A DNA stretch of 64,000 nt from Burkholderia metallica (GTDB lineage: Bacteria > Pseudomonadota > Gammaproteobacteria > Burkholderiales > Burkholderiaceae), in contig NZ_CADFDB010000006.1 of NCBI RefSeq assembly GCF_902832845.1, positions 267,313 through 331,312 of the forward strand. The letters are read 5' to 3'. Shown piece after piece: positions 1 through 64,000 of the stretch. The translations under genes and the position numbers were made by a program. A model generated the notes under the pieces. The model was not told the origin of the DNA. It saw only the letters and a program-made list of their open reading frames with translations, and did not search any database. Within the stretch, counting starts at the first letter, position 1, and the number at the start of each line of letters is the position of its first letter.

Positions 1-684
1 GTCGCGCGCCTCGGCCGCGAGCCGGATGCGCGGCTGCCCCGACACGGGATCGGTGAACGGCGCCAGCCAGCGCACGTGCGGGCGCGAGTCGGTGATGCCC
101 GGATACGGGCGTTCGAAATCGACGCGCAGCGCGTCCAGCACGCGTGCGCGGCTTTCGGGTGAAACCAGCGCCGGATCGTCGCGGTTTCGATGGGGTACCA
201 GCGCGAACAAACCGGTGCGCGTGCTGTAGTGGTAGCCCTCGAGCGTGCGCCCGCGATTGATCGAACTGGCCGCGCAGATGCGTGCCAACAGCATCGACAG
301 CGACAGATAGCGCGCGACTTCGGCCCGATCGCCTGTTTGCGCGGGTACGCCGATGACGAGCGACGGATGCGGACGGGTCGCGACGCGCTGGTCGTCGAGG
401 AAGAATGTGTCGACGACCGCCGCCGGCGCGGCGCTGGCCTCCTGCCAGATCAGTTGCGCGTTCGCGACGCCGTTGCGGAACGAGGTTTCGCTCACCTGGA
501 TTTCGTTCAGCGTCTGCTCCAGGCCGTTCAGGTAGTTGCGCCGCTCCCCTTCGACATATCCCGAAACGATCGACGCCATCCCGAGACCGCAAGCGATCAG
601 GACAAGGATGGTGACGACGATGCCGCCGCCGAACACCGAAATGCTCTGGTAACGACGAAGGGATTGAAGCGGGCTCTGCGACAT
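1..684 (-). CDS. membrane-anchored sensor protein, N-terminal part (probable sensor kinase), partial
   Basis: Reading the minus strand from an ATG at 684 gives 228 open codons that run off the left edge, so only the N-terminal part is visible. A short basic N-terminus is followed by one strong transmembrane segment at about residues 15-38. The rest looks like an extracytoplasmic sensory domain, with a helical start rich in Glu, Gln and Asn. This architecture is usual for sensor histidine kinases and diguanylate cyclases, and I think a hybrid histidine kinase is most likely, but no catalytic domain is in view. The gene points away from the two-partner secretion operon and has its own upstream region with an inverted repeat at 811-828. 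Continuous coding is clear; the function is inferred. Confidence 0.6.
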   Translation of the reverse strand, partial: MSQSPLQSLRRYQSISVFGGGIVVTILVLIACGLGMASIVSGYVEGERRNYLNGLEQTLNEIQVSETSFRNGVANAQLIWQEASAAPAAVVDTFFLDDQRVATRPHPSLVIGVPAQTGDRAEVARYLSLSMLLARICAASSINRGRTLEGYHYSTRTGLFALVPHRNRDDPALVSPESRARVLDALRVDFERPYPGITDSRPHVRWLAPFTDPVSGQPRIRLAAEARD

Positions 685-810
685 GGCGCGCGGCGGCGAT
701 CGCGAACGCGACCGGAACGACATCGTTCCGACATCCGTGACCGCCTCGGAAAACACCTGGAAAGAAGGGGCATTCCGATCATGCCAAAGGCCTGCGGGGG
801 TGTCCGCATC

Positions 811-828
811 GTACGAACCATTTCGTAC
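811..828. promoter_or_regulatory. inverted repeat upstream of the sensor gene
   Basis: GTACGAA and TTCGTAC form perfect 7-bp arms around a 4-nt spacer, about 130 bp upstream of the sensor start codon. The size suits an operator for a dimeric regulator. No regulator can be assigned from sequence. Confidence 0.35.
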
Positions 829-1063
829 ACGTCACATCGAACGGCCTCACAATTTCGGACTTGAACGAACTTCGCCGTAGGAAATATGAGCCGTTTGTTT
901 CGCATTGCGTTGACAGCGCGTTCGGCGGGTTAGCCGCTCAGGCAACACGATGAGTTGGCGTTTTTCAGGGATAGCACGGTCGCGCGGCTACCTTGATGCG
1001 TAACGACGGCACCGCATACCGACTGTCCCGCGACTTTCCGGCCGCGCCCGGCTAGCCACCCAA

Positions 1064-1101
1064 AAGAAAGGGTTCTTCGCGGATCGACGCGAAGAACCCT
1101 T
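1064..1101 (-). terminator. Rho-independent terminator of the tpsBA operon
   Basis: Perfect 13-bp arms (1068-1080 and 1089-1101) enclose an 8-nt loop. Read on the minus strand, the hairpin is followed by TTTCTTTTG, a good U-tract. It lies 177 nt past the tpsA stop codon and faces the right way to end that operon. Confidence 0.85.
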
Positions 1102-1277
1102 GCAAAGCATCGTTGCGACGAAGGCAGATACGACGATGGCGCGCGTGCCGCCATCGCCGGCCCGCCGACCCGCACGGCACCCGTGCCGAACGGGCGTTGG
1201 ACCAAAGTCACGACAACGCGACGCGCCGGGGAGGCGGGCGTCGCGGCAACCCGCCACGCCTCCCCGAACGGGACCGA

Positions 1278-4200
1278 TCAGTTCCGGATTTCGCCGAAAT
1301 CGAGGCCCGCGAGCGGCACCGCCGCCGCGTTTCCGCTCACGCCATTGCCGCTCATCCAGCCGAAGTTGAGGCCGACCAGCCCACCGTACAACTGGTCGTA
1401 GCCGGCCGTATAGGCAATACGGCTGCGCGAGCTCGAACGATCGACGTTGCCGAAGTTTTCGCCTGCGACGCCACCCAGCCGTGCATTGCGCCCGCCGGAC
1501 ACCGAGCCTGACGACGACGACGACGCGATCTTGCCGTCGTTTTTACCGACCAGGCCGCCAACCGAACTGCCATCGCCGCCCTTCGCCGAACCGAAGGCGT
1601 CGGACGCATCGATCGAAGCAATCGTGTGGTTGTGGCCGACCAGGCCGCCGACGTAGCTGCCCGCACCGGCAACGACGTCGCCCGACGCGCCCGACGACGA
1701 CACGCTGCCCCAGTTGAGGCCGACCAGGCCGCCTGCCCTGCCCCTGCCGGCGACATTCACGGCCCCGCTTGCGTAGGCGCTCACCACCTTGCCGAGGGCG
1801 CCGTTCCAGCCGACGAGACCACCTGCGATGCTGTCGTCGCCGGCCGAGACGTTGCCGCCCGCCGAGGAAGCGGCCACGAGGCCGTTGTTGTCGCCGACGA
1901 GACCGCCTGCCTGGCTCTGCGCACCGACCTTGACCGCGCCGCTGGCCGACGAACCGTCCACCTTGCCGATGTTCGAGCCCACGAGGCCGCCCGCCTTCAC
2001 GTTGTTGCGCCCTTCCACCTTGCCATGTGCGTCCGATGCGAGGATCTCGGCCTTGTCCGCGTTATGGCCGACGAGACCGCCCAGCTGGCTGCCGGCGCCC
2101 GCGGAGACATTACCGAGCGCAGTGGATGCGCGGATCGCGCCTTCGTTCAATCCCACGAGACCGCCCGACATCGCGCCGTTGCCGGCCTGAACGCTGCCGC
2201 CCGCCGTCGACGCGGCGATCTTGCCGCGATTTTCCCCGACGAGGCCGCCCGCTTTCCCGTTGTCGCCCACGGTCACGTCGCCCGTCGCGTCGGATGCGTC
2301 GATCAACGCGGCGTTGTAGCCGACGAGGCCGCCCGCCGTCGCATCGTGGCCGGCCCGCACGCTCGCAGACGAAGAAGCAGCCTTGATCACCCCGCCTTCG
2401 TTGTAACCGACGAGGCCGCCGACACGCGCATCGCGGGCCAGGGCGGTGACGCTACCCGCGACCGTCGACGCCGTGATGACGCCGCGGTTGACACCGCGGT
2501 TGACACCGACCAGGCCGCCCGTATCACCGGCCGACTCGCTGCTGACCTTGACGTCGGCGCGGCTGTTGCTGATGGTCGCGTCGCCCAGATCCGGCAGGAG
2601 GGCCGTGCGGTTTTCTCCAACCAGACCGCCGACGTACAGCGCGTCCTTGCCGCCTTCGACGCGGCCCGAAACCGATGCGCGATCGATCCGTCCGCTGATA
2701 TTGCTGCCGACCAGGCCACCGAGGATCGCGCGGCCGTTGCCGCTCACCAGGACGTCTTTCGCCTTTACGTTGGTGATGTCGCCCAGGTTGTAGCCGGCCA
2801 ATGCGCCGACGCTGACCGGCGACGCCGTGTACCCGGCCGGCGTGCGCGCCGTGATCTTGTCGAGCCCGAGGTTGGCGATGCGGCCGGTGTTGACCGCAAA
2901 CAACCCGACGACCGCACTGCCGGGATTCGAGACCGACAGATTGCCGATGGTATTGCCCAGACCGTCGAACACGCCGCTGAACGACGCACTGTCGCCGCCG
3001 AGGCTGCGGAATTGCGCCCCCTTGCCGTCGATCGCGTTACCCAGCACGTAGCGGCCGTTCATGTTGGCATCGACGCCGCGCAGCCCCGCGAGATCGTGAA
3101 TCACGCGATACGCTTCGCCGTTCGCCGAGAACGACGCATTGCGACCCGACAGCGTGACTACCGCATCGTCCGTCAGCGTATGACCGCTGCCCGAATTCAA
3201 CGCCAGGCTCGCGTTTTCGCCGGTCAGCGCCACGTTGTTGCCGATGCGAACGCGTTGCGCCGCGTTCATCGTCACGCCCGCGTTCGCGCCGCTCGCCGTC
3301 AGCGACTGCTTCAGGTCGACGCTGCCCTTTTTCGACGTCAGCGCCAGCGCGTTGTCGCTCGCCCAGTTCACCGCGTCGCCCACCGTCAGGTCGCCCGACG
3401 TGTTGGTCAGCGCCACGTTCGTCGTGCCCAGGTTGCGCGACAGCGTCTCGCCGTCGATCGCGGCGTTACCGCCGACTCCGGCGTTGGCCGCCTCGATCGT
3501 CCACAGGCCCGTGCGACCCGACGCCGCGCGCGTATCCACCTGCGCGTCGCGCGACACCGTCACGCGCTCGCCGCGCGTCGTTACCGTGCCGCCTGCCGTC
3601 GAGGCGTCCTGCGCGCTCGCGTCCAGCTTCCCGCCGACCTGAACCTCGCCGCCGTCGAGCGTGATCTTCCCGGCACGGCTGCTCAGGCCCTTCGCCTCGA
3701 TCGTGCCGCTGTTCCTGACCACCGAACCCAGCAGATCGCCTGCCGCGCGCGCCGTCATCAGCACTTCCCCGCCGTCCGCCTTCAGCAGTCCGCCGTTGTG
3801 CGCCTGTGCGTCCACCGCCCCGCTTTCGACTTGCAGGTTCAGCAGCCCGTTGCCGTCGAAGTTCACGTTGAACGCATTGCCCGCGCCCAGCGCCACGCGC
3901 CCCATCTGCGCACGGATCACGCCCGTGTTCGACACCCGCGCGCCCAGCAGCGCCACGCTGCCGCCATCCGCCGCCGCGATCGTCCCGGCGTTCTCCACCG
4001 ACTGGCCCGAGGCTCCGGCGAACCGGTAGCGACCCGCCAGGAAATCCGCATCCGACAGGTTCTGCGTCGACGCCACCAGACCGCCCACGTTCACCTGCGC
4101 GCCCGCGCCGAACATCACGCCGTTCGGGTTCACCAGGAACACCCGCCCGTTCGCGTCCAGCTGGCCGTGAATCTGGCTGCCGTTCGCGCCGACCACCCGG

Positions 4201-4538
4201 TTCAGCGCAATCGACTGGCTCGTCGGCTGCTTGAACGATACCCGCTCGCCGCTACCCACGCTGAAGTCCTGCCAGTTCGTGATCAGCTTGTCCGTATGCT
4301 GGTTGATCGACATCGTCTTGTTGTCCGCCGACTTCGCGATGTCGGCCTGCCCCGACATGATCTCGCTGCCCGTCGGCAGCGCGTATGCGCCCGACGCAGC
4401 AGCCAGCCCCAGCAGCGACACGCCCGCCGCGAGCAGGCGCTTGCCGCCGCCCGACTTGCCGCGACGGCGCGCCGTTTCCCCGACCGCGCACCAGCCACCC
4501 TGTGCTTCGTTCCACACCAGTGAATAGGCCTTGTTCAT
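1278..4538 (-). CDS. TpsA two-partner secretion exoprotein, filamentous haemagglutinin-like with GLUG repeats
   Basis: A 1086-residue exoprotein secreted through its partner TpsB, encoded just upstream. The N-terminus is a typical extended signal peptide: MNKAYSLVWNEAQ, then a basic stretch and a hydrophobic segment at about 35-52. A TPS secretion domain follows (about 55-300) with the family's NPNG motif at 137-140 (VNPNGVMFG). From about residue 580 to the end there are 17 GLUG-type repeats built on GGLVGxN. The start at 4538 is chosen over the longer frame because the signal peptide begins there and GAGG sits about 8 nt upstream. At just over 1000 residues it is short for the family and lacks a long FhaB-like repeat region or toxin tip. 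A surface adhesin role is inferred from the family. Confidence 0.92.
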   Translation of the reverse strand: MNKAYSLVWNEAQGGWCAVGETARRRGKSGGGKRLLAAGVSLLGLAAASGAYALPTGSEIMSGQADIAKSADNKTMSINQHTDKLITNWQDFSVGSGERVSFKQPTSQSIALNRVVGANGSQIHGQLDANGRVFLVNPNGVMFGAGAQVNVGGLVASTQNLSDADFLAGRYRFAGASGQSVENAGTIAAADGGSVALLGARVSNTGVIRAQMGRVALGAGNAFNVNFDGNGLLNLQVESGAVDAQAHNGGLLKADGGEVLMTARAAGDLLGSVVRNSGTIEAKGLSSRAGKITLDGGEVQVGGKLDASAQDASTAGGTVTTRGERVTVSRDAQVDTRAASGRTGLWTIEAANAGVGGNAAIDGETLSRNLGTTNVALTNTSGDLTVGDAVNWASDNALALTSKKGSVDLKQSLTASGANAGVTMNAAQRVRIGNNVALTGENASLALNSGSGHTLTDDAVVTLSGRNASFSANGEAYRVIHDLAGLRGVDANMNGRYVLGNAIDGKGAQFRSLGGDSASFSGVFDGLGNTIGNLSVSNPGSAVVGLFAVNTGRIANLGLDKITARTPAGYTASPVSVGALAGYNLGDITNVKAKDVLVSGNGRAILGGLVGSNISGRIDRASVSGRVEGGKDALYVGGLVGENRTALLPDLGDATISNSRADVKVSSESAGDTGGLVGVNRGVNRGVITASTVAGSVTALARDARVGGLVGYNEGGVIKAASSSASVRAGHDATAGGLVGYNAALIDASDATGDVTVGDNGKAGGLVGENRGKIAASTAGGSVQAGNGAMSGGLVGLNEGAIRASTALGNVSAGAGSQLGGLVGHNADKAEILASDAHGKVEGRNNVKAGGLVGSNIGKVDGSSASGAVKVGAQSQAGGLVGDNNGLVAASSAGGNVSAGDDSIAGGLVGWNGALGKVVSAYASGAVNVAGRGRAGGLVGLNWGSVSSSGASGDVVAGAGSYVGGLVGHNHTIASIDASDAFGSAKGGDGSSVGGLVGKNDGKIASSSSSGSVSGGRNARLGGVAGENFGNVDRSSSRSRIAYTAGYDQLYGGLVGLNFGWMSGNGVSGNAAAVPLAGLDFGEIRN

Positions 4539-4601
4539 TTTGGTATCCTCTTCAATCTGCCATATAAAACCCGCCCTGCCGGACGGACCGATCACGCACG
4601 C

Positions 4602-6383
4602 TCAGAAATACTGAGCGGCTTGAACCCATACGCTCGGCGCGCGGGTCGGCGAGCCGAACGCCGCGCCGAGCGGCCACGCGGCCGTCAGCGCCACCTGGCG
4701 CTTCGCGCCGAACCAGCTCGCACCAACACCGCCGGCCTGCATGTGCTGCATGTTTCGCTCACGCGACCACGGGAACTTGTCGGCCTGCACGCGCCCGGCG
4801 TCGACGAACGTGCTGACCTGCCAGCCCGGCGCGACGAGATACCGCAACTCCGCGCTGGCCTGCCAGCCTTGGTCGCCGCTGCCAGAGCCGAGCGCGTACG
4901 CGCGCACGCCGTACGGGCCGCCGAGACTGAATTTCTCCGATTCGTCGAGATTGCGCGACGCGAGCTGCGCGCTGAATTGCGTGTACAACTCGAACCGACG
5001 CCCCAGCGCCTGCACCCGCAGCGCGCTCACGTTCAGCTTCGTGAAGCTGCCGATCGATTTTTTCAGCGCATCCGCTTCGAACGGATCGTTGCTGCGCAGC
5101 CGCCCGACACCGAACATCACCGAGAACCCGTTGCGGCCGCCGCCCAGCCAGCCGTCCTGACTGTTGCCGCTGACGCCGAAGGTCCACAGGCCGATGTTCT
5201 TGTCGCGCCGGACATCAAATATCCCGTAGTCGTCGCGCAGGTTCTTGTTTTCGTACTGGGCCTGCGCGGTGACGCTCAGGTTTCGCGCGCGCACGAGCGG
5301 TTGCGTCACGTACGCGGTCTGCACGCTCGCCCGGCCGCTGGAATCGAGATCCGAGAACGCTCCGCCGAGCCGGTAGCGCAGCGACGAATACGCGACGCCG
5401 ACTCGCGTGGACGCGGGGCCGACCGGCAGCTGGTACGCGGCACGGTAGTAGCGCTGCAGTTCGTTGCTGAGCAGCCCGCGCAGGCTCAGGCGATCGCCGA
5501 GCCGCAGCGGCGAATTGACGTCGACGCTGCCGCCGACACGGTAGCGCCCGAGCGCGACGTCACCGAAGTTGTCGAATTCGAGCGACCCGGACGCGAGCGG
5601 CCCTTTGTCGGCGTCGACGACAAGATCGGTGGTGCCGGGCGTATCGCCCGGACGCAACGTGCCGCGCGCGGCGACGCCGGCCAGGTCGTCGAGCAGCAAC
5701 AGGCTGCGCTCGAGAGCGGACCCGCGTACGACATCGCCCGGATGCAGCACCGCGAGCGGCTGGCGCAGCGCGGCATCGAACACGCGCGAATGATTCTGGA
5801 TCGTGATTGCGCTGTAGCGCCCTTCGGCGATTTCGATACGCACGACGCCGTCGTCGATGTCCTGGCGAGGCAGGTAGGCACGCGCCAGCACGTAGCCATG
5901 GCGACGATAGTAGGCAGTGATGCGCGCGGCGGCGCGTTGCAGGTCGGCGAAACCCAGCGTGCTGCCCGCAAGATCGGCGACGAGCGGCTGCAACTCGTCG
6001 TTGCCGAACACGGTATTACCGTCGAGCGCGAATGCGCGAACGAGCACGCGAGGCCCCGACTCGGGCGCGCGCTCGGCAGCCTCATCCGACGGTGCCACCG
6101 TCAGTTCGGGCGCGGCTTCCGGCGGCAGATCCGGCCGCGGCGCCTCGATATCGCGCATCGCTCGCCCCGCATCCGGCACTTGTGCATGGACCGACTCGAA
6201 AAGACTCGCGACACCACCGCAGATCAGCGCCACACACATTACGTGGCGAACCCGCAGGACCACGCCGAGGTCGCGCGACACCGAACGCGAACCGACCTCG
6301 CGTGACCGTGCCGCTTCGACGCGACCGATGTCGGCCCGACGGCGGTCGGCGACTTGCATATGATCTACCCACATGGAACACAT
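4602..6383 (-). CDS. TpsB outer-membrane transporter, ShlB/FhaC/HecB family
   Basis: This outer-membrane pore exports the TpsA protein encoded 63 nt downstream, so the two form one operon. After a hydrophobic signal region (MCVALICGGVASLFESVHA) and an acidic, proline-rich linker come POTRA-type sequence (RVLVRAFALDGNTVFGNDELQ onward, with the characteristic YRRHGYVLARAYLPRQ segment) and a C-terminal 16-strand barrel ending in Phe. The start is uncertain: 6383 is the longest frame, 6359 and a GTG at 6263 are alternatives, and 6239 would begin directly at the hydrophobic core. None has a strong ribosome-binding site. The length of 545-593 residues fits the family. Confidence 0.9.
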   Translation of the reverse strand: MCSMWVDHMQVADRRRADIGRVEAARSREVGSRSVSRDLGVVLRVRHVMCVALICGGVASLFESVHAQVPDAGRAMRDIEAPRPDLPPEAAPELTVAPSDEAAERAPESGPRVLVRAFALDGNTVFGNDELQPLVADLAGSTLGFADLQRAAARITAYYRRHGYVLARAYLPRQDIDDGVVRIEIAEGRYSAITIQNHSRVFDAALRQPLAVLHPGDVVRGSALERSLLLLDDLAGVAARGTLRPGDTPGTTDLVVDADKGPLASGSLEFDNFGDVALGRYRVGGSVDVNSPLRLGDRLSLRGLLSNELQRYYRAAYQLPVGPASTRVGVAYSSLRYRLGGAFSDLDSSGRASVQTAYVTQPLVRARNLSVTAQAQYENKNLRDDYGIFDVRRDKNIGLWTFGVSGNSQDGWLGGGRNGFSVMFGVGRLRSNDPFEADALKKSIGSFTKLNVSALRVQALGRRFELYTQFSAQLASRNLDESEKFSLGGPYGVRAYALGSGSGDQGWQASAELRYLVAPGWQVSTFVDAGRVQADKFPWSRERNMQHMQAGGVGASWFGAKRQVALTAAWPLGAAFGSPTRAPSVWVQAAQYF

Positions 6384-6600
6384 TCGGACCTTGCCGGCAA
6401 GGCACTTGCCAGCTGTAACTCAAGCGCCGAATGCTACAGACGGACATTTCGCATGTATTTAGATCACGTACGAAAATTCGTGACGGAATTGTTAATTGCT
6501 GGTGCAGCCGCGCGACATGCCCGAATCGGGGAAACGGCTTCTGCTTTATCGAAAGGATGGAAGCGAGTCGGCCGTCGGCCGGATCCCGGCGCGAGCACGG

Positions 6601-6629
6601 TTGACCACCTGCGGCGGCACGCCTAAAGT
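6601..6629 (+). promoter_or_regulatory. sigma-70 type promoter of the LysE-family gene
   Basis: A TTGACC -35 box (6601-6606) and a TAAAGT -10 box (6624-6629) are separated by exactly 17 bp. They lie 41 bp upstream of the ATG at 6670, which also has an AAGGA site. Confidence 0.6.
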
Positions 6630-6669
6630 GGCGCATCTTTTTACGCCGCCCACGCAAAAAAGGATTCCC

Positions 6670-7302
6670 ATGATCGACTTCTCCACGCTCGCGTTGTTCT
6701 CCGGCGCATGTCTCGCGCTGACGGCCACGCCGGGCCCCGACATGCTGCTGATCGCATCCCGCAGCGTGAGCCAGGGCCGGCGCGCGGGCTTTGCGACGCT
6801 CGCCGGCATTCAGGCGGGCACCTACTGTCATGCGCTCGCCGCTGCGCTCGGGCTGTCGCAGCTCTTTCTCGCGGTGCCGATCGCATACGACATCGTGCGT
6901 TTCGCCGGCGCCGCCTATCTGCTCTATCTGGCGTGGAAGACGTTTCGTTCGGACGCGACCGCGCTGTCGCCCGTCGCGTCGCAACGTCGCCACTCGACCG
7001 CGGCGATCTTCCGCCAGGGGCTGACGACGAACCTGCTGAACCCGAAGATGGCGCTGTTCGTGCTCGCGCTGTTTCCGCAGTTCGTGCGCCCCGGGCACGG
7101 TTCGATCGCCGTGCAGATTCTCGTGCTCGCGACGGTGCTCAACCTGATCGGGCTCGTCGTGAACGGCGCGGTGATTCTCTCCGCGAGCCGGCTGAGCCAG
7201 CGGATCGGCGCGCGCCGCCGTCCGTCGAAGCTGCCGCAATACCTGCTCGGCACGGTCTTCGTGGGACTCGCGGCGCGACTCGCAGTGGCAGGACGGAACT
7301 GA
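6670..7302 (+). CDS. LysE/RhtB family amino-acid exporter
   Basis: A 210-residue inner-membrane protein with about six transmembrane helices and the LysE family N-terminal signature (LTATPGPDMLLIASRS at about 15-30), the family's GxxAG segment near residue 40, and the conserved NLLNPKMALF motif near 123. LysE/RhtB proteins export amino acids or their analogues by proton antiport; the substrate cannot be told from sequence. The longer open frame is rejected because ATG 6670 follows AAAAAAGGATTCCC and a good promoter lies at 6601-6629. The gene stands alone, and an 18-bp-arm hairpin follows at 7403-7442. Confidence 0.92.
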   Translation: MIDFSTLALFSGACLALTATPGPDMLLIASRSVSQGRRAGFATLAGIQAGTYCHALAAALGLSQLFLAVPIAYDIVRFAGAAYLLYLAWKTFRSDATALSPVASQRRHSTAAIFRQGLTTNLLNPKMALFVLALFPQFVRPGHGSIAVQILVLATVLNLIGLVVNGAVILSASRLSQRIGARRRPSKLPQYLLGTVFVGLAARLAVAGRN

Positions 7303-7402
7303 TCTCTCCACCTCCCGAAGCACACCGGCAGGCCTGATATCCATTCGGTCAACTAGTCGAATTCAGCCCACCGGCAAACAATCTGGCTCGCACATCGGCA
7401 AC

Positions 7403-7442
7403 GAAGCACCGGAGAAACGTCCAGACGTTTCTCCGGTGCTTC
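7403..7442. terminator. long perfect hairpin, probable bidirectional terminator
   Basis: Perfect 18-bp arms (7403-7420 and 7425-7442) around a CCAG loop, 100 nt after the LysE gene. There is no U-run on either strand, so factor-assisted termination or another structural role is possible. Confidence 0.55.
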
Positions 7443-7501
7443 CGTGCATTCGACGAGCCGCCCTCATGACAGACACGACGGCGCTCCTTCTTGCAAGGAA
7501 A

Positions 7502-7515
7502 TAACAAATTTGTTA
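7502..7515. promoter_or_regulatory. 14-bp palindrome, probable toxin-antitoxin operator
   Basis: TAACAAATTTGTTA is a perfect 14-bp palindrome ending 2 bp before the toxin start codon at 7518. Its placement between an AAGGAA sequence (7495-7500) and the ATG fits autoregulation by the downstream HTH antitoxin. Confidence 0.55.
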
Positions 7516-7517
7516 CT

Positions 7518-7859
7518 ATGCGAACCGTCGCGTATGAAATCCATTTCTTCAGCGAGCAAGTCGAGGCAGGCGTGTTTGCGTTGCCGAAGACGCTGACCGC
7601 CAGGTTCTTCGCACTCGCTGACCGTACGGAGCAGTACGGCCCGAATCTGGGCGAACCTCACACCAGGCCGATCGGCGACGGGCTGTATGAAATGCGCTTG
7701 AAGGGCCAGGAAGGTATCGCCCGTGTGTTTTACTGTGCGGTCGTCAACCGGCGGATCGTCATGCTTCACTGCTTCGTGAAGAAGACGCAGAAAACGCCGC
7801 AGAAAGAGCTGAAAACCGCGCGCCGCCGATTGAAGGAGATTCGTTGTGGCAACCTATAA
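7518..7859 (+). CDS. HigB/RelE-type toxin, phage-derived Gp49-like family
   Basis: A 113-residue basic protein of the RelE/HigB superfamily, whose members are usually ribosome-dependent mRNA endonucleases. Family features are the start VAYEIHFF, the segment YEMRLKGQEGIARVFYC and the RRIVMLHCFVKKTQKTP block with conserved basic and aromatic residues. The toxin comes first and the antitoxin second, the HigBA order, and the two genes overlap by 14 nt. ATG 7518 begins the conserved domain, but the nearest Shine-Dalgarno-like sequence lies 17 nt upstream on the far side of the palindrome, so initiation may be weak. A TTG at 7491 would extend the protein by nine residues with no better support. Confidence 0.88.
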   Translation: MRTVAYEIHFFSEQVEAGVFALPKTLTARFFALADRTEQYGPNLGEPHTRPIGDGLYEMRLKGQEGIARVFYCAVVNRRIVMLHCFVKKTQKTPQKELKTARRRLKEIRCGNL

Positions 7860-8133
7860 GGCACTGCGCGAGCGCGCGTTGTCCGATCCGAAGGTACGCG
7901 CCGAATACGACCGGCTGAACCGCGAGGAATTCGCGCTGCTCGATGCAATGCTAGCCGCCCGGCGAGCCGCCGGTCTTTCGCAAGCCGATGTGGCGGAGCG
8001 CATGGGCACGAAGGCGCCTGCCGTCACGCGGCTCGAACGCGCGCTCGCGACAGGCCGGCACTCTCCATCGATCGACACGCTGCGCAAGTATGCCGCCGCG
8101 TGCGGCAAGAAACTCGTGATCTCTTTCGCCTGA
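7846..8133 (+). CDS. HigA-type antitoxin, XRE-family HTH protein
   Basis: A 95-residue antitoxin with a C-terminal XRE helix-turn-helix (AGLSQADVAERMGTKAPAVTRLE, about residues 42-65) and an N-terminal helical part likely to contact the toxin. It should neutralise the RelE-like toxin and repress the operon through the palindrome at 7502-7515. The start is GTG 7846, preceded by GAAGGAG at ideal spacing and overlapping the end of the toxin gene by 14 nt, which indicates translational coupling. The length is typical for antitoxins of phage-derived HigB partners. Confidence 0.9.
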   Translation: MATYKALRERALSDPKVRAEYDRLNREEFALLDAMLAARRAAGLSQADVAERMGTKAPAVTRLERALATGRHSPSIDTLRKYAAACGKKLVISFA

Positions 8134-8344
8134 GTCGCACCAAGGCCCGGACAAGGTTGAATCGGCCGTCTGTTACGCGAGCGACCGACGGCCCGCCTGC
8201 CCCGCATCCCGCCTAATCCCCGCCCGCGCATGCATCGTCGGCACGATCGCGCGTATCCGCCACCACGCGCAGTTCCCGGCTGCCCATCAAGCTCGCCGGC
8301 GTCACCGTGCGGCGCTGCCATGGAGGGCGCGCGATGCCGAGCGG

Positions 8345-8914
8345 TCAGCGCGTCGCGCCAAGCGCCACGCGCAGCCGTTCCATCAGTTGCGTGTAATGCC
8401 GCAGCACGTCCGCCTTGGGCACGACATTCGCGGTCGCGAAACGATCGGACCACGCCGGCTTCCATTCATACGAGCCGTGTACGCTGCGGTCGCCGTCAGG
8501 TGCCTGGATCAGCGAACGGATCCGCGCATCGCGGCCCGGACCCGTGTGCATGTCGAACAGCGCGTGGATGTACGTGTGGTACGCGTCGTACACGTCGTCG
8601 TCGAACAGGTAGCGATAGATGTGAAACGTGCGATCGAGCTCGCGCTTTGCGCGGATCACGTCGTCCGGCGAGATGTCCTTCCAGTAGCCGATCCACGTAT
8701 AGAAGCACAGCAGCGCATTGAGTTGGGGCGCCACCGCGTCGTACAGCGCGAGCCGCTTCTCGATCAGCCGCTGGTTGGTCCACTGCACGAGTTCGAGCCG
8801 CTTCAGCCGGCGCGCGACGAGCCAGCCGAGGCACGCGACCGACAACGGCGTCAGCACGCCGAGCACGAGCTTGACGATTTCCAGCGAATTCCACGGATTG
8901 TTGAATGGCTGCAT
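8345..8914 (-). CDS. membrane-anchored protein of unknown function
   Basis: A 189-residue protein that I cannot assign to a named family. One transmembrane segment lies at about residues 14-33 (VKLVLGVLTPLSVACLGWLVA), followed by a basic stretch and a cytoplasmic domain rich in Tyr, Trp and Asp, including FHIYRYLFDDDVYDAYHTYIHALFD-like helical sequence. Similar short proteins are common in proteobacteria as lone membrane proteins. It has no operon partner: the antitoxin gene converges on it from the left, and the Lrp gene, also leftward, lies 219 nt upstream. Coding is supported by GC3 bias and a normal ATG start. Confidence 0.75.
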   Translation of the reverse strand: MQPFNNPWNSLEIVKLVLGVLTPLSVACLGWLVARRLKRLELVQWTNQRLIEKRLALYDAVAPQLNALLCFYTWIGYWKDISPDDVIRAKRELDRTFHIYRYLFDDDVYDAYHTYIHALFDMHTGPGRDARIRSLIQAPDGDRSVHGSYEWKPAWSDRFATANVVPKADVLRHYTQLMERLRVALGATR

Positions 8915-9133
8915 GAATGGCCCGACAAGAAGGAACGCATCCGCGCCGGCGCATGATTCGGTGTGCGCGGCGCCTGCCCGGTCGCGTCGACATTGACCGT
9001 TAGTTGCTTGCGCATCGAACGTCGCACCGTAGCGCGAGCAATACGTTCGAAGCGGCGTGACTCGCCAGATTACCGAGCGATTGTCACCGAGCCGTGACCG
9101 TTCGTCGAGTGATCGCGTCGCACCCGCTCGGCG

Positions 9134-9598
9134 CTAGGTCGGCAGCGCCGACGTGAGCTTGACCTTCTGCATCGGAATGTCGGTCTTCACGCTCAGCACG
9201 CCGGGAATGCGCGTCAGGGTTTCCATCTGGAAGCGCCGATAGTCGTCGATATCGGCCGCGACGACGCGCAGCAGAAAATCGCAGTCGCCCGCCATCAGGT
9301 GGCATTCGACGACTTCCGGCATCTGCTGGACGGCATCGGCGAAGCGGTTCACGGATTCCGCGTCCTGCCCCTTCAGCCACACGCGCGTGAAGATCGTCAG
9401 CCCCTTGCCGACTTTCGCGGGATTCAGCACGGCCACGTATTTCTCGATCACACCGGCTTCCTCGAGGAGCCGCACGCGCCGCAGGCACGGCGACGGCGAC
9501 AGCCCGACCTCGTGCGCGAGCTCCACGTTCTGCATGCGGCCGTCGCGCTGGAGCGCGCTCAGGATCCGGCGGTCGATGGCGTCAAGTTTCATTGGCAT
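9134..9598 (-). CDS. Lrp/AsnC family transcriptional regulator
   Basis: A 154-residue regulator with an N-terminal winged HTH (LDAIDRRILSALQRDGRM, then LSPSPCLRRVRLLEEAGVI, about 5-60) and a C-terminal RAM ligand-binding domain (about 68-145, including GDCDFLLRVVAADIDDY). It is divergent from azlCD, an amino-acid exporter of a type commonly controlled by an adjacent Lrp-type regulator, and a near-perfect 24-bp dyad lies between them. The likely role is sensing an amino acid, perhaps a branched-chain one, and controlling azlCD. Two start codons are close together (9598 and 9592); GGAAT lies just upstream of the first. Confidence 0.92.
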   Translation of the reverse strand: MPMKLDAIDRRILSALQRDGRMQNVELAHEVGLSPSPCLRRVRLLEEAGVIEKYVAVLNPAKVGKGLTIFTRVWLKGQDAESVNRFADAVQQMPEVVECHLMAGDCDFLLRVVAADIDDYRRFQMETLTRIPGVLSVKTDIPMQKVKLTSALPT

Positions 9599-9633
9599 TC
9601 AATTCCAAAAAATTTGCGTATCACGAGTTCAAT

Positions 9634-9657
9634 GCCAAATTTTGAGAAAAATCTGGC
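9634..9657. promoter_or_regulatory. Lrp-type operator between the regulator and azlC
   Basis: Arms GCCAAATTTT and AAAATCTGGC flank GAGA and pair with one mismatch. The site is AT-rich and centred in the divergent intergenic region, as expected for an Lrp/AsnC operator. It contains the 13-mer AATTTTGAGAAAA, which recurs upstream of the second Lrp-type regulator at 52671-52683. Confidence 0.6.
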
Positions 9658-9716
9658 CACAACGCAACCCGATTCGAGTCAAAAAAGCAGACAATTCCTC
9701 CCCCGAAGGAGGAGTA

Positions 9717-10451
9717 ATGAGCAGTAGCGTTTCAACGTCGTCAGGGCTTCGCGACAAGCCCGCCTATGTCGCCGAGATGGGTCGCGGATTGCGCGCGGCG
9801 CTGCCCGTCATGCTGGGTTTCGTGCCGTTCGCGCTCGTCCTGGGCGCGCAGGCCGCGCAGAAAGGACTGAGCCTGTTCGAAGTGCCGATGATGACCGGCA
9901 TGAATTTCGGCGGCGGCTCCGAATTCGCGGCGATCCATCTGTGGTCGTCGCCGCCGCACATCGCGCTGATCGTCGCGATGTCGTTCCTCGTGAATTCGCG
10001 CCACATCCTGATGGGCGCCGCATTCGAACCGTATATCCGCCGCCTGCCGCGCCGCCGCGCGTTCTTCGCGCTGTTCTTCATGTGCGACGAAAGCTGGGCG
10101 ATGTCGCTCGCCGACGCCCGCGCGCGCTCGGCCACGCACATCAGCGTGCCCTATTACGCGGGCATCTGCGTGGGGCTCTACCTGACGTGGATCTCGATGA
10201 CCACGCTCGGCGCGGCGGTCGGCCCGACGATCGGCAACGTCGAGCAGTACGGCTTCGACATGGCGTTCACCGCCGTGTTTCTGGTGCTGCTGCGCGGGAT
10301 GTGGAAAGGGATGCGCGCGAGCCGCCCGTGGTTCGTGAGCCTCGTCGTCGCCGCCGCCACGCATCTGGCCGTGCCCGGCGCGTGGTACGTCGCGGCCGGC
10401 GCGTGCGCGGGGCTGATCGCCGCGTTGCTGTGGGAGCCGCGCGATGCCTGA
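9717..10451 (+). CDS. azlC: AzlC family branched-chain amino-acid exporter, large subunit
   Basis: A 244-residue polytopic membrane protein of the AzlC family. With AzlD it exports branched-chain amino acids and analogues such as azaleucine. Family features are the LPVMLGFVPFALVLGA opening helix, the GGSEFAAIHLW region and the NSRHILMGAAFEPY motif near residue 94-107. ATG 9717 has a strong GGAGGAG site. The gene overlaps azlD by 8 nt and is divergent from an Lrp-type regulator gene, the arrangement seen in many bacteria. Confidence 0.92.
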   Translation: MSSSVSTSSGLRDKPAYVAEMGRGLRAALPVMLGFVPFALVLGAQAAQKGLSLFEVPMMTGMNFGGGSEFAAIHLWSSPPHIALIVAMSFLVNSRHILMGAAFEPYIRRLPRRRAFFALFFMCDESWAMSLADARARSATHISVPYYAGICVGLYLTWISMTTLGAAVGPTIGNVEQYGFDMAFTAVFLVLLRGMWKGMRASRPWFVSLVVAAATHLAVPGAWYVAAGACAGLIAALLWEPRDA

Positions 10452-10752
10452 TTTCCCGGATTTCAGCACGGTCGTGACGATCGTGCTGATGGCGTCGACG
10501 ACGTATCTGTCGCGCGTCCTCGGCTACGTGCTGCTGCGCAACCGCACGCTGAGCCCGCGGATGGCGTCGGTGATGGAGAACGTGCCCGGCTGCGTGCTGA
10601 TCTCGGTGATCGCGCCGGCCTTCGTGTCGACGCGCCCGGCCGACCTGCTCGCGCTCGCGATCACGGTGATCGCGGCCACGCGCCTGTCGATCCTGCCGAC
10701 CGTCATCGTCGGCGTCGTGTCGGCCGGCCTGTTGCGCTACCTGCTCGGCTGA
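10444..10752 (+). CDS. azlD: AzlD family branched-chain amino-acid exporter, small subunit
   Basis: A 102-residue hydrophobic protein with four predicted helices, the usual small partner of AzlC. The start overlaps the azlC stop by 8 nt, implying translational coupling and equal production. The motif TTYLSRVLGY near the N-terminus and MENVPGCVLISVIAPAF in the middle match the family. A U-tailed terminator follows at 10792-10818. Confidence 0.9.
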   Translation: MPDFPDFSTVVTIVLMASTTYLSRVLGYVLLRNRTLSPRMASVMENVPGCVLISVIAPAFVSTRPADLLALAITVIAATRLSILPTVIVGVVSAGLLRYLLG

Positions 10753-10791
10753 GCGGTTCCGACCCGCCGCGCACGCGGGATGGCCACGACG

Positions 10792-10818
10792 AACGGGCGC
10801 GCGATGCGCCCGTTTTCA
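10792..10818 (+). terminator. Rho-independent terminator of azlCD
   Basis: Perfect 9-bp arms AACGGGCGC and GCGCCCGTT around a GCGAT loop, with four T residues spanning the arm end, 40 nt after azlD. A compact intrinsic terminator. Confidence 0.8.
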
Positions 10819-10926
10819 CGTCCGCGCCGGCCGCGCGACACGACGATGCGCACGCGGGAGTGCTAGCCTTGTGACTTGCGCCACGCTGCACCTCTCTCAT
10901 CGCTCATCTCCGCGAGGATCATCCCG

Positions 10927-11706
10927 ATGCAAGAAACCCGCCCGCTGTTCGACCGAGTGCTGCTCACCAACGACGACGGCATCGACGCCCCCGGCCTTGA
11001 AGTGCTCGAACAGGTCGCCACGCAACTGGCCCGCGAAGTGTGGATCGTCGCGCCGGCGGAAGACCAGAGCGGCACGTCGCATTCGCTGAGCCTGCACGAA
11101 CCGCTGCGCGTGCATCGCAAGGGCGAGCGCCGCTTCGCGGTGCGCGGCACGCCGGGCGACTGCGTCGCGATCGCGACCAGCCATCTGATGAAAGGCGCAC
11201 GGCCCGACATCGTGCTGTCCGGCGTGAATCGCGGCGCGAACCTCGGCACCGAAACGGTGTTTTCCGGCACGGTCGGCGCGGCGATGACGAGCATGCTGGT
11301 CGGTGTGCCGGCCATCGCGCTGAGCCAGGCGTTCACCGATCGCAACGCGGTGCCGTGGGATACGGCACGCGCGCTTGCGCCGGACGTGATCCGCCGGCTC
11401 GTCGCCGCCGGCTGGGACAGCGATGCGTGCCTGAACGTGAATTTCCCGCCGCGGCCCGCCGACGAGGCGCGCGGATTGAAGGTGACGAACCAGGGCGCCG
11501 GCACGCTGCAAGGCGTCGAGATCGTGTCGGGGCGCGACCCGCGCGACATCGAGTATCACTGGCTGAAGCTCGCCCGCGCGCCGCGCGATGACGATGCGGA
11601 TTCGGAGACGGTCGCGCTCGGCGAAGGGTATGTCGCCGTCACGCCGCTGAAATTCGAGCGCACGCACGATCAGGCACTCGCGCGGCTGCGGTCGAGCCTC
11701 GGCTGA
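10927..11706 (+). CDS. surE: 5'/3'-nucleotidase SurE
   Basis: A 259-residue SurE-family phosphatase that dephosphorylates nucleoside monophosphates and other phosphoesters with divalent metal. The metal-binding signature VLLTNDDGIDAPGL lies at about 11-24, followed by VAPAEDQSGTSHSLS and the SGVNRGANLG segment. These hold the conserved Asp, Asp, Ser and Asn ligands. ATG 10927 is chosen over the longer frame because homology begins there and CGAGGA lies upstream. In many proteobacteria surE is next to pcm and nlpD; here it is isolated, so it may be a second copy. Confidence 0.9.
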   Translation: MQETRPLFDRVLLTNDDGIDAPGLEVLEQVATQLAREVWIVAPAEDQSGTSHSLSLHEPLRVHRKGERRFAVRGTPGDCVAIATSHLMKGARPDIVLSGVNRGANLGTETVFSGTVGAAMTSMLVGVPAIALSQAFTDRNAVPWDTARALAPDVIRRLVAAGWDSDACLNVNFPPRPADEARGLKVTNQGAGTLQGVEIVSGRDPRDIEYHWLKLARAPRDDDADSETVALGEGYVAVTPLKFERTHDQALARLRSSLG

Positions 11707-11794
11707 TCGGCAGACGCCGGCGGGCAAGCGGCTGCGGCAATCGTGCGCATGACGACTGCGCGCGGATGCGTGGCTGCTTCTCCGCTTCTCCACG

Positions 11795-12622
11795 TCAAGT
11801 CAGGTTCATTCCCCCGTCGAGCATCACGATCTCGCCCGTCACGTAATCGGATGCGACGAGCATCGCGACCGTCTGCGCGATGTCGTCCGGCGTCGCCGCG
11901 CGGCGCATCGGCGCGTGCTCGCGCCAGCGCTGCTGCGCGTCCGTCCAGTCGGCCGTGAGCGCCGTATCGACGAGCCCCGGCGCCACCGCATTGACGCGAA
12001 TCGCCGGCGCGAGCGTGCGCGCGAGCAGCCGCGTCGTGTGATTGAGCGCGGCTTTCGCCGCCGCATACGGAATCGACGCGCCCTTCGGCCGCACACCCGC
12101 ATGCGAGCTGACGTTCACGACGCAACCGGCCCGCCCGTGCGACGCAGCCTCCCGTAGCGCGGCCTCCGCCTCGGCGACGAGCCGGAACGGTGCGATCACG
12201 TTGACCTCGTGCATGTCGCGCCATACCTCGGGGGTCGCCGCGGCAAGGTCGTCATGCGGAATCACGCGGCTCACGCCCGCGTTGTTGACGAGCACGTCGA
12301 GGCGCCCGTGCACGGCGACGGCTTCGCGGATCAGCCGCACGCGTTCGGCATCGTCGGCGAGATCGGCCTGCACGTAGGCCGCGCCGAGTTCGCGCGCCAT
12401 CGCGCGCCCCACGTCGGCCGAGCTGCGCGAGTGCAGGATCACCGCGTAGCCGTCCGCCGCGAGGCGGCGCGCGACGGCCGCGCCGATCCCCGACGTCGAT
12501 CCGGTGACGAGCGCGACCGGCCGATGCAGCCGCGACGCGCGCGGCTCGGCAACGGCTTCGGTTTCCGGGTCCGGTTCCGTTTCGGGAATCGGGGCGGCGA
12601 TCGGCGGAAGTGGTGCGTCCAT
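11795..12622 (-). CDS. SDR family NAD(P)-dependent oxidoreductase, FabG-like
   Basis: A 275-residue classical short-chain dehydrogenase/reductase. The Rossmann glycine motif is TGSTSGIGAAVARRL, NNAG occurs at VLVNNAGVSR, and the catalytic set is Ser (VNVSSHAG), Tyr and Lys (YAAAKAA). The C-terminus ends in the FabG-like YVTGEIVMLDGGMNLT. About 35 Pro/Glu-rich residues precede the Rossmann fold and are atypical. The start at 12622 is the first ATG giving that form; a shorter start is possible. The gene is followed on its 5' side by an MFS-transporter remnant (12637-13033), whose fragment may have supplied the frame extending upstream. Substrate unknown. Confidence 0.88.
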   Translation of the reverse strand: MDAPLPPIAAPIPETEPDPETEAVAEPRASRLHRPVALVTGSTSGIGAAVARRLAADGYAVILHSRSSADVGRAMARELGAAYVQADLADDAERVRLIREAVAVHGRLDVLVNNAGVSRVIPHDDLAAATPEVWRDMHEVNVIAPFRLVAEAEAALREAASHGRAGCVVNVSSHAGVRPKGASIPYAAAKAALNHTTRLLARTLAPAIRVNAVAPGLVDTALTADWTDAQQRWREHAPMRRAATPDDIAQTVAMLVASDYVTGEIVMLDGGMNLT

Positions 12623-12636
12623 AGCGGGGAACCCTG

Positions 12637-13033
12637 TCAGTGGCGTTCCCGCATCATAATCGCGCCGACGCCCGCTGACGCGAACGTCACGGCCGCCACC
12701 GCGAGAATCGCGGCGGCAAAGCCGAAGCGGTCGGCCATCAGGCCCGCCGACAGCGTGCCGATCGCGTGGCCGGGATCGCGCCGGCACCGGTACACGCTCA
12801 GCGCACGCGCGCACCAGCCGGGTTCGGACACGGCGGAAACGGCCGCGATCCGGCTCGGATAGACCATCGCCATCCCGAGGCCGAGCGGCACGCACGCCAC
12901 GCGCCGCCAGCCCACAGCGGCTCGCGAGACAACCGGTTGCGAACGCAGGCGCCTCCACCGCGATCCAGCCGGCGAATTCGTTCAGCCCTACCGCGAGCCG
13001 CGGTTTGTTCGGGCCGACGAGGTCGACCTTCAT
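12637..13033 (-). pseudogene. MFS transporter remnant
   Basis: Two out-of-frame pieces of a major facilitator are visible. The 5' piece (13033 to about 12915) reads LVGPNKPRLAVGLNEFAGW, typical of an internal loop and helix. The 3' piece, in another frame, reads LGLGMAMVYPSRIAAVSAVS and later GLMADRFGFAAAILAVAAV, typical of the C-terminal helices. The N-terminal half of the transporter is missing and the pieces are joined by a frameshift and internal deletion, so the gene is dead. This remnant explains why the SDR reading frame seems to extend far upstream of its real start. Confidence 0.7.
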
Positions 13034-13087
13034 GACGATTCCTGCCCATGCTTGCCGCCGGTTGTCGTTGGTTATCGTGGGTTGCCG

Positions 13088-15733
13088 CTACTTGCCCGCC
13101 AACGCCAGCGACGGCGCGAGCGCGCTGTTCGGATCCTGGCCGTTCCACGGCCCTACCCATGCGTCGTTCGGCGTCGCCCCCATCACGAAGTCGAGCGTAC
13201 CGCCGGCCTTCATCTCGTCGTACGTGATGTAGGGCCGATGCAGCGGCGTGCCGTTCAGGCTGACCGACTGGACGTAGCGATTCACCGACGACGGCGCGCC
13301 GCCTCCGGCCGTATGCGCGGTCACCTTGAAGCGCCGCGTCGCGCCGAACTTCAATGCGTTTCCGTCCCCGCCTGCCGTCGCAACCGGCATGTCGATCGTC
13401 GCTTCCTCGAACAGCGGAGTGCCGAGGTAGAACACGCCGCCCACCGGATTCAGCGAGTAGATGCCGAGCGCTGACAGCACGTACCATGCCGATAGTTGCC
13501 CGCAGTCGTCGTTACCGGGAATCGCCGAATCGCGCACGCGGCGCGGGTCGGCGAGCGCGGCCTTCAGGCTGTCGCCGCTCAGCAGCGCGCGATCGCCGGC
13601 CGTCAGCGTCAGCGAGTACATGTCGTCCATTACCGTGCGCACGCGGTCCTGCGTCTTCGACGGCATGCCCGCGACGTCGTACAGGTACGGCAGGTGGTTC
13701 GCCGGCTCGTTGCCCGCGAAAAACTGGCCGCTGCGCCCGGTCAGGTCCGGAAAACCCTGTCCCCCCAGGAAGGTCAGCGGGTTGGCCGAATCGAACGTGC
13801 GGTCCAGCTGCGCGATGAACCGGTTTTTCCCGCCGAGCAACGCAACGAGGCCGGGGAAGTCGTGGAAGATGTTCCACGTATCGACCCACGAATTCGATTC
13901 GGAGAAGTCCGTTTTCTCCGCCGCCGTCGGGTCGAAGCCCGCCGTCCAGTTGCCTTGCGAATCCTTCGGCTGCGAGAACGTCCAGCCGTCGTTCGACGTC
14001 GGGTTGAACACGTTCCGGTAGTTCTGGCTGCGCTGCAGGTACGGCCGGTAGTCGGCCGTGCTCTTGCCCGCCGCCTTGCCGACCGCGGCCGTCGCCCAGT
14101 CGTCGAACGCGTAGTCCTGCGTCGTCGACACCGATGCGTTGTCGCCCGCATACACGTAGCCGCTCTGGCGATACTGGTCGAAACCGTGCGCGCTCGCGCG
14201 CTGCGTGGCGGTCAGCGCGGTCCAGATGTCGTCGACGTTCGCGCTCGTCAGGTGCTTCAGGTACGCATCGGCGATCAACGGGATCGACGGGTGGCCGGCC
14301 ATCGTGAAGGTCTCCGTCTGCGCGAGCGGCCAAACCGGCAGTTCGCCCTTGCCGTTCTGCCTGAACTGCGTGAGCAGCGACTTCACCCAGCCGTCGACGC
14401 GCTCCGGCTGCACCAGCGTCATCAACGGCGACTCGGCGCGGAACGTGTCCCACAGCGAGAACGTCGACGAATAGTCGAAGCCCGGATTCGCATGCTTGCT
14501 CGTGGTCGGCGGCGACGTCGTGCCGTCGTTGGTCGAATCGGTGCCGACGTAGCTGCCGTCCGCGTTGTTGTAGACGGTCGGCGCGAGCATCGTGCGGTAC
14601 AGCGACGTGTAGAACATCGTCCGCTGGTCGGCCCTGCCGCCCTTGATCCGGATCCGGTCGAGCGCGGCGCTCCACACGCGCTCCGCCGCCCCGCGCACCT
14701 GATCGAACGACTTCGCGCCGACTTCCGCGGCGAGATTGGCGTGCGCGTCCACGATGCTCGACGGCGAGATGCCGACCTTCACCGTGACCGCGCCGCCCTC
14801 GCCACCGTCGGCGAACGTCAGGTATGCCTTGAAGCCGTCGGCACTGAACGCGACATGCTTCGTATCGAACGGCTTCGAGAAACGCGCGACGAAATACGTC
14901 GGCTTGTTGTTCGCCCAGTTGTTCGTGAACTGCCAGCCGGCGACCGTCTGCGCATCGACGACCTGGATCTTGCCGCTCGCGGTCGAGCCGCCGATCGGGT
15001 TGTCGATGCTGACGATCATGCTGCGCTTCTGCGCGGCCGCGCTCGGGAAATACGTGTAGCGATGCACGCCCGCATGCGCGGTGGCCGTCATTTCCGCGAC
15101 GATCTTCGCGCCCTGCACGTTCCACGGCGTGTTGCCGCGGCCGACCGGCGCCATCTTCACGCGGTAGTAGCCGGGGCTCGCGGTTTCGTCGTCGTGGCTG
15201 AACGACGCGTCGTAGGTGATCGACGCATCGGCCGCGACCTTCGCCAGCGTCGCGGTATCGACCGGTGCGAGCGTCGGCAGGAACCGCACTTCGCCGCCCG
15301 AGCCGATACCGGTACCCGACAGGTGCGTATGCGTGAAGCCGGTGATGAACGGATCGTCGTACTGGTAGCCCGACGTGCGATCCCAGTTCCACGGCAGCGT
15401 GTGCGAGCCGCCGGTCGTGTCCGGCCCGAGCTGCACGAGCCCGAACGGCACGGTCGCGCCTGGATAGACGTGGCCGTGGCCGCGCACGCCGCTGCTCCAG
15501 TCCGCGTTGATGTCGAGATTCGCGGTGCCGATCATCGGATCGACGCTGCGCAGCACCGATCGCCTGGCCGCGCCGCCGTTCCCGCCCTGCTCGTTCTGAT
15601 CGCCCTGGTCGTTCTGGCTGCCTTGCGCGTTCGGCCGCTGCGCGAGCACGCTCGCATCCGTCGAACCCTGATCGCCGCCGCAACCCGACAACACGGCAAC
15701 GCACCCGATACCCACCACATGACGCAGCTTCAT
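13088..15733 (-). CDS. GH92 family alpha-mannosidase, lipoprotein
   Basis: An 881-residue lipoprotein of glycoside hydrolase family 92, calcium-dependent exo-alpha-mannosidases usually active on alpha-1,2-linked mannose of N-glycans or mannan. The signal peptide ends in the lipobox VLSGC (Cys18), followed by a Gln/Asn/Asp-rich linker. Family blocks are VDPMIGT, the THTHLSGTG motif, FSLWDTFRAESPLM and, near the C-terminus, GNDDCGQLSAWYVLSALGIY. The start at 15733 has GGAGGG upstream and is the only one giving the lipoprotein signal. It is the second gene of a pair with the GH92 gene 67 nt upstream. The exact linkage specificity cannot be read from sequence. Confidence 0.93.
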   Translation of the reverse strand: MKLRHVVGIGCVAVLSGCGGDQGSTDASVLAQRPNAQGSQNDQGDQNEQGGNGGAARRSVLRSVDPMIGTANLDINADWSSGVRGHGHVYPGATVPFGLVQLGPDTTGGSHTLPWNWDRTSGYQYDDPFITGFTHTHLSGTGIGSGGEVRFLPTLAPVDTATLAKVAADASITYDASFSHDDETASPGYYRVKMAPVGRGNTPWNVQGAKIVAEMTATAHAGVHRYTYFPSAAAQKRSMIVSIDNPIGGSTASGKIQVVDAQTVAGWQFTNNWANNKPTYFVARFSKPFDTKHVAFSADGFKAYLTFADGGEGGAVTVKVGISPSSIVDAHANLAAEVGAKSFDQVRGAAERVWSAALDRIRIKGGRADQRTMFYTSLYRTMLAPTVYNNADGSYVGTDSTNDGTTSPPTTSKHANPGFDYSSTFSLWDTFRAESPLMTLVQPERVDGWVKSLLTQFRQNGKGELPVWPLAQTETFTMAGHPSIPLIADAYLKHLTSANVDDIWTALTATQRASAHGFDQYRQSGYVYAGDNASVSTTQDYAFDDWATAAVGKAAGKSTADYRPYLQRSQNYRNVFNPTSNDGWTFSQPKDSQGNWTAGFDPTAAEKTDFSESNSWVDTWNIFHDFPGLVALLGGKNRFIAQLDRTFDSANPLTFLGGQGFPDLTGRSGQFFAGNEPANHLPYLYDVAGMPSKTQDRVRTVMDDMYSLTLTAGDRALLSGDSLKAALADPRRVRDSAIPGNDDCGQLSAWYVLSALGIYSLNPVGGVFYLGTPLFEEATIDMPVATAGGDGNALKFGATRRFKVTAHTAGGGAPSSVNRYVQSVSLNGTPLHRPYITYDEMKAGGTLDFVMGATPNDAWVGPWNGQDPNSALAPSLALAGK

Positions 15734-15800
15734 CCGTTCGTCCCTCCGTTTCCTGGCGTCGATCCTGCCGGCAAGAACCGCTCGTTGATCTTCACGCCCG

Positions 15801-18302
15801 TTACGGCGCGCCGGCCGCCTGCGGGAACGACGGCATCGCGGATGCGTCGGTGCCCCACGTCGTCGCGCTCGCATCCGCGGTCATCGCATACGACAGCGTC
15901 GCGCCCTTCGCGATCTGCGCAAGCGGCAGCCATGCGCCAGGCCACGACACGCCGTTCAGCGCCAGCGACTTCACGTAGAACGACGCGGTATCGGCGGAAC
16001 CGGCCCCCGGCGCAACGATGTGCAGCAGACGGTAGCCGCCGTCGTGCTGCCCGACGCGCACGTCGATCTTCTCGAACTGCGGGCTCGACACCGCGACGCC
16101 GCTCACGCCCGGCACGACCGGATAGAGGCCGAGCGCGGCCCACACGTACCAGCCCGACACCGCGCCGAGATCGTCATTGCCGGGCAAGCCAGCCGCGCCG
16201 GCGCCGAACTCGTTCGCGAGCGATGCGTGCAGCACGCGCTGCGTATGCGACGGCGCGCCGGCCCACGCATAGACCCACGGTACGGCCATCGTCACTTCGT
16301 TGCCGACGTAGAAGTACGGCTGCTCGGTGCCGATGTTCAGGTGCGTGAAGAACGTGTCGAGCCGCTTGACGACCGGTGCCGCACCGCCTGCCTGCGCGAC
16401 CACGCCCGCGAGATCGTGCGGCACGTACCACGTGTATTGCTCGGCATTGCCTTCCATGAAGCCCGAGCCGTCGGTGACCCACGCGCCGGCCGACGTCTTC
16501 GGTCGAATCGCGCCCTGGTCGAACAGGTTCCGCCAGTTGCCGCTCGATTTCAGCAGCGTGCCGGCCGTCGCCGCATCGCCGAGCGCTGCCGCGAAGCGCG
16601 ATACCGCGAAGTCGCGCACCGCGTATTCGAGCGTGTTCGACGCGGTCTGGTTGTCGCCGCTGCCCGACGCGGGTACGTAGCCGAGCCGGTCGTAGTCCGC
16701 GCGGCTGCCCATCACCGGCGTGCCGGCGCACGCGGCGCCCGGCGCCGTGCTGCGTCTCATGATCGACAGCGCCGCCCGCGTGTCGAAATTCGTCGCGCCG
16801 AACGCATGCGCGTTCGCGACGATGATCGAGCCCGCATCGCCCGGCATCACGGCCGTCTCCGTATTGAAGTACGCCCAGCGCGGGAACGCGCCGCACGCCT
16901 TCGCATCGAGCACCAGCGACTGCACGATGTCGCTCGTGCGCACCGGATCGAGCAGCGCCTGCAACTGGATGAACGCGCGGTCGATGTCCCAGCCCGAGAA
17001 GTTCGCGTACATCGTGCGCCCCTTGTCGACCCGGCGGGTCGGCGCGGCCGGTGCACCGTTCGACGCGTAGAAGTCCGGATACTCGCCGTTCACGTCGTTG
17101 AACACGTTCGGGTGCAGCGACGCGTGATACAGCGCGGTGTAGAACTTCGTCTTGTCGGCATCGCTGCCGCCCGTCACCTGGATCGCGTTCAGGCGCGCGT
17201 TCCATGCATCGCTCGCCGCCGCGCGCACCTTGTCGAAATGCCCGTTCGCGTTGCCTTGCGCGTCGCCGCCGCCGTTCTCGGCATCGAGGTTCTTCTTCGC
17301 GTTCGCTTCGCTGACGAACGAGATGCCGAGCTTCATCGTCACGGCCGGATGCCGGCGGTCGACCGCGAACGTCAGCGCGACCGGGCTGTTTTTCGCGAGC
17401 GTCGGCTTCGTCGCGAACGGCCGGCTGAATTCCGCGTAGTAGTACAGCGGCACCGCATGCCCTGCCCAGCAGAATCCGCTGCCCGCGATCGTGCCCGACA
17501 GCGCGCGATCGCCTTGCTGCGTGATCGTGTCGTTCGTCGAGCCCTGGGACCGGTTGTTCTGCACGGTCGGATCGAGTGCGATCGTCGCCTCCTGGCCCTG
17601 CTTCAGCGCGGGGAAGGTGAAGCGCGCCAACCCGGTGCGCAATGTCGTCGTCAGTTCGGCCTTGATGCCGTTGGCGAGCGTGACGCCGTAGTAGCCGGCC
17701 TGCGCCGTTTCGTTCGCATGGTCGAAGGCGGCCGCCGTGCCGGCGTCGCCGGGTGAAAGCTGCGGCATCACGTTCAGGTAGCCGCCGTTCGACCAGCAGC
17801 CGGTGCCGCTCAGGTGCAGGACGCTGAATGCCGTGATCGACGTGTCGCCGTACCAATAGCCGCCGGAGAAACCGGAGCCGTCGCCTTTTCTCCCGTCGTA
17901 TTGCGCGGTTGGCGTCATCGGGCTCCATTGCATCATCCCGAACGGCAGCGTCGGCCCCGGGAACGTGCCGCCGCCCAGCCCGGAGCCCACCGGGTCGGCC
18001 GGCTGGTCGGTCGCGTAGTCGGTGCCGATCAACGGATTGACGTATTGCGCGACGCGGATGTCGGCGTTCTTTTCCGGTGCGGTGCTGCCGTCGTTGCCGT
18101 TTCCGTTGTTGCCGTTTCCGTTGTTGCCGTTTCCGTTGTTGCCGTTACTGCTGTTTCCGCTTCCGTTGCCGTCTCGATTGCCCTGCGCCTGAGCCATGTT
18201 CGACAGGCTCGCGCTCGACGGCGAATCCGCGTCGCCGCCGCACGACGTCACCGCGACGCACAGCGCCAGCAGCGCCGTTCCCAACCCCCAGTTCCTCGGC
18301 AT
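15801..18302 (-). CDS. GH92 family alpha-mannosidase, lipoprotein, with Asn/Gly-repeat linker
   Basis: An 833-residue paralogue of the downstream GH92 protein. The signal peptide ends in VTSC (Cys21). A low-complexity linker follows, made of Gly-Asn repeats encoded by a 15-bp tandem repeat (18093-18152). Catalytic-domain blocks include YVNPLIGTD, VLHLSGTGCW, ANFSGWDIDRAFIQLQ and GNDDLGAVSGWYVWAALGLY. In place of the WDTFR of its neighbour it has WDIDR, suggesting divergent specificity. The start at 18302 has GGAG upstream. It leads the two-gene mannosidase operon. Both enzymes are predicted to be membrane-tethered outside the cytoplasm, fitting stepwise trimming of mannan or glycoprotein. Confidence 0.93.
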   Translation of the reverse strand: MPRNWGLGTALLALCVAVTSCGGDADSPSSASLSNMAQAQGNRDGNGSGNSSNGNNGNGNNGNGNNGNGNDGSTAPEKNADIRVAQYVNPLIGTDYATDQPADPVGSGLGGGTFPGPTLPFGMMQWSPMTPTAQYDGRKGDGSGFSGGYWYGDTSITAFSVLHLSGTGCWSNGGYLNVMPQLSPGDAGTAAAFDHANETAQAGYYGVTLANGIKAELTTTLRTGLARFTFPALKQGQEATIALDPTVQNNRSQGSTNDTITQQGDRALSGTIAGSGFCWAGHAVPLYYYAEFSRPFATKPTLAKNSPVALTFAVDRRHPAVTMKLGISFVSEANAKKNLDAENGGGDAQGNANGHFDKVRAAASDAWNARLNAIQVTGGSDADKTKFYTALYHASLHPNVFNDVNGEYPDFYASNGAPAAPTRRVDKGRTMYANFSGWDIDRAFIQLQALLDPVRTSDIVQSLVLDAKACGAFPRWAYFNTETAVMPGDAGSIIVANAHAFGATNFDTRAALSIMRRSTAPGAACAGTPVMGSRADYDRLGYVPASGSGDNQTASNTLEYAVRDFAVSRFAAALGDAATAGTLLKSSGNWRNLFDQGAIRPKTSAGAWVTDGSGFMEGNAEQYTWYVPHDLAGVVAQAGGAAPVVKRLDTFFTHLNIGTEQPYFYVGNEVTMAVPWVYAWAGAPSHTQRVLHASLANEFGAGAAGLPGNDDLGAVSGWYVWAALGLYPVVPGVSGVAVSSPQFEKIDVRVGQHDGGYRLLHIVAPGAGSADTASFYVKSLALNGVSWPGAWLPLAQIAKGATLSYAMTADASATTWGTDASAMPSFPQAAGAP
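18093..18152 (-). repeat. 15-bp tandem repeat coding a Gly-Asn linker
   Basis: Three perfect copies and one degenerate copy of GTTGCCGTTTCCGTT (plus strand), each coding NGNGN on the minus strand. The unit is a multiple of three, so copy-number change would alter linker length without breaking the frame. Confidence 0.85.
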
Positions 18303-18629
18303 CGCCTGTCTCCGTTTCGCTCTTGAATCAAGCTGTTGGTTCGAACTACTGAGCTTTTGATCAGGAATCTTTTGCGACTGGATGCGTTCGCGATCGATCG
18401 GTCGAAAATGCCGGGCACGTGTACTTATTTCCGCATTCGACTGCCCGAAAAAAGACGCGCCGACAGGTCGGACATACCGACACCCACGAACGGACAACGG
18501 GCACAAGCGTGCCCAAATGATCGTGTTTTCTCTACCCCGTGTTTTTACGAATTTTTATTTTGTTTATCTAAACAAAAGGCGATTGATTCAGTTTTTATGC
18601 GGAATGGATGCTGGATACGCGCTTGGCCA
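18303..18629. other. AT-rich upstream region of the GH92 operon
   Basis: No gene was found. The stretch from about 18520 to 18600 is markedly AT-rich compared with its surroundings and contains a 20-bp inverted repeat at 18558-18577. It separates the 3' end of the cupin gene from the leftward GH92 operon and must hold the operon promoter, which I could not pin down. Confidence 0.5.
18558..18577. promoter_or_regulatory. 9-bp-arm inverted repeat upstream of the GH92 operon
   Basis: TTTTGTTTA and TAAACAAAA are perfect 9-bp arms with a TC spacer. The spacing suits a dimeric DNA-binding protein; an AT-only stem makes a poor terminator. It lies 255 bp upstream of the first mannosidase gene and 52 bp past the cupin stop. 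Confidence 0.45.
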
Positions 18630-19097
18630 TTACGGCTGCTTCGGCAAATCGACATACGCTTCGAGTTCGCCGGCGACATAAAGCCGCTTGCCGATTCGCG
18701 GATACTCGCAGACGTCGTGTTCGAGCCGCTGCCCGCCGACGAGCAGCTCCAGCGGCGCATCGCCGGTGTTCTGCACCGTATGCGCTTCGCCGCCGCGCGG
18801 AAAGCCCAGAAAATCGCCGGGCCCGATTGCATCGGTGCGCTCGCCGATCGTGACCGCGCCCGTGCCGGACAGCACGTACACGAACTCTTCTTCGTACAGG
18901 TGACGGTGATACTCGGCCGATTCGTGGCCGGGCATCAGCGTGAGCAGGTGCACACCGAATTGCGTCAGGCCGGTCAGGTCGCTGAGTTGTCGCTTCAGAC
19001 GCACGGCATTCGGATTCAGCGAATGCACCGCGCGCGTCGGTTCCATCTTCGCGATATCGGCGGCCTTCAGCAGTTCCCGGGGGAAGGGGGTCGACAT
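18630..19097 (-). CDS. cupin domain protein
   Basis: A 155-residue single-domain cupin. The metal-binding motif 1, with HLYEEEFVYVLSGTG and histidines in EYHRHLYEEE, and motif 2, PGDFLGFPRGGEAHTVQN, are both intact. Small cupins of this kind act as isomerases, dioxygenases or sugar-binding proteins; nothing here tells which. The start at 19097 gives a compact protein whose conserved core begins about 45 residues in. Remnants of a Zn-dependent hydrolase and a LysR gene lie upstream, so an original catabolic partner may have been lost. Confidence 0.88.
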   Translation of the reverse strand: MSTPFPRELLKAADIAKMEPTRAVHSLNPNAVRLKRQLSDLTGLTQFGVHLLTLMPGHESAEYHRHLYEEEFVYVLSGTGAVTIGERTDAIGPGDFLGFPRGGEAHTVQNTGDAPLELLVGGQRLEHDVCEYPRIGKRLYVAGELEAYVDLPKQP

Positions 19098-19216
19098 GGG
19101 GATCTCGCAAGTGTGAATGTTTCGGTCGGATGCTGCGCCGGCGCGGCGCGCGCAGCGGCCATTGTCCGATATTTTCACGCTTGCGGATGCGCCGCGTGCC
19201 CCGTTGTCGCGCACAG

Positions 19217-19498
19217 CTAGCGCGCGCAATCGGCCAGCAGGTTCGCCAGCACCGTCGCGCGTTGCGCGAGGTGCGCCGGATCGGCATCTTCCGCTTCGGT
19301 GTGATTCAAACCGGCCTTGCATGGCACGAACACCGTCGCGGAAGGCGCGACGAACGACAGGTTCACCGCGTCGTGCCCCGCGCCGCTGCACATCTCCATG
19401 TACGGACAGCCGGCGGCAGCTGTTGCCCGCCGCACGCGCTCGACGCATTTCGCATCGAACACCACCGGCTCGTATTCGGCGATCGTCTGCACCTACAC
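19217..19498 (-). pseudogene. remnant of an M20-family N-carbamoyl-L-amino-acid hydrolase (C-terminal end)
   Basis: About 93 codons match the C-terminus of Zn-dependent amidohydrolases of the HyuC/allantoate amidohydrolase type: FDAKCVERVRRA, then SGAGHDAVNLSFVAPSATVF, VPCKAGLNHTEAEDAD, and a natural stop at 19217. The rest of the enzyme, including most metal ligands, is missing: a stop interrupts the frame at about 19499, and beyond it the sequence belongs to a LysR gene on the other strand. It is a truncated relic. Confidence 0.7.
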
Positions 19499-19520
19499 GC
19501 TCGCCGACGTCGAACGCTAG

Positions 19521-19679
19521 TCACGCGGCATCGTCGCGCTGGATCTCGCCGAGCCGATGCCTGCGCCGACGGCCGCGATCGTGATGCGGCGGCATGCGTT
19601 GCCGACGGTCGCCGCGCTGCATTTCATCGAGTGCCTGAAGGTTGCAACCGCAACCGTCTCGGGAACCGACCATGCATGA
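19521..19679 (+). pseudogene. remnant of a LysR-type regulator (C-terminal end)
   Basis: The frame reads RGIVALDLAEPMPAPTAAIV, then RRHALPTVAALHFIECLKVA and a stop at 19677-19679, which is the typical end of a LysR effector domain. Upstream the frame is closed by a TAG at 19518-19520, and the DNA-binding half is absent. It abuts the hydrolase remnant tail-away, as expected if a deletion removed most of a divergent or convergent regulator-enzyme pair. Confidence 0.6.
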
Positions 19680-19682
19680 CGC

Positions 19683-21035
19683 TCAGCGCACATGCGTGCC
19701 GCGCAGCTCCGTCAGCAATGCGACGAGACGATCGATGTGCGCGTCCTCGGTGCGCCACGACGATACGCTGATCCGGAATGCCGGCCGCCCTTGCCACACC
19801 GTCGCACCGAACCACACGTCGCCCGACGCCTGCGCGGCCGCGAGGATCGCCGCCGTTTCGTCGTCGGTGCCGGCCCGCACGAGCACCTGGTTCAGCACGA
19901 CGCGGTTCAGCACGTCGTAGCCGGCGGCTCGCAGGCCGTCCGCGATCCGTGCGGCCTGCGCGCAATGCCGCTCGACCATCGTGGCCACGCCGGCGCGGCC
20001 AAGCGAGCGCAACGCGGCCCACACGGGAATGCCGCGTGCGCGCCGCGAGAATTCGAGATTCAGGTTCTTCTGCGCGTCCTGCGCGCCGCTCAGGTAGACG
20101 GCGTCGCTGTTCATCGCGGTCGCGAGCGCGGCCGCGTCGCGGCAGATCACCATCGCGCCGTCGTACGGCGTGTTGAGCCACTTGTGGCCGTCGGTCGTCC
20201 AGCTGTCCGCGCCGTCGATGCCGTCCGTCAGCGCGCGCTTCGACGATGCGCGGGCCCACAGGCCGAACGCGCCGTCGACGTGCACCCACGCACCGGCCGC
20301 CTTCGCGGGCGGAATCAGCGCCGCGAACGGATCGAACTCGCCGGTGTTCACTTCGCCGGCCTGCACGCAGAGGATCGTCATGTCGTCGAGCGGCGGCAAC
20401 TGCGCCGGGTCGATACGGCCGTGCGCGTCGACCGGCGCGACCACGACGCGTTTCATCCCGAAGCCGAGCACGCGCAGCGCCTTCTTCACCGTGATGTGCG
20501 CAAGCTCGGAAATCACCACCTTCACTTCAGGCGCGCCGATCAGGCCGTCCGCGTCGACATCCCAGCCCTTGCGCGCGAGCAGCGCGCGCCGTGCGGCCAC
20601 CAGCGCGACGAGCGTGCAGGCCGTCGCGCTCGTGCCGAAGCCGACCGCGCTGCCTTCGGGCAACCCGAGCACGTCGACGACCCAGCGGGCGGCCTGGCGC
20701 TCGATCGTCGCGGCGACCGGCGAATTCGCATACGACGACGCGCACTGGTCCCACGCGAGCATCAGCCGCTCGGCCGCTGCCGCGGCCGGCAGCGCGGCGC
20801 CGATCACGAAGCCGAAGTAGTTCGGGCCGTTCGACGCGACCGTCGCGGGCGTGCCGCGTTCGTCGAGCAGGCGCAGCACGTCGGCGGCGGCGCGGCCCGT
20901 ATCGGGCAGCGGCTCGTCGAACGCCGCGAGACCGGCCAGCGCGGCCGCGTCGGGAAACGCGCGCCGTTCGTTCGTCGTGGCCAGATACGCGTGCGCACGC
21001 CGGTCGGCGTCGGCCAGCAATGCAAGTTCGTCCAT
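19683..21035 (-). CDS. group II pyridoxal-phosphate-dependent amino-acid decarboxylase
   Basis: A 450-residue PLP enzyme of the aromatic-amino-acid/glutamate decarboxylase superfamily. The PLP lysine lies in SWTTDGHKWLNTPYDGA, the aspartate in WVHVDGAFGLWA, and the substrate-side FGTSATACTLVALVAAR block is present. The natural substrate (aromatic amino acid, glutamate, diaminobutyrate or other) cannot be decided. The start at 21035 follows GAGG at good spacing. The gene lies 20 nt downstream of an ArsR-type regulator and shares its promoter, so expression likely responds to the same signal. Confidence 0.88.
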   Translation of the reverse strand: MDELALLADADRRAHAYLATTNERRAFPDAAALAGLAAFDEPLPDTGRAAADVLRLLDERGTPATVASNGPNYFGFVIGAALPAAAAAERLMLAWDQCASSYANSPVAATIERQAARWVVDVLGLPEGSAVGFGTSATACTLVALVAARRALLARKGWDVDADGLIGAPEVKVVISELAHITVKKALRVLGFGMKRVVVAPVDAHGRIDPAQLPPLDDMTILCVQAGEVNTGEFDPFAALIPPAKAAGAWVHVDGAFGLWARASSKRALTDGIDGADSWTTDGHKWLNTPYDGAMVICRDAAALATAMNSDAVYLSGAQDAQKNLNLEFSRRARGIPVWAALRSLGRAGVATMVERHCAQAARIADGLRAAGYDVLNRVVLNQVLVRAGTDDETAAILAAAQASGDVWFGATVWQGRPAFRISVSSWRTEDAHIDRLVALLTELRGTHVR

Positions 21036-21055
21036 GTCGGTTGCCTCGGTAGGAG

Positions 21056-21355
21056 TCAGAGTTGCGAGAGATCGCGGCCGAGCTGCTGCAACGCGCCGTC
21101 GATCCGCTTGTAGTACGTGAACTTGCCGACGCGGGTCGCCTGCACGAGCCCGGCATCCGCGAGGATGCGCATGTGGCGCGTGGTGGTGGCCGGCGCGATG
21201 CCGAGCTTGTCGGTGATGTAGGTGCAGCACACGCCGAGCTCGTCGAAGTCGCCGTGCGGCTGCGGCGGAAAATGCTTGCGCGGCTGTTTGAGCCAGCGCA
21301 TCACGGCCAGGCGGCTTTCGTTGGCCAGTGCGCTGATGCGGGTGACGTCGTCCAT
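21056..21355 (-). CDS. ArsR-family winged-helix transcriptional regulator
   Basis: A 99-residue ArsR/SmtB-fold regulator: ALANESRLAVMRWL helix, recognition segment ITDKLGIAPATTTRHMRILADAGLV, and a beta-wing VQATRVGKFTYYKRI. The typical metal-binding ELCVCDL box is replaced by DELGVCCTYITDKL, with adjacent cysteines just before the recognition helix, so metal or thiol sensing is possible but unproven. It is the first gene of a two-gene operon with the PLP decarboxylase and has a promoter at 21383-21411, where autoregulation is expected. Confidence 0.88.
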   Translation of the reverse strand: MDDVTRISALANESRLAVMRWLKQPRKHFPPQPHGDFDELGVCCTYITDKLGIAPATTTRHMRILADAGLVQATRVGKFTYYKRIDGALQQLGRDLSQL

Positions 21356-21382
21356 GGGTTCGGGATGGGTTGAACGTTTCGA

Positions 21383-21411
21383 ATATTAGCTAAATGACGA
21401 AATGTAGGCAA
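21383..21411 (-). promoter_or_regulatory. promoter of the ArsR-decarboxylase operon
   Basis: On the minus strand TTGCCT (21411-21406) and TAATAT (21388-21383) are 17 bp apart, placing a transcript start about 20 nt before the ATG at 21355. The AT-rich spacer would be covered by an ArsR dimer. Confidence 0.55.
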
Positions 21412-21604
21412 TCGGTTTGGCGAGGAGTTTTCACGACGGTCGCTATGCGTGCACCCAGGGAAAGTGACTTCTTTACGCGTCGGCGGCTACGACAGTTCCG
21501 GGGTTCCGATACTCACAAGCGACCGCGCTGACCGGGATCGCGACGATCCCGGCCAGTGCCCTCTCCGTCGATAGCAGGCCGGGTATCGGAGTGTGTGTCC
21601 GTCA

Positions 21605-22253
21605 TCAGAACTGTGCGGTGACCTGAAAACCCACTGTCACTCGTGCCGTCGGGAATCCGGACGGCTTGTAGACCGGTGTACCGGCAAACAGGTCGTAACC
21701 GTAGGCGCCCAATCGGGTCGCGACGCTGCCCTTCACGCCGATCACGGCACCCGCCAGTTGCGTGCCGACGAGTGTGACCGGCTGCGGGCCCCACACGCGG
21801 CCGTAGTCGATGCCGCATAGACGGCCTGCCCGGTTTGCCCGATCGGTGCCTGTAGCTCGTTGCGCCAGTAGAACCCGCGTGCTGCGGCCAGCATCGTTTC
21901 CCCGTCGAAGCCGCGCACCGTGTAGCGGCTACCGATCGTCAGGTCGTCGATGTAGTGCAGCGTGTTACCCGTGTACAGGCCGTGGAACGTGCCGACATAG
22001 CGGAACGGCTGTTTGCCGATCGCGAACGGCACCGACAGGTTCGCGTCCAGCACGGCCATCTTGTAGCGGTAGGTCTGGTCGCCGTCGCCTGCAAGGCTGT
22101 CGTCCTGCGCGCCGAACGCACCGATGCCCTGCCGGTACGCAAGCGTCCCGTCGAACTGCGCGTTGCCGAAATAGTGGCGATCGGTCAGGCCGAATTCGAG
22201 GATAAACCGGGCATGGCGCAGCCCGGATGGCAGCGATGAGCGAAAAAGTCTAG
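21605..22253 (-). pseudogene. TpsB-type transporter remnant (C-terminal barrel, frameshifted)
   Basis: The minus strand encodes the C-terminal half of a second FhaC/ShlB-type transporter: LTDRHYFGNAQFDGTLAY, then DLTIGSRYTVRGFDGETM and NELQAPIGQTGQAVYA. Near 21819 one nucleotide appears to be missing (TAT-GCG-GC instead of TAT-GCN-GGC), and the sequence continues in the next frame as GIDYGRVWGPQPVTLVGTQ to the end GFPTARVTVGFQVTAQF. The POTRA domain and signal peptide are absent and no TpsA gene is nearby. It differs clearly from the intact TpsB at 4.6-6.4 kb. Confidence 0.82.
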
Positions 22254-22633
22254 CAGAGTGAAAGGAAAGGCGCGGCGGCGTTCGGGCGCGCGGCCGACAC
22301 GATCGCCGCCAGCGCGTCGCCGACGGTCGACATCGCGAGCGTTTTGCGGATCGTGCCCCGGCTTGCCGGCCCGCCGATCCATTGCCGGCGACCTGTGTCC
22401 CGTGTTCGGCGATGCCCGTCGTGTCGGTCATGTGCGCTTCCGCCCGGTATGCGTCGCCGGCCCAGGACGCGCATGGCAAGCCGAAGCGGCGCAACGCGTA
22501 AACGGGCTGCGCCGCGCAGCCGGTTTCCGTTTACGGCCGCGACGTTCTACAGTGACATACAACTACCCGAACGATCCGAGCCGCCGCGTGTCGTCCCCGC
22601 TCGACGATACGCACCCGATTCCGAGGACATCCG
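22254..22633. other. decayed DNA upstream of the TpsB remnant
   Basis: No supportable gene. Short frames on both strands do not match any family I know. The region probably represents the deleted 5' part of the TpsB remnant plus the upstream region of the rightward gene at 22634. Confidence 0.4.
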
Positions 22634-23638
22634 ATGCCGAGCATCCTGGCCGCGCCCGCCAACCTCCCCCCGAGCCCCGTCGCGGCGGAAACGCGCATGG
22701 TGCACGACGTCGCGACGCTGAAGCCGTCCGACTACCGTTCGGCGGACGGCGCATCGTGGGTCATCTCCACCATCGCGCCGGCCGCGGACAGCGGCACGAA
22801 CGTGACCGGCACGACCGACTTCGACACCGCGAAAGGCCGGACCGTCGCGGTGCCCGACGCGCGGCGCCGCTATGCGAATCGCGGCACGTGGCAGGTCGTC
22901 GCGAGTTCGAGCCCTTCGGTCCCCGCCACCGGCCGTTACGACTGGCTGACGCTCGCATGGCTGCCGGTCAACCGGCGGCCGCTGCCGCAAACGCCCGAGC
23001 ACCTGTATTCGCCGTTCATTCGCGGCGGCACGATCGTGTATCGATGGAATCCGGCGGCGGAAGGCGGCGAGCAGTTCGGCAACGTGCGGATGATCTTTCC
23101 CGAATGGACGCAGCAGGTGGCCGACGCGTTGCGGTCTGCGGCTGCTGCAGCACCGGACGGCGCCGGCACGTCGGCCGCACCGCCGCTCGATCGCCTGAAA
23201 ACGGACACGAATCCGATGAGCGCCGTGCTCGACTTCGGCGATGCGCTGCGCGACGAACCGGTCGAGCGGATCGTCGCGCGGCTGCCGGAGCTGCTGCGCG
23301 TGAAGGATCTGCACGAACTGTCGGCGATCGTGTACCTGTGCCTCGCCGGATCGCGCACCGAAGACCGGCCGCGCTTCGCCGAAGCGATCAACGGATCGAT
23401 CGCGTCGACCGACGACCGCGCGCGCCTGCTCGCGATCGCGTACGGCGCGTTCGCGGCCGGCCGCGCGCGGCCTTATCCGTTCAACGATGCGGGGCAGACG
23501 GCGCGTATCAACGACGTATTCGGCGCGTTGAAGCAGCGCACGACCGCGCTCGACATACCGGTCGCGCAAGGGTCGCCGTGGTACGAGTTCTTCACCGCGT
23601 ATCGGCTTGGCGAGGCGGCATCGGGAAACCGCCCGTGA
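22634..23638 (+). CDS. hypothetical protein of unknown function
   Basis: A 334-residue protein I do not recognise. It has no signal peptide or membrane segment. The N-terminal 130 residues are Thr/Ser/Val-rich and suggest beta structure, with a short Pro-rich stretch near 115-125. The C-terminal half is helical, with FGDALRDEPVERIVARLPELLRV-like amphipathic segments. Codon bias is strong and uniform across the frame, which supports a real gene. Neighbours on both sides are unrelated, so context gives no function. Confidence 0.65.
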   Translation: MPSILAAPANLPPSPVAAETRMVHDVATLKPSDYRSADGASWVISTIAPAADSGTNVTGTTDFDTAKGRTVAVPDARRRYANRGTWQVVASSSPSVPATGRYDWLTLAWLPVNRRPLPQTPEHLYSPFIRGGTIVYRWNPAAEGGEQFGNVRMIFPEWTQQVADALRSAAAAAPDGAGTSAAPPLDRLKTDTNPMSAVLDFGDALRDEPVERIVARLPELLRVKDLHELSAIVYLCLAGSRTEDRPRFAEAINGSIASTDDRARLLAIAYGAFAAGRARPYPFNDAGQTARINDVFGALKQRTTALDIPVAQGSPWYEFFTAYRLGEAASGNRP

Positions 23639-23996
23639 CGGGCAGCAGCACGAGCATACAGTCGCGCCGTTACGCGGCGGCCGCGTCGCCCGGGCTCGCG
23701 CCTGCCCGCTTTCCGATACGCGCCAAGCCTCGTCCTACGCAAATACCCGCCTGAATCGGCCCGGGCCGAATGACCCGGACTACGCGGCGTCTTACCATCG
23801 CCTGACGCATCGACGAACGGCCGCCTGATGTGCTGTTCGCGTCACCGGCTGCCCGTTCCGTCCTGTTCCCCTCTGGCCTCGCACGATTCTCGATCTGCAC
23901 GGAATCTGCACAGAAGATGTTCCCCTCGCGCAGACGCGATCTCGACCCGATCTCCCTATAGTTCGAACCACTCGACACTTCTTCAGGAGTACATTC
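23639..23996. other. intergenic region with one dyad-repeat copy
   Basis: No gene seen. It contains a copy of the dispersed inverted repeat (23754-23771) and the upstream region of the isochorismatase-fold gene. Short frames on either strand lack ribosome-binding sites and family resemblance. Confidence 0.45.
23754..23771. repeat. dispersed 18-bp inverted repeat, divergent copy
   Basis: AATCGGCC-CG-GGCCGAAT matches the AATCRGAC-N2-GTCYGATT pattern at most positions and is itself nearly palindromic. It is GC-richer than the other copies and no downstream box or terminator was found. Confidence 0.4.
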
Positions 23997-24701
23997 ATGT
24001 TTTCCTTCTCGATTCGCAGCTTCGCCCGCTATGCGGTAATCGCATCGGCCGCCACCATGCTGCCGACCGCCGAAGCCGCCGCCGGCCTGCCCGCCACACC
24101 GACGATCCGCGCGATGGCCGGTGCGCAGCCGATCGATCATCTCGATCCGAAGACGACCGCGCTCGTCGTCATCGATTTCCAGAACGAATACCTGAACGGC
24201 AAGATGCCGATCGCCGACGTTCAACAGGCGATGGCCAACACGAAGCGGCTGATCGATTTCGCCGACCGCAACGGCATGCGCGTCTACCAGGTGCAGCACA
24301 TCGCGCTGGCCGGCTCGCCGCTGTTCGCGCTTGGCGGCAAGACCGTCGAGTTCATTCCGGAGATGAAGCCGCGTGCCCACGACACCGTCGTGCAGAAGGA
24401 AACGGTCAGCGTGTTCGCGAGCACCGATATCGACAAGCGCCTCAAGGCGGACGGCGTCAAGACGCTGGTCGTCGCGGGCCTGATGACGCACGCGTGCGTC
24501 GCCGGTGCCGCCCGCGATGCCGCGCCGCTCGGCTACAACGTCGTGGTAGCATCCGACGCGTCCGCCACGCGCGCCATCGTCCGCGCGAACGGCGAATCGA
24601 TCGACAAGGACACGCTGCACCGTGCCGCGCTTGCCGAGATCGAAGACACGTTCGGCGACGTCAAGACGACCGCCGACATCCTCGCGCTGCCGCTGCGCTG
24701 A
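23997..24701 (+). CDS. exported isochorismatase-family cysteine hydrolase
   Basis: A 234-residue cysteine hydrolase of the isochorismatase fold (amidases, nicotinamidase-like). The catalytic Asp lies in TALVVIDFQNEY (about 55-66) and the nucleophilic Cys in GLMTHACVAGAARDA (about 161-175); a Lys in the middle region completes the triad in this family. Unusually for the family, a signal peptide is present (residues 1-28, cleaved near AEAAAG), so the enzyme should act in the periplasm. ATG 23997 follows CAGGAG. A LysR gene follows on the same strand, 76 nt downstream. Confidence 0.88.
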   Translation: MFSFSIRSFARYAVIASAATMLPTAEAAAGLPATPTIRAMAGAQPIDHLDPKTTALVVIDFQNEYLNGKMPIADVQQAMANTKRLIDFADRNGMRVYQVQHIALAGSPLFALGGKTVEFIPEMKPRAHDTVVQKETVSVFASTDIDKRLKADGVKTLVVAGLMTHACVAGAARDAAPLGYNVVVASDASATRAIVRANGESIDKDTLHRAALAEIEDTFGDVKTTADILALPLR

Positions 24702-24777
24702 TCGCCCGCCATGCCGCGCCTGCCCGGGCCGGCGCGGCGAATCCGGAAACCGTCCTGACCACGCATCGGAACCCGCC

Positions 24778-25674
24778 ATGGATCAACTGCTCGCGATGCG
24801 CGTCTATCGATGCCTGGTCGAATCCAGGGGATTCTCGGCCGCAGCCGATCGCCTCGACACGACCCATTCGACCGTATCGCGCCAGTTGAAGCTGCTCGAA
24901 GCGAGCCTCGGCGTGCAACTCGTCAACCGTAACACGCGGAATTTCTCGTTGACGGCGGCCGGCGAGCGCTACTACGACGCGTGCGTGGACATCCTGGAGC
25001 GCGTCGCGGCGGCATCGGAAGACGTGACCGACTCACCCGGCCAGCCGTCGGGCGTGCTGCGCGTCAGCATGCCGCTGTCGGTCGGCACGCTGGAAATGCC
25101 CGCGTGGCTGCCCGCATTCCGCCGCGCGTACCCGGACATCCAGCTCGACGTCTCGTGCAGCGACCGCTTCGTCAACCTGATCGGCGAAGGGTTCGACGTC
25201 GCGCTGCGCATCAGCGGCGGCCTGCCGGATTCCGACCTCGTCGCGAGAACGCTCGCGATATCGGATGAAATTCTCGTCGCGTCGCCCGACTATGTCGCGC
25301 GTCGCGGCCTGCCGCGCACACCCGTGCAGCTCGCGAAACACGACTTGCTCGCCTACAGCGGCAGCGACGACCGAACGAGCTGGCGCGTCACGCCGCCGAA
25401 GGGCGCGCCCGTCACCGTCCGGCTCGACGGCCCGCTGCGCATCGACGCGATCACCGCGCTGCATGCGGCCGTGATCGCCGGGCTCGGCATCGGCGCATTC
25501 ACGCACCACACGGTGCGCGACGACATCGCGCACAGGCGGCTCGTCCCGATCCTGCCCGGCCACACGCTGGCGAAGCGCCGCTACTACGCGCTGTATCCGA
25601 AATCCCGGCACGTGCCGCCCAAGGTGCGTGCGTTCGTCGATTTCGTCGCAACGCTTTACGACGCACACGCATGA
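24778..25674 (+). CDS. LysR-family transcriptional regulator
   Basis: A 298-residue LysR-type regulator. The winged HTH occupies residues 1-60 (MRVYRCLVESRGFSAAADRL, then STVSRQLKLLEASLGVQLVNR), and the effector domain about 88-290. It belongs to the large CrgA/AaeR-like subgroup by its overall look (DVALRISGGLPDSDLVARTL). It lies directly downstream of the isochorismatase-fold hydrolase on the same strand and may control it. ATG 24778 is used because the HTH begins there; the frame continuing upstream overlaps the hydrolase gene. Confidence 0.9.
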   Translation: MDQLLAMRVYRCLVESRGFSAAADRLDTTHSTVSRQLKLLEASLGVQLVNRNTRNFSLTAAGERYYDACVDILERVAAASEDVTDSPGQPSGVLRVSMPLSVGTLEMPAWLPAFRRAYPDIQLDVSCSDRFVNLIGEGFDVALRISGGLPDSDLVARTLAISDEILVASPDYVARRGLPRTPVQLAKHDLLAYSGSDDRTSWRVTPPKGAPVTVRLDGPLRIDAITALHAAVIAGLGIGAFTHHTVRDDIAHRRLVPILPGHTLAKRRYYALYPKSRHVPPKVRAFVDFVATLYDAHA

Positions 25675-25854
25675 CGCGGCGGCGCGTTCGCGCCGGCTCC
25701 GTCGATGTGCGTCTTCCATCGAAATCGCTCGTCCGTCACCAGCCGCGCGGCGTGCAATGCGCGAGTGAACGCCCGGTGCGCACATCCGGCAGCGGTGCCA
25801 TTCCGTTGAATCGGCCGATCGGGGTCGGTTCGCGGCCACACCCGCACGCATGAA

Positions 25855-25892
25855 GAAAAAAAATCGGCCGCCCGGGGGGAGGGGGCGGCCGT
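25855..25892 (-). terminator. Rho-independent terminator facing left with no gene before it
   Basis: Perfect 9-bp arms CGGCCGCCC (25865-25873) and GGGCGGCCG (25883-25891). On the minus strand the hairpin is followed by GA and eight T residues. No minus-strand gene lies upstream within 1 kb, so it likely ends a short non-coding transcript. Confidence 0.8.
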
Positions 25893-25942
25893 CAAGGAGA
25901 GATCCCTGTCCGGGATACCGGCGGACACCACTCCGGACCGGT
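25856..25942 (-). ncRNA. candidate small RNA, unit A
   Basis: Predicted from architecture only. The dyad at 25976-25993 is followed 33 nt on by TTCGTCAACAAT (25960-25949), which could hold a -10 element. About 87 nt later comes a U-tailed terminator. The predicted 5' part can form a 6-bp stem (25933-25938 with 25908-25913). A short frame of 28 codons in the same strand (MVSGIAFVNN onward) stops just before the terminator; I cannot tell whether it is translated. Confidence 0.35.
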
Positions 25943-25975
25943 ACAGGTATTGTTGACGAACGCGATTCCGCTGAC

Positions 25976-25993
25976 CATCGGACCGGTCTGATT
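25976..25993 (-). repeat. dispersed 18-bp inverted repeat, copy A
   Basis: On the minus strand AATCAGAC-CG-GTCCGATG. Half-sites match the consensus AATCRGAC. It sits 33 nt before the TTCGTCAACAAT box of candidate unit A. Confidence 0.6.
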
Positions 25994-26185
25994 TGCAGCC
26001 CGATGCATGAAAATCACGGCGTCCCGAGCCTGACGCCTCCGTCGCATTCGCAACGCACCGTTACGTTCGCGACGGGAACCCCATACGCGGCGACCTGTCG
26101 AATCGCCGCACGACCGTCGACGGCTTCGCCGCCATGGCGGACAATCCCTTCTCCAGCCCCGCTCGAATACGTCCCGCCCTTTCAC

Positions 26186-26995
26186 ATGCTGAGCATTGGT
26201 CCCTTCTCGATCCGCGTCGTCGCGGTAGCCGTCGCCGCGCTGCTCGCGTGGCTCGTCGCCCGTTTCCTCCAGCGCCGGCCGCCCGACGGACATCACAAGA
26301 CCGCATCGAGCCTCGTCCTCGATACGTTGCTGCTCGGCCTGCTCGCCGCGCGGTTCGGCTACGTCGCGCAGTGGTGGCGCGAGTACGCCGCCGCGCCGCG
26401 CTCGATCGTCGCGCTCGGCGACGGCGGCTTCGACTGGCGCATCGGCGTCGCGGCCGCGATCGTGTTCGCGGGCTGGCGCCTGCGCCGCCTGCCCGCGCTG
26501 CGTCGCCCGGTGATGGCCGGGATGCTCGCGGGCCTCGCCGCATGGGGCATCGCGCAAGGGACGCTGGCCACGTTGCAGCACGGCGCGCCGCCGCTCGCCG
26601 CGCTGCAGCTCGAAGCGCTCGATGCGACGCCCGTGCCGGCGCAACGCTTCGCGGGCAAGCCGATCGTCGTGAACCTGTGGGCGACGTGGTGCCCGCCGTG
26701 CCAGCGCGAAATGCCGATCCTCGCACAAGCGCAGCAGGATCATCCGGGAATGACGGTGCTGATGGTCAATCAGGGCGAAGACGCGCAAACGGTGCGCGCG
26801 TTCCTCGAACAGAAAGGGCTGCGGTTCGATCACGTGCTGCTCGATCGCACGCTGCACGCGATGAAAGCGTACGGCTCGCGCGGGCTGCCGACGACGCTCT
26901 TCTTCGACGCGCAAGGCAACCTCGTCGAATCGCACATGGGCGAGATCACCGCCGCGCGGCTGAAAGACGCCGTGGCGGATCGCTTCGGCCAGTAA
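26186..26995 (+). CDS. membrane-anchored TlpA/ResA-type thiol-disulfide oxidoreductase
   Basis: A 269-residue protein with two parts. Residues 1-130 are a polytopic membrane domain of about four helices (FSIRVVAVAVAALLAWLVARF, LLGLLAARFGYVAQWWREYA) resembling the first helices of Lgt-like proteins. Residues about 140-269 form a thioredoxin domain with the active site WATWCPPCQREMP and the cis-proline loop GLPTTLFF. It should reduce or shuttle disulfides on the periplasmic side, for example in cytochrome c maturation or redox repair. ATG 26186 is chosen because the membrane domain starts there; the longer open frame runs through non-coding sequence. Confidence 0.88.
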   Translation: MLSIGPFSIRVVAVAVAALLAWLVARFLQRRPPDGHHKTASSLVLDTLLLGLLAARFGYVAQWWREYAAAPRSIVALGDGGFDWRIGVAAAIVFAGWRLRRLPALRRPVMAGMLAGLAAWGIAQGTLATLQHGAPPLAALQLEALDATPVPAQRFAGKPIVVNLWATWCPPCQREMPILAQAQQDHPGMTVLMVNQGEDAQTVRAFLEQKGLRFDHVLLDRTLHAMKAYGSRGLPTTLFFDAQGNLVESHMGEITAARLKDAVADRFGQ

Positions 26996-27123
26996 CGCGC
27001 GCCGGTCGAGGGGCAGCGGCAACGCGCATCACCGCCGCGGCCAGCCGGGCCGCACGACGTGCCGGCAGATGAACGCGCGACATGCGTGAAGCTCGATCGG
27101 CGCAGCGGCAAGCGCGACGCCGA

Positions 27124-27141
27124 AATCGGACAGGTCCGATT
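27124..27141. repeat. dispersed 18-bp inverted repeat, perfect copy
   Basis: AATCGGAC-AG-GTCCGATT has perfect 8-bp arms and lies 35 bp upstream of the K+ channel start codon. This position suits an operator. No TTC-box or terminator follows. Confidence 0.55.
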
Positions 27142-27175
27142 GGCCGTGCCGGATGCGCGCCGTAAACTCCGGCGC

Positions 27176-28027
27176 ATGATGACGCAGATCCAGTCCACTT
27201 TCGGCGCGCTGCGCGACGCCGCCGCGCATTGCGCCCGCCGCCCCACGTTCCTTCGCAACCTCGACATCGCGGTACTCGCACTGATCGTCGCGAGCGTGCT
27301 CGTCGTGATGGCCGACAGCGTGCACGACCTGCACGAACGGTACGGCCACGCGCTCTATGCGGCCGAATGGGCGTTCACGCTGCTGTTCACCGTCGAATAT
27401 CTGGTGCGGCTGCTTTCCGCGCCGAAGCCGGCCGCCTATGCGCGCAGTTTCTTCGGCATCGTCGATCTCGTGTCGGTCCTGCCGACCTACCTCGCATTCT
27501 TCTTCCCCGGCCTGCATGCGCTGATCGACGTCCGGCTGCTCCGGCTGTTGCGCGTGTTCCGCATCCTCGGTCTGTCGATCTACCTCGAGGAAGGGCAGAT
27601 GCTGATGCGCGCGCTGACCCGCGCGCGGCGCAAGATCTTCGTGTTCATCGGCGGGATGTTCGTGCTGGTGGTGATCCTCGGCACGCTGATCTTCCTCATC
27701 GAAGGGCCGGAGAACGGCATCACGAGCATTCCGGTGGGCGTGTACTGGGCAGCCGTGACGATGAGCACGACCGGCTACGGCGATCTGACGCCGCATACGC
27801 CGCTCGGCCGGCTCATCACGTCGTGCGCGATCCTGCTCGGTTACGGGATCATTGCGTTTCCCACCGGGATCATGGGCGCGGAGCTGGTTGCATCGGCACT
27901 GGAGCGCACGCGCGCCAACACGCGGCCGGCCATCGGCGACGAGCCGTGCTGCCCGCATTGCGGTGTCGCGCTGCCGGTGCGCAATGCGCCGGATGCCGAC
28001 GCAGGCGGCGAGCAGGCGACGAAGTGA
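27176..28027 (+). CDS. voltage-gated potassium channel family protein
   Basis: A 283-residue six-helix ion channel. A voltage-sensor-like S4 (DVRLLRLLRVFRILGLSIYL) carries regularly spaced arginines, and the pore has the selectivity filter TMSTTGYGDLTP, diagnostic of K+ selectivity. The cytoplasmic tail ends with a small zinc-ribbon-like CCPHCGVALP segment, which is uncommon. Start: two adjacent ATG codons (27176 and 27179); homology begins here, although the frame is open further upstream through the dyad at 27124-27141. It stands alone and ends in a strong hairpin at 28137-28164. Confidence 0.92.
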   Translation: MMTQIQSTFGALRDAAAHCARRPTFLRNLDIAVLALIVASVLVVMADSVHDLHERYGHALYAAEWAFTLLFTVEYLVRLLSAPKPAAYARSFFGIVDLVSVLPTYLAFFFPGLHALIDVRLLRLLRVFRILGLSIYLEEGQMLMRALTRARRKIFVFIGGMFVLVVILGTLIFLIEGPENGITSIPVGVYWAAVTMSTTGYGDLTPHTPLGRLITSCAILLGYGIIAFPTGIMGAELVASALERTRANTRPAIGDEPCCPHCGVALPVRNAPDADAGGEQATK

Positions 28028-28136
28028 TCGGTGCGGTCGGCGCGGTCGGCGTGGGCGACGCGCCGGGCGTCCATCTCGATGAAGCCCGTGCGCAGCAGGG
28101 AATCGCGCGCGTTCAGGCGAAACTGCTGTAACGCAA

Positions 28137-28164
28137 CGGGCCGAACCCTCCATGGTTCGGCCCG
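28137..28164. terminator. bidirectional terminator between K+ channel and marC
   Basis: Perfect 11-bp arms CGGGCCGAACC and GGTTCGGCCCG with a CTCCAT loop, followed on the plus strand by GCTTCTTTCC. It lies between two convergent genes and can serve both. Confidence 0.75.
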
Positions 28165-28205
28165 GCTTCTTTCCACCCACCGCACGCACGCGCGCTATCG
28201 CCGCG

Positions 28206-28874
28206 TCACTTCACCTGGCCACCCAGCATCTGCGCGAAAGCCGCCAGCCCCGTCAGCATGATCTGCACGCCCACGCACAGCAGCAGGAACGCCGACACCC
28301 GCATCGCCACTTTCGTCCCCTCGCTGCCGAGATAACGCGCGAGCGTCGTCGCGCGGCTGTAGATCTGCCAGATCGCGAACGCGACGAGCGCCGCGACCGC
28401 CACCGACACCACGCCCGACGCCACATAGTCGGCGACCGTGCGCGTACGGTTCGCGTGCAGTGCAATGCCGGCCGCGATCGAGCCGGGGCCGATCGTCAGC
28501 GGCACCGTGAGCGGGAAGAACGCGCGCGCCATCAGCCTCGGAAAATCGTCGCCATGCGTGGCGCTGTCGCCGCCCGGTACGTCCGGCGCGTTGAGCATCG
28601 ACCAGCCGGCCACGGCCACCGCGAAGCCGCCGCCGATTCGCAGCGCCTCCATCGAGATCCCGAAGAAATTCAACACCGGCGCCCCGATGAAGAAGATCAC
28701 GAGCAGCGTGAAGAACACGTTGGTGGCGAGCTTTTTCGACAGCGTCGCACGCTCGGTCTCCGTCAGCGATTGCGTGCGCTCGAGAAACACGAACGCCATG
28801 CCGACAGGATTGATGATGCCCATCAGACCGGTAAAGCCGAACAGGATTTCAGGAATCAGGCGGTCGACCGGCAT
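28206..28874 (-). CDS. MarC family inner-membrane protein
   Basis: A 222-residue six-helix membrane protein of the MarC (UPF0056) family, whose biochemical role is not established despite the old link to multiple antibiotic resistance. Family motifs are GLMGIINPVGMAFVFLE near the N-terminus and the internally related FPLTVPLTIGPGSIAAGIAL in the second half. The start at 28874 has GAGGAG 10 nt upstream. The frame is also open from an ATG at 28949, but that would pass through a terminator hairpin and its GGAGGT abuts the ATG too closely. The leader carrying a U-tailed terminator at 28907-28938 suggests attenuation. Confidence 0.88.
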   Translation of the reverse strand: MPVDRLIPEILFGFTGLMGIINPVGMAFVFLERTQSLTETERATLSKKLATNVFFTLLVIFFIGAPVLNFFGISMEALRIGGGFAVAVAGWSMLNAPDVPGGDSATHGDDFPRLMARAFFPLTVPLTIGPGSIAAGIALHANRTRTVADYVASGVVSVAVAALVAFAIWQIYSRATTLARYLGSEGTKVAMRVSAFLLLCVGVQIMLTGLAAFAQMLGGQVK

Positions 28875-28906
28875 CGCGATCGTGCTCCTCGATAGTGGAC
28901 AGGGAA

Positions 28907-28938
28907 GAAAAAAGCGACCGGTCAAAGAGACCGGCCGC
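28907..28938 (-). terminator. U-tailed terminator in the marC leader
   Basis: Arms GCGACCGGTC (28914-28923) and GACCGGCCGC (28929-28938), with one pair that is G-U in RNA, loop AAAGA on the plus strand. On the minus strand it is followed by six T residues. It ends 33 nt upstream of the marC start codon on the same strand, an attenuator-like position. Confidence 0.75.
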
Positions 28939-28992
28939 CAAACGGACATACCTCCAGAATCCGGCACGCGCGGAAGCGCGCCGGCCCGCAGA
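28908..28992 (-). ncRNA. candidate small RNA or marC attenuator leader, unit B
   Basis: Architecture matches units A and D: dyad at 29026-29043, TTCATCGACAAT 33 nt downstream (29010-28999), a GC-rich hairpin at 28961-28985 near the predicted 5' end, then a U-tailed terminator. Here the unit lies directly upstream of marC, so the same transcript could continue into marC when termination fails. Confidence 0.4.
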
Positions 28993-29025
28993 ACCCCGAT
29001 TGTCGATGAAGCCGGGTCCGCGGAA

Positions 29026-29043
29026 AATCAGTCGGGTCTGATT
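29026..29043 (-). repeat. dispersed 18-bp inverted repeat, copy B
   Basis: Plus strand AATCAGTC-GG-GTCTGATT; seven of eight positions pair between arms. Flanking GTCCGC and GCGGAC extend the symmetry. It lies 33 nt before the TTCATCGACAAT box of unit B. Confidence 0.65.
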
Positions 29044-29384
29044 TTGCGGACGACGTGAGCGTCGTGCGATCTGCGGGGCAATCCCGCCTCGCGGGTATCC
29101 AGGATTTTGTCTGACGGTTGTCGGCGTAGACGGAAAAGGTGTGTTCGGCGGCCCGCTCCGGCTGCCGCTAGAACGCCTTCGGCAACGCACGCGCCGTTGC
29201 ATCACGCAGGCCACCGCACCTGCGAATGAAGCGTGTGGCACCGGAAATCCTCGGCGCTCGCATGAGGCAGCGTTGGGAGTAGCGCTATCAATGAATAGCA
29301 TGACTGCGACCGGGCCCAACGGTCGCCGCCGAAGCCCGACCGACACCACACCTGTTCAATTTAGCCTGAATGATCGTCACAACC

Positions 29385-29402
29385 AATCGGACCAGACTGA
29401 TT
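29385..29402 (+). repeat. dispersed 18-bp inverted repeat, copy C
   Basis: AATCGGAC-CA-GACTGATT on the plus strand. A degenerate box CGTCAGCAAT follows at about the same distance as in the other units, on the plus strand. No U-tailed terminator was found downstream. Confidence 0.55.
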
Positions 29403-29555
29403 CTGCGATGGGTCGACGCACGTCAGCAATCGCACGCTGGAACGATTCCGATGCAAACGAAAAGCGGCCGAGCCCTCCGGTCGCCGCAACGCATCCGCGC
29501 CTGTCCGCGCGCCACGCATCGCGATGTCGGTTCGATCGGCGCGCCCATACCGCCG

Positions 29556-29586
29556 AAAAAAAGACGCTGCCCGAAACCGGGCAGCG
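29556..29586 (-). terminator. Rho-independent terminator with no gene before it
   Basis: Perfect 9-bp arms CGCTGCCCG (29565-29573) and CGGGCAGCG (29578-29586), tetraloop, then TCTTTTTTT on the minus strand. Upstream on that strand there is only unit D. Confidence 0.82.
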
Positions 29587-29647
29587 CATTGAACGAAGAC
29601 ATGCTTCGGATACGAGGTGTCGGGCACATACCATGCGGTCACCCGAC
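29556..29647 (-). ncRNA. candidate small RNA, unit D
   Basis: Dyad at 29682-29699, TTCTTCGACAAT 34 nt downstream (29665-29654), a 6-bp stem GTCGGG/CCCGAC (29642-29647 with 29619-29624) at the predicted 5' end, and a U-tailed terminator. The stem occupies the same relative place as in unit A but differs in one base pair, which keeps pairing. Confidence 0.38.
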
Positions 29648-29681
29648 CTGCGTATTGTCGAAGAACAGGTGGCGCCCGCAC

Positions 29682-29699
29682 AATCAGCCTGGTCCTATT
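29682..29699 (-). repeat. dispersed 18-bp inverted repeat, copy D
   Basis: Plus strand AATCAGCC-TG-GTCCTATT. It precedes the TTCTTCGACAAT box of unit D by 34 nt on the minus strand. Confidence 0.55.
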
Positions 29700-29904
29700 C
29701 CGCAAGATTTCATCGGCCACGTGCGCGACGCTCGCGTCGACGTTCATGCGACTTCACCGCTCGGCATCGCACGCCTGCGCATCGTTCATCATTTGCGCGC
29801 CCGATCGATCGCAGGCGGAGCGTTCCGGCCGCCTGTCTCGTCAAGAGCGCAGACGACACGGATCTCCGTCAGAGAGGTCGGTCATCGATCCCGCAGCACG
29901 CATG

Positions 29905-29922
29905 AATCAGACCGGGCCTACG
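29905..29922 (+). repeat. dispersed 18-bp inverted repeat, weak copy E
   Basis: AATCAGAC-CG-GGCCTACG: the left half-site is a perfect match and the right one is degenerate. A small ACTCGT/ACGAGT hairpin lies about 50 nt downstream. Confidence 0.35.
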
Positions 29923-30199
29923 CGCGCTTTCCCGACAGGGCCGTCCGGCGATACGCGCACTCGTTCAGTACGAGTTCGATTCATATATCAACTTGTTTAG
30001 AACTTGTCCTATTCAATTGCCGGATGCCGCCGCCTAAAGTGGAGTGCATCGAGGCACCGGGTCTTCCGCCGCAACCGGCGCGACATCTCGCGATGTCATC
30101 CGGCAACCTGCTCCGCATTGCGAAGTTTCGTCAGCCTCCCTCGATTCACGATGCCGCCGATCGCCTCCGACGCGCGACGGCTTTCCGGAGCGACCTCAC

Positions 30200-31879
30200 A
30201 TGCAGATCACCCCGCACGACATGCCCACGCTTGCCGACATTCCTCGTCTTCCGAACGAAGTCGGCGATGCCGCGCACGCCGTATCGAACCACGCGAAGGC
30301 CGCGCCCGGCAGGCTCGACGAGTCCGTCGCCGCCGCCACGCAAACGCTGATCGAGCGCGGCGATCCCGCACGTGCCGCCGAGCTCGCGGCCATGCACTGG
30401 CAACAGCATCCCGCATCACCGGCGGCGGCGTTCAATTGCGGGTATGCCCTTCAGATGGCCGGGCGTCACGCGGAAGCGATCGTGCCGTATCGCAGGACGC
30501 TCGAGCTCGCGCCCGCGTGGCCGTCGCTGAAGAACAATCTCGCGCTCGCGATCCGGCTGTCGGACGGCGATCCCGATCTGGAACACGCATTCATCGAAGG
30601 CGCACTCGACGACGCCCCGCACGACGCGCGGGCGTGGACCCACGCGGTCATCACACGCCTGAACCGCTTCGACCTGGACGGCGCACTGCGTGCGGCCACC
30701 CGCGCGGTGACGCTCGCACCGGACTGCCCGCTGGCCGCCGGCAACGCGGCCGCCGCGCTCAAGGAAGCGCAACGGTGGAAAGAAGCCGAGCAGTACGCGC
30801 AACGCGCGTGCGTCCTCGATCCGCACGACTCGACACATCGCTACAACCTGTCGCTTCTCCGGCTCGCACGTGGCGACTTCGCTTCAGGATGGGCCGATTA
30901 CGACGCGCACCGGCACGGCGCGGGGGAACTGCGCGACACGCTGCCCGAGTTTGCGCGGCCGCGCTGGTGCGGCGAATCGCTTGCCGGAAAGACGCTGCTC
31001 GTATGGGACGAACAGCGCATCGGTGACGTCCTGCAGTTCAGCCGCTTCGTTCCGCTGCTCGCGAAGCGCGTGCGTCGCGAAGGCGGGCGGCTCGTGTGGC
31101 ATGCCATTCCGCAGATGGGCGCGCTGATCGAGCGCAGCCTCGGCGATCACGCCGACGTGTTCGACACCGGCACCCGCATCGAACATCTGCCCCCCTTCGA
31201 CTACGAACTGCCGCTGACGAGCATCCCGTGGCGACTTGGCGTCGATGCGGATGCCTTCGCCACGTCCGCGCGTTACCTGCGTGCGGATGCCGCGGCCACC
31301 GACGCGTGGCGCCACGCGCTGTCCGGCGAAAAGCGGTTGAAGGTCGGCCTCGCGTGGACGGGCAGCCTCGACCCTCAGCGGAATCGCTTCCGCCAGGTCG
31401 GGCTCGAGCGCTATGCCGATGCGTTCGCCGGCATGCAGAAGGACGTCGCGTTCTACTCGCTGCAACCGGGCACGCAGCACGACGTCGAAGCCGCCAAAGC
31501 GGCCGGGTTCGACGTGATCGACATGACACGCGAATGGAAGACGCTCGACGACACCGCAGCCTTCGTCGGCGCACTCGATCTGGTGATCACCGTCTGCACG
31601 TCGGTCGCGCACCTGAGCGGCGCGCTCGGCCAGTCCACGTGGGTGCTGCTCGATGCGAATCCGCATTGGGTCTGGCAGCATGATCGGCGTGACAGCCCGT
31701 TCTATCCGGGCGCGGTGCTGTATCGGCAGCAGGCATTCGCCGACTGGCGGCCCGTACTCGACGAGGTGGCCGTGGATCTTCGGCATCTCGTCGGCCGACG
31801 CGCGCACCCGGACGGCGCGGCAACCGTCGTATCGTCCGATTGCCGGACCACGCACATGTGCACACCGAAGCCGCGATAA
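30200..31879 (+). CDS. TPR-repeat protein with C-terminal glycosyltransferase-like domain
   Basis: A 559-residue soluble protein. Residues about 45-235 form tetratricopeptide repeats (PASPAAAFNCGYALQMAGRH, LAPAWPSLKNNLALAIRL and similar). Residues about 270-530 resemble the ADP-heptose LPS heptosyltransferase (GT9-like) fold found behind TPRs in many bacterial proteins: LLVWDEQRIGDVLQFSRFVPLL near 275, LKVGLAWTGSLDPQRNRFRQV near 380, and DLVITVCTSVAHLSGALGQSTWVLL near 465. Such proteins are often linked to flagellin or surface glycosylation, but no such genes are nearby. ATG 30200 is used; the frame is open upstream without coding signs. Confidence 0.82.
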   Translation: MQITPHDMPTLADIPRLPNEVGDAAHAVSNHAKAAPGRLDESVAAATQTLIERGDPARAAELAAMHWQQHPASPAAAFNCGYALQMAGRHAEAIVPYRRTLELAPAWPSLKNNLALAIRLSDGDPDLEHAFIEGALDDAPHDARAWTHAVITRLNRFDLDGALRAATRAVTLAPDCPLAAGNAAAALKEAQRWKEAEQYAQRACVLDPHDSTHRYNLSLLRLARGDFASGWADYDAHRHGAGELRDTLPEFARPRWCGESLAGKTLLVWDEQRIGDVLQFSRFVPLLAKRVRREGGRLVWHAIPQMGALIERSLGDHADVFDTGTRIEHLPPFDYELPLTSIPWRLGVDADAFATSARYLRADAAATDAWRHALSGEKRLKVGLAWTGSLDPQRNRFRQVGLERYADAFAGMQKDVAFYSLQPGTQHDVEAAKAAGFDVIDMTREWKTLDDTAAFVGALDLVITVCTSVAHLSGALGQSTWVLLDANPHWVWQHDRRDSPFYPGAVLYRQQAFADWRPVLDEVAVDLRHLVGRRAHPDGAATVVSSDCRTTHMCTPKPR

Positions 31880-32041
31880 AGAGCATCCGGCCCGTGACCA
31901 CGCGGCTCGGTCGCCCGCATCTGGCGTGCTTGATCGTGTCGACGGTCGGCGCGCGCTCTGGCGACATCCCCACTCGCTCGTGATCAAGCGGCTTCCCGCG
32001 CCGCCCGATCGACGGTGGGCAGTGGACGGTTGGCGGCCGTC

Positions 32042-32446
32042 CTACGGCCGCGAAAACACCATCACACGCCCCTCTACACGCTGAAGCTTGAGCCACCCCA
32101 TGTCGGCGGTGAAGCGCAGTTGCTGCAGCGGAAAGTCGAACTTCGCATCGCCGGCGGCGCTCACGACCGCGTTGGCGATCCAGCGAATCAGCGCCTTGCC
32201 TTCCTCGGTCGTCACGCTGCCGTTCTGCACGCCGTAAAAATAGCGATTCCCGGCGTTGACCTCGTTCTGCAACTGCACCCAGTGCCCCTGCAACCCCTGC
32301 AGGGTCCTGAACAGGTCGGCGACCCGTTGCGTCGTGAGGCCGCGCGCCCACAGCGCGCCATTCGCGGCGGGCCGCGCCAGGTTGTGGCGATCCGCGTCCT
32401 GCGCCTGCTCCTTGATCTGTCCCCGCAGGGAATCGTCCTTCGACAT
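32042..32446 (-). CDS. small protein of unknown function
   Basis: A 134-residue soluble protein I do not recognise. It begins MSKDDSLRGQIKEQAQDAD, is helical in the first two thirds (RVADLFRTLQGLQGHWVQLQNEVNAGN), and ends with a hydrophobic strand pattern. ATG 32446 follows GAGGAG at normal spacing, which decides the start against a longer frame. No operon partner; the TPR gene converges on it and the efflux operon lies upstream in the same orientation. Real coding is likely, function open. Confidence 0.65.
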   Translation of the reverse strand: MSKDDSLRGQIKEQAQDADRHNLARPAANGALWARGLTTQRVADLFRTLQGLQGHWVQLQNEVNAGNRYFYGVQNGSVTTEEGKALIRWIANAVVSAAGDAKFDFPLQQLRFTADMGWLKLQRVEGRVMVFSRP

Positions 32447-32571
32447 GCCACGCTCCTCATGGTGATGGGCGCGGGAGAACGACCTCGCGCGCGCCGCATG
32501 CACGATACGCCCATTGCGGGAAGTCATCGCCTGTCAGGTATGTCAGGCTTCCCAGTCGGGCGCCCGATCCG

Positions 32572-34164
32572 TCACGCTTTCTTTTTCGCCCTCAACGCGA
32601 ACGCCGCCGCCGTACATCCGGCCATCGCGATACCCGCGATCAGGAACGTATCGCTGTACGCCATCAGCAGCGCCTCGCGCATCACGCGCTGGTTCACGAG
32701 CGCGAGCGCCAGTTCGTGCACGCCGCCGGTCGACGCACCCGGCAACGCGTCGGCTCGCGGCACGTGCATGCGCGCAAGCAGCCGCGCCAGCATCGCCATG
32801 CGTTCCTGAAACGCGTCCGAGAACGGCGACACGGCCTCGCCGATCCGCATCGCATGCAGCTTCTGCCGCTCGACGACGATCTGGCTCGCCACCGCGATGC
32901 CGATCGCGCCGCCGACGTTGCGCACCATGTTGAACACGCCGGACGCCGAGCCGAGCTGCGCCTTCTCGATCCCGTCGACCGCCATCACCGACAGCGCGAT
33001 CACGACGAGCGATTGCCCGATCCCGCGCACGACGAGCGACGGCACGATCACGTTCGACGCGGCGTCGGCGGTCAGGTGGATGTTCATCAGGCAGCCGGCC
33101 GCGACGAGCGCAAAGCCGAACACGATCGTCGCGCGCGGGCTCGTGCGGCGCATCAGCGGCGGCGTGAGGAACGACATCACGAACTGCACGATCCCGTACG
33201 GGATCATCGCGAGGCCGATGTCGCGCGCGCTGTAGCCGTGCAGCTCGGCGAAGTAGTTCGGCACGAGAAACACGACGCCGAACACCACCGCACCGAACAG
33301 GAACTGCATCAGGCTCGCGATCCCGAAGTTGTAGCGGCCGAGCAGCCGCAGGTTGATGAACGGCTCCTTGCGCCGCAGCTCGATCGCGACGAACGCGACG
33401 AGCCCCGCCACCGCGACGATCGACAGCTCGACGATCAGGTCGGACGCGAACCAGTCCTTGCGCCCGCCCTCCTCCAGCACGATCTGCAGCGCGCTGAGGC
33501 CGAGCGCCATCGTCGCGATCCCGAACCAGTCCGCCTGACGCAGCTTCGACAACTGCACGGGCACCGGGCGGATCGCCCACGCGATCGCTGCGATCAGCGC
33601 GATCGCGGGTGGAATCTGCAGATAGAAGATCCAGCGCCACGAATACATGTCGGTGAGCCAGCCGCCGAGCGACGGCCCCGCCGCCTGCGCAACGTTGTTC
33701 GCGACCGCGAACAGTGCCATGCCGAGGGGATGCTTCGACGGCGGCAGCTCGGTGACGATCAACTGGAACGACAGCGGAATCAGCACGCCGCCGAACGCGC
33801 CCTGCAACGCACGCGCGACGATCATCGACGAGATGGTCGGCGCGACCGAGCATGCGATCGAGAACGCGAGGAATCCCGTCGCGCCGACGAGCAGCACCCG
33901 GCGCGCGGAGAACACCTGCACGAGCCAGCCGGTGAGCGGAATCACGACGATCTCGGCGACGAGGTACGCGGTCGAGATCCACGAACCTTCCTCGAAGCTC
34001 GCGCCCAGCGAGCCGCGGATGTCGGGCAGCGACGCGTTCGTCACGTGCACGTTCATGCCCGCCATGAAGCAGCCGAACACACCGCCGAGCACCGCGACCC
34101 ACGCGCGCAGCGAGACGGTTTCGTCGTGCGCGGCCTGCCCGGGCTGCCCGGTTGCGGCCGTCAC
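32572..34164 (-). CDS. DHA2-family drug/proton antiporter, EmrB-like
   Basis: A 530-residue MFS transporter with 14 predicted helices, the DHA2 arrangement. Motifs: GCFMAGMNVHVTNASLPDIRG in helix 1 and WISTAYLVAEIVVIPLTGWL in helix 2, as in EmrB. It should pump drugs or other organic compounds across the inner membrane as part of a tripartite system. The start is GTG 34164, overlapping the stop of the EmrA-like gene by 4 nt. Third and last gene of the NodT-EmrA-EmrB operon. Confidence 0.92.
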   Translation of the reverse strand: MTAATGQPGQAAHDETVSLRAWVAVLGGVFGCFMAGMNVHVTNASLPDIRGSLGASFEEGSWISTAYLVAEIVVIPLTGWLVQVFSARRVLLVGATGFLAFSIACSVAPTISSMIVARALQGAFGGVLIPLSFQLIVTELPPSKHPLGMALFAVANNVAQAAGPSLGGWLTDMYSWRWIFYLQIPPAIALIAAIAWAIRPVPVQLSKLRQADWFGIATMALGLSALQIVLEEGGRKDWFASDLIVELSIVAVAGLVAFVAIELRRKEPFINLRLLGRYNFGIASLMQFLFGAVVFGVVFLVPNYFAELHGYSARDIGLAMIPYGIVQFVMSFLTPPLMRRTSPRATIVFGFALVAAGCLMNIHLTADAASNVIVPSLVVRGIGQSLVVIALSVMAVDGIEKAQLGSASGVFNMVRNVGGAIGIAVASQIVVERQKLHAMRIGEAVSPFSDAFQERMAMLARLLARMHVPRADALPGASTGGVHELALALVNQRVMREALLMAYSDTFLIAGIAMAGCTAAAFALRAKKKA

Positions 34165-35279
34165 GATCCGGCTCCCGGCGCGCCGCGCGTGTCGACGCGC
34201 GCGATCACCGACATGCCGGGCCGCAGCACGAGGCCGGACGGCGGCGCATCGAGGCGGATCTTCACGGGCACGCGCTGCACGATCTTCGTGAAATTGCCGG
34301 TCGCGTTGTCGGGCGGCAACAGCGCGAATTCGGCGCCCGAGCCCGGTGCGAGCCCGAGCACGCGGCCATGCAGCGTGCGGCCCGAGTAGGTATCGACGTC
34401 GATCTCGACCGGTTGCCCGTCGTGCATCGCGCCGAGCTGCGTCTCCTTGAAGTTCGCGACGACGTACACGTCGCGCAGCGGCACGACCGCGAGCAGCGGC
34501 ATCCCGACCTCGACGTACTGGCCTGCCCGCACCGCCCGCTGGCCGATCGTGCCGTCGCGGGTCGCGCGGATCGCCGTGTGCTCGACATCCAGTTGCGCGA
34601 GCGCGAGCTTCGCGCGGGATGCCGCGAGCCGCGCACGCGCCTGCTCGATCGCGGCCGTGATCTGCGCACGGCGCCGGCGCAGCACCGTCTGCTGGTCGTC
34701 CTGTGCGTGCACGGCCGCGCTCGCGCGGGCAAGTTCCGCGCGCGCCTTCAGCGCATCGGCGTGCGCCTGTTCCCAGCGCTGCCCGCTGGCGGCCGCCTCG
34801 GCGAGCAACTGCTTGTAGCGCACCGCATCGGCATCGCGCCGCGCGGCTTCCGCACGCGCGGCGGCCGCGTCGGCCTGCGCCTGCGCGATCACGCTGCGCT
34901 GCTGGCCGACCTGCGCGTCGAGCGTCGCGGCGGCGGCTTCCTCCGCCTGCAGCGTCGCCTCGGCCGCGGCGACGGCCGCCTGCGCATCGTCGAGCTTCGC
35001 GCGATAGTCGCGATCGTCGAGCGTGACCAGCACGTCACCGCGCTTCACCGGCTGGTTGTCGTCGACGGCCACGTGTGCGACATAGCCGGCCACGCGCGGG
35101 CTGACGGTCACGATGTCGGCGCGTACGTAGGCGTCGTCGGTGTGCTCGATGAAGCGGCCGACCGTCCACCAGCGCCAGCCGAACCCGGCAAGCACGATGA
35201 CGGTGACGAAGGCGCCGACGGCGATCCAGTGGCGCCGTGCGAAACGGGCGGATTTCTCGGGTACGGCTGTGGTGCTCAT
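34161..35279 (-). CDS. EmrA/HlyD-family membrane fusion protein
   Basis: A 372-residue periplasmic adaptor anchored by one N-terminal helix (residues about 17-35, WIAVGAFVTVIVLAGFGW). Then come the conserved DDAYVRADIVTVSPRVAGYV strand, a long Ala-rich coiled-coil hairpin (about 85-215), and beta-barrel domains. It links the EmrB-like pump to the outer-membrane NodT-type channel. ATG 35279 has no competitor. It lies 47 nt downstream of the outer-membrane gene and overlaps the pump gene by 4 nt. Confidence 0.92.
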   Translation of the reverse strand: MSTTAVPEKSARFARRHWIAVGAFVTVIVLAGFGWRWWTVGRFIEHTDDAYVRADIVTVSPRVAGYVAHVAVDDNQPVKRGDVLVTLDDRDYRAKLDDAQAAVAAAEATLQAEEAAAATLDAQVGQQRSVIAQAQADAAAARAEAARRDADAVRYKQLLAEAAASGQRWEQAHADALKARAELARASAAVHAQDDQQTVLRRRRAQITAAIEQARARLAASRAKLALAQLDVEHTAIRATRDGTIGQRAVRAGQYVEVGMPLLAVVPLRDVYVVANFKETQLGAMHDGQPVEIDVDTYSGRTLHGRVLGLAPGSGAEFALLPPDNATGNFTKIVQRVPVKIRLDAPPSGLVLRPGMSVIARVDTRGAPGAGS

Positions 35280-35326
35280 GATGGGAATCGGATTGGTTGA
35301 GTGCGTGCGGATTCACGAACGGCCGG

Positions 35327-36781
35327 CTAGCGCTGCCAGCCGCCCCCCAGTGCCTTGAAGACGGCCACCTGATCGAGCGCGACCTGCTGCGTCGACGCGG
35401 CCAGCGCCGCATCGACCGCGACGAGGCTGCGCTGCGCGTCGAGCACGCCGAGAAAATCCAGCGCGCCCGCGTCGTAATTCAGTTCGGCGAGCCGGTAAGC
35501 GCGAGCATGCTCGGCGCGCGCGGTGTCGAGCGCGGCCTTGTGGCGCCACTCGGCGCCATAGCGTGCGAGCGCCTGCTCGGTTTCCTTCAGCGCGCGCAGC
35601 ACCTGCGCATCGAACGATGCCCGCGCGGCGGCATCGTCCGCGCGGGCCTGCGCGAGCTGCGCGCGGCTCGCCGCGAGATTCGGGAAACGCCAGGTGATCA
35701 GCGGCCCGACGCCCCACGCGATCGCGTACTTGTCGCCGAGCGACGACGGATCGCCGGTCGTCGACAGCCAGTTCACCGACCCGCCGAGCACGATCGACGG
35801 ATACAGCTCGGCCGTCGCGACGCCGATCCGCGCGTTCGACGCGGCGAGCCGGCGCTCCGTTTCGCGCAGATCGGGCCGGCGCCGGAGCAGCGCGGCGCCG
35901 TCGCCGACCGGAAACGGCCGCGCGAGCGTCGGCGTCGCGCGGCAACGCGCAGCCGCGTCCGGAATCGCGCCGGGCGCGTGTCCGGTCAGCACGGCCAGTT
36001 CGTACAGCGCAGCGCGGCGCGCGCCAGCGAGCGGCAACAGTTCGGCGCGCGTATCATCGGCGAACGCGCGCGATCGCGCGACCTCCAGATCGGACACGAG
36101 ACCATGCGCACGCTGCCGCGCGGTCAGCGCGGCGAGGCGGTCTGCGATCGCGACCGAGCGCTCGGCCACGTCGATCCGCTCGCCGTACGCGCACGCCTGC
36201 GCATACGCGGCCGTCGTCTCGGCGGCCACCGCGACGCGCATCGCATCCGATGCCGCCTGCACGGCTTCCGAATCGGCGCGCGCGGCATCGACGAGATGGC
36301 CGACGCGCCCCCACAGATCGACTTCCCACGACACCGCGAACGACGGCGCGAAACCCCCGCGCGTATGCGCATCGGTGCCCTTCGCACTGGCGACGATCTG
36401 GTCGGGCGCGTGCTTGCCGTAGTCGACGCCGAAGCCGGCGGTGGTGTCGGGCAACCGCGCGGCGCCCGCTTCGTCGAGCACGGCCCGCGCACGCGCCACG
36501 CGCGCCGCGGCCACCGCGAGATCGCGGTTCTGCGCGAGCGCTTCGCGCACGAGTGCGTCGAGCGTCGGATCGTCGAACAGCTGCCACCAGCGGTCGGGCA
36601 GCGCGCCGCCGGACGCGACGGGCGCATCGGCCGCCGCGTCGAACGGGGCCGTACGCACCGTATCGGTTGCGGGCGGACGATACGGATCGCCGACCGAACA
36701 GGCGGTGAGCGTCGCGGCGCTCAGCAACGCGGCGGCGGCGGACGAACGGAAGAAAACCGGAGGACGGGACGAGGCGGGCAT
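35327..36781 (-). CDS. NodT-family outer-membrane efflux lipoprotein
   Basis: A 484-residue TolC-like outer-membrane channel lipoprotein. The signal peptide ends in the lipobox LTAC-S (Cys28). Two outer-membrane efflux repeats cover about 60-270 and 275-475; the helical stretches include RDLAVAAARVARARAVLDEA and EVDLWGRVGHLVDAARADSEA, which are family signatures. Start 36781 is preferred to the upstream ATG because it gives a clean signal peptide. First gene of the efflux operon; its promoter region is shared with the divergent AraC gene. Confidence 0.92.
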   Translation of the reverse strand: MPASSRPPVFFRSSAAAALLSAATLTACSVGDPYRPPATDTVRTAPFDAAADAPVASGGALPDRWWQLFDDPTLDALVREALAQNRDLAVAAARVARARAVLDEAGAARLPDTTAGFGVDYGKHAPDQIVASAKGTDAHTRGGFAPSFAVSWEVDLWGRVGHLVDAARADSEAVQAASDAMRVAVAAETTAAYAQACAYGERIDVAERSVAIADRLAALTARQRAHGLVSDLEVARSRAFADDTRAELLPLAGARRAALYELAVLTGHAPGAIPDAAARCRATPTLARPFPVGDGAALLRRRPDLRETERRLAASNARIGVATAELYPSIVLGGSVNWLSTTGDPSSLGDKYAIAWGVGPLITWRFPNLAASRAQLAQARADDAAARASFDAQVLRALKETEQALARYGAEWRHKAALDTARAEHARAYRLAELNYDAGALDFLGVLDAQRSLVAVDAALAASTQQVALDQVAVFKALGGGWQR

Positions 36782-36822
36782 CGTGCAAGGGCAGTCGAAC
36801 AAACGATGGGCCTATGGTAATT

Positions 36823-36839
36823 TCGACCCATTCGGTCGA
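36823..36839. promoter_or_regulatory. inverted repeat between efflux operon and AraC gene
   Basis: TCGACC-CATTC-GGTCGA, perfect 6-bp arms, lies in the 98-bp divergent region, 41 bp before the AraC start and 42 bp before the NodT start. A plausible operator for both genes. Confidence 0.5.
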
Positions 36840-36879
36840 TCTCGCGCGCAAAGCGCATTCGTCGTCGAGAAAAGGACAC

Positions 36880-37653
36880 GTGGATCAATTTTTCAGCGCG
36901 CTGGAGCGCAAGGACAAGCACAAGCAGATCGCCGTCGTCGCGTCCGATGCGGCGGCCGGCATCGCGTACCCGCCGCATTCGCACCGGCATGGCCAGCTGA
37001 TTCACGCGATCTCCGGCGTGATGCTCGTGCATGCGGACGCCGGCAGCTGGGTCGTGCCGACCGGGCGCGCGGTCTGGGTGCCGGGCGGCACGCAGCACGA
37101 AATCCGGATGGCGGGCGACGTGCAGATGCGCACCGTGTTCGTCGCGCACGAGGTACGGCCGAGCCTGCCGCGTGAATGCCGTGTGATCGCGGTCGGCACG
37201 CTGCTGCGCGAGCTGATCGTGACCGCGAGCGAACTGCCGGCCGACTACGACCTCGCGCATCGCGCGGGTCGCGTGCTCGCGCTGATCCTCGACGAAATCG
37301 AAATCGCGCCGCTGCTGTCCCTGCACGTGCCGATGCCGCGCCATCCGGCGCTCGCCACGCTGTGCACGCGGCTCATCAACGAACCGTCGTCGGCCGTGAC
37401 GCTGCAGTCGTGGGCGCGCGACGCCCACATGAACGAACGCACGCTCGCTCGCACCTTCAAGCGCGAAACGGGCATGACGCACGGTGCGTGGTGCCGCCAT
37501 GCGCGCCTGCTGCTGAGCCTGCCGCGTCTGGCGGCCGGCACGCCGATCCTCGAACTCGCGCTCGAACACGGCTACGACAGCCCCAGCGCGTTCGCGGCGA
37601 TGTTCCGCAAGGCTCTCGGCGTGCCGCCGAGCGAATACTTCCCGCGGCGCTGA
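36880..37653 (+). CDS. AraC-family regulator with N-terminal cupin
   Basis: A 257-residue regulator with an N-terminal AraC-type cupin (HSHRHGQLIHAISGVMLVHAD) and a C-terminal pair of HTH motifs (SWARDAHMNERTLARTFKRE and LELALEHGYDSPSAFAAMFRKALG). The GTG at 36880 is chosen because AAAGGA lies at ideal spacing; an ATG at 36814 would place the operator-like dyad inside the coding sequence. It is divergent from the NodT/EmrAB efflux operon and is the likely regulator of it. Confidence 0.88.
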   Translation: MDQFFSALERKDKHKQIAVVASDAAAGIAYPPHSHRHGQLIHAISGVMLVHADAGSWVVPTGRAVWVPGGTQHEIRMAGDVQMRTVFVAHEVRPSLPRECRVIAVGTLLRELIVTASELPADYDLAHRAGRVLALILDEIEIAPLLSLHVPMPRHPALATLCTRLINEPSSAVTLQSWARDAHMNERTLARTFKRETGMTHGAWCRHARLLLSLPRLAAGTPILELALEHGYDSPSAFAAMFRKALGVPPSEYFPRR

Positions 37654-37774
37654 ACCGCACCGTCCCGCTGTCCGTTTTGCGACGATCGAGCGCCGCCCTG
37701 CGCGCGCGGCGCGACCGGCCGCTCGCTACAGTAGCGGCATCGCACGACACCGGCGCCACGCGCCCGCCCCGCCG

Positions 37775-38830
37775 ATGGATCTGATTCAAAGCATGCGGGT
37801 TTTCGTCACGCTCGCCGACGCGGGCACCTTCACCGAAACCGGCAAGCGGCTCAATCTCACGACCGCGCATGTCAGCCGCACGATCGCGTCGCTCGAGGCG
37901 CATCTCGGCATCCGGCTGCTGAACCGCACGACGCGTTCGATGTGCCTGACCGAAGCCGGCGAACGCTATCTGGCCCGCGCACGCGACATCACGCTCGCCG
38001 TCGACGCGAGCGAACGCGAAGCGCACGGCGCACGGCTGCATCCGCACGGCCGGCTGCGTGCGCACTGCAGCGCGAGCATCGCGAACCGCTTCGTGATTCC
38101 CCTCGTCGCGCGCTTCCAGGCGCGCTGTCCGGACGTCAGCGTCGACCTGACGCTGGCGCCGCAGGTGCCCGACCTGATTCGCGACAGCTACGACGTCGCG
38201 GTGATCGCGATGCCGAGCCTGCCGAGCGCCGATCAGGTCGCGATCGACGTCGGGCGGTTCGGCAGCGTGCTGTGCGCTTCGCCCGCATACGTCGCGCAGC
38301 ACGGGATGCCGGACACGCCGCGCGCGCTCGTGCGGCACCGCTGCCTGCAACTGGTCGCGCCGGCCTACCCGGCGCGCGAATGGACGCTGTCGCGCGGCGC
38401 GGATTCGGAGACGGTCGTGATCGAGCCGGCGATGACGGCCGACGTCGCGGCATCGCTTGCGATCGCAGTGCGGGAAGGGGCGGGAATCGGCCTGCTGCCG
38501 GAATTCGTCGCGGACGACGGGCTGCGTTCAGGCGCGCTGGTACGCGTGCTGCCCGACTACCGGGCGCAGGACGTGGGCGTGTTTCTGGTGTATCCGTCGC
38601 GCCGTCATCTCGATGCGAAGACACGCGCGTGGGTGGATTTCATGAAGGCGGAGCTGCGTGCGGCGCTCGGCGACCCGAGCGGCGGCACCCGCACGCACGA
38701 CGACACGGCCGCGCCGGACCCCACCGGCGCGGCCGCCAGGCCCCCGCTTACGCGACGGCCTTCACCGCCGGCTGCGCGGCAAAAAACGTCGCCTGCGCCG
38801 CTTCGTCCGCGCGCGCATACGCGCGGTTGA
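37775..38830 (+). CDS. LysR-family transcriptional regulator with long C-terminal tail
   Basis: A 351-residue LysR regulator: HTH at 1-60 ([38 protein letters not shown]) and effector domain about 90-295. Typical LysR proteins end near residue 300; this one has about 45 extra Thr/Pro/Arg-rich residues whose last 28 codons overlap the 3' end of leuA on the opposite strand (38748-38830). The tail reads like translated antisense of leuA and its 3' flank, so the family stop may have been lost. Target genes cannot be named; leuA is the nearest neighbour. Confidence 0.88.
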
Positions 38831-40460
38831 TGCCGCCGATCACCGCGCGGATCGACGCGGTCGTCAGGTTCGCGTCGATGCCCACGCCGAACGCGCTGCC
38901 TCGTACGCCTGTGCCGGACAGTTCGGCGATCGCGATCGCCTTCGCATCGGCGCCCTGCGACAACGCGCGCTCCTCGTAGTGCTGAATGCGCAGCGGCGTA
39001 CGCAACGCATGCATCAGCGCGTCGAGCGGACCGTTGCCTTCGCCGCGCAGTACGCGGCGCTCGCCGTGCACGTCGGCGGTCAGCACGATCGTCTCGCGGC
39101 CGTCGCGCTCGGTCAGCTCGTGGCCGACATAACGCAGCGGCGCATCGCCTTCGACGTATTCCTGCTGGAACAGCGACCAGATCTGCGCGCTCGTCACCTC
39201 GAGCCCGCTGTCGTCGGTCAGGCGCTGCACGGCCGCGCTGAAGTCGACCTGCAGCCGGCGCGGCAGCACGACGCCATAGCTCTGCTCGAGCAGGTACGCG
39301 ATACCGCCCTTGCCCGACTGGCTGTTCACGCGAATGATCGAGTCGTACGTGCGGCCGACGTCGCTCGGATCGATCGGCAGGTACGGCATTTCCCACACGG
39401 CATCGGGACGCTGCACCGCGAAGCCCTTCTTGATCGCATCCTGGTGCGAGCCAGAGAACGCGGTGAACACCAGGTCGCCGACGTACGGATGGCGCGGATG
39501 GATCGGCAACTGCGTGCATTCCTCGGCCGTGCGCGCGACCTCGTTGATCTGCGAGAAATCGAGGCCCGGATCGACGCCTTGCGAGTAGAGGTTCAGCGCG
39601 AGCGTGACGAGATCGACGTTACCGGTGCGCTCGCCATTGCCGAACAGGCAGCCCTCGATCCGGTCCGCGCCGGCCATCACCGCGAGTTCGGCCGCCGCGA
39701 CCGCGGTGCCGCGGTCGTTGTGCGGGTGCACGGACACGATCAGCGCATCGCGGCGCGCGAGGTTGCGGTGCATCCATTCGATCTGGTCCGCATAGAAGTT
39801 CGGCGTGCCGACTTCGACGGTGGCCGGCAGGTTCACGATCGCCTTGTGCTCGGGCGTCGGCTGCCACACGTCGAACACGGCGTCGCAGACTTCCTTCGCG
39901 AAATCGAGCTCGGTCGCCGTGAACGTTTCCGGGCTGTACTGCAGCGTGAAATGCGTGTCGGTCGCGGCATCGGCGAAGCGCTTGATCGTGCGCGCGGCGT
40001 TCACCGCGAGTTCCTTCACGCCGTCGCGCTCGAGGCCGAACACGATCTTGCGGAATTCCGGCGCGGTCGCGTTGTACAGGTGGACGATCGCGCGCTTCGC
40101 GCCGCGCAGCGATTCGAAGGTGCGCTCGATCAGGTCGTCGCGCGCCTGCGTGAGCACCTCGATCGTCACGTCGTCGGGAATGTGGCCGCCCTCGATCAGC
40201 TCGCGCACGAAGTTGAAATCGGTCTCGGACGCCGACGGGAACGCGACCTCGATCTCCTTGAAGCCGATCGCGACCAGCATCTTGAACATCCGCATCTTGC
40301 GCGTCGCGTCCATCGGCTCGAACAGCGACTGGTTGCCGTCGCGCAGGTCGGTGCTCATCCAGATCGGCGCCTGCGTGATCGTGCGGGTCGGCCATACGCG
40401 GTTCGGCAGGTTGACGGGCGTGAACGGTCGGTACTTCGTCGCGGGGTTCTTCAGCATCAT
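38748..40460 (-). CDS. leuA: 2-isopropylmalate synthase, type 2
   Basis: A 570-residue cytoplasmic enzyme that condenses acetyl-CoA with 2-oxoisovalerate in the first committed step of leucine synthesis. The HMGL-like TIM barrel holds the metal site ([14 protein letters not shown], about 37-50; [19 protein letters not shown]). A C-terminal LeuA dimer/allosteric domain (about 440-560) should bind leucine for feedback inhibition. The form with an [12 protein letters not shown] opening is the fungal-like LeuA2 type common in Burkholderia. Start at the first of two ATGs with GAGGA upstream. The 330-nt leader contains a leucine-rich leader peptide, so control by leucine is likely at the RNA level too. 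Confidence 0.95.
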
Positions 40461-40695
40461 GATGTTCGGTCCTCGGTCGGTTTGTCGGGAAACCGCCGCG
40501 CGGCAGCCATCAGTCGTGGTGACTGGCTGCGCGCGCAGCGGTGAAAACGGTAGAACGCAGCAAAACGGCAAAGCGGTACGGCGAACGACAGCCTTGACGG
40601 TTGACGACCGGGACGGAGCGATTCGGAAGCAGGACGAACTCAGACGCCGGTCGACAACCGGGGCCAGGTCGGTGATGCGGGGGAAATCTGGCGCT
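40461..40695 (-). other. leuA leader RNA between leader peptide and leuA
   Basis: The 235 nt hold no gene. A strong hairpin lies at about 40503-40530 (GCAGCC with GGCTGC as outer arms, inner AGTC/GACT), close to the leuA ribosome-binding site. I found no clear U-tailed terminator, so if the leader peptide acts by attenuation, it may act on translation or via Rho. Confidence 0.5.
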
Positions 40696-40791
40696 TCAGG
40701 AAAGAAGCAGATGGAAAGCGCGCAGCCGCAGACCCAGCCCGGAGAAACGGGCTAGTAGTCGTAGCGAGAAGAGGGACTGGGCGGCTTGCAT
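40696..40791 (-). CDS. leucine-rich leader peptide of leuA
   Basis: A 31-codon frame that begins ATG CAA GCC and ends TGA, 235 nt upstream of leuA. Ten of 31 residues are leucine. Codons 10-13 read CTA CGA CTA CTA; CTA is a rare leucine codon in this GC-rich genome, which is the signature of a ribosome-stalling control region. A -35 box TTGACA with an -10-like TTTGAT lies directly upstream, putting the transcript start at or next to the ATG, so the peptide may be made from a nearly leaderless mRNA. No Shine-Dalgarno is visible. Role inferred: sensing charged tRNA-Leu. Confidence 0.6.
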
Positions 40792-40798
40792 GGCCGAA

Positions 40799-40828
40799 AT
40801 CAAATCACAGACGGATGGGCGGTGTCAA
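40799..40828 (-). promoter_or_regulatory. probable leuA leader promoter
   Basis: On the minus strand a perfect TTGACA (40828-40823) and TTTGAT (40804-40799) with 18-bp spacing. The predicted start of transcription is at or within a few bases of the leader peptide ATG (40791). Confidence 0.5.
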
Positions 40829-40866
40829 TGGCAACGCGCACGATCATCCGATCGCGCCGTCTGCAA

Positions 40867-40884
40867 AATCAGTCTAGTCCGATA
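40867..40884 (+). repeat. dispersed 18-bp inverted repeat, copy G
   Basis: AATCAGTC-TA-GTCCGATA; half-sites match the consensus with one mismatch each. Plus-strand orientation would place the downstream RNA hairpin at 40916-40987. Confidence 0.55.
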
Positions 40885-40915
40885 GGCGGCGGTTTTCCCG
40901 ATCGATATGCTTCAC

Positions 40916-40987
40916 GGGTGCGGTGCCGGTGAGGCCCTATTCATGTTCGGAGTGAGTCGGTCCATCCTCTTCACCGGTGCCGCACCC
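40916..40987 (+). repeat. 17-nt-arm inverted repeat, fully paired as plus-strand RNA
   Basis: Arms 40916-40932 and 40971-40987 pair at 15 of 17 positions in DNA. The two exceptions become G-U pairs in plus-strand RNA but A-C mismatches in minus-strand RNA, which suggests a plus-strand transcript. The loop is 38 nt. Confidence 0.5.
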
Positions 40988-41390
40988 CTGCCCCCCTTGC
41001 GATCGGGCTTCGGTGTGGGCGTTCGACGGTGGCCGGTGGGCGCGGCCACGACAGAGATGCTGATGTTGAAACGACACGCTGCCATATGCGAACGTCGAGC
41101 GCCTGCTCCGAAGCCCGATTGCCCTCTCCCCGCAGCCCCTGCGCAATCGCGCATCATTCAGAGAATCGATACGCACGCCGATATAGTTTCGAGAATATAT
41201 CGAAATATCGTCAATTACACACACTTCATTAAATCGATTAACCCTGATTTTCTATTTACTGAACAATTGCCATTCACGGGCGAATATTTTTTTATTTATT
41301 TTTCGGCATGCTCGACACGTCGCGTTTCAAACGGCAAACGTTTGCGCGACGGGACACGATTCCTTATGCACCAATCATCAGGAGGAAAGC

Positions 41391-41780
41391 ATGGCCGACT
41401 CTCAAACGTCTTCCAATCGCGCCGGCGAGTTTTCGATTCCGCCGAATACCGATTTCCGCGCGATTTTCTTCGCGAATGCCGCCGAGCAGCAGCACATCAA
41501 GCTGTTTATCGGCGACAGCAACGAGCCCGCCGCGTATCACAAGCTGACCACGCGCGACGGCCCGCGTGAAGCCAAGCTGAATTCCGGCAACGGCAAGCTC
41601 CGCTTCGAGGTGACGGTGAACGGCAAGACGTCGGCCACCGACGCGCGCCTCGCGCCGATCAACGGGAAGAAAGCGGACGGCTCGCCGTACACGGTCAACT
41701 TCGGGATCGTCGTGTCGGAAGACGGCCACGACAGCGACTACAACGACGGCATCGTCGTGCTCCAGTGGCCGATCGGCTGA
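41391..41780 (+). CDS. bclA: soluble calcium-dependent mannose-binding lectin, BC2L-A type
   Basis: A 129-residue lectin almost identical in layout to B. cenocepacia BC2L-A: a single PA-IIL-like domain with the calcium-site loop SEDGHDSDYNDGIVVL near the C-terminus and the terminal Gly that donates a ligand from the dimer partner. The family binds mannose/fucose-type sugars through two calcium ions and is exported without a classical signal peptide; none is seen here. ATG 41391 has AGGAGG. First gene of the bclACB operon. In B. cenocepacia this operon is known to be under quorum-sensing control. Confidence 0.95.
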   Translation: MADSQTSSNRAGEFSIPPNTDFRAIFFANAAEQQHIKLFIGDSNEPAAYHKLTTRDGPREAKLNSGNGKLRFEVTVNGKTSATDARLAPINGKKADGSPYTVNFGIVVSEDGHDSDYNDGIVVLQWPIG

Positions 41781-41799
41781 CCTGACGCGCGATCGGCAG

Positions 41800-41847
41800 C
41801 CGGCTCGCCGCGCCGGGCGGCTATCGCCCGGCCGGCCGGCGAGCCGG
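41800..41847 (+). terminator. nested GC-rich hairpin between bclA and bclC
   Basis: Outer arms CCGGCTCGCCG/CGGCGAGCCGG (11 bp, 41800-41810 and 41837-41847) enclose inner arms CCGGGCG/CGCCCGG (41813-41819 and 41825-41831). No U-tract follows, so it may stabilise the bclA message or lower read-through into bclC. Confidence 0.5.
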
Positions 41848-41912
41848 TGCGTCGCTCGGCGACGGGCGGCGCATCCGCGTCACCCCATCATCACCGATCA
41901 CCGGAGACATCC

Positions 41913-42770
41913 ATGCCTCTTCTTTCAGCGTCGATCCTCAGCGCGCCTGTGGTGACGTCCGAAACCTACGTCGACATTCCCGGCCTGCACATCGACATCG
42001 CGAATGCCGACATTCGCGACGGCAAACTTCTGGTCATCCTCAACGTGCCGACGCCGTATGCGACCGGCAACAACTTTCCCGGCATCAATTTCGCGATCAC
42101 GACCGACAACGGCGTCGTCGCGGACGGCACCTTCACCTATTCGTCGAAGGTGCCGGAAAATACCGGCCGCATGCCGTTCACGCTGGTGGCGACGATCGAA
42201 GTCGGGCCCGGCGTCACGTTCGTGAAGGGCCAGTGGAGAAGCGTGCGCGGCAGCGCGATGCATATCACGTCGTATGCGAGCATTTCCGCGATGGGTTGCT
42301 GCACGGCCGAGCAGTCGTCGTCGCAGGGCGGCGGCACTTCGGGCAACCCGGGCACCCCGGGCAGCGAAGGCGGCGGCACCGGTTCGGGTCCGGCCCCGGG
42401 CAACATCGGCAGCGGCGGCGGCGAGCGCGACGGTGTCTTCAACCTGCCGCCGAACATCAAGTTCGGCGTCACCGCGCTCACCAACGCGGCGAACGACCAG
42501 ACCATCGACATCTACATCGGCGACAACCCGAAACCGGCCGCCACGTTCAAGGGCGCGGGCGAGCAGGACCAGAACCTCGGCACCAAGGTGCTCGACTCCG
42601 GCAACGGACGCGTGCGCGTGATCGTGACGGTGAACGGCAAGCCGTCGCGGCTCGGGTCGCGGCAAGTCGATCTGTTCAAGAAGTCGTACTTCGGGATCGT
42701 CGGCTCGGAAGACGGCACCGACGACGACTACAACGACGGCATCGTGTTCCTGAACTGGCCGCTCGGCTGA
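41913..42770 (+). CDS. bclC: two-domain superlectin, BC2L-C type
   Basis: A 285-residue lectin. Residues 1-130 form the TNF-alpha-like trimerising domain, which in BC2L-C binds fucosylated human-type sugars (VTSETYVDIPGLHIDIANAD onward, QWRSVRGSAMHITSYASISA). A Ser/Gly/Pro-rich linker (about 135-170) precedes a C-terminal calcium-dependent lectin domain ending DGTDDDYNDGIVFLNWPLG. Compared with BC2L-C as I remember it, the linker is longer and has an adjacent Cys pair (MGCCTAEQ) at its start. Start at ATG 41913 with GGAGA upstream. Middle gene of the operon. Confidence 0.93.
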   Translation: MPLLSASILSAPVVTSETYVDIPGLHIDIANADIRDGKLLVILNVPTPYATGNNFPGINFAITTDNGVVADGTFTYSSKVPENTGRMPFTLVATIEVGPGVTFVKGQWRSVRGSAMHITSYASISAMGCCTAEQSSSQGGGTSGNPGTPGSEGGGTGSGPAPGNIGSGGGERDGVFNLPPNIKFGVTALTNAANDQTIDIYIGDNPKPAATFKGAGEQDQNLGTKVLDSGNGRVRVIVTVNGKPSRLGSRQVDLFKKSYFGIVGSEDGTDDDYNDGIVFLNWPLG

Positions 42771-42959
42771 CCACCAGGCGGCACGGCAGAGCTCGCGCGT
42801 CGTTGTCGAACCTGCGAAGGCGACGGGGCCGGCCACACATTGCGAATCCATTCATTCGAGCAGTCAGTTGCAGTTCCCTTGCTGTACTCCGCGCGCGGCA
42901 GCGGCGAAATCCGTTCGCCGGCCGCGCGACGCGAGACCTTTCATCGAGACGAGGACGAC

Positions 42960-43697
42960 ATGTCACAACCGTTTACCCATGACGATCTGTACGCGCTGCT
43001 GCAACTCGCCGGCAACGACGCAACCGCCGTACAGGCCAACGGCGATCAGGCAGTGCTCGACCGGATGCGCCAGTTCATGACCGCGCAGCTCGCCGAAAAG
43101 CTGCCGCAATACGACGTGTTCGTCGACATCGCGACGATCCCGTACAGCTTCGACGTCGGCAGCTGGCAGAACAAGGTGAAGACCGATGCGGCCGGGCAGG
43201 TGGTCGCCTGCACGGTGACGTGGGCCGGTGCGCCCGGCGTGCTGCCCGGCGCCGCCGCGAAGTTCGGTGTCGGCGCGGTGGTCAACTACTTCTCGAAAGC
43301 GACGCCTCAGCCGCAGCCCGGACAGCCGGGCACCACGACCGGCGGCGGCGAGCGCGACGGCCTCTTCAACCTGCCGCCGAACATCGCGTTCGGCGTGACC
43401 GCGCTGGTCAATTCGTCTGCACAGCAGACGATCGAGGTCTTCGTCGACGACAACCCGAAACCGGCCGCGACGTTCCAGGGCGCCGGCACGCAGGACGCGA
43501 ACCTGAACACGCAGATCGTGAATTCCGGCAAGGGGAAGGTGCGCGTGGTCGTGACGGCGAACGGCAAGCCGTCGAAAATCGGCTCGCGCCAGGTCGACAT
43601 CTTCAAGAAGACCTACTTCGGTCTGGTCGGGTCGGAAGACGGGACGGACGGTGACTACAACGACGGTATCGCGATCCTGAACTGGCCGCTCGGCTAA
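42960..43697 (+). CDS. bclB: two-domain lectin, BC2L-B type
   Basis: A 245-residue lectin with an N-terminal domain of unknown fold (about 1-115, MSQPFTHDDLYALLQLAGND) and a C-terminal PA-IIL-like domain (about 130-245) ending DGTDGDYNDGIAILNWPLG, so the calcium and sugar site is intact. A Gln/Pro/Gly linker joins them. The N-terminal part is unlike that of BclC and has no assigned sugar specificity. Last gene of bclACB; a hairpin follows at 43717-43740. GAGGACGAC precedes the ATG. Confidence 0.92.
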   Translation: MSQPFTHDDLYALLQLAGNDATAVQANGDQAVLDRMRQFMTAQLAEKLPQYDVFVDIATIPYSFDVGSWQNKVKTDAAGQVVACTVTWAGAPGVLPGAAAKFGVGAVVNYFSKATPQPQPGQPGTTTGGGERDGLFNLPPNIAFGVTALVNSSAQQTIEVFVDDNPKPAATFQGAGTQDANLNTQIVNSGKGKVRVVVTANGKPSKIGSRQVDIFKKTYFGLVGSEDGTDGDYNDGIAILNWPLG

Positions 43698-43716
43698 GCC
43701 GCGCAACGCTGCTCTG

Positions 43717-43740
43717 TCGCCACGCTGCCCGGCGTGGCGA
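43717..43740 (+). terminator. hairpin after bclB
   Basis: Perfect 9-bp arms TCGCCACGC/GCGTGGCGA with a TGCCCG loop, 20 nt after the bclB stop. It lacks a U-run. Confidence 0.5.
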
Positions 43741-43828
43741 TTCGCTCACGCACGCCGGACCGGCAAGAACGATCCAATGCCCCGCCACCGATACGCGATC
43801 GTTCGCCCGACACGCTCATGGGCCCGAC

Positions 43829-43990
43829 ATGAATCCGGCGGGCCGAGCACCCAGGTTTATCGAAACCGAACTAGACCGAGAACTGACGCTCCACAGGATT
43901 TCCGCCGATGGCGACTTCACGCGCTGCGGCTTCTCGCGGCTGTTCTCGATGAACACCGGCCGGCCGGTGATGCGCTACCACGCCCACCGC
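43829..43990 (+). pseudogene. fragment of an AraC-type HTH regulator
   Basis: The plus strand reads RFIETELDRELTLHRISADG, then FTRCGFSRLFSMNTGRPVMRY, which is the first HTH of an AraC/XylS domain. Both ends are truncated: there is no N-terminal domain, and the sequence runs into the 3' end of the autotransporter gene on the other strand at 43975. A relic of an adjacent regulator. Confidence 0.65.
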
Positions 43991-46900
43991 ACGCCCGCAT
44001 TCCCGGTGATGGTGCGCTGGTGCTCGCCGCCGAGATTCGTCAGATAGCTGACCGTCGCATATACACTCCCGCGCTTCGTCAGCTGTGCAACGAGCCCCGC
44101 ACCGATCTGTCCGGCCGTCTGCCCGATCTGCGTGCCGATCGTCGTCGAGCCGCCGAAGGTGGTCTTGTCGTCGGCACCGAACGCGCGCAGTACGTTCACG
44201 CGCAGGTACGGCTTCCAGCTCACGCCGTTCGCATCGAACGCGTATTGAAGCCGCGCGCCGATCCGGCCGAGGAACGTGTTGCCGTTGTTCCAGCCCACGC
44301 TCGACACCCCGTCGTTGAACCGGTCGAGCGACAGCCATTGCCATACGAGCTGCGCCTGCGGCTCCAGCGTCAGCCCATTGCCGAGCGCAATCGGCAGCCC
44401 GGCCTCGACCGAGCCCGTGAACGCGTTGCCGTTCGTCGAGCCGTTCACGTTGTCGCTCGAGTGCGTGCGCACCGTGAGCGCGCTGCCCATCAGCACCGCA
44501 TCGGTGTACCAGCCGCCCGGGCCGATATGCGTCCAGTAACCGCCGAGGTTGTACGCATTGACCTGCAGCGAGCCGACGCCCATGTCCGGCTGCGCGAGCG
44601 CGAAGCCCTTCACGTCGCCCACCGCCCGCGAGAAGCCGACGAAGAAGCCGTAGTGGTTGCGATGGCCGCTCGCGGTGGTGTCCGCGTACAGGTCCTGACC
44701 GACCTGCATCCCCCACACCGTGCCGTCGTATGACGGCGTCACGTCGCCTTTCTGCTTGATGTCGCTGTGGCCGCCCCAGATGCGCGCCCACGATGCCGGC
44801 ACCGAACCGTTCTCGGCCAGCAGGCCCTGTTCGCCCTGCCGATCATGGAACGTGTCGATCTGCAGCAGCCCGAGCTGGCGCGCCACGGCCGGCGCTTCTG
44901 CGTACAGCGGCACCTCGGGGCGGTAGACCGGCTCCGGATTGCCGCCGGTGCCCGCATGGTCGACCGCGTCGACGATCGATTCCGGTGTGCCTTCGGCCGG
45001 CGTGATCGGCGGCTCGGCCGGCGGCGTCGGCTGGCCGGGCTCGACGACCGACGGCTGTGGCTTCGGCGGCACCGTGTTGCGCAGGTACCAGTTGCTGCCG
45101 GTGCCGCTCGCCTCGCCGCCTTTCGCGAGGAAGTACGTGTACGCACCGGCGCTCACGGACCCGCCGGACAACGAAAACGCGCCCGCGTTCGTCGTCGCGC
45201 CGTTGGTGGCCTGCACGACCTGGATGCCGTCGGCCACCGTCTGCGCGCCGGCGCCGCCGACGTTCGTCACCTTCAGCGTGCTCGTGCCGCTCGCCGTACC
45301 GCCGCTGACGATCAGCTTGTCCGACGGCGCACCGTCGCCGGCAAGCGTCGTATTCAGCGCGATCGTCGCGTTTTGCCCCACGTAGTTGCCGGCCACCGTC
45401 AGCGTGTTGCCCACGCCGCTGCCGCCGAGCTGCACGAGGCCGGCATTGGTCAGGTTACCGTTGATCCCGAAATTGCCGGTCGCGCCGCTTGCGAGGCTCG
45501 CGAGCGCGTTCGCGACCGAGATCGTGCCGTGGTTCGTCACGTCGCCCGTCACGCTGCCATAGCCGCCGAGCGTCGCGCCCGATGCGACCGTCACCGGCCC
45601 GCCGCCGCCCAGCGCCGCCGACGCGCTCGTGCCGTCGCCGACGATCACGGTGCCGGCGTTCACGTTCGTGCCGCCCGCATAAGTGCTCGCACCGTTCAAC
45701 GTCAGCGTGCCGCTGCCGAGCTTCGTCAGCGAACCCGCGCCCGTGATGTTCTGCGCGATCGTCGAGTTGAAGCCTTGCGTATCGATCGTGCCGTTGTTCG
45801 ACGTGATCGACACCGCGCGGCTCGACGCCAGGTCGAACGCACTGCCGAGCTGCAGCGTGCCGCCGTTCAAAGTCAGGCTTCCTGACGAAGCACCGAGCGC
45901 ATTGTCGGCCGCAACCGACAACGTGCCCTGCGTGATCGTCGTGCCGCCGGAATACGTGTTGCCGCCCGCGGCGGAAGGCGCGAGCGTCAGCGTGCCCGCG
46001 CCGGTTTTTTCCACCGCGCCGCTCCCGCCGATCGTACCGGTATAGGTGCCGGCACCATCCTGCTGGAACCGCACGAGCCCGTTGTCCGTCACCGACAAAG
46101 GCAGGTTCGCCGCGTTCGCCTGCAGCGTCGCGCCCGCGTTGACCGTGGCGACGACCGACGCCGTCGTCGTGCCGAGCGTGCCCGTGAGGTTCAGCGTGCC
46201 GCTCTGCACGAGCGCGGTCGAGAACGTGCCGGTGCCGGCCCACGTCCAGTCGGTGCCGGCCATCGTCAGGCTCTGGAAGTTCGTGAACGCATTCGACGCC
46301 GTACCGGTGCCCTGCAGCGTCACGGTATTGGTGCCGGCACCGCCGTTCGCAGTGCCGACGATCTGCGAGCCGGTCTGCAGGATCAGCGTCACGTTGCCGT
46401 TGCCGCCCTGGATCGCGGTGCCGCCGCCGCCCTGGATCAGCCCCGCGTTGGTGATCGTCGTCGCGCCGTTGGTCGAGCGCACGCCGATCCCGTTGTTGCT
46501 GATGATCCTGCCGCCCGCCTGGTTCGTGATCGTCGCGGTGAACGAACTGCCGAGCGTGTTCGACACGACCGCATCGACGCTGCCGCCGCTCGTCGCGGTG
46601 CCGGTGGTCTGGATCGTGCCGCTGTTGACCAGCGTGTCGTTGTTGCCCTGCATGTACACGGCCGGCGCATCGCGGCCGTTCGACGTCAGCGTGCCGCTAT
46701 TGGTGATCGTGCCGTTGCCGCCGAGCAGCGACGCCGCGCGCGCGTTGTTGCCCGAGGTCGTCACGGTGCCCGTGTTGACGATCTGGTTGCCCGACGCGCC
46801 GGGGTTGCTCTGCCCCCACGCGGCCGTCATCCCGTACGAATTGTTGCCGGTGGTCGTGATCGTGCCGTTGTTGACGAGCGTATTGTTGTTGCCGTTCGCG

Positions 46901-47310
46901 GCCATCCCGTCGTTGTAGGTGCCGGTCGTCGAGATCGTGCCGGTCGCGCCGTTGGTGAGCGTGTTGCCGTTGTTCACGCCGAGCAGCACCGCGCCGCGGT
47001 TCGCGACGCCCGTGCCGTTGCCGGACATCGACAGGTTGCCGTTGTTGGTGATCGCGCTCGACGTGTCGACGGAAAACGGTGTCGGCGCGGACGTCAGCAC
47101 GTAATTGCCCGTCGCGCCCGCATCGATGTTGATCGTCACGCCGGTGCTGCCGGTCGCGGCCACGACCGACGGGATGTTCGCACCGGAACAGGTGACCGTC
47201 GCACCGCTGCCCGGCGCGGTGGCCGAACATGCCGCATAAGCCCCTGCCGGCATCGCACCGGTCAGGATCGCCACTCCGCCCAAACCCAGGTTGCGCCTCG
47301 TTCTTTTCAT
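43975..47310 (-). CDS. type Va autotransporter, pertactin-like passenger
   Basis: A 1111-residue autotransporter. The signal peptide (MKRTRRNLGLGGVAILTGAM, cleaved after AYA) leads to a passenger rich in Asn, Gly and Thr. The passenger has beta-helix repeats of the 'NxGTI.T' and 'TLTLNG.STYAGGTNVN.GT' (PATR) kind. A Pro-rich linker (about 765-790) precedes the C-terminal beta-barrel (about 820-1111, with WARIWGGHSDIKQKGD near its start), ending in Trp, as outer-membrane proteins do with an aromatic. No protease or lipase motif was seen in the passenger, so an adhesin role is more likely. The start at 47310 is chosen because the signal peptide begins there. Confidence 0.93.
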   Translation of the reverse strand: MKRTRRNLGLGGVAILTGAMPAGAYAACSATAPGSGATVTCSGANIPSVVAATGSTGVTINIDAGATGNYVLTSAPTPFSVDTSSAITNNGNLSMSGNGTGVANRGAVLLGVNNGNTLTNGATGTISTTGTYNDGMAANGNNNTLVNNGTITTTGNNSYGMTAAWGQSNPGASGNQIVNTGTVTTSGNNARAASLLGGNGTITNSGTLTSNGRDAPAVYMQGNNDTLVNSGTIQTTGTATSGGSVDAVVSNTLGSSFTATITNQAGGRIISNNGIGVRSTNGATTITNAGLIQGGGGTAIQGGNGNVTLILQTGSQIVGTANGGAGTNTVTLQGTGTASNAFTNFQSLTMAGTDWTWAGTGTFSTALVQSGTLNLTGTLGTTTASVVATVNAGATLQANAANLPLSVTDNGLVRFQQDGAGTYTGTIGGSGAVEKTGAGTLTLAPSAAGGNTYSGGTTITQGTLSVAADNALGASSGSLTLNGGTLQLGSAFDLASSRAVSITSNNGTIDTQGFNSTIAQNITGAGSLTKLGSGTLTLNGASTYAGGTNVNAGTVIVGDGTSASAALGGGGPVTVASGATLGGYGSVTGDVTNHGTISVANALASLASGATGNFGINGNLTNAGLVQLGGSGVGNTLTVAGNYVGQNATIALNTTLAGDGAPSDKLIVSGGTASGTSTLKVTNVGGAGAQTVADGIQVVQATNGATTNAGAFSLSGGSVSAGAYTYFLAKGGEASGTGSNWYLRNTVPPKPQPSVVEPGQPTPPAEPPITPAEGTPESIVDAVDHAGTGGNPEPVYRPEVPLYAEAPAVARQLGLLQIDTFHDRQGEQGLLAENGSVPASWARIWGGHSDIKQKGDVTPSYDGTVWGMQVGQDLYADTTASGHRNHYGFFVGFSRAVGDVKGFALAQPDMGVGSLQVNAYNLGGYWTHIGPGGWYTDAVLMGSALTVRTHSSDNVNGSTNGNAFTGSVEAGLPIALGNGLTLEPQAQLVWQWLSLDRFNDGVSSVGWNNGNTFLGRIGARLQYAFDANGVSWKPYLRVNVLRAFGADDKTTFGGSTTIGTQIGQTAGQIGAGLVAQLTKRGSVYATVSYLTNLGGEHQRTITGNAGVRWAW

Positions 47311-47367
47311 TTTTCCGCTCGCATTTATTGGTGACGTTATCGCTGCAAATCGGTGCTCGAAACGGGT

Positions 47368-47414
47368 TATATCACCTGTCTCGAAATAATCGCAAGATGC
47401 GAACAGGTGATATA
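47368..47414. promoter_or_regulatory. spaced 12-bp inverted repeat upstream of the autotransporter
   Basis: TATATCACCTGT (47368-47379) and ACAGGTGATATA (47403-47414) are perfect reverse complements 23 nt apart, 58-104 bp upstream of the start codon. This could be two binding sites for a regulator or a large operator. Confidence 0.6.
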
Positions 47415-47682
47415 GGAAATCAGCTTCGGATTTATTCAGCAATAAGAAACAACGGACTGCGCGGCGCTGCTGCATCGCGGCAAACGCCAACGACAGCAGT
47501 CCAAAGCAAGCAGGAAAGTAAAACGGTTGAATTTACCGGCTTTCGGGCAGACCGCGAATGCGGCGCAGGAAGGAATTCAAAATAATCGGCAAATTTGACG
47601 CCATTCGATTGCACAATAGGTCGTGCAATGGCCGCGTACGCTTTACGCGATGTTGCTACGCATGACGAGCGGTTATCCGGAA

Positions 47683-47706
47683 GGCCGCCCGCGACGGCGG
47701 GCGGCC
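47683..47706 (-). terminator. hairpin after the M23 peptidase gene
   Basis: Perfect 10-bp arms GGCCGCCCGC/GCGGGCGGCC around GACG, 13 nt past the stop on the minus strand, followed by TTCC only. Weak U-tract. Confidence 0.5.
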
Positions 47707-47718
47707 CGTCGCGCACCT

Positions 47719-49008
47719 TCAGCCGGCCTGCGATCCGGCCGGCGTCGACATCGCGACCGGCTCCGACCATGCAGCCGACGCCAGGCGCGTGCGCGCGTCG
47801 CGCGCCACGCGATTGAACGCCACGCGCCGCTCGCCTTGCAGCTTCGCCGCGTCGCCCGCGCGGACCAGCGCGACCGGATCGACGAGACGGTCGTGCCGCC
47901 GAACCTCGAAGTGCAGATGCGGCCCCGTGGCCGTGCCCGTTTGACCGACCGCGCCGATGCGCTGCCCGCGCACGACCCGCATGCCGGTTCGCAGCGTCGG
48001 CTCGAATGCGGACAGGTGCGCGTAGTACGACGCATAGCCGCCGTCATGGCGGATCACTACGTACTTGCCGTAGCCGCGCGGCTCGGTGCCGACGAACGTC
48101 ACGACGCCGCGCTCCGACGCGTGAACCGCACGCCCGGACGGCGCCGCGAGATCGACGCCGGAATGCACATGGCGCGCGCCGGTGACCGGATGCACGCGCG
48201 CACCGTAGTGCGAACTGATCCGCGTGGCGCTGACCGGCATCGCAAACCGCGCCCCGACGAGCGGCGCGCCGTCGAGGTCGTAGTAGGCGCCCGGCGAACC
48301 GGCATCCGGCGCAAACCACACGCCAGCGACGCGCTGGCCGCGCAGGCGAACCTCGAGCGCCGTCACGCGCACGCCGCCCGGCAGCCGGGCGCCGGCGTCG
48401 GGTTCGTATGCGATGTGGAACGTGTCGCCGGGTGCGCCGCGCTGCGTCAGGTCGATACGCGCGGCGACGATGCGCGCGACCTGCGCGGCCACGCCGGCCG
48501 GCAGCTCGGCGCGCGCCAGCGACGCCGTCAGGCTGCCGACGATCGCACCGCTACGCGCGCCGTATTCGGCTGGCGCGAACGCGAACGGTTCGGCGGCGGC
48601 GAGATCGACGGAGCGCCGCTCGAACGCGGCCGGCTCGCCCGTCGCGGGCAACGCCGACGCCAGACCGTAATGGAATCTCGACGCATACGCGCGTTCGACC
48701 GCAGCGCGCGCCGCGTCGCACAGCACGCGGTAGGCCACGCATGCGCCGAAGCGCGCCACGGGGTCGTCGCGGTCGCCGGCCGACGACACGCTCGGCAGAT
48801 ACGACGCGTAGGCCACGTCGAGCGGCGCGGCCGTCGATGCGTGCAGGCCGCCCCACGTCGTGCGCGCGGCATTGAAAAAAGGCACGTGGACAAGGTCGGC
48901 CGTCGCGGGCGAAAGCGGCGCGGCATCGTGAGCCGCGTGTGCCACCGCCCCCGCTGCGCCGGCCACACAGGCCGCCGCGACGACACCGCGCAGCAGCGTG
49001 CGACGCAT
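47719..49008 (-). CDS. M23-family metallopeptidase (LytM domain)
   Basis: A 429-residue exported protein. The signal peptide (MRRTLLRGVVAAACVAGAAG, ending near AHA) precedes a long N-terminal region and a C-terminal LytM/peptidase M23 domain (about 275-385). Zinc ligands are visible as GARHVHSGVDLAA and GPHLHFEVRRHD, the HxxxD and HxH motifs. The intact motifs suggest an active peptidoglycan endopeptidase in the periplasm. An ATG at 49083 gives a 25-residue longer form without a better signal. The MscS gene is divergent and the autotransporter follows downstream. Confidence 0.9.
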   Translation of the reverse strand: MRRTLLRGVVAAACVAGAAGAVAHAAHDAAPLSPATADLVHVPFFNAARTTWGGLHASTAAPLDVAYASYLPSVSSAGDRDDPVARFGACVAYRVLCDAARAAVERAYASRFHYGLASALPATGEPAAFERRSVDLAAAEPFAFAPAEYGARSGAIVGSLTASLARAELPAGVAAQVARIVAARIDLTQRGAPGDTFHIAYEPDAGARLPGGVRVTALEVRLRGQRVAGVWFAPDAGSPGAYYDLDGAPLVGARFAMPVSATRISSHYGARVHPVTGARHVHSGVDLAAPSGRAVHASERGVVTFVGTEPRGYGKYVVIRHDGGYASYYAHLSAFEPTLRTGMRVVRGQRIGAVGQTGTATGPHLHFEVRRHDRLVDPVALVRAGDAAKLQGERRVAFNRVARDARTRLASAAWSEPVAMSTPAGSQAG

Positions 49009-49201
49009 CGGGAAACCCCAAACGCCGCGCCGCGCGGGTTGACCTTGTTCGCGTGCGAGACGGAAACGCAGGTCTAACCGCATGACGTCGTCACTCGCTG
49101 TCTGTCGATGAAAAATCGGGAAAGAACCGGGTATCGCGGAGGACCGATCGTCGCGACCCGGCAACGTGAAAGCGAGTGTATCGGCATGATCGACGCGTCT
49201 G

Positions 49202-49219
49202 AATAGGACTAGTCTCATT
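49202..49219 (+). repeat. dispersed 18-bp inverted repeat, copy H
   Basis: AATAGGAC-TA-GTCTCATT, each half one or two mismatches from the consensus. The TTC of a box-like sequence lies at position +34 of the element, as in unit A. Confidence 0.5.
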
Positions 49220-49242
49220 TGCCGAAAAAGCCGCTTCGTACT

Positions 49243-49262
49243 AAACCGAAATCTCGGTTTTT
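49243..49262 (+). terminator. small U-tailed hairpin
   Basis: AAACCGA/TCGGTTT arms with an AATC loop, then two more T residues. It lies 24 nt after dyad copy H on the same strand and 147 nt before the MscS start. Confidence 0.45.
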
Positions 49263-49408
49263 CGGCCATGCGGCATTCGACCCCACCCATTCGCGCGAAC
49301 CATCGCGCCCCGTGTACGGTCGAACGCTGCCCGCGTGAGTACAAGCCTGTCGGGCCACAGCCGGCACGCCGCGCGTCGCGCACCGTTTCTTCAACCCGGA
49401 ATTTCTTC

Positions 49409-50278
49409 ATGTCGCTCGATCAACTGCACCCGGAACGCTGGACGTTCCTGTGGAACGCACTGTCCACCCTTTCTCTGAAGCTGTGCACCGCCCTGGCACT
49501 GCTCGTCGCCGGCTGGTGGCTGTCCAGACGCATCGGCAACTGGCTGAACCGCGTGCTTTCGAACAAGGAGCGCGTCGACGGCACGCTGCGGCCGATCCTC
49601 TGCGACGTCGCCGTGTGGGGCGTGCGCATCGTCGCGATCGTCGGCGCGCTGTCGCAGCTCGGCATCGAGACCGCGAGCATCGTCGCGGTGCTCGGCGCGG
49701 CCGGCCTCGCGATCGGGCTCGCGTTGCAGGGCACGATGCAGAACATTGCGGCCGGCATCATGCTTCTGCTGCTGCGGCCGTTCAAGGTCGGCGACTATAT
49801 CGACGGCGGCACGGGCGTCGCGGGCACCGTCGACGAAGTGGGGCTCTTCATGACGCGGCTGACGAAGCCCGACGGCATCTGCGAATACGTGCCGAACAGC
49901 GCACTGTGGGGCAGCGCGATCCGCAACTACACGCGCAACCCGACACGCCGCCTCGACCTCGAAGTGGAAGTATCGGTGCACGACGACATCGATCGCGCAC
50001 TCGACGCGCTGCGCGCGCTGGCCGCGGCCGATCCCGACGTGCTGCAGGATCCCGCGCCGGACGTGATGGTGATGCGCTTCGACGACAGCACGGTCGTCGC
50101 GAACATGCGCGTCTGGACGCACACCGACCAGTTCTGGGCGATGCGCTGGCGCCTCGCGCGCCAGGTGCGCAAGACGCTCGCCGACGCGAACTGCGCGCTG
50201 CCGATCCGCACGCGCGAGCTGCACATCGTGCACGATGCCGAATCGACCCGCGCGGCCCCGCGCGCCGCGGCGTCCTGA
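49409..50278 (+). CDS. MscS-family mechanosensitive channel
   Basis: A 289-residue small-conductance mechanosensitive channel with three transmembrane helices. The pore-lining TM3 and following beta domain are typical: VAVLGAAGLAIGLALQGTMQ, then NIAAGIMLLLLRPFKVGDYI. It should open under membrane tension to release solutes on hypo-osmotic shock. Start ATG 49409 matches the family N-terminus and has GGAA upstream. A convergent substrate-binding-protein gene follows, with a small hairpin at 50294-50311 between them. Confidence 0.93.
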   Translation: MSLDQLHPERWTFLWNALSTLSLKLCTALALLVAGWWLSRRIGNWLNRVLSNKERVDGTLRPILCDVAVWGVRIVAIVGALSQLGIETASIVAVLGAAGLAIGLALQGTMQNIAAGIMLLLLRPFKVGDYIDGGTGVAGTVDEVGLFMTRLTKPDGICEYVPNSALWGSAIRNYTRNPTRRLDLEVEVSVHDDIDRALDALRALAAADPDVLQDPAPDVMVMRFDDSTVVANMRVWTHTDQFWAMRWRLARQVRKTLADANCALPIRTRELHIVHDAESTRAAPRAAAS

Positions 50279-50293
50279 ATGCGACGAGGCATG

Positions 50294-50311
50294 GCACCGC
50301 GCATGCGGTGC
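50294..50311. terminator. hairpin between convergent genes
   Basis: GCACCGC/GCGGTGC arms with a GCAT loop, midway between the MscS stop and the LivJ-type gene's stop. No U-run. Confidence 0.4.
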
Positions 50312-50331
50312 GCCGCGCCCCGGCTTCGTCG

Positions 50332-51480
50332 CTACATCTTCACGATATCGAGCAGCGCCTTCTTGCCGCTGCGGTAGGTGAACACCGAGATCGCACCGTG
50401 CTTCAGGTCGCCCTGCGGCGTGAATTGCGTCTCGCCGATCACGCCGCGATAGTCGGTGGCCGGCATCGCGGCCAGCACCTTCGCCGGGTCCGTCGAGTTC
50501 GCGCGTTTCATCGCGTCGACGATGATGTAGACGGCGTCGTACGAGAACGGCGCATACACCTGCATCGGCTGGTGGTATCGCGCTTCGTAGCGCTTCGCGA
50601 ACGCCGCGCCGCCCGGCATCTTCTCGAGCGCGATGCCGGCTTCGGAGCACACGACGTTGTCCGACGCCGGGCCCGCGAGCTTCGGCAGGTCGGTCGAGCA
50701 CACGCCGTCGCCGGCGAGGATCTTCGCGCGCATGCCGAGCTGGCGCGCCTGCTTCGCGAGCGGGCCGCCCGTCGCGTCCATTCCGCCGTACATGATCGCG
50801 TCGGGGTTCACGCCCTTGATCTTCGTCAGGATCGCGCGGAAGTCGATCGCCTTGTCGTTGGTCGCGTCGCGCGACACGACCGCCATCCCCGCCGCCTTCG
50901 CGGCCTTCTCGAACTCGGTCGCGAGCCCCTGGCCGTACGCAGTCGAATCGTCGACCACGGCCACCGTCTTCACGCCCAGGTTCTTCGCCGCATACGTCGC
51001 GAGCGCCGGCCCCTGCTGCGCGTCGGTCGCGACGACGCGATAGGTCGTCTTGAAGCCCTGCTGCGTGTACGTCGGGTTGGTCGCGGCCTGCGAGATCTGC
51101 ACGACGCCGCCGTCGCGATAGACGCGCGACGCCGGAATCGACGTGCCCGAATTGTGATGGCCGACGACGCCGACGACCTTGTCGTCGACGAGCCGCTGCG
51201 CGACCTGCGTCGCGGTGCGCGGATCGCCCGCATCGTCCTGCGCATCGAGCCGCAGCGTGACCGGCTTGCCGCCGATCGTCAGCCCCTTCGCGTTGATTTC
51301 CTCGATCGCGAGGCGCGCGCCATTCTCGCTGTCCTTGCCGAGATGCGCGATCGCTCCGGTCAGCGGCGCGACGTGGCCGATGCGCACGATCTCGTCCGCG
51401 TGCGCGGGCGCCGCGGGCAACGAGCACGCCAGTGCGGCCAAGGCCGCGGCCGCGAGTGCCGTCTTGTGATGTCGATTCAT
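50332..51480 (-). CDS. branched-chain amino-acid ABC transporter substrate-binding protein, LivJ-like
   Basis: A 382-residue periplasmic binding protein: signal peptide (residues 1-28, ending AHA-DE), then VRIGHVAPLTGAIAHLGKDS and NGARLAIEEINAKGLTIGG, standard for LivJ/LivK proteins. Two lobes of type 1 periplasmic-binding fold follow. The membrane and ATPase subunits are not nearby, so it must share a permease encoded elsewhere or act alone. The next gene upstream on the same strand, 70 nt away, is an acetylpolyamine amidohydrolase, so a polyamine- or amide-type ligand is also possible. Confidence 0.92.
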   Translation of the reverse strand: MNRHHKTALAAAALAALACSLPAAPAHADEIVRIGHVAPLTGAIAHLGKDSENGARLAIEEINAKGLTIGGKPVTLRLDAQDDAGDPRTATQVAQRLVDDKVVGVVGHHNSGTSIPASRVYRDGGVVQISQAATNPTYTQQGFKTTYRVVATDAQQGPALATYAAKNLGVKTVAVVDDSTAYGQGLATEFEKAAKAAGMAVVSRDATNDKAIDFRAILTKIKGVNPDAIMYGGMDATGGPLAKQARQLGMRAKILAGDGVCSTDLPKLAGPASDNVVCSEAGIALEKMPGGAAFAKRYEARYHQPMQVYAPFSYDAVYIIVDAMKRANSTDPAKVLAAMPATDYRGVIGETQFTPQGDLKHGAISVFTYRSGKKALLDIVKM

Positions 51481-51550
51481 GGTTGTCTCCGTCCGTGTCG
51501 TGCTTCGTTCGTGTTCCGAATCATCATGCGTCAAAAGTCGTGCCGCGCGC

Positions 51551-52588
51551 TCACGCACGCCCTTCGAATCCCAGCAATACGTTCACCGCGTTGATGCCGA
51601 TCTCGTCGACCATGTAGCCGCCCTCCATCACGAACAGCGTCGGCAGGTGCAGCCGCGCGAGCGCGGCGCCGATGCGCAGGTAATCGGGCGAGCGCAGCCG
51701 GAAGTGGCTGATCGGGTCGTGCTCGAACGTATCGACGCCGAGCGACACGACGAGCGCGTCGGGCGCATGCGCGGCGATCGCGGCGGCCGCGTGGTCGAGC
51801 GCCGCCGAGTAGGTGTCCCACAGCGTGCCCTTCGGCAGCGGCAGGTTCAGGTTGAAGCCTTCGCCCGCGCCGATGCCGCGCTCCTGCGCATAGCCGGAGA
51901 AGTACGGGTACGACACCGGCGGCTCGCCGTGGATCGACGCGAACAGCACGTCCGCGCGGTCGTAGAAGATGTCCTGCGTGCCGTTGCCGTGATGGAAGTC
52001 GACGTCGAGCACCGCGACGCGCGCGGCGCCCTGCGCGATGCAGTGCTGCGCGGCGATCGCCGCGTTGTTCAGGTAGCAATAGCCGCCCATGTACTCGCGG
52101 CCCGCGTGATGGCCGGGCGGCCGGCACAGCGCGAACGCCGCGCGCACCGCGCCGCTCGACAGCAGGTCGGCGCCGGTGAGCGCCGAGTTCGCGCTCGCGC
52201 TCACGGCATCCCACGTGCCGGTGTTGATCGGCGCGCCGGCGTCCATCGCGTAGAAGCCGAGCTTGCCGTCGATGAACGCGGGCGGCGTCGCGGCAGCCGG
52301 CATCGCGCGCACCGGCCACACGAGCGGCAGCGCCTGGCAGGTGCGGCCCGTCGCGGCCCACTCGTCCCACGCGCCGGCGACGAAATCGACGTAGCGCGCG
52401 CTGTGCGCGGCCGCGTAATGCGCACGGTCGAACGGCTTCGGCGCGATCACGTCGCCGAGGCCGGCGGCACGCACCTGCGCGAGCACCGTTTCGGCGCGAA
52501 GGGGGTTTTCGAACGAATCGGTGATCGCGCCGTCCTTCAGTTCGACGCCGCGATGCAGTTGGTGATCGCTGCTGTAGACCGTGAGCAT
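51551..52588 (-). CDS. aphA: acetylpolyamine amidohydrolase / class II histone-deacetylase family
   Basis: A 345-residue zinc deacylase of the arginase-deacetylase fold, close in length and motifs to acetylpolyamine amidohydrolase. It has CRPPGHHAGREYMGGYCYLNN with the tandem His, and VLDVDFHHGNGTQDIFY with zinc-ligand Asp and His. Expected reaction: hydrolysis of acetylputrescine, acetylcadaverine or related amides. The start at 52588 is the first residue of the family (MLTVYSSDHQLHR). It is divergent from an Lrp-type regulator and precedes the LivJ-type gene, probably one operon. The symbol follows the enzyme's usual name. Confidence 0.88.
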   Translation of the reverse strand: MLTVYSSDHQLHRGVELKDGAITDSFENPLRAETVLAQVRAAGLGDVIAPKPFDRAHYAAAHSARYVDFVAGAWDEWAATGRTCQALPLVWPVRAMPAAATPPAFIDGKLGFYAMDAGAPINTGTWDAVSASANSALTGADLLSSGAVRAAFALCRPPGHHAGREYMGGYCYLNNAAIAAQHCIAQGAARVAVLDVDFHHGNGTQDIFYDRADVLFASIHGEPPVSYPYFSGYAQERGIGAGEGFNLNLPLPKGTLWDTYSAALDHAAAAIAAHAPDALVVSLGVDTFEHDPISHFRLRSPDYLRIGAALARLHLPTLFVMEGGYMVDEIGINAVNVLLGFEGRA

Positions 52589-52670
52589 GGTTGACCGTTG
52601 CCGTGAAGGTGCCAACAGTTTATTGACCGCATCCGGCAATAACTTTGCTTTCCACGCACGCGTTTCGTAC

Positions 52671-52683
52671 AATTTTGAGAAAA
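52671..52683. promoter_or_regulatory. AATTTTGAGAAAA motif, probable Lrp-type binding site
   Basis: An AT-rich 13-mer identical to the core of the dyad at 9634-9657, here just upstream of the second Lrp-type gene and inside the divergent promoter region with aphA. Confidence 0.5.
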
Positions 52684-52694
52684 CCGCCTACGGA

Positions 52695-53192
52695 ATGCCG
52701 GAAATGAGCAAAAATCGCGCTTCGGTCGAACTGGACGGCGTCGACCGCGCCATGCTGCGCTTGCTGCAGGACGACGGCGCGCTGTCGAACGCGACGCTCG
52801 GCGAGAAGCTGTCGCTGAGCGTCACGCCCTGCTGGCGCCGCCGCAAGCGGCTCGAGGACGAACGCGTGATCACCGGCTACCAGGCGAACCTCGACCGGCG
52901 CGCGCTCGGCATGAACGTGTTCGCATTCGTGCAGGTGACGTTCAACATGCATTCCGGCCACGATTCCGATCGCTTCGAGGACGTGATGCGGCGTCACGAC
53001 GAAGTGACGTCCTGCCACAAGATCACCGGCGCGGCCGACTACATGCTGCAGGTCGTCGCGGCCGATCTCGACGCGTATGCGGACTTCGTCGAGCGTGTGT
53101 TGCGCAAGCAGGCCGGGGTGTCGTCGATCCAGTCGAGCCTCGCGTTGCGCGAAGTGAAGTTCTCGTCGCGGGTGCCGGTGCCCGGCGACTGA
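52695..53192 (+). CDS. Lrp/AsnC family transcriptional regulator
   Basis: A 165-residue Lrp-type regulator: HTH (LDGVDRAMLRLLQDDGALSN, VTPCWRRRKRLEDERVITGY) and RAM domain (about 75-155, with GAADYMLQVVAADLDAYADF). The divergent aphA gene, and so perhaps the LivJ-type gene, is its likely target, with a polyamine or amino acid as effector. Two starts, ATG 52695 and ATG 52704, are possible; GGA precedes both. The motif AATTTTGAGAAAA 12 bp upstream is shared with the other Lrp-type gene in this window. Confidence 0.92.
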   Translation: MPEMSKNRASVELDGVDRAMLRLLQDDGALSNATLGEKLSLSVTPCWRRRKRLEDERVITGYQANLDRRALGMNVFAFVQVTFNMHSGHDSDRFEDVMRRHDEVTSCHKITGAADYMLQVVAADLDAYADFVERVLRKQAGVSSIQSSLALREVKFSSRVPVPGD

Positions 53193-53258
53193 ACGATGCG
53201 ACGAACGTGCGGGGCGCCCCCCCGATTCTCCGAAACCGATCCCATGGAGCACTACCCG

Positions 53259-53546
53259 ATGAAGCGTTTCATCCCTTCCGTGTCATTGGCCGCCACGCTG
53301 GCCTGCGCGCTCGCGCTGAGCGCCTGTGCCGCCCCGTCCACGCCGCCGGCCCCGTCGTCGGCATCCGCCGCCGCACCGATGGTCGGCGGCGATCGCGACG
53401 AGCACGGCTGCATCCCGTCGGCCGGCTATGCGTGGTGCGAACAGACGCAGCAATGCGAGCGCCCGTGGGAACTCGCGAAGCAGAAAGGTTTCGCGAATTC
53501 GGCGCTGGGGTACGAGCAGTTCTGCCGGAACAATTTCGCGAAGTGA
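53259..53546 (+). CDS. small lipoprotein
   Basis: A 95-residue lipoprotein. The signal peptide (MKRFIPSVSLAATLACALAL) ends in the lipobox LSAC (Cys23), followed by an Ala/Pro/Ser-rich spacer and a small domain with four cysteines in DEHGCIPSAGYAWCEQTQQC and QFC. This cysteine pattern (GCxxSAGYxWC) is widespread in small Gram-negative lipoproteins of unknown function. ATG 53259 is chosen over 53244 for its cleaner signal. It follows the Lrp-type gene by 66 nt on the same strand. Confidence 0.8.
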   Translation: MKRFIPSVSLAATLACALALSACAAPSTPPAPSSASAAAPMVGGDRDEHGCIPSAGYAWCEQTQQCERPWELAKQKGFANSALGYEQFCRNNFAK

Positions 53547-54056
53547 CGCAACCTGACGTGACCTGAGCGGGACGCGGTGCAACGCCACGTCCCGACCTCC
53601 CCGATCCCCCGCGGTTATCCACACCTTTCCCGGTTCCGGCGACCGTCGTTCCGGAAACCCGGACACGCAGAAAACCCCACGAAAACAACGGCTTTTTTCG
53701 TTTGTGACACAGCAAACGAGTTCGGTTACATTACGCGCCCCTTGCCGTCCCGCCCCCGCAAAAACGCGTCGCGCGCGGCCCCTTTCCACGCAGCCTGAAG
53801 CGTCTTCCGCCCAGGCTTGCCGCAAGGGCCCGGGCGTGTCATGCGCCACTGTGACGCAGGCGCTTGCCCGCCTGCGGGAAGCCGATCCGAAGGTGTCCTT
53901 CGCGACGGCTTCGTGTGCGCAAATGCAACGGCGTGCCGCGTCGATCCGGAATTCCGGATTCGCGATCCGGATCTCCGGACCCGCGTTTTTCGCGGTCGAT
54001 GCGCGCGCCGGGCGGCCTGGCAAACCGATGCATTCAAGTTGAAAAAGGGATCTGCT
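53547..54056. other. mqo upstream region with repeated CCGGA palindromes
   Basis: No gene. Between about 53940 and 54000 there is a cluster of palindromes built on TCCGGA, including a perfect 16-bp one (53944-53959), and a CCGCG-TTTTT-CGCGG inverted repeat. A possible promoter, TTGTGA with TACATT 18 bp on, lies near 53702-53731. The long leader suggests regulation of mqo. Confidence 0.45.
53944..53959. promoter_or_regulatory. 16-bp perfect palindrome upstream of mqo
   Basis: ATCCGGAATTCCGGAT is perfectly symmetric. A second GATCCGGATC palindrome follows 5 nt later. Both lie about 100 bp upstream of the mqo start. Confidence 0.5.
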
Positions 54057-55700
54057 GTGATCAAAACGTTACGGGTAATACTGTCGGCGCTCGCGCTGTG
54101 CGTCGCGACATCGTCCGCGCATGCCGCCGATACGAAGAAGGTCGACGTCCTGCTGGTGGGCGGCGGCATCATGAGCTCGACGCTCGGCGTGTGGCTGCAC
54201 GAGCTTCAGCCCGACTGGTCGATGACGATGGTCGAGCGCCTCGACGGCGTCGCGCTGGAAAGCTCGAACGGCTGGAACAATGCCGGCACCGGCCACTCGG
54301 CGCTCGCCGAACTGAACTACACGCCGGAGAAGGCGGACGGCAAGATCGACATCTCGAAGGCGATCGAGATCAACGAGTCGTTCCAGATCTCGCGCCAGTT
54401 CTGGGCGTGGCAGGTCAGGCAGGGCGTGCTGAAGAACCCGCATTCGTTCATCAACTCGACGCCGCACATGAGCTTCGTGTGGGGCGACGACAACGTCCGC
54501 TTCCTGAAGAAGCGCTACGAAGCGCTGCAGGCGAGCCCGCTGTTCCGCGGGATGCAGTATTCGGAAGACTACGACCAGATCAAGCAGTGGGTGCCGCTGA
54601 TGATGGAAGGCCGCGACCGCGGCCAGAAGGTCGCGGCGACGTGGACGCCGATCGGCACCGATGTGAACTTCGGCGAGATCACGCGCCAGTTCGTCGGCTA
54701 CCTGAAGACGCAGCCCAACTTCACGCTGTCGCTGTCGAGCGAAGTGCGCGAGATCACGCGCAACGCCGACGGCACGTGGCACGTGACGTGGGTCAAGCTG
54801 CACTCGGATGAACCGGCGCAGTCGGTCGACGCGAAGTTCGTGTTCATCGGCGCGGGCGGCGGTGCGCTGCATCTGCTGCAGGCGTCGGGCATCCCCGAGG
54901 CGAAGGACTACGGCGCATTTCCGGTCGGCGGCTCGTTCCTCGTGACGGACAACCCCGACGTGGTGAAGCAGCATCTCGCGAAGGCGTACGGCAAGGCGTC
55001 GGTCGGCTCGCCGCCGATGTCGGTGCCGCACCTCGACACGCGGATCATCGACGGCAAGAAGATCATCCTGTTCGGGCCGTTCGCGACGTTCTCGACCAAG
55101 TTCCTGAAGAACGGCTCGTACTTCGACCTCGCGAAGAGCACGAACCTGCACAACGTCGCACCGATGATGCGCGTGGGCGTCGACGAATTCCCGCTCGTTC
55201 AGTACCTCGCCGGCCAGCTGATGCTGTCCGACGACGACCGCTTCAACGCGCTGAAGGAATACTTCCCGAACGCGAAGAAGGAAGACTGGCGCCTGTGGCA
55301 AGCCGGCCAGCGCGTGCAGATCATCAAGCGCGACCCGGTGAAGGGCGGCGTGCTGAAGCTCGGCACCGAAATCGTCGCGTCGCAGGACGGCAGCATCGCG
55401 GGCCTGCTCGGCGCGTCGCCGGGCGCGTCGACGGCAGCGCCGATCATGCTGAACCTGATGAAGAAGGTATTCAAGGACAAGGTCGCGACGCCCGAGTGGC
55501 AGCAGAAGATCCGCCAGATCGTGCCGAGCTACGGCACGAAGCTGAACGACAGCCCGGCGAAGGTCGTCGAGGAATGGACGTACACGAGCGACGTGCTGCA
55601 ACTCGCGCCGCCGCCGAAGATCGATCTCAGCACGCCGTCGCAGGCCACCGGCAACGCGCCGGCCCGCCCGGCGAAGGCCGCGGCCGACATGGCGCTGTAA
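54057..55700 (+). CDS. mqo: malate:quinone oxidoreductase
   Basis: A 547-residue FAD enzyme that oxidises malate to oxaloacetate and passes electrons to quinone, replacing or supplementing malate dehydrogenase in the TCA cycle. It has a dinucleotide-binding motif ([19 protein letters not shown], about 29-47) and family motifs [20 protein letters not shown] and [17 protein letters not shown]. An N-terminal signal-like segment (residues 1-24) is present, as in other Burkholderia and Pseudomonas Mqo proteins. Start is GTG 54057 with AAGGGA upstream. A strong terminator follows at 55751-55777. Confidence 0.95.
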
Positions 55701-56096
55701 CGCGTCCGGGTGCCGCGGAGCACCGCGGCGCGCTGTTGCGCCGCACGACACGGCCGCCCTCCGGGGCGGCCGTTTTTCATCGGGGCGGCGATCGGGGGCT
55801 GTTTTCCGGAAACAACGGGCGGTGAGTGCGCGCCGTCCTTGCACGCAGCGCTCGCAGGCGGTCGCCCGCAGCCGTCCGGCCGCAACCGCCCCCCCCGCAG
55901 CCGATCGTCCGCATTCGCCTGCTCGCTTCCGCTAGAATTGCGGCACGCGCGACCCCGTCGCCGCCCGATCCATCATCCGCATCGACGCAATCCAAGCGAC
56001 GCCCGATGCGGCCCGCGCCCGAACCGCGCGAGCGCCGCCCGCCGTTGCCGCGCCCGCCCGGGCGCCACCTCAACCGAATTCAGCTGGAGAAAGACC
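55701..56096. other. intergenic region between mqo and the zinc-ribbon/dbpA pair
   Basis: It contains the mqo terminator and, near 55933, GCTAGAATT, a plausible -10 (TAGAAT) for the downstream pair, without a convincing -35. No gene seen. Confidence 0.4.
55751..55777 (+). terminator. Rho-independent terminator of mqo
   Basis: Perfect 9-bp arms CGGCCGCCC/GGGCGGCCG (55751-55759 and 55764-55772) with a TCCG loop and five T residues (55773-55777). Confidence 0.88.
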
Positions 56097-56294
56097 TTGT
56101 TTACCTGCCGAAACCAGAGCTGCGGCACGCAGTGGGAACAGTCCGACGTCGTCATCAAGGACGAAGGCCAGGGGCTGCTGTTCCGCTGCCCGCTGTGCGG
56201 CGCGCGCAACTACCTCGAACGCTTCGAAGATGACGAAGGCAACGTCGTCTACGAGCAGATGGAAGGCCGCCCCTACCTCGGAGACGTGGAATGA
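56097..56294 (+). CDS. small zinc-ribbon protein
   Basis: A 65-residue protein with two cysteine clusters, FTCRNQSCGTQW and FRCPLCGARNYLERF, forming a likely zinc ribbon, and an acidic C-terminus. The start is TTG 56097: the sequence begins at the first cysteine cluster, and GGAGAA sits 8 nt upstream. It overlaps dbpA by 4 nt (ATGA), so translation of the two is coupled. A role with the helicase in RNA or ribosome work is inferred from this coupling only. Confidence 0.8.
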   Translation: MFTCRNQSCGTQWEQSDVVIKDEGQGLLFRCPLCGARNYLERFEDDEGNVVYEQMEGRPYLGDVE

Positions 56295-57688
56295 CCCAGC
56301 CGACCGCCACGCCGTTCAGCGCGCTGCCGCTGACGCCCGCCACGCTCGCGAACCTCGCGCAGCTCGGCTACGTCGACATGACGCCGATCCAGGCCGCGAG
56401 CCTGCCGGTCGCGCTGGCCGGACAGGACCTGATCGCGCAGGCGAAGACGGGCAGCGGCAAGACCGCGGCGTTCTCGCTCGCGCTGCTCGCGCGCCTCGAC
56501 GCGCGCCGCTTCGACGTGCAGGCGATGATCCTGTGCCCGACGCGCGAACTCGCCGACCAGGTCGCGCAGGAAGTGCGCCGCCTCGCGCGCGCTGAGGAAA
56601 ACGTGAAGGTGCTGACGCTGTGCGGCGGCACGCCGATGCGCCCGCAGGCGCAGAGTCTCGAACACGGCGCGCACATCGTCGTCGGCACGCCGGGCCGCAT
56701 CATGGATCACCTCGATCGCGGCAACCTGAAGCTCGACGCGCTGAACACGCTGGTGCTCGACGAAGCCGACCGGATGCTCGACATGGGCTTCTTCGACGAC
56801 ATCGCGAAAGTTGCACGGATGTGCCCGACCACGCGCCAGACGCTGCTGTTCTCCGCGACCTATCCGGACGGCATCGCGAAGCTGAGCCAGCAGTTCCTGC
56901 GCAACCCGAAGGAAGTGAAGCTCGAAGAACGCCACGACAACAGCAAGATCCGCCAGCGCTTCTATGAAGTGACGGAGGACGAGCGGCTGCATGCGGTGGG
57001 CCAGCTGCTGAACCACTACCGGCCGGTGAGCACGATCGCGTTCTGCAACACGAAGCAGCAGTGCCGCGACCTGCTCGACGTGCTGCATGCGCAGGGCTTC
57101 CATGCGCTCGCGCTGCACGGCGAGCTCGACCAGCGCGAGCGCGACCAGGTGCTGATCCAGTTCGCGAACCGCAGCTGCTCGGTGCTGGTGGCAACCGACG
57201 TCGCCGCGCGCGGGCTCGACATCGCGCAGCTCGAAGCGGTGATCAACGTCGACGTGACGCCCGACCCCGAAGTGCACGTGCACCGCATCGGCCGCACGGG
57301 CCGCGCGGACCAGGACGGCTGGGCACTGAGCCTCGCGAGCATGGACGAGATGGGCCGCGTCGGCGCGATCGAGCAGGCGCAGAAGCGCGACGTCGAATGG
57401 CATCCGCTCGCGGAACTGAAGCCGGCGGACGACGGCGTGCTGACGCCGCCGATGGAAACGCTGCAGATCCTCGGCGGGCGCAAGGACAAGATCCGCCCGG
57501 GCGACGTGCTCGGCGCGCTGACCGGCGACGCCGGATTCGACGGCAAGCAGATCGGCAAGATCAACGTGACCGAGTTCTCGACCTACGTCGCGATCGAGCG
57601 CGGCGTCGCGCGCGACGCGCTGCGCAAGCTCAACGCGGGGAAGATCAAGGGCAAGCGGGTCAAGGTCCGGTTGATGGACGAAGAGTGA
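56291..57688 (+). CDS. dbpA: ATP-dependent RNA helicase DbpA
   Basis: A 465-residue DEAD-box helicase. Motif I AKTGSGKT (about 50-57), Ia PTRELA, II VLDEADRML, III SAT, and VI HRIGRTGR are intact. The C-terminal RNA-binding domain (about 390-465, DKIRPGDVLGALTGDAGFDG, GKINVTEFSTYVAIERGVA) is the DbpA type that recognises hairpin 92 of 23S rRNA. The protein should act in large ribosomal subunit assembly. The start overlaps the zinc-ribbon gene by 4 nt. Confidence 0.95.
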   Translation: MTQPTATPFSALPLTPATLANLAQLGYVDMTPIQAASLPVALAGQDLIAQAKTGSGKTAAFSLALLARLDARRFDVQAMILCPTRELADQVAQEVRRLARAEENVKVLTLCGGTPMRPQAQSLEHGAHIVVGTPGRIMDHLDRGNLKLDALNTLVLDEADRMLDMGFFDDIAKVARMCPTTRQTLLFSATYPDGIAKLSQQFLRNPKEVKLEERHDNSKIRQRFYEVTEDERLHAVGQLLNHYRPVSTIAFCNTKQQCRDLLDVLHAQGFHALALHGELDQRERDQVLIQFANRSCSVLVATDVAARGLDIAQLEAVINVDVTPDPEVHVHRIGRTGRADQDGWALSLASMDEMGRVGAIEQAQKRDVEWHPLAELKPADDGVLTPPMETLQILGGRKDKIRPGDVLGALTGDAGFDGKQIGKINVTEFSTYVAIERGVARDALRKLNAGKIKGKRVKVRLMDEE

Positions 57689-57753
57689 CGGAAAGCGGCG
57701 CGGACGGTCGCACCGTTGCGCGCCGCGCTGCATTCCGTCGCATTACCCCCGCA

Positions 57754-58578
57754 TCACGCCAGTTCCGGATAGCCGTGCGCGGCCGCGTCGTCAGCGAACC
57801 GCGCAATCGCGTCGTAATCGCCCGGCGAGAGCCGTTCGAATCCCTTCAGCCTCAGCACGCGCGCCCGTTGCGCATCGGCCGCCACCGCGAAGTCGAGCGC
57901 ATCCCGCAAAGCGGCGACCTGCGTGGGCTCTAGCGCGCGCGATGCGATGAACGGCAATCCCGGCGCGGATGCCGTCATCCCGACGATCCGGATGTCCGCC
58001 AGCAATTCGGGCAGCGCGTCGCGCACGTACGCGAACGTCACGCAGTCGATCGCCGCGCAATCGGCTTCCTCCGAAGCCAGCGCGCGCAGCACGTTCAGGT
58101 GCGAGCCGAACGCCGTCACCGACCCGAAGAACCGCCCGTCGCGCACATGCGGCGCAACCGCATGCCGGAGCGCATTCATCCCGCTGTGTGAATCTTCTCC
58201 GTTGAATGCGGCCCGCAGCCCCCGGCATGCGGCGAGCGTCGTCGCGCCGTCCGCGTGCGCACGCGCCGACACGGCGAGCACGCTGCTGTAGTGCGCGCCG
58301 CGGCAACCGTCCACGTCGAACACGGGCGTCGCGATCAGTCTCACGGCATCGCGCAACCCCAGCATCCGGTACGGATAGCCGCAGGTCTGCGACAGCAGCA
58401 GATCGTCGCGCCGCCACAGCGCATGCAGATCGTCGAACGGTTCGTCGGGCAGCGCGACATCGGCGGGGCCGCCCGCGTTCGCGAACGCGTCGAGCGCGTC
58501 GCGCAGCAGCGCGCGCCACAGCGCGTCGTGGCGCGGCGTCACGTTGTACATCGGCAGGGCAGCGATCCATGAGCTCAT
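57754..58578 (-). CDS. PhnD-like phosphate/phosphonate-binding family protein
   Basis: A 274-residue protein of the PhnD/periplasmic-binding-protein type 2 family: LIATPVFDVDGCRGAHYSSVL near 85, FNGEDSHSGMNALRHAVAP near 125, and DCVTFAYVRDALPELLAD near 180 match. There is no signal peptide, so unlike true PhnD it stays in the cytoplasm or is exported by another route. No phosphonate ABC genes are nearby. Start ATG 58578. The ligand is unknown. Confidence 0.78.
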   Translation of the reverse strand: MSSWIAALPMYNVTPRHDALWRALLRDALDAFANAGGPADVALPDEPFDDLHALWRRDDLLLSQTCGYPYRMLGLRDAVRLIATPVFDVDGCRGAHYSSVLAVSARAHADGATTLAACRGLRAAFNGEDSHSGMNALRHAVAPHVRDGRFFGSVTAFGSHLNVLRALASEEADCAAIDCVTFAYVRDALPELLADIRIVGMTASAPGLPFIASRALEPTQVAALRDALDFAVAADAQRARVLRLKGFERLSPGDYDAIARFADDAAAHGYPELA

Positions 58579-58880
58579 GCGGGCATTCTACGCATCGGCG
58601 CTCGCGACGCGAAACCCGGCTCGATCCCCGCAAAACGGGGGCCGAACGCCGCACGACGAGCCCGAAGCTTATCGGCCACGCGACGATAAGCAAATGCGAA
58701 TCGATTGGTTGGCCGCGCGGTGCGATCCCGGTACCGTCCGGATGCCTGCCCGCGCATCGCGACCGCGTGCGATCCGGGACAGGCCGACCGTGATCCGCGA
58801 GACACCCGCGCACCCGGGCCGAGCGCACCGGTTCAGCCGCGCGTTCCCCGCATTGCCCCGTTCAATCCCGCCTCAACGCC
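58579..58880. other. divergent intergenic region
   Basis: No gene. It contains an 8-bp-arm inverted repeat at 58667-58691; otherwise nothing distinctive. Confidence 0.4.
58667..58691. promoter_or_regulatory. inverted repeat between PhnD-like and desaturase genes
   Basis: GCTTATCG and CGATAAGC are perfect 8-bp arms around a 9-nt spacer, 89 bp upstream of the PhnD-like start. A possible operator. Confidence 0.4.
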
Positions 58881-59906
58881 ATGGCCGAATACTTCGACGT
58901 CGACCACGCGCGTGCGATTGCCGCGCTCGACACCCGCTTCACCGCGCGCACCGAGTGGCCGACCTGGCTGCTGGTCGTCGCGATCTACGGCGGCTGGCTC
59001 GCCGTGCTGCTGCTCGTGCGCGACGGCACCCTGTCGCTCGCGGCCGCGACACCGCCGCTGATCCTGCTCGGCGCGTGGCATCTGTCGCTGCAGCACGAGC
59101 TGCTGCACGGCCATCCGACGCGCTCCGCGCGCGTGAACAAGCTGCTCGGCTATCCGCCGCTGACGGTCTGGTATCCGTACACGCTGTATCGCGACACGCA
59201 TCTCGACCATCATCGCGACGAAGACCTGACCGTGCCGGGCGTCGATCCCGAAACGAACTACGTCACGCGCGAGCGCTGGGCGCAGCTGCCGCGCTGGCGC
59301 CGCGTGCTGACTGCCGCCCGCAAGACCTTCGTCGGACGCTTCGTCGCCGGGCCGCCGCTGAGCATCGCCGCGATGGGCGTCGACGCATGCGCATCGTTTC
59401 GTCGCGGCGATTTCCGCTATCTGCCGATGTGGGCAACGCACGTCGCCTGCGTGGCCGCACTGCTCGCGTGGCTGCAATGGGTGATCGGCGTGCCATGGTG
59501 GTACTACCTGCTCGCGGTCACGTGGCCCGCGTTGTCGATCGCGATGATCCGCTCGCTGTACGAGCATCGCGCCGCGCCGCATCCGAAGGCGCGTATCGCG
59601 ATCAACGAAGCCGGCTTCGCGATGCGGCTGCTGTACCTGAACAACAACTATCACCTCGTTCATCACGACCTGCCGAAGCTGCCGTGGTACGACCTGCCGC
59701 GCGCTTACCGGATGCGCCGCGACGCGTATGCGCACAAATGCGGCGGCTTCGTGATTCGCGGCGGGTATCGCGAGCTGCTGGCGCGCCACGCGTGGACGCC
59801 GACCGATACGCCCGTGCATCCGTTCGACCAGGGCACCGCATCGTTGTCGACGGGAAGCGGCGTGAAGGTGGCGGTGGTCGACGAGGTGTTGCAGATCAGT
59901 ACGTGA
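58881..59906 (+). CDS. membrane fatty-acid desaturase family protein
   Basis: A 341-residue integral-membrane di-iron desaturase. The three histidine boxes are complete: HELLHGH (about 73-79), HLDHH (about 109-113) and HLVHHD (about 256-261). Four or so transmembrane helices surround them. The substrate could be a phospholipid acyl chain or a related lipid; the neighbourhood does not help. ATG 58881 begins the conserved N-terminus. A BenE-type transporter gene follows on the same strand. Confidence 0.9.
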   Translation: MAEYFDVDHARAIAALDTRFTARTEWPTWLLVVAIYGGWLAVLLLVRDGTLSLAAATPPLILLGAWHLSLQHELLHGHPTRSARVNKLLGYPPLTVWYPYTLYRDTHLDHHRDEDLTVPGVDPETNYVTRERWAQLPRWRRVLTAARKTFVGRFVAGPPLSIAAMGVDACASFRRGDFRYLPMWATHVACVAALLAWLQWVIGVPWWYYLLAVTWPALSIAMIRSLYEHRAAPHPKARIAINEAGFAMRLLYLNNNYHLVHHDLPKLPWYDLPRAYRMRRDAYAHKCGGFVIRGGYRELLARHAWTPTDTPVHPFDQGTASLSTGSGVKVAVVDEVLQIST

Positions 59907-60089
59907 CGTGCGGCGAAGGCGACGATTCGTCCGCCCGCCATACCTTCCTTACGAAAATCTGACAACGTCTCTCGCGCCCGCGCATTGCCAATTACGGCGG
60001 CCATGCGCAGAATGGCGGCTCGTCCGGGGCTTCCAACAATCATTCGCCCCGGCTCCGTTCCCGGCCGCGCGCCGCACTTTCCCACGACG

Positions 60090-61292
60090 ATGCAACCGAA
60101 CACTCCGCCCGGCGCGATCCGCGCGATCGGCAACGACTGGTCCGTTTCCGCGACGACCGCGGGCTTTCTCGCGGTATTGATTTCCTACGCGGGCCCGCTC
60201 GCGATTTTCTTCCAGGCCGCGCAGGCGGCACATGTATCCGACGTGATGGTGTCGTCGTGGGTATGGGCGATCTCGATCGGCGCGGGCGTGTCGGGCCTGT
60301 ACGCCAGCTGGAAGCTGAAGGTGCCGGTCGTCACCGCATGGTCGGCGCCAGGCACCGCGCTGCTCGTCGGCCTGTTTCCGCAACTGACGCTCAACCAGGC
60401 CGTCGGCGCGTACATCACGGCCGCGCTGATCATCCTGCTGATCGGCGTGACCGGCTATTTCGACCGGCTCGTGCGCCACATTCCGCGCGGCATCGCGTGC
60501 GGGATGATGGCCGGCATCCTGCTGCCGTTCGGCACGCATGCGTTCGCGGCAGCGTCGCAACAGCCCGCGCTCGCGTTCGGCATGATCGCGGCCTACGTGA
60601 TCTTCAAGCGCCTGCTGCCGCGCTACAGCATCGTGCTCGTCCTGCTCACGGGCGCCGCGCTCGCGACGCTGCTCGGGATGACGCATCTCGGCAGCGTGTC
60701 GGCGAGCCTCGCGCACCCGATCTTCATCGCGCCCGAGTGGACGCTCGGCACGACGCTCAGCCTCGCGCTGCCGCTCGTCGTCGTGAGCCTCACCGGCCAG
60801 TTCCTGCCGGGCATGACGATCCTGCGCGTGTCCGGCTATCACACCCCCGCGCGACCGATCATCACGGCAACCAGCGTGATGTCGCTCGTGGTCGCGTGCT
60901 TCGGCGGGATCACGATCGTCGTCGCGGCAATCACGGCCGCGCTCTGCACCAGCAAGGACGCGCATGAAGACCCGCGCCGCCGCTATGTCGCCGGGCTCGC
61001 GAACGGCGCGTTCTACCTGATCGGCGGGCTGTTCGCGGGCACGATCGTCACGGTGTTCTTCGCGCTGCCGAAAGCATTCGTCGCGATCCTCGCGGGGCTC
61101 GCGCTGATTGGTGCGATCGGCGCGAACGTGCACGGGATCTTCGAGGACGAGAATCACCGCGAAGCGTCGCTGATCACGTTCCTCGCGACCGCGTCGGGCA
61201 TGACGTGGCTCGGGCTCGGCTCCGCGTTCTGGGGCATCGTGATCGGGTCGCTTTCGTATGCGGTACTGAACAAGGTGCGGCGGCCGGCGTGA
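60090..61292 (+). CDS. benE: BenE-family benzoate/proton symporter
   Basis: A 400-residue transporter with about 12 helices, of the BenE family (benzoate:H+ symporters within the APC-like UraA/SulP fold). Typical stretches are SYAGPLAIFFQAAQAAHVSD and VSLTGQFLPGMTILRVSGYH near 240. No benzoate catabolic genes (benABCD) occur in the window, so it may be a lone paralogue and the substrate is an inference from the family. ATG 60090 is used because the conserved region starts there. Confidence 0.88.
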   Translation: MQPNTPPGAIRAIGNDWSVSATTAGFLAVLISYAGPLAIFFQAAQAAHVSDVMVSSWVWAISIGAGVSGLYASWKLKVPVVTAWSAPGTALLVGLFPQLTLNQAVGAYITAALIILLIGVTGYFDRLVRHIPRGIACGMMAGILLPFGTHAFAAASQQPALAFGMIAAYVIFKRLLPRYSIVLVLLTGAALATLLGMTHLGSVSASLAHPIFIAPEWTLGTTLSLALPLVVVSLTGQFLPGMTILRVSGYHTPARPIITATSVMSLVVACFGGITIVVAAITAALCTSKDAHEDPRRRYVAGLANGAFYLIGGLFAGTIVTVFFALPKAFVAILAGLALIGAIGANVHGIFEDENHREASLITFLATASGMTWLGLGSAFWGIVIGSLSYAVLNKVRRPA

Positions 61293-61320
61293 TGCGCCGC
61301 GCGCGTCGCCGCCGCTTCTT

Positions 61321-62208
61321 TTACCGCGCGTGCCCGCGCACCAGTTGCGCGAGCGCGTCGGCCAGCGTCGTCGTCCCGTAAAGCCGCTCCGACACGCCCG
61401 CCTCGACGTCGATCTGCCCGGCGTTGTGCACGTCGTAGAGATCGACGATCAACTGCGCATGGCGTTCGCTCAGCCCCGCGCGCAACAGCGTCGCGGTCCA
61501 CGTGTCGCGCGGCAGCTCATGCGCGACGATGGGCCGGCCGGCCGCCGCCGCGAGCGTCTCGGCGATCGCCGTCACGCTCACCCGCGTCGGCCCTTCGACG
61601 CTGACGATGCGCGGCCCGCTGCCGCCTTCGGGCGCATCGAGCAGCAGCCGCGCCGCCACGACGCCCACATCGGGCGCCCAGACGGTCGGGAACACCTTGC
61701 CGACCGGGTGATGAAAGCTCGGCAGCACGCCGGTGCCGAGCGCGACCGGCAGCACGCGCGTCCAGTTCTGCAGATGCTCGGCCGAACGCAGCAGCGTCAG
61801 CTGCGTCGAGATCGTCCTCAGCCGTGCCTCGAAGTCATGAAACAGGCGCGTGATGCCCGTATTGCCGTCGCGCTCCGCGCCGTAGTCCGACAGCGCGAGC
61901 AGTACCGGCGGCGGGTTGGCCGCGAGCGCGGCGGTCGCGACGTCGATCGTGCGCGTCCTCGTCGCGGCCGGATCGGGGTCCGCGACGGGCACCGGGCACA
62001 GTAGCTGCACGGCCTGTGCGCCGTCGATGGCCGACGCGATCGCGTTCGCGTCCGTCAGTTCGGCGATCGCGACGTCGCAGCCGAGCCGCGCGAAACGTTC
62101 ACGATGGCGGGCGTCGTGCAACACCGCGCGCACGGGATGACCGGCGTTGCGCAAGGTTGTTACGGCCGACTGGCCGACATGGCCGGATGCACCGAAGATC
62201 ACGAACAC
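61321..62208 (-). CDS. NmrA-like NAD(P)-binding protein
   Basis: A 295-residue atypical SDR of the NmrA/quinone-oxidoreductase-2 type. The nucleotide motif FGASGHVGQSAVTTLRNAGH opens the protein, and the catalytic Tyr-Lys pair of classical SDRs is not evident. Such proteins serve as redox sensors or NADPH-dependent reductases. The start is GTG 62208 with CAGGAG upstream. It is convergent with the BenE gene, only 28 nt apart, and an AraC regulator lies upstream on the same strand. Confidence 0.85.
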   Translation of the reverse strand: MFVIFGASGHVGQSAVTTLRNAGHPVRAVLHDARHRERFARLGCDVAIAELTDANAIASAIDGAQAVQLLCPVPVADPDPAATRTRTIDVATAALAANPPPVLLALSDYGAERDGNTGITRLFHDFEARLRTISTQLTLLRSAEHLQNWTRVLPVALGTGVLPSFHHPVGKVFPTVWAPDVGVVAARLLLDAPEGGSGPRIVSVEGPTRVSVTAIAETLAAAAGRPIVAHELPRDTWTATLLRAGLSERHAQLIVDLYDVHNAGQIDVEAGVSERLYGTTTLADALAQLVRGHAR

Positions 62209-62460
62209 GATTCGCTCCTGGGGGAATGAAGGTGGGGTGATTGTCGGGTGGCGCGGACGACACGGCGCACACGGAAGGATGAATACAGCAGGAAAAGATG
62301 ACGGGGATCGATGGCCGTTGCCGTGCGCGTTGCCTGTCGCTTCGCATCGTGCGGTCTGCCGCCGGCCGAACGCGCGCGCGGCAATTGCCCGACAGCCTGT
62401 TGGAGCATCGCCTCGGAACCCAACTCGACACGTCGTCTCCCGCGCGGCGCCGTCGCGCCG

Positions 62461-63378
62461 TTACGCCACGCTCTCGCCGCCGTCACCGTCGTACGCCAGC
62501 CGCAGCCCCCCACGCGCCCCCGACCGCGCGATCTCCATCGGCGTCGCGCCCAGCACGCGATTCATCCAGTTCGCCATGTGGCTCTGGTGTGCAAATCCGG
62601 CTTCGAGCGCGATCTGGCTGATGCTGAGCCGGCCTTCGAGCAGCAACGCCTTCGCGCGCTCGACCCGGCGCCGCACGACGTACTGGTGCACGGGCATCCC
62701 GAGCGTTTCGCGGAACAGCACCTTGAAATGCGGCACGCTGATCGACACGAGCGCCGCGAGTTCGGCCAGTGTCATGCGCCGCTCGAGGTTCGCTTCGACA
62801 TAGTCGATCACACGCGCGGCCGCCTTCGGCGCGAGCGTACGGCGGCGCTCGCGGAACGCCGGCCGGCCGTCGACCAGCCGCGCGACGAGCGCCGTGCACA
62901 GGCTTTCCGCATAGAGCGGATCGGACGCGTCTTCCGCTTCGAGTTCGGCGGCCATCGCCCATGCGATGTGCTGCAGGCGCGGGTCGCGCACCTGCAGCCG
63001 GCGGCGGATCTGCCCCTGCGACGGCTTCAGCTCGAGCTGCTCGACCGTGCGCCGCACGAACGCGTCGCTGAGCGCGATATGGAGGATCCGGCAGTCGGCG
63101 CTGTCGGTCCATTGGCCGGGCAGGCCGGCCGGAATCACGTCGACGTCGCCATGCGCCTGGATGCGCGACACGCGCTCGCCGTCGCACACGCAATCCGCGC
63201 GAACGGGCGACCCGATATGCACGCCGATCCGGTGATGATCGGCGGCCGGAATCCGGTACGTGCCCGCGCGGATGTCCAGCAGCGACGCGCCGAAGCCCTG
63301 CCAGCCGAACCCGCGGCTGGAGCGCAGGCTGACCGGGACGCCGTTGTCCGTCGGTGCCGCGAGAATCGCATCGCTCAT
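62461..63378 (-). CDS. AraC-family transcriptional regulator
   Basis: A 305-residue AraC/XylS regulator. The N-terminal 170 residues form an effector-binding domain, and the C-terminal HTH pair reads RRMTLAELAALVSISVPHFK, then LLEGRLSISQIALEAGFAHQ. It may control the NmrA-like gene 253 nt downstream on the same strand, a frequent pairing. ATG 63378 follows GGGAGGA at good spacing. Confidence 0.9.
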   Translation of the reverse strand: MSDAILAAPTDNGVPVSLRSSRGFGWQGFGASLLDIRAGTYRIPAADHHRIGVHIGSPVRADCVCDGERVSRIQAHGDVDVIPAGLPGQWTDSADCRILHIALSDAFVRRTVEQLELKPSQGQIRRRLQVRDPRLQHIAWAMAAELEAEDASDPLYAESLCTALVARLVDGRPAFRERRRTLAPKAAARVIDYVEANLERRMTLAELAALVSISVPHFKVLFRETLGMPVHQYVVRRRVERAKALLLEGRLSISQIALEAGFAHQSHMANWMNRVLGATPMEIARSGARGGLRLAYDGDGGESVA

Positions 63379-63571
63379 GGCCTTCCTCCCGTGGATGGGG
63401 TGTCGATCGCGCATTGTGACGCGTTTTCGGGCCGCTTGCCGGGCCGGCAGGCGGCGCGGCCGGGTCGAGCAGAAAAAGATCATCCGTTTCTGCTCGGGGC
63501 CATCCTTGCGTGCGCGCCGGCCGCCGCGGCGGCGCTTACGATGGCCTCATCCGACACCTACGGAGACCGTC

Positions 63572-63775
63572 ATGCCCCATCATCCATGCGTGGTTCGATC
63601 CGCGGCGTTCATCGCGCGCTCGCCTTCCGCCGCCCCCCGCCCGTCATCCGGCTCCCGCTCCCGCACCGCCCGCACGACGATCGCCGCCTGGTGCCTGCGC
63701 ATCGTCGGCTGGTACCGGCTCGAACGGCTGCTCGCGTCGATCCCCGACAGCAACGACGACTTCGGGCTCGTCTGA
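63572..63775 (+). CDS. small protein of unknown function
   Basis: A 67-residue basic N-terminus (Ser/Arg/Pro-rich) and a more conserved-looking C-terminal segment, LRIVGWYRLERLLASIPDSN. ATG 63572 has GGAG upstream. I cannot assign a family. It may be a real small gene, since the C-terminal half has an amphipathic helix pattern, but coding evidence is modest. Confidence 0.45.
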   Translation: MPHHPCVVRSAAFIARSPSAAPRPSSGSRSRTARTTIAAWCLRIVGWYRLERLLASIPDSNDDFGLV

Positions 63776-63809
63776 CCGGCCGCACGGCCGCCCGACCACC
63801 GTCGCCTGC

Positions 63810-64000
63810 CTACTTGCGGCGCCGCTCGTGCGGCGCGACCGTCGCGCCGTCGATCACCGGCGCACCCTGCTTAATCAGGAAATCGCGGAACAGCCCCGTG
63901 ACCTGCGAGATGCGGCGGTCGGCGAGCGTGACCACATACCATTCGCGCTCGATCGGATTGCCGGGGAACGGCAGTTGCCCGAGCAGCCCGGTGCGCAGTT
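63810..64000 (-). CDS. LysR-family transcriptional regulator, C-terminal end, partial
   Basis: The minus strand is open from the right edge to a TAG at 63810 and reads LRTGLLGQLPFPGNPIEREW, then YVVTLADRRISQVTGLFRDFL and a basic tail, ending in RRRK. This is the end of a LysR effector domain: the ERxWYVV segment and terminal helix are typical. The DNA-binding part lies beyond the window. Only 63 codons are visible. Confidence 0.7.
   Translation of the reverse strand, partial: LRTGLLGQLPFPGNPIEREWYVVTLADRRISQVTGLFRDFLIKQGAPVIDGATVAPHERRRK

Follow-up and report, generated by a model that had tools for sequence, protein, structure and literature searches.

What do the three minus-strand units of this Burkholderia metallica locus, each consisting of a dyad, a short box and a U-tailed terminator, have in common, and what might control them? 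The window analysed here is the whole stretch of 64,000 nt (assembly GCF_902832845.1, contig NZ_CADFDB010000006.1, positions 267,313–331,312, forward strand). The plan given for units A, B and D in a preliminary description is indeed there: the dyads are in place (Table 1), the boxes begin at 25960, 29010 and 29665, all on the minus strand, the dyad-box distances of 33, 33 and 34 nt hold when counted from start to start (from dyad end to ACAAT they are 22, 22 and 23 nt), and all three units have terminators, that of A coming from a stem scan. Units A and D have no gene immediately downstream, and B has the position of a leader before marC. Our favoured reading, which we consider probable, is that each unit holds a promoter belonging to a single regulon under an RcsB-type regulator, giving small RNAs or leaders.

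Table 1. Coordinates in the window of the palindromes, -10 elements, predicted RNAs and companion RNA elements.
Feature	Position	Strand	Remarks
Degraded companion element behind unit A	25751..25850	-	by eye against L047
Unit A predicted sRNA, ~87 nt	25856..25942	-	start assumed 6–7 nt past -10; CU-rich stretch; terminator with C-rich loop
Unit A -10, AACAAT	25949..25954	-	21 nt past palindrome
Unit A palindrome AATCAGACCGGTCCGATG	25976..25993	-	putative activator site
Palindrome without mismatch	27124..27141	+	-10 TAAACT 27163-27168; upstream of ion-channel gene
Unit B predicted terminating leader RNA	28909..28992	-	terminator stem 28939-28913
Unit B -10, GACAAT	28999..29004	-	
Unit B palindrome AATCAGACCCGACTGATT	29026..29043	-	
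Unit C companion RNA element	29234..29351	-	directly downstream of promoter
Unit C palindrome AATCAGTCTGGTCCGATT	29385..29402	-	-10 TAAATT 29363-29358
P2-like companion remnant behind unit D	29464..29487	-	3' motif missing
Unit D predicted sRNA, ~93 nt	29556..29648	-	5' hairpin; single-stranded linker with ACCUCGUAUC; small hairpin CGAAG..CUUCG; terminator 29587-29564
Unit D -10, GACAAT	29654..29659	-	
Unit D palindrome AATAGGACCAGGCTGATT	29682..29699	-	
Palindrome	40867..40884	+	-10 TATGCT 40906-40911; upstream of lectin genes
Companion RNA element upstream of lectin genes	41004..41115	+	

The palindrome and its -10 element

The dyad is the palindrome AATCRGAC-NN-GTCYGATT, followed 21–22 bp later by NACAAT or TANNNT, a spacing that places the palindrome centre near -42, a usual place for an activator overlapping the -35 position. 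With up to two mismatches there are 22 copies in the genome, and none of the reversed control. A sample of 14 loci in this genome, 245,740 bases in all and picked in part for holding dyads, was scanned with each palindrome read in both directions. Of its 46 palindrome matches, eight have TANNNT at +21, compared with six occurrences at the 94 other positions together, and eight have ACAAT at +22/+23, compared with three elsewhere. Likewise, 23 of 84 matches to the real palindrome have a -10 at +20 to +23, versus 0–1 of the 14–44 matches to each of eight permuted palindromes. The combination of dyad and -10 is far beyond chance, and the distance between them is not random for the -10 element, as seen in the fixed spacing, the permuted controls and the companion-element loci described below.

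The box that had been set apart as a motif of its own is this -10 element. Taken alone, the 12-nt box is weak (three window matches versus 1.16 expected, at up to one mismatch), and 14 of its 17 exact matches in the genome, those other than the units', have no palindrome scoring at least 13/16 within their own 1-kb stretches (one of these stretches holds a palindrome of score 12); we therefore rejected a special TTCNTCRACAAT box as a separate motif. An activator-type site fixed beside the -35 position, together with a recognisable -10, is the arrangement of a class II-like sigma-70 promoter, and the -10 consensus of B. cenocepacia is TAnAAT according to the accessible part of PMC4603805. No sigma-70 type hexamer pair was found in 25700–30000, which is weak evidence given that 0.5 were expected. 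Eight loci in this genome (A, B, D, E, F, G, H and I) combine the palindrome, the -10, a predicted RNA of 70–95 nt and a terminator. An operator with fixed geometry lends itself to genome-wide regulon prediction. In several loci the palindromes are clustered.

The predicted RNAs

The units had been proposed as a family of small RNAs or terminating leaders with a shared promoter type; the shared promoter stands and the single RNA family does not, since D forms a family of its own and A and B are different predicted RNAs that share one promoter type. Nor was there support for homology behind the compensated 5' stem attributed to both A and D, as blastn at E-values up to 0.1 gave no A–D match. 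Unit A with its promoter is 82–88% identical over 142–158 nt in five other genomes, its relatives being full-length in five genomes and partial in two, and A taken by itself does not have an exceptional predicted fold (z -1.9, with 9/200 shuffles equally good). The predicted RNA of unit B would end ~35 nt short of the marC start, which we read at 28874. A CU-rich stretch before the terminators, tried as a common seed, was rejected because it was not enriched relative to control terminators (23/38 unit places versus 17/41 controls, where the controls include some units, the RNAs of L037 and L041 are counted twice each for their two tandem palindromes, and B of the window is missed).

Unit D is a member of a genuine family of predicted RNAs, with three copies in this genome (D and its paralogs F and G), and matches in 16/65 genomes of the genus at E-values below 1e-5, one more being doubtful. 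The covarying pairs sought in the units were examined in this family: 98.8% of cells are paired, and there are 21 two-sided changes versus 7.4 in shuffles, with 0/500 shuffles reaching 21. This alignment (A1) used 16 of 19 stretches, three being left out as repeats; L030 and L040 were missed by the core pattern, and L026, L027 and L042 were skipped as repeats. The fold of D has a z of -3.5, and, by eye, the ATG in its loop is absent in F and G and varies in frame between copies. Its own promoter, its terminator and a conserved non-coding fold, all predicted, are what characterizes a trans-acting sRNA. The family has no match over threshold in Rfam. RF02883 (BcKCsr2, Burkholderia sRNA 2) aligns weakly to D over its full length (17.9 bits, cut-off 40); as this score is under the cut-off, and the true match lies elsewhere in this genome (an over-cut-off match is found in 65/65 genomes), we rejected the identification of D with BcKCsr2. 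Another likeness is to the double-hairpin sRNAs ncS03, ncS05, ncS27 and ncS62 (RF02278, toxic small RNA), which the accessible part of PMC5688073 describes as short paralogous Burkholderia sRNAs with CU-rich unpaired stretches, three of them sharing an upstream motif. The RF02278 model reached 21.9 bits in one D-type locus, versus a cut-off of 50, and had no match in the window.

Instead of trans-acting sRNAs, all the units might be attenuators, that is to say terminating leaders that belong to the genes downstream, or what is left of such leaders. This would suit B, upstream of marC, H, which lies upstream of a NUDIX gene here and, by eye, in relatives, and G, which is followed by the companion element and then a PPIase gene; we nevertheless think it unlikely for the units as a whole, as the genes flanking A (LysR and redoxin-domain) are on the opposite strand, and the conserved D family has different genes beside each of its three copies in this genome. 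Under the regulon that we favour, the small RNAs would be A, D, F and G, and B (marC) and H (NUDIX gene) would be terminating leaders; the sRNAs would most likely pair with mRNAs via conserved unpaired stretches.

A companion RNA element

Through the promoter we found a second RNA element, a predicted junction whose closing stem has two-sided changes in 21/30 pairs, and which was matched in 49/65 genomes of the genus. For the 46 loci with DNA retrieved, a subset of all matches that overlaps the training set, the palindrome plus -10 lies 114–174 nt upstream in the same orientation in 37, and the palindrome lies downstream in only two. The alignment (A2) used 42/43 rows, L056:2456-2590 being judged by eye to be a false match and removed, and left out 11 more P2-like matches without the 3' motif, including the remnant at 29487. 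Searches against Rfam 15 gave no match at the gathering score (window, and 14 loci at E-values up to 5). The element was not found outside the genus, which is weak evidence since at most 14 candidates per genome were scored and the filters were strict. It stands behind four of the eight sRNA/leader loci (A and D, where it is degraded, and E and G).

Could the conserved blocks be DNA elements, i.e., repeats or regulator-binding arrays in which the stems are incidental? The clustering of palindromes at several loci and the repeated, partly degraded companion element in the window would be expected of these, but the covariation in D, which is stronger in the companion element, the consistent placement of that element behind the promoter at 37/46 loci and the presence of U-tailed terminators make this very improbable. 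Returning to RNA genes under one regulator, we speculate, tentatively and at rather less than even confidence, that one phosphorelay drives a battery of bipartite RNA genes, each with a variable sRNA/leader of 70–95 nt and a constant junction RNA, the latter being a structured class without an Rfam 15 match. In such genes the sRNA modules would supply variable specificities, and the function that they have in common would lie in the junction, which might stabilise the 3' end or act as a scaffold that binds protein or RNA; its conserved modelled loops GUGGGC and UGCC could form a kissing interaction. The companion element is an RNA class with covariation support, and its sharply defined association in the genome opens its function to testing.

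A candidate regulator and known systems

Among proteins of solved structure, the nearest to the response regulator encoded at L059:8895-9851 is RcsB (147 bits). Its orthologs (≥67% identity) and those of the kinase L017:4773-7808 (≥74%) are found in the same 14/61 genomes, and D is present in all 14 of these and in 2/47 others. Palindromes number 12–22 per genome (mean 16.3) in these 14 and 1–21 (mean 7.3) elsewhere, counts of co-occurrence that ignore shared ancestry. The geometry of the site, together with this co-occurrence, suggests that the regulators may be of the RcsB type and work with hybrid sensor kinases, but there are exceptions: G013 and G021 have no L059 regulator, yet have 16 and 21 palindromes (G013 keeps A and B, and G021 keeps B and part of A), and in G026 and G040 D is present without it. 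Another regulator must therefore serve in these four genomes, perhaps the more widespread RcsB-like paralog found here at G000:C6:263657-264307 (47% identical), and the L059 protein as sole regulator is a weakened candidate.

We propose that hybrid sensor kinases would activate the RcsB-type response regulator, which would bind the palindrome centred near -42 and bring RNA polymerase to a -10 that lacks a good -35 partner. The RNA would then start ~6–7 nt past the -10 and, at the eight loci, would end 70–95 nt later at the intrinsic terminator. Activation might be replaced by repression if the palindrome, with its 2-bp centre and position touching the -35, were a repressor operator, e.g., of the TetR type, to which we liken the GAC-NN-GTC core, the RNAs being made when the repressor leaves. 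We judge this improbable given that the palindromes co-occur with RcsB-like regulator and kinase genes and, by eye, match the RcsAB consensus; that no TTGACA-like -35 was found is a weak point against it. The consensus, TaAGaatatTCcta, comes from a figure legend of PMC4325325, and the palindrome fits it at its five capital letters if A is taken as R.

A low-oxygen (lxa) regulon, suspected from the gene list, was set aside, there being no matching site in the accessible parts of the literature searched. These RNAs are not described in the main texts searched, as far as accessible, and supplementary TSS tables may hold them. We take the region of interest to lie below 1.1 Mb on chromosome 2; the accessible part of one table of PMC10987360 has ten chromosome-2 entries, all above 1.1 Mb. 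In the TAA cluster of B. cenocepacia, genes for trimeric autotransporters are accompanied by three regulators and two histidine kinases, which were suggested to be a signalling cascade; in the accessible part of that account (PMC3404963) neither an operator nor an sRNA or RNA element is mentioned. Surface-adhesion signalling in these opportunists would gain an RNA layer if the sRNAs are real.

One of the closest parallels is enterobacterial, where the Rcs phosphorelay, with an RcsB-type regulator and a hybrid kinase with Hpt, governs the promoter of the sRNA RprA, a plan that the circuit proposed here would share. Here, in contrast, the promoter, with the site AATCRGACNNGTCYGATT, stands before eight sRNA/leader loci, four of them with the companion RNA element. 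To our knowledge, it is uncommon for a single transcription factor to drive many sRNA loci as one regulon. The switch-controlled RNAs, if expressed, would form one little-studied regulatory circuit.

The palindrome and its -10 element

The preliminary description had reported three units, each composed of a dyad, a short box and a terminator, and all three are present in the sequence as described. The best form of the dyad, an 18-bp palindrome and putative activator site, is AATCRGAC-NN-GTCYGATT. Searches of this genome identified seven sites with at most one mismatch (four in the window, two on contig C19 and one on C2) and 22 with at most two mismatches, versus none for the reversed control. 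The exact box TTCNTCRACAAT has 17 matches in the genome, 14 of which are elsewhere, without a good palindrome and, as judged by eye, mostly inside apparent reading frames. Behind the 46 palindrome hits of this genome's loci, TANNNT occurred eight times at +21 versus six times summed over 94 other positions, and ACAAT eight times at +22/+23 versus three times elsewhere. In 16 loci of other genomes (138 hits) TANNNT stood at +21 in 26 cases, versus 40 summed over 94 other positions with a maximum of four at any one, and ACAAT stood at +22/+23 in 22 cases versus eight elsewhere; permuted palindromes, used as a control, showed no such peaks. These peaks uphold the fixed place of the box behind the dyad, but the box is not a separate motif: it is the -10 element, at one distance behind the palindrome. 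The -10 usually lies 6–7 nt from the transcription start, and with the start taken at this spacing the palindrome would be centred near -42. No TTGACA-like -35 element was found, an absence not significant by itself. As read from the sequence, the layout of palindrome and -10 is the anatomy of a predicted activator-dependent promoter.

Predicted small RNAs and terminating leaders

In this genome a scan for the palindrome, the -10 and a perfect terminator stem matched seven units (D, A, E, F, H, G and I); unit B, whose terminator stem is imperfect, escaped it. With relatives included there were 38 places with palindrome, -10 and terminator, two RNAs being counted twice. The proposal of small RNAs or terminating leaders with a common promoter type holds, with expression predicted from sequence, and the units are best read as a putative regulon of both kinds under one activator-type promoter.

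There are three D-type copies in this genome, and units D, F and G are paralogues. The 16 aligned D sequences share a fold in which a 5' hairpin is followed by a small hairpin and then the terminator, with both-sided changes at 5 of 21 pairs; no Rfam family covers D. Its covariance model matched 17 of 65 genus genomes, 16 clearly and G046 doubtfully (E-value 8e-4), and second copies in G002, G028 and G038 are likewise doubtful (1e-4 to 8e-4). Relatives of unit A span its full length in five genomes and part of it in two; the stretch CAGGGAUCUCUCCUUGACGGCCGC is invariant across the six aligned, and the fold of A alone is not unusual (z -1.9). Neither A nor D has a gene directly behind it. Unit B recurs upstream of an apparent marC (read by eye) and H lies upstream of a NUDIX gene in this genome, as units resembling it do in relatives (read by eye); because of these downstream genes, B and H are better termed terminating leaders. 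Short units of type I (palindrome, CACAAT or GACAAT, terminator) are alike in five genomes.

Positions of predicted units, companion elements and single observations
Feature	Position	Strand	Remark
Unit E	L015:11853		scan
Unit F	L016:11300		scan
Unit G	L017:15481		scan
Unit H	L017:13410	+	scan; terminating leader
Unit I	L058:18627	+	scan; type I
Type I unit	L047:2755	-
Type I unit	L050:1392	-
Type I unit	L052:4053	-
Type I unit	L055:16946	+
Leader, differing	L051:6262	-	palindrome promoter; NUDIX-like gene downstream (by eye)
Leader, differing	L053:2821	-	as L051
Leaders, differing	L037 and L041:1398	-	palindrome promoter; at L037 NUDIX-like gene as L051
Companion element	window 29234-29351	-	unit C
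Companion element	window 41004-41115	+	before lectin genes
Companion element	L015:12012-12133	+
Companion element	L016:9292-9418	-	behind amino-acid permease gene, no sRNA unit ahead
Companion element	L017:15183-15302	-
Companion element	L017:7882-8001	-
Long pre-lectin region	window 40911-41391	+	palindrome promoter, long hairpin without U-run (by eye), companion element, A+T-rich stretch before lectin start
Weak palindromes (12/16)	L021:3926; L021:6457	-; +	-10 at +21
Short frame, palindrome-rich genome G013	L046:272-763		clusters with receiver/Hpt end of hybrid kinase
Rfam Bcj14 (RF02836)	L058:1052-1224	-	178.6 bits; unconnected with units or companion element

The companion element

A further block is common to the A, D, E and G loci, unit C and the stretch ahead of the lectin genes. 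Its alignment of 42 copies folds into a closing stem, a GUGGGC-loop hairpin, a variable arm and a short UGCCNNAU-loop hairpin. Of the 30 pairs, 21 show two-sided changes, a number also reached in 52 of 500 shuffles; such changes fill 223 cells versus 79.5 (sd 7.4) in shuffles, and 91.5% of cells are paired versus 30–45% when slid. With no Rfam match and strong covariation, the element is best read as a putative structured RNA outside Rfam.

The model matched 49 of 65 genus genomes and, with strict filters, 27 of 249 in a family-wide sample, three of them outside the genus; those three (L171, L173 and L176) had no good palindrome upstream. This genome has six places, and the copies behind A and D are degraded. 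A palindrome and -10 lie 114–174 nt upstream in the same orientation at 37 of 46 loci and are absent at nine; a palindrome lies downstream at two of 46.

Candidate regulators

A region of this genome with autotransporter-like frames (read by eye) encodes LuxR-type regulators together with Hpt-containing hybrid kinases, and the nearest solved structure to one of these regulators is RcsB. Orthologues of this regulator and of one kinase have an identical distribution, being present in 14 of 61 genomes. With kinship ignored, unit D is present in all 14 versus 2 of 47 others, palindromes number 12–22 (mean 16.3) versus 1–21 (mean 7.3), and companion elements 4–7 versus 0–5. A single regulator for all palindromes is opposed by G013 (16 palindromes) and G021 (21), both without the RcsB-like orthologue. 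A candidate second regulator is a more widespread RcsB-like paralogue, encoded next to fimbrial genes and a hybrid kinase immediately to the left of the window; the companion element is found in 44 of 52 genomes with a good RcsB-like hit (an E-value threshold of 1e-57 that we chose) versus two of nine without, kinship again being ignored.

The TAA cluster of B. cenocepacia includes the kinases BCAM0218 and BCAM0227 and the regulators BCAM0221, BCAM0222 and BCAM0228 (PMC3404963). Judged by gene content, it is likely the equivalent of the region with autotransporter-like frames. The two weak palindromes of L021 lie near the 5' ends of the fimbrial genes left of the window, beside the RcsB-like regulator and hybrid kinase.
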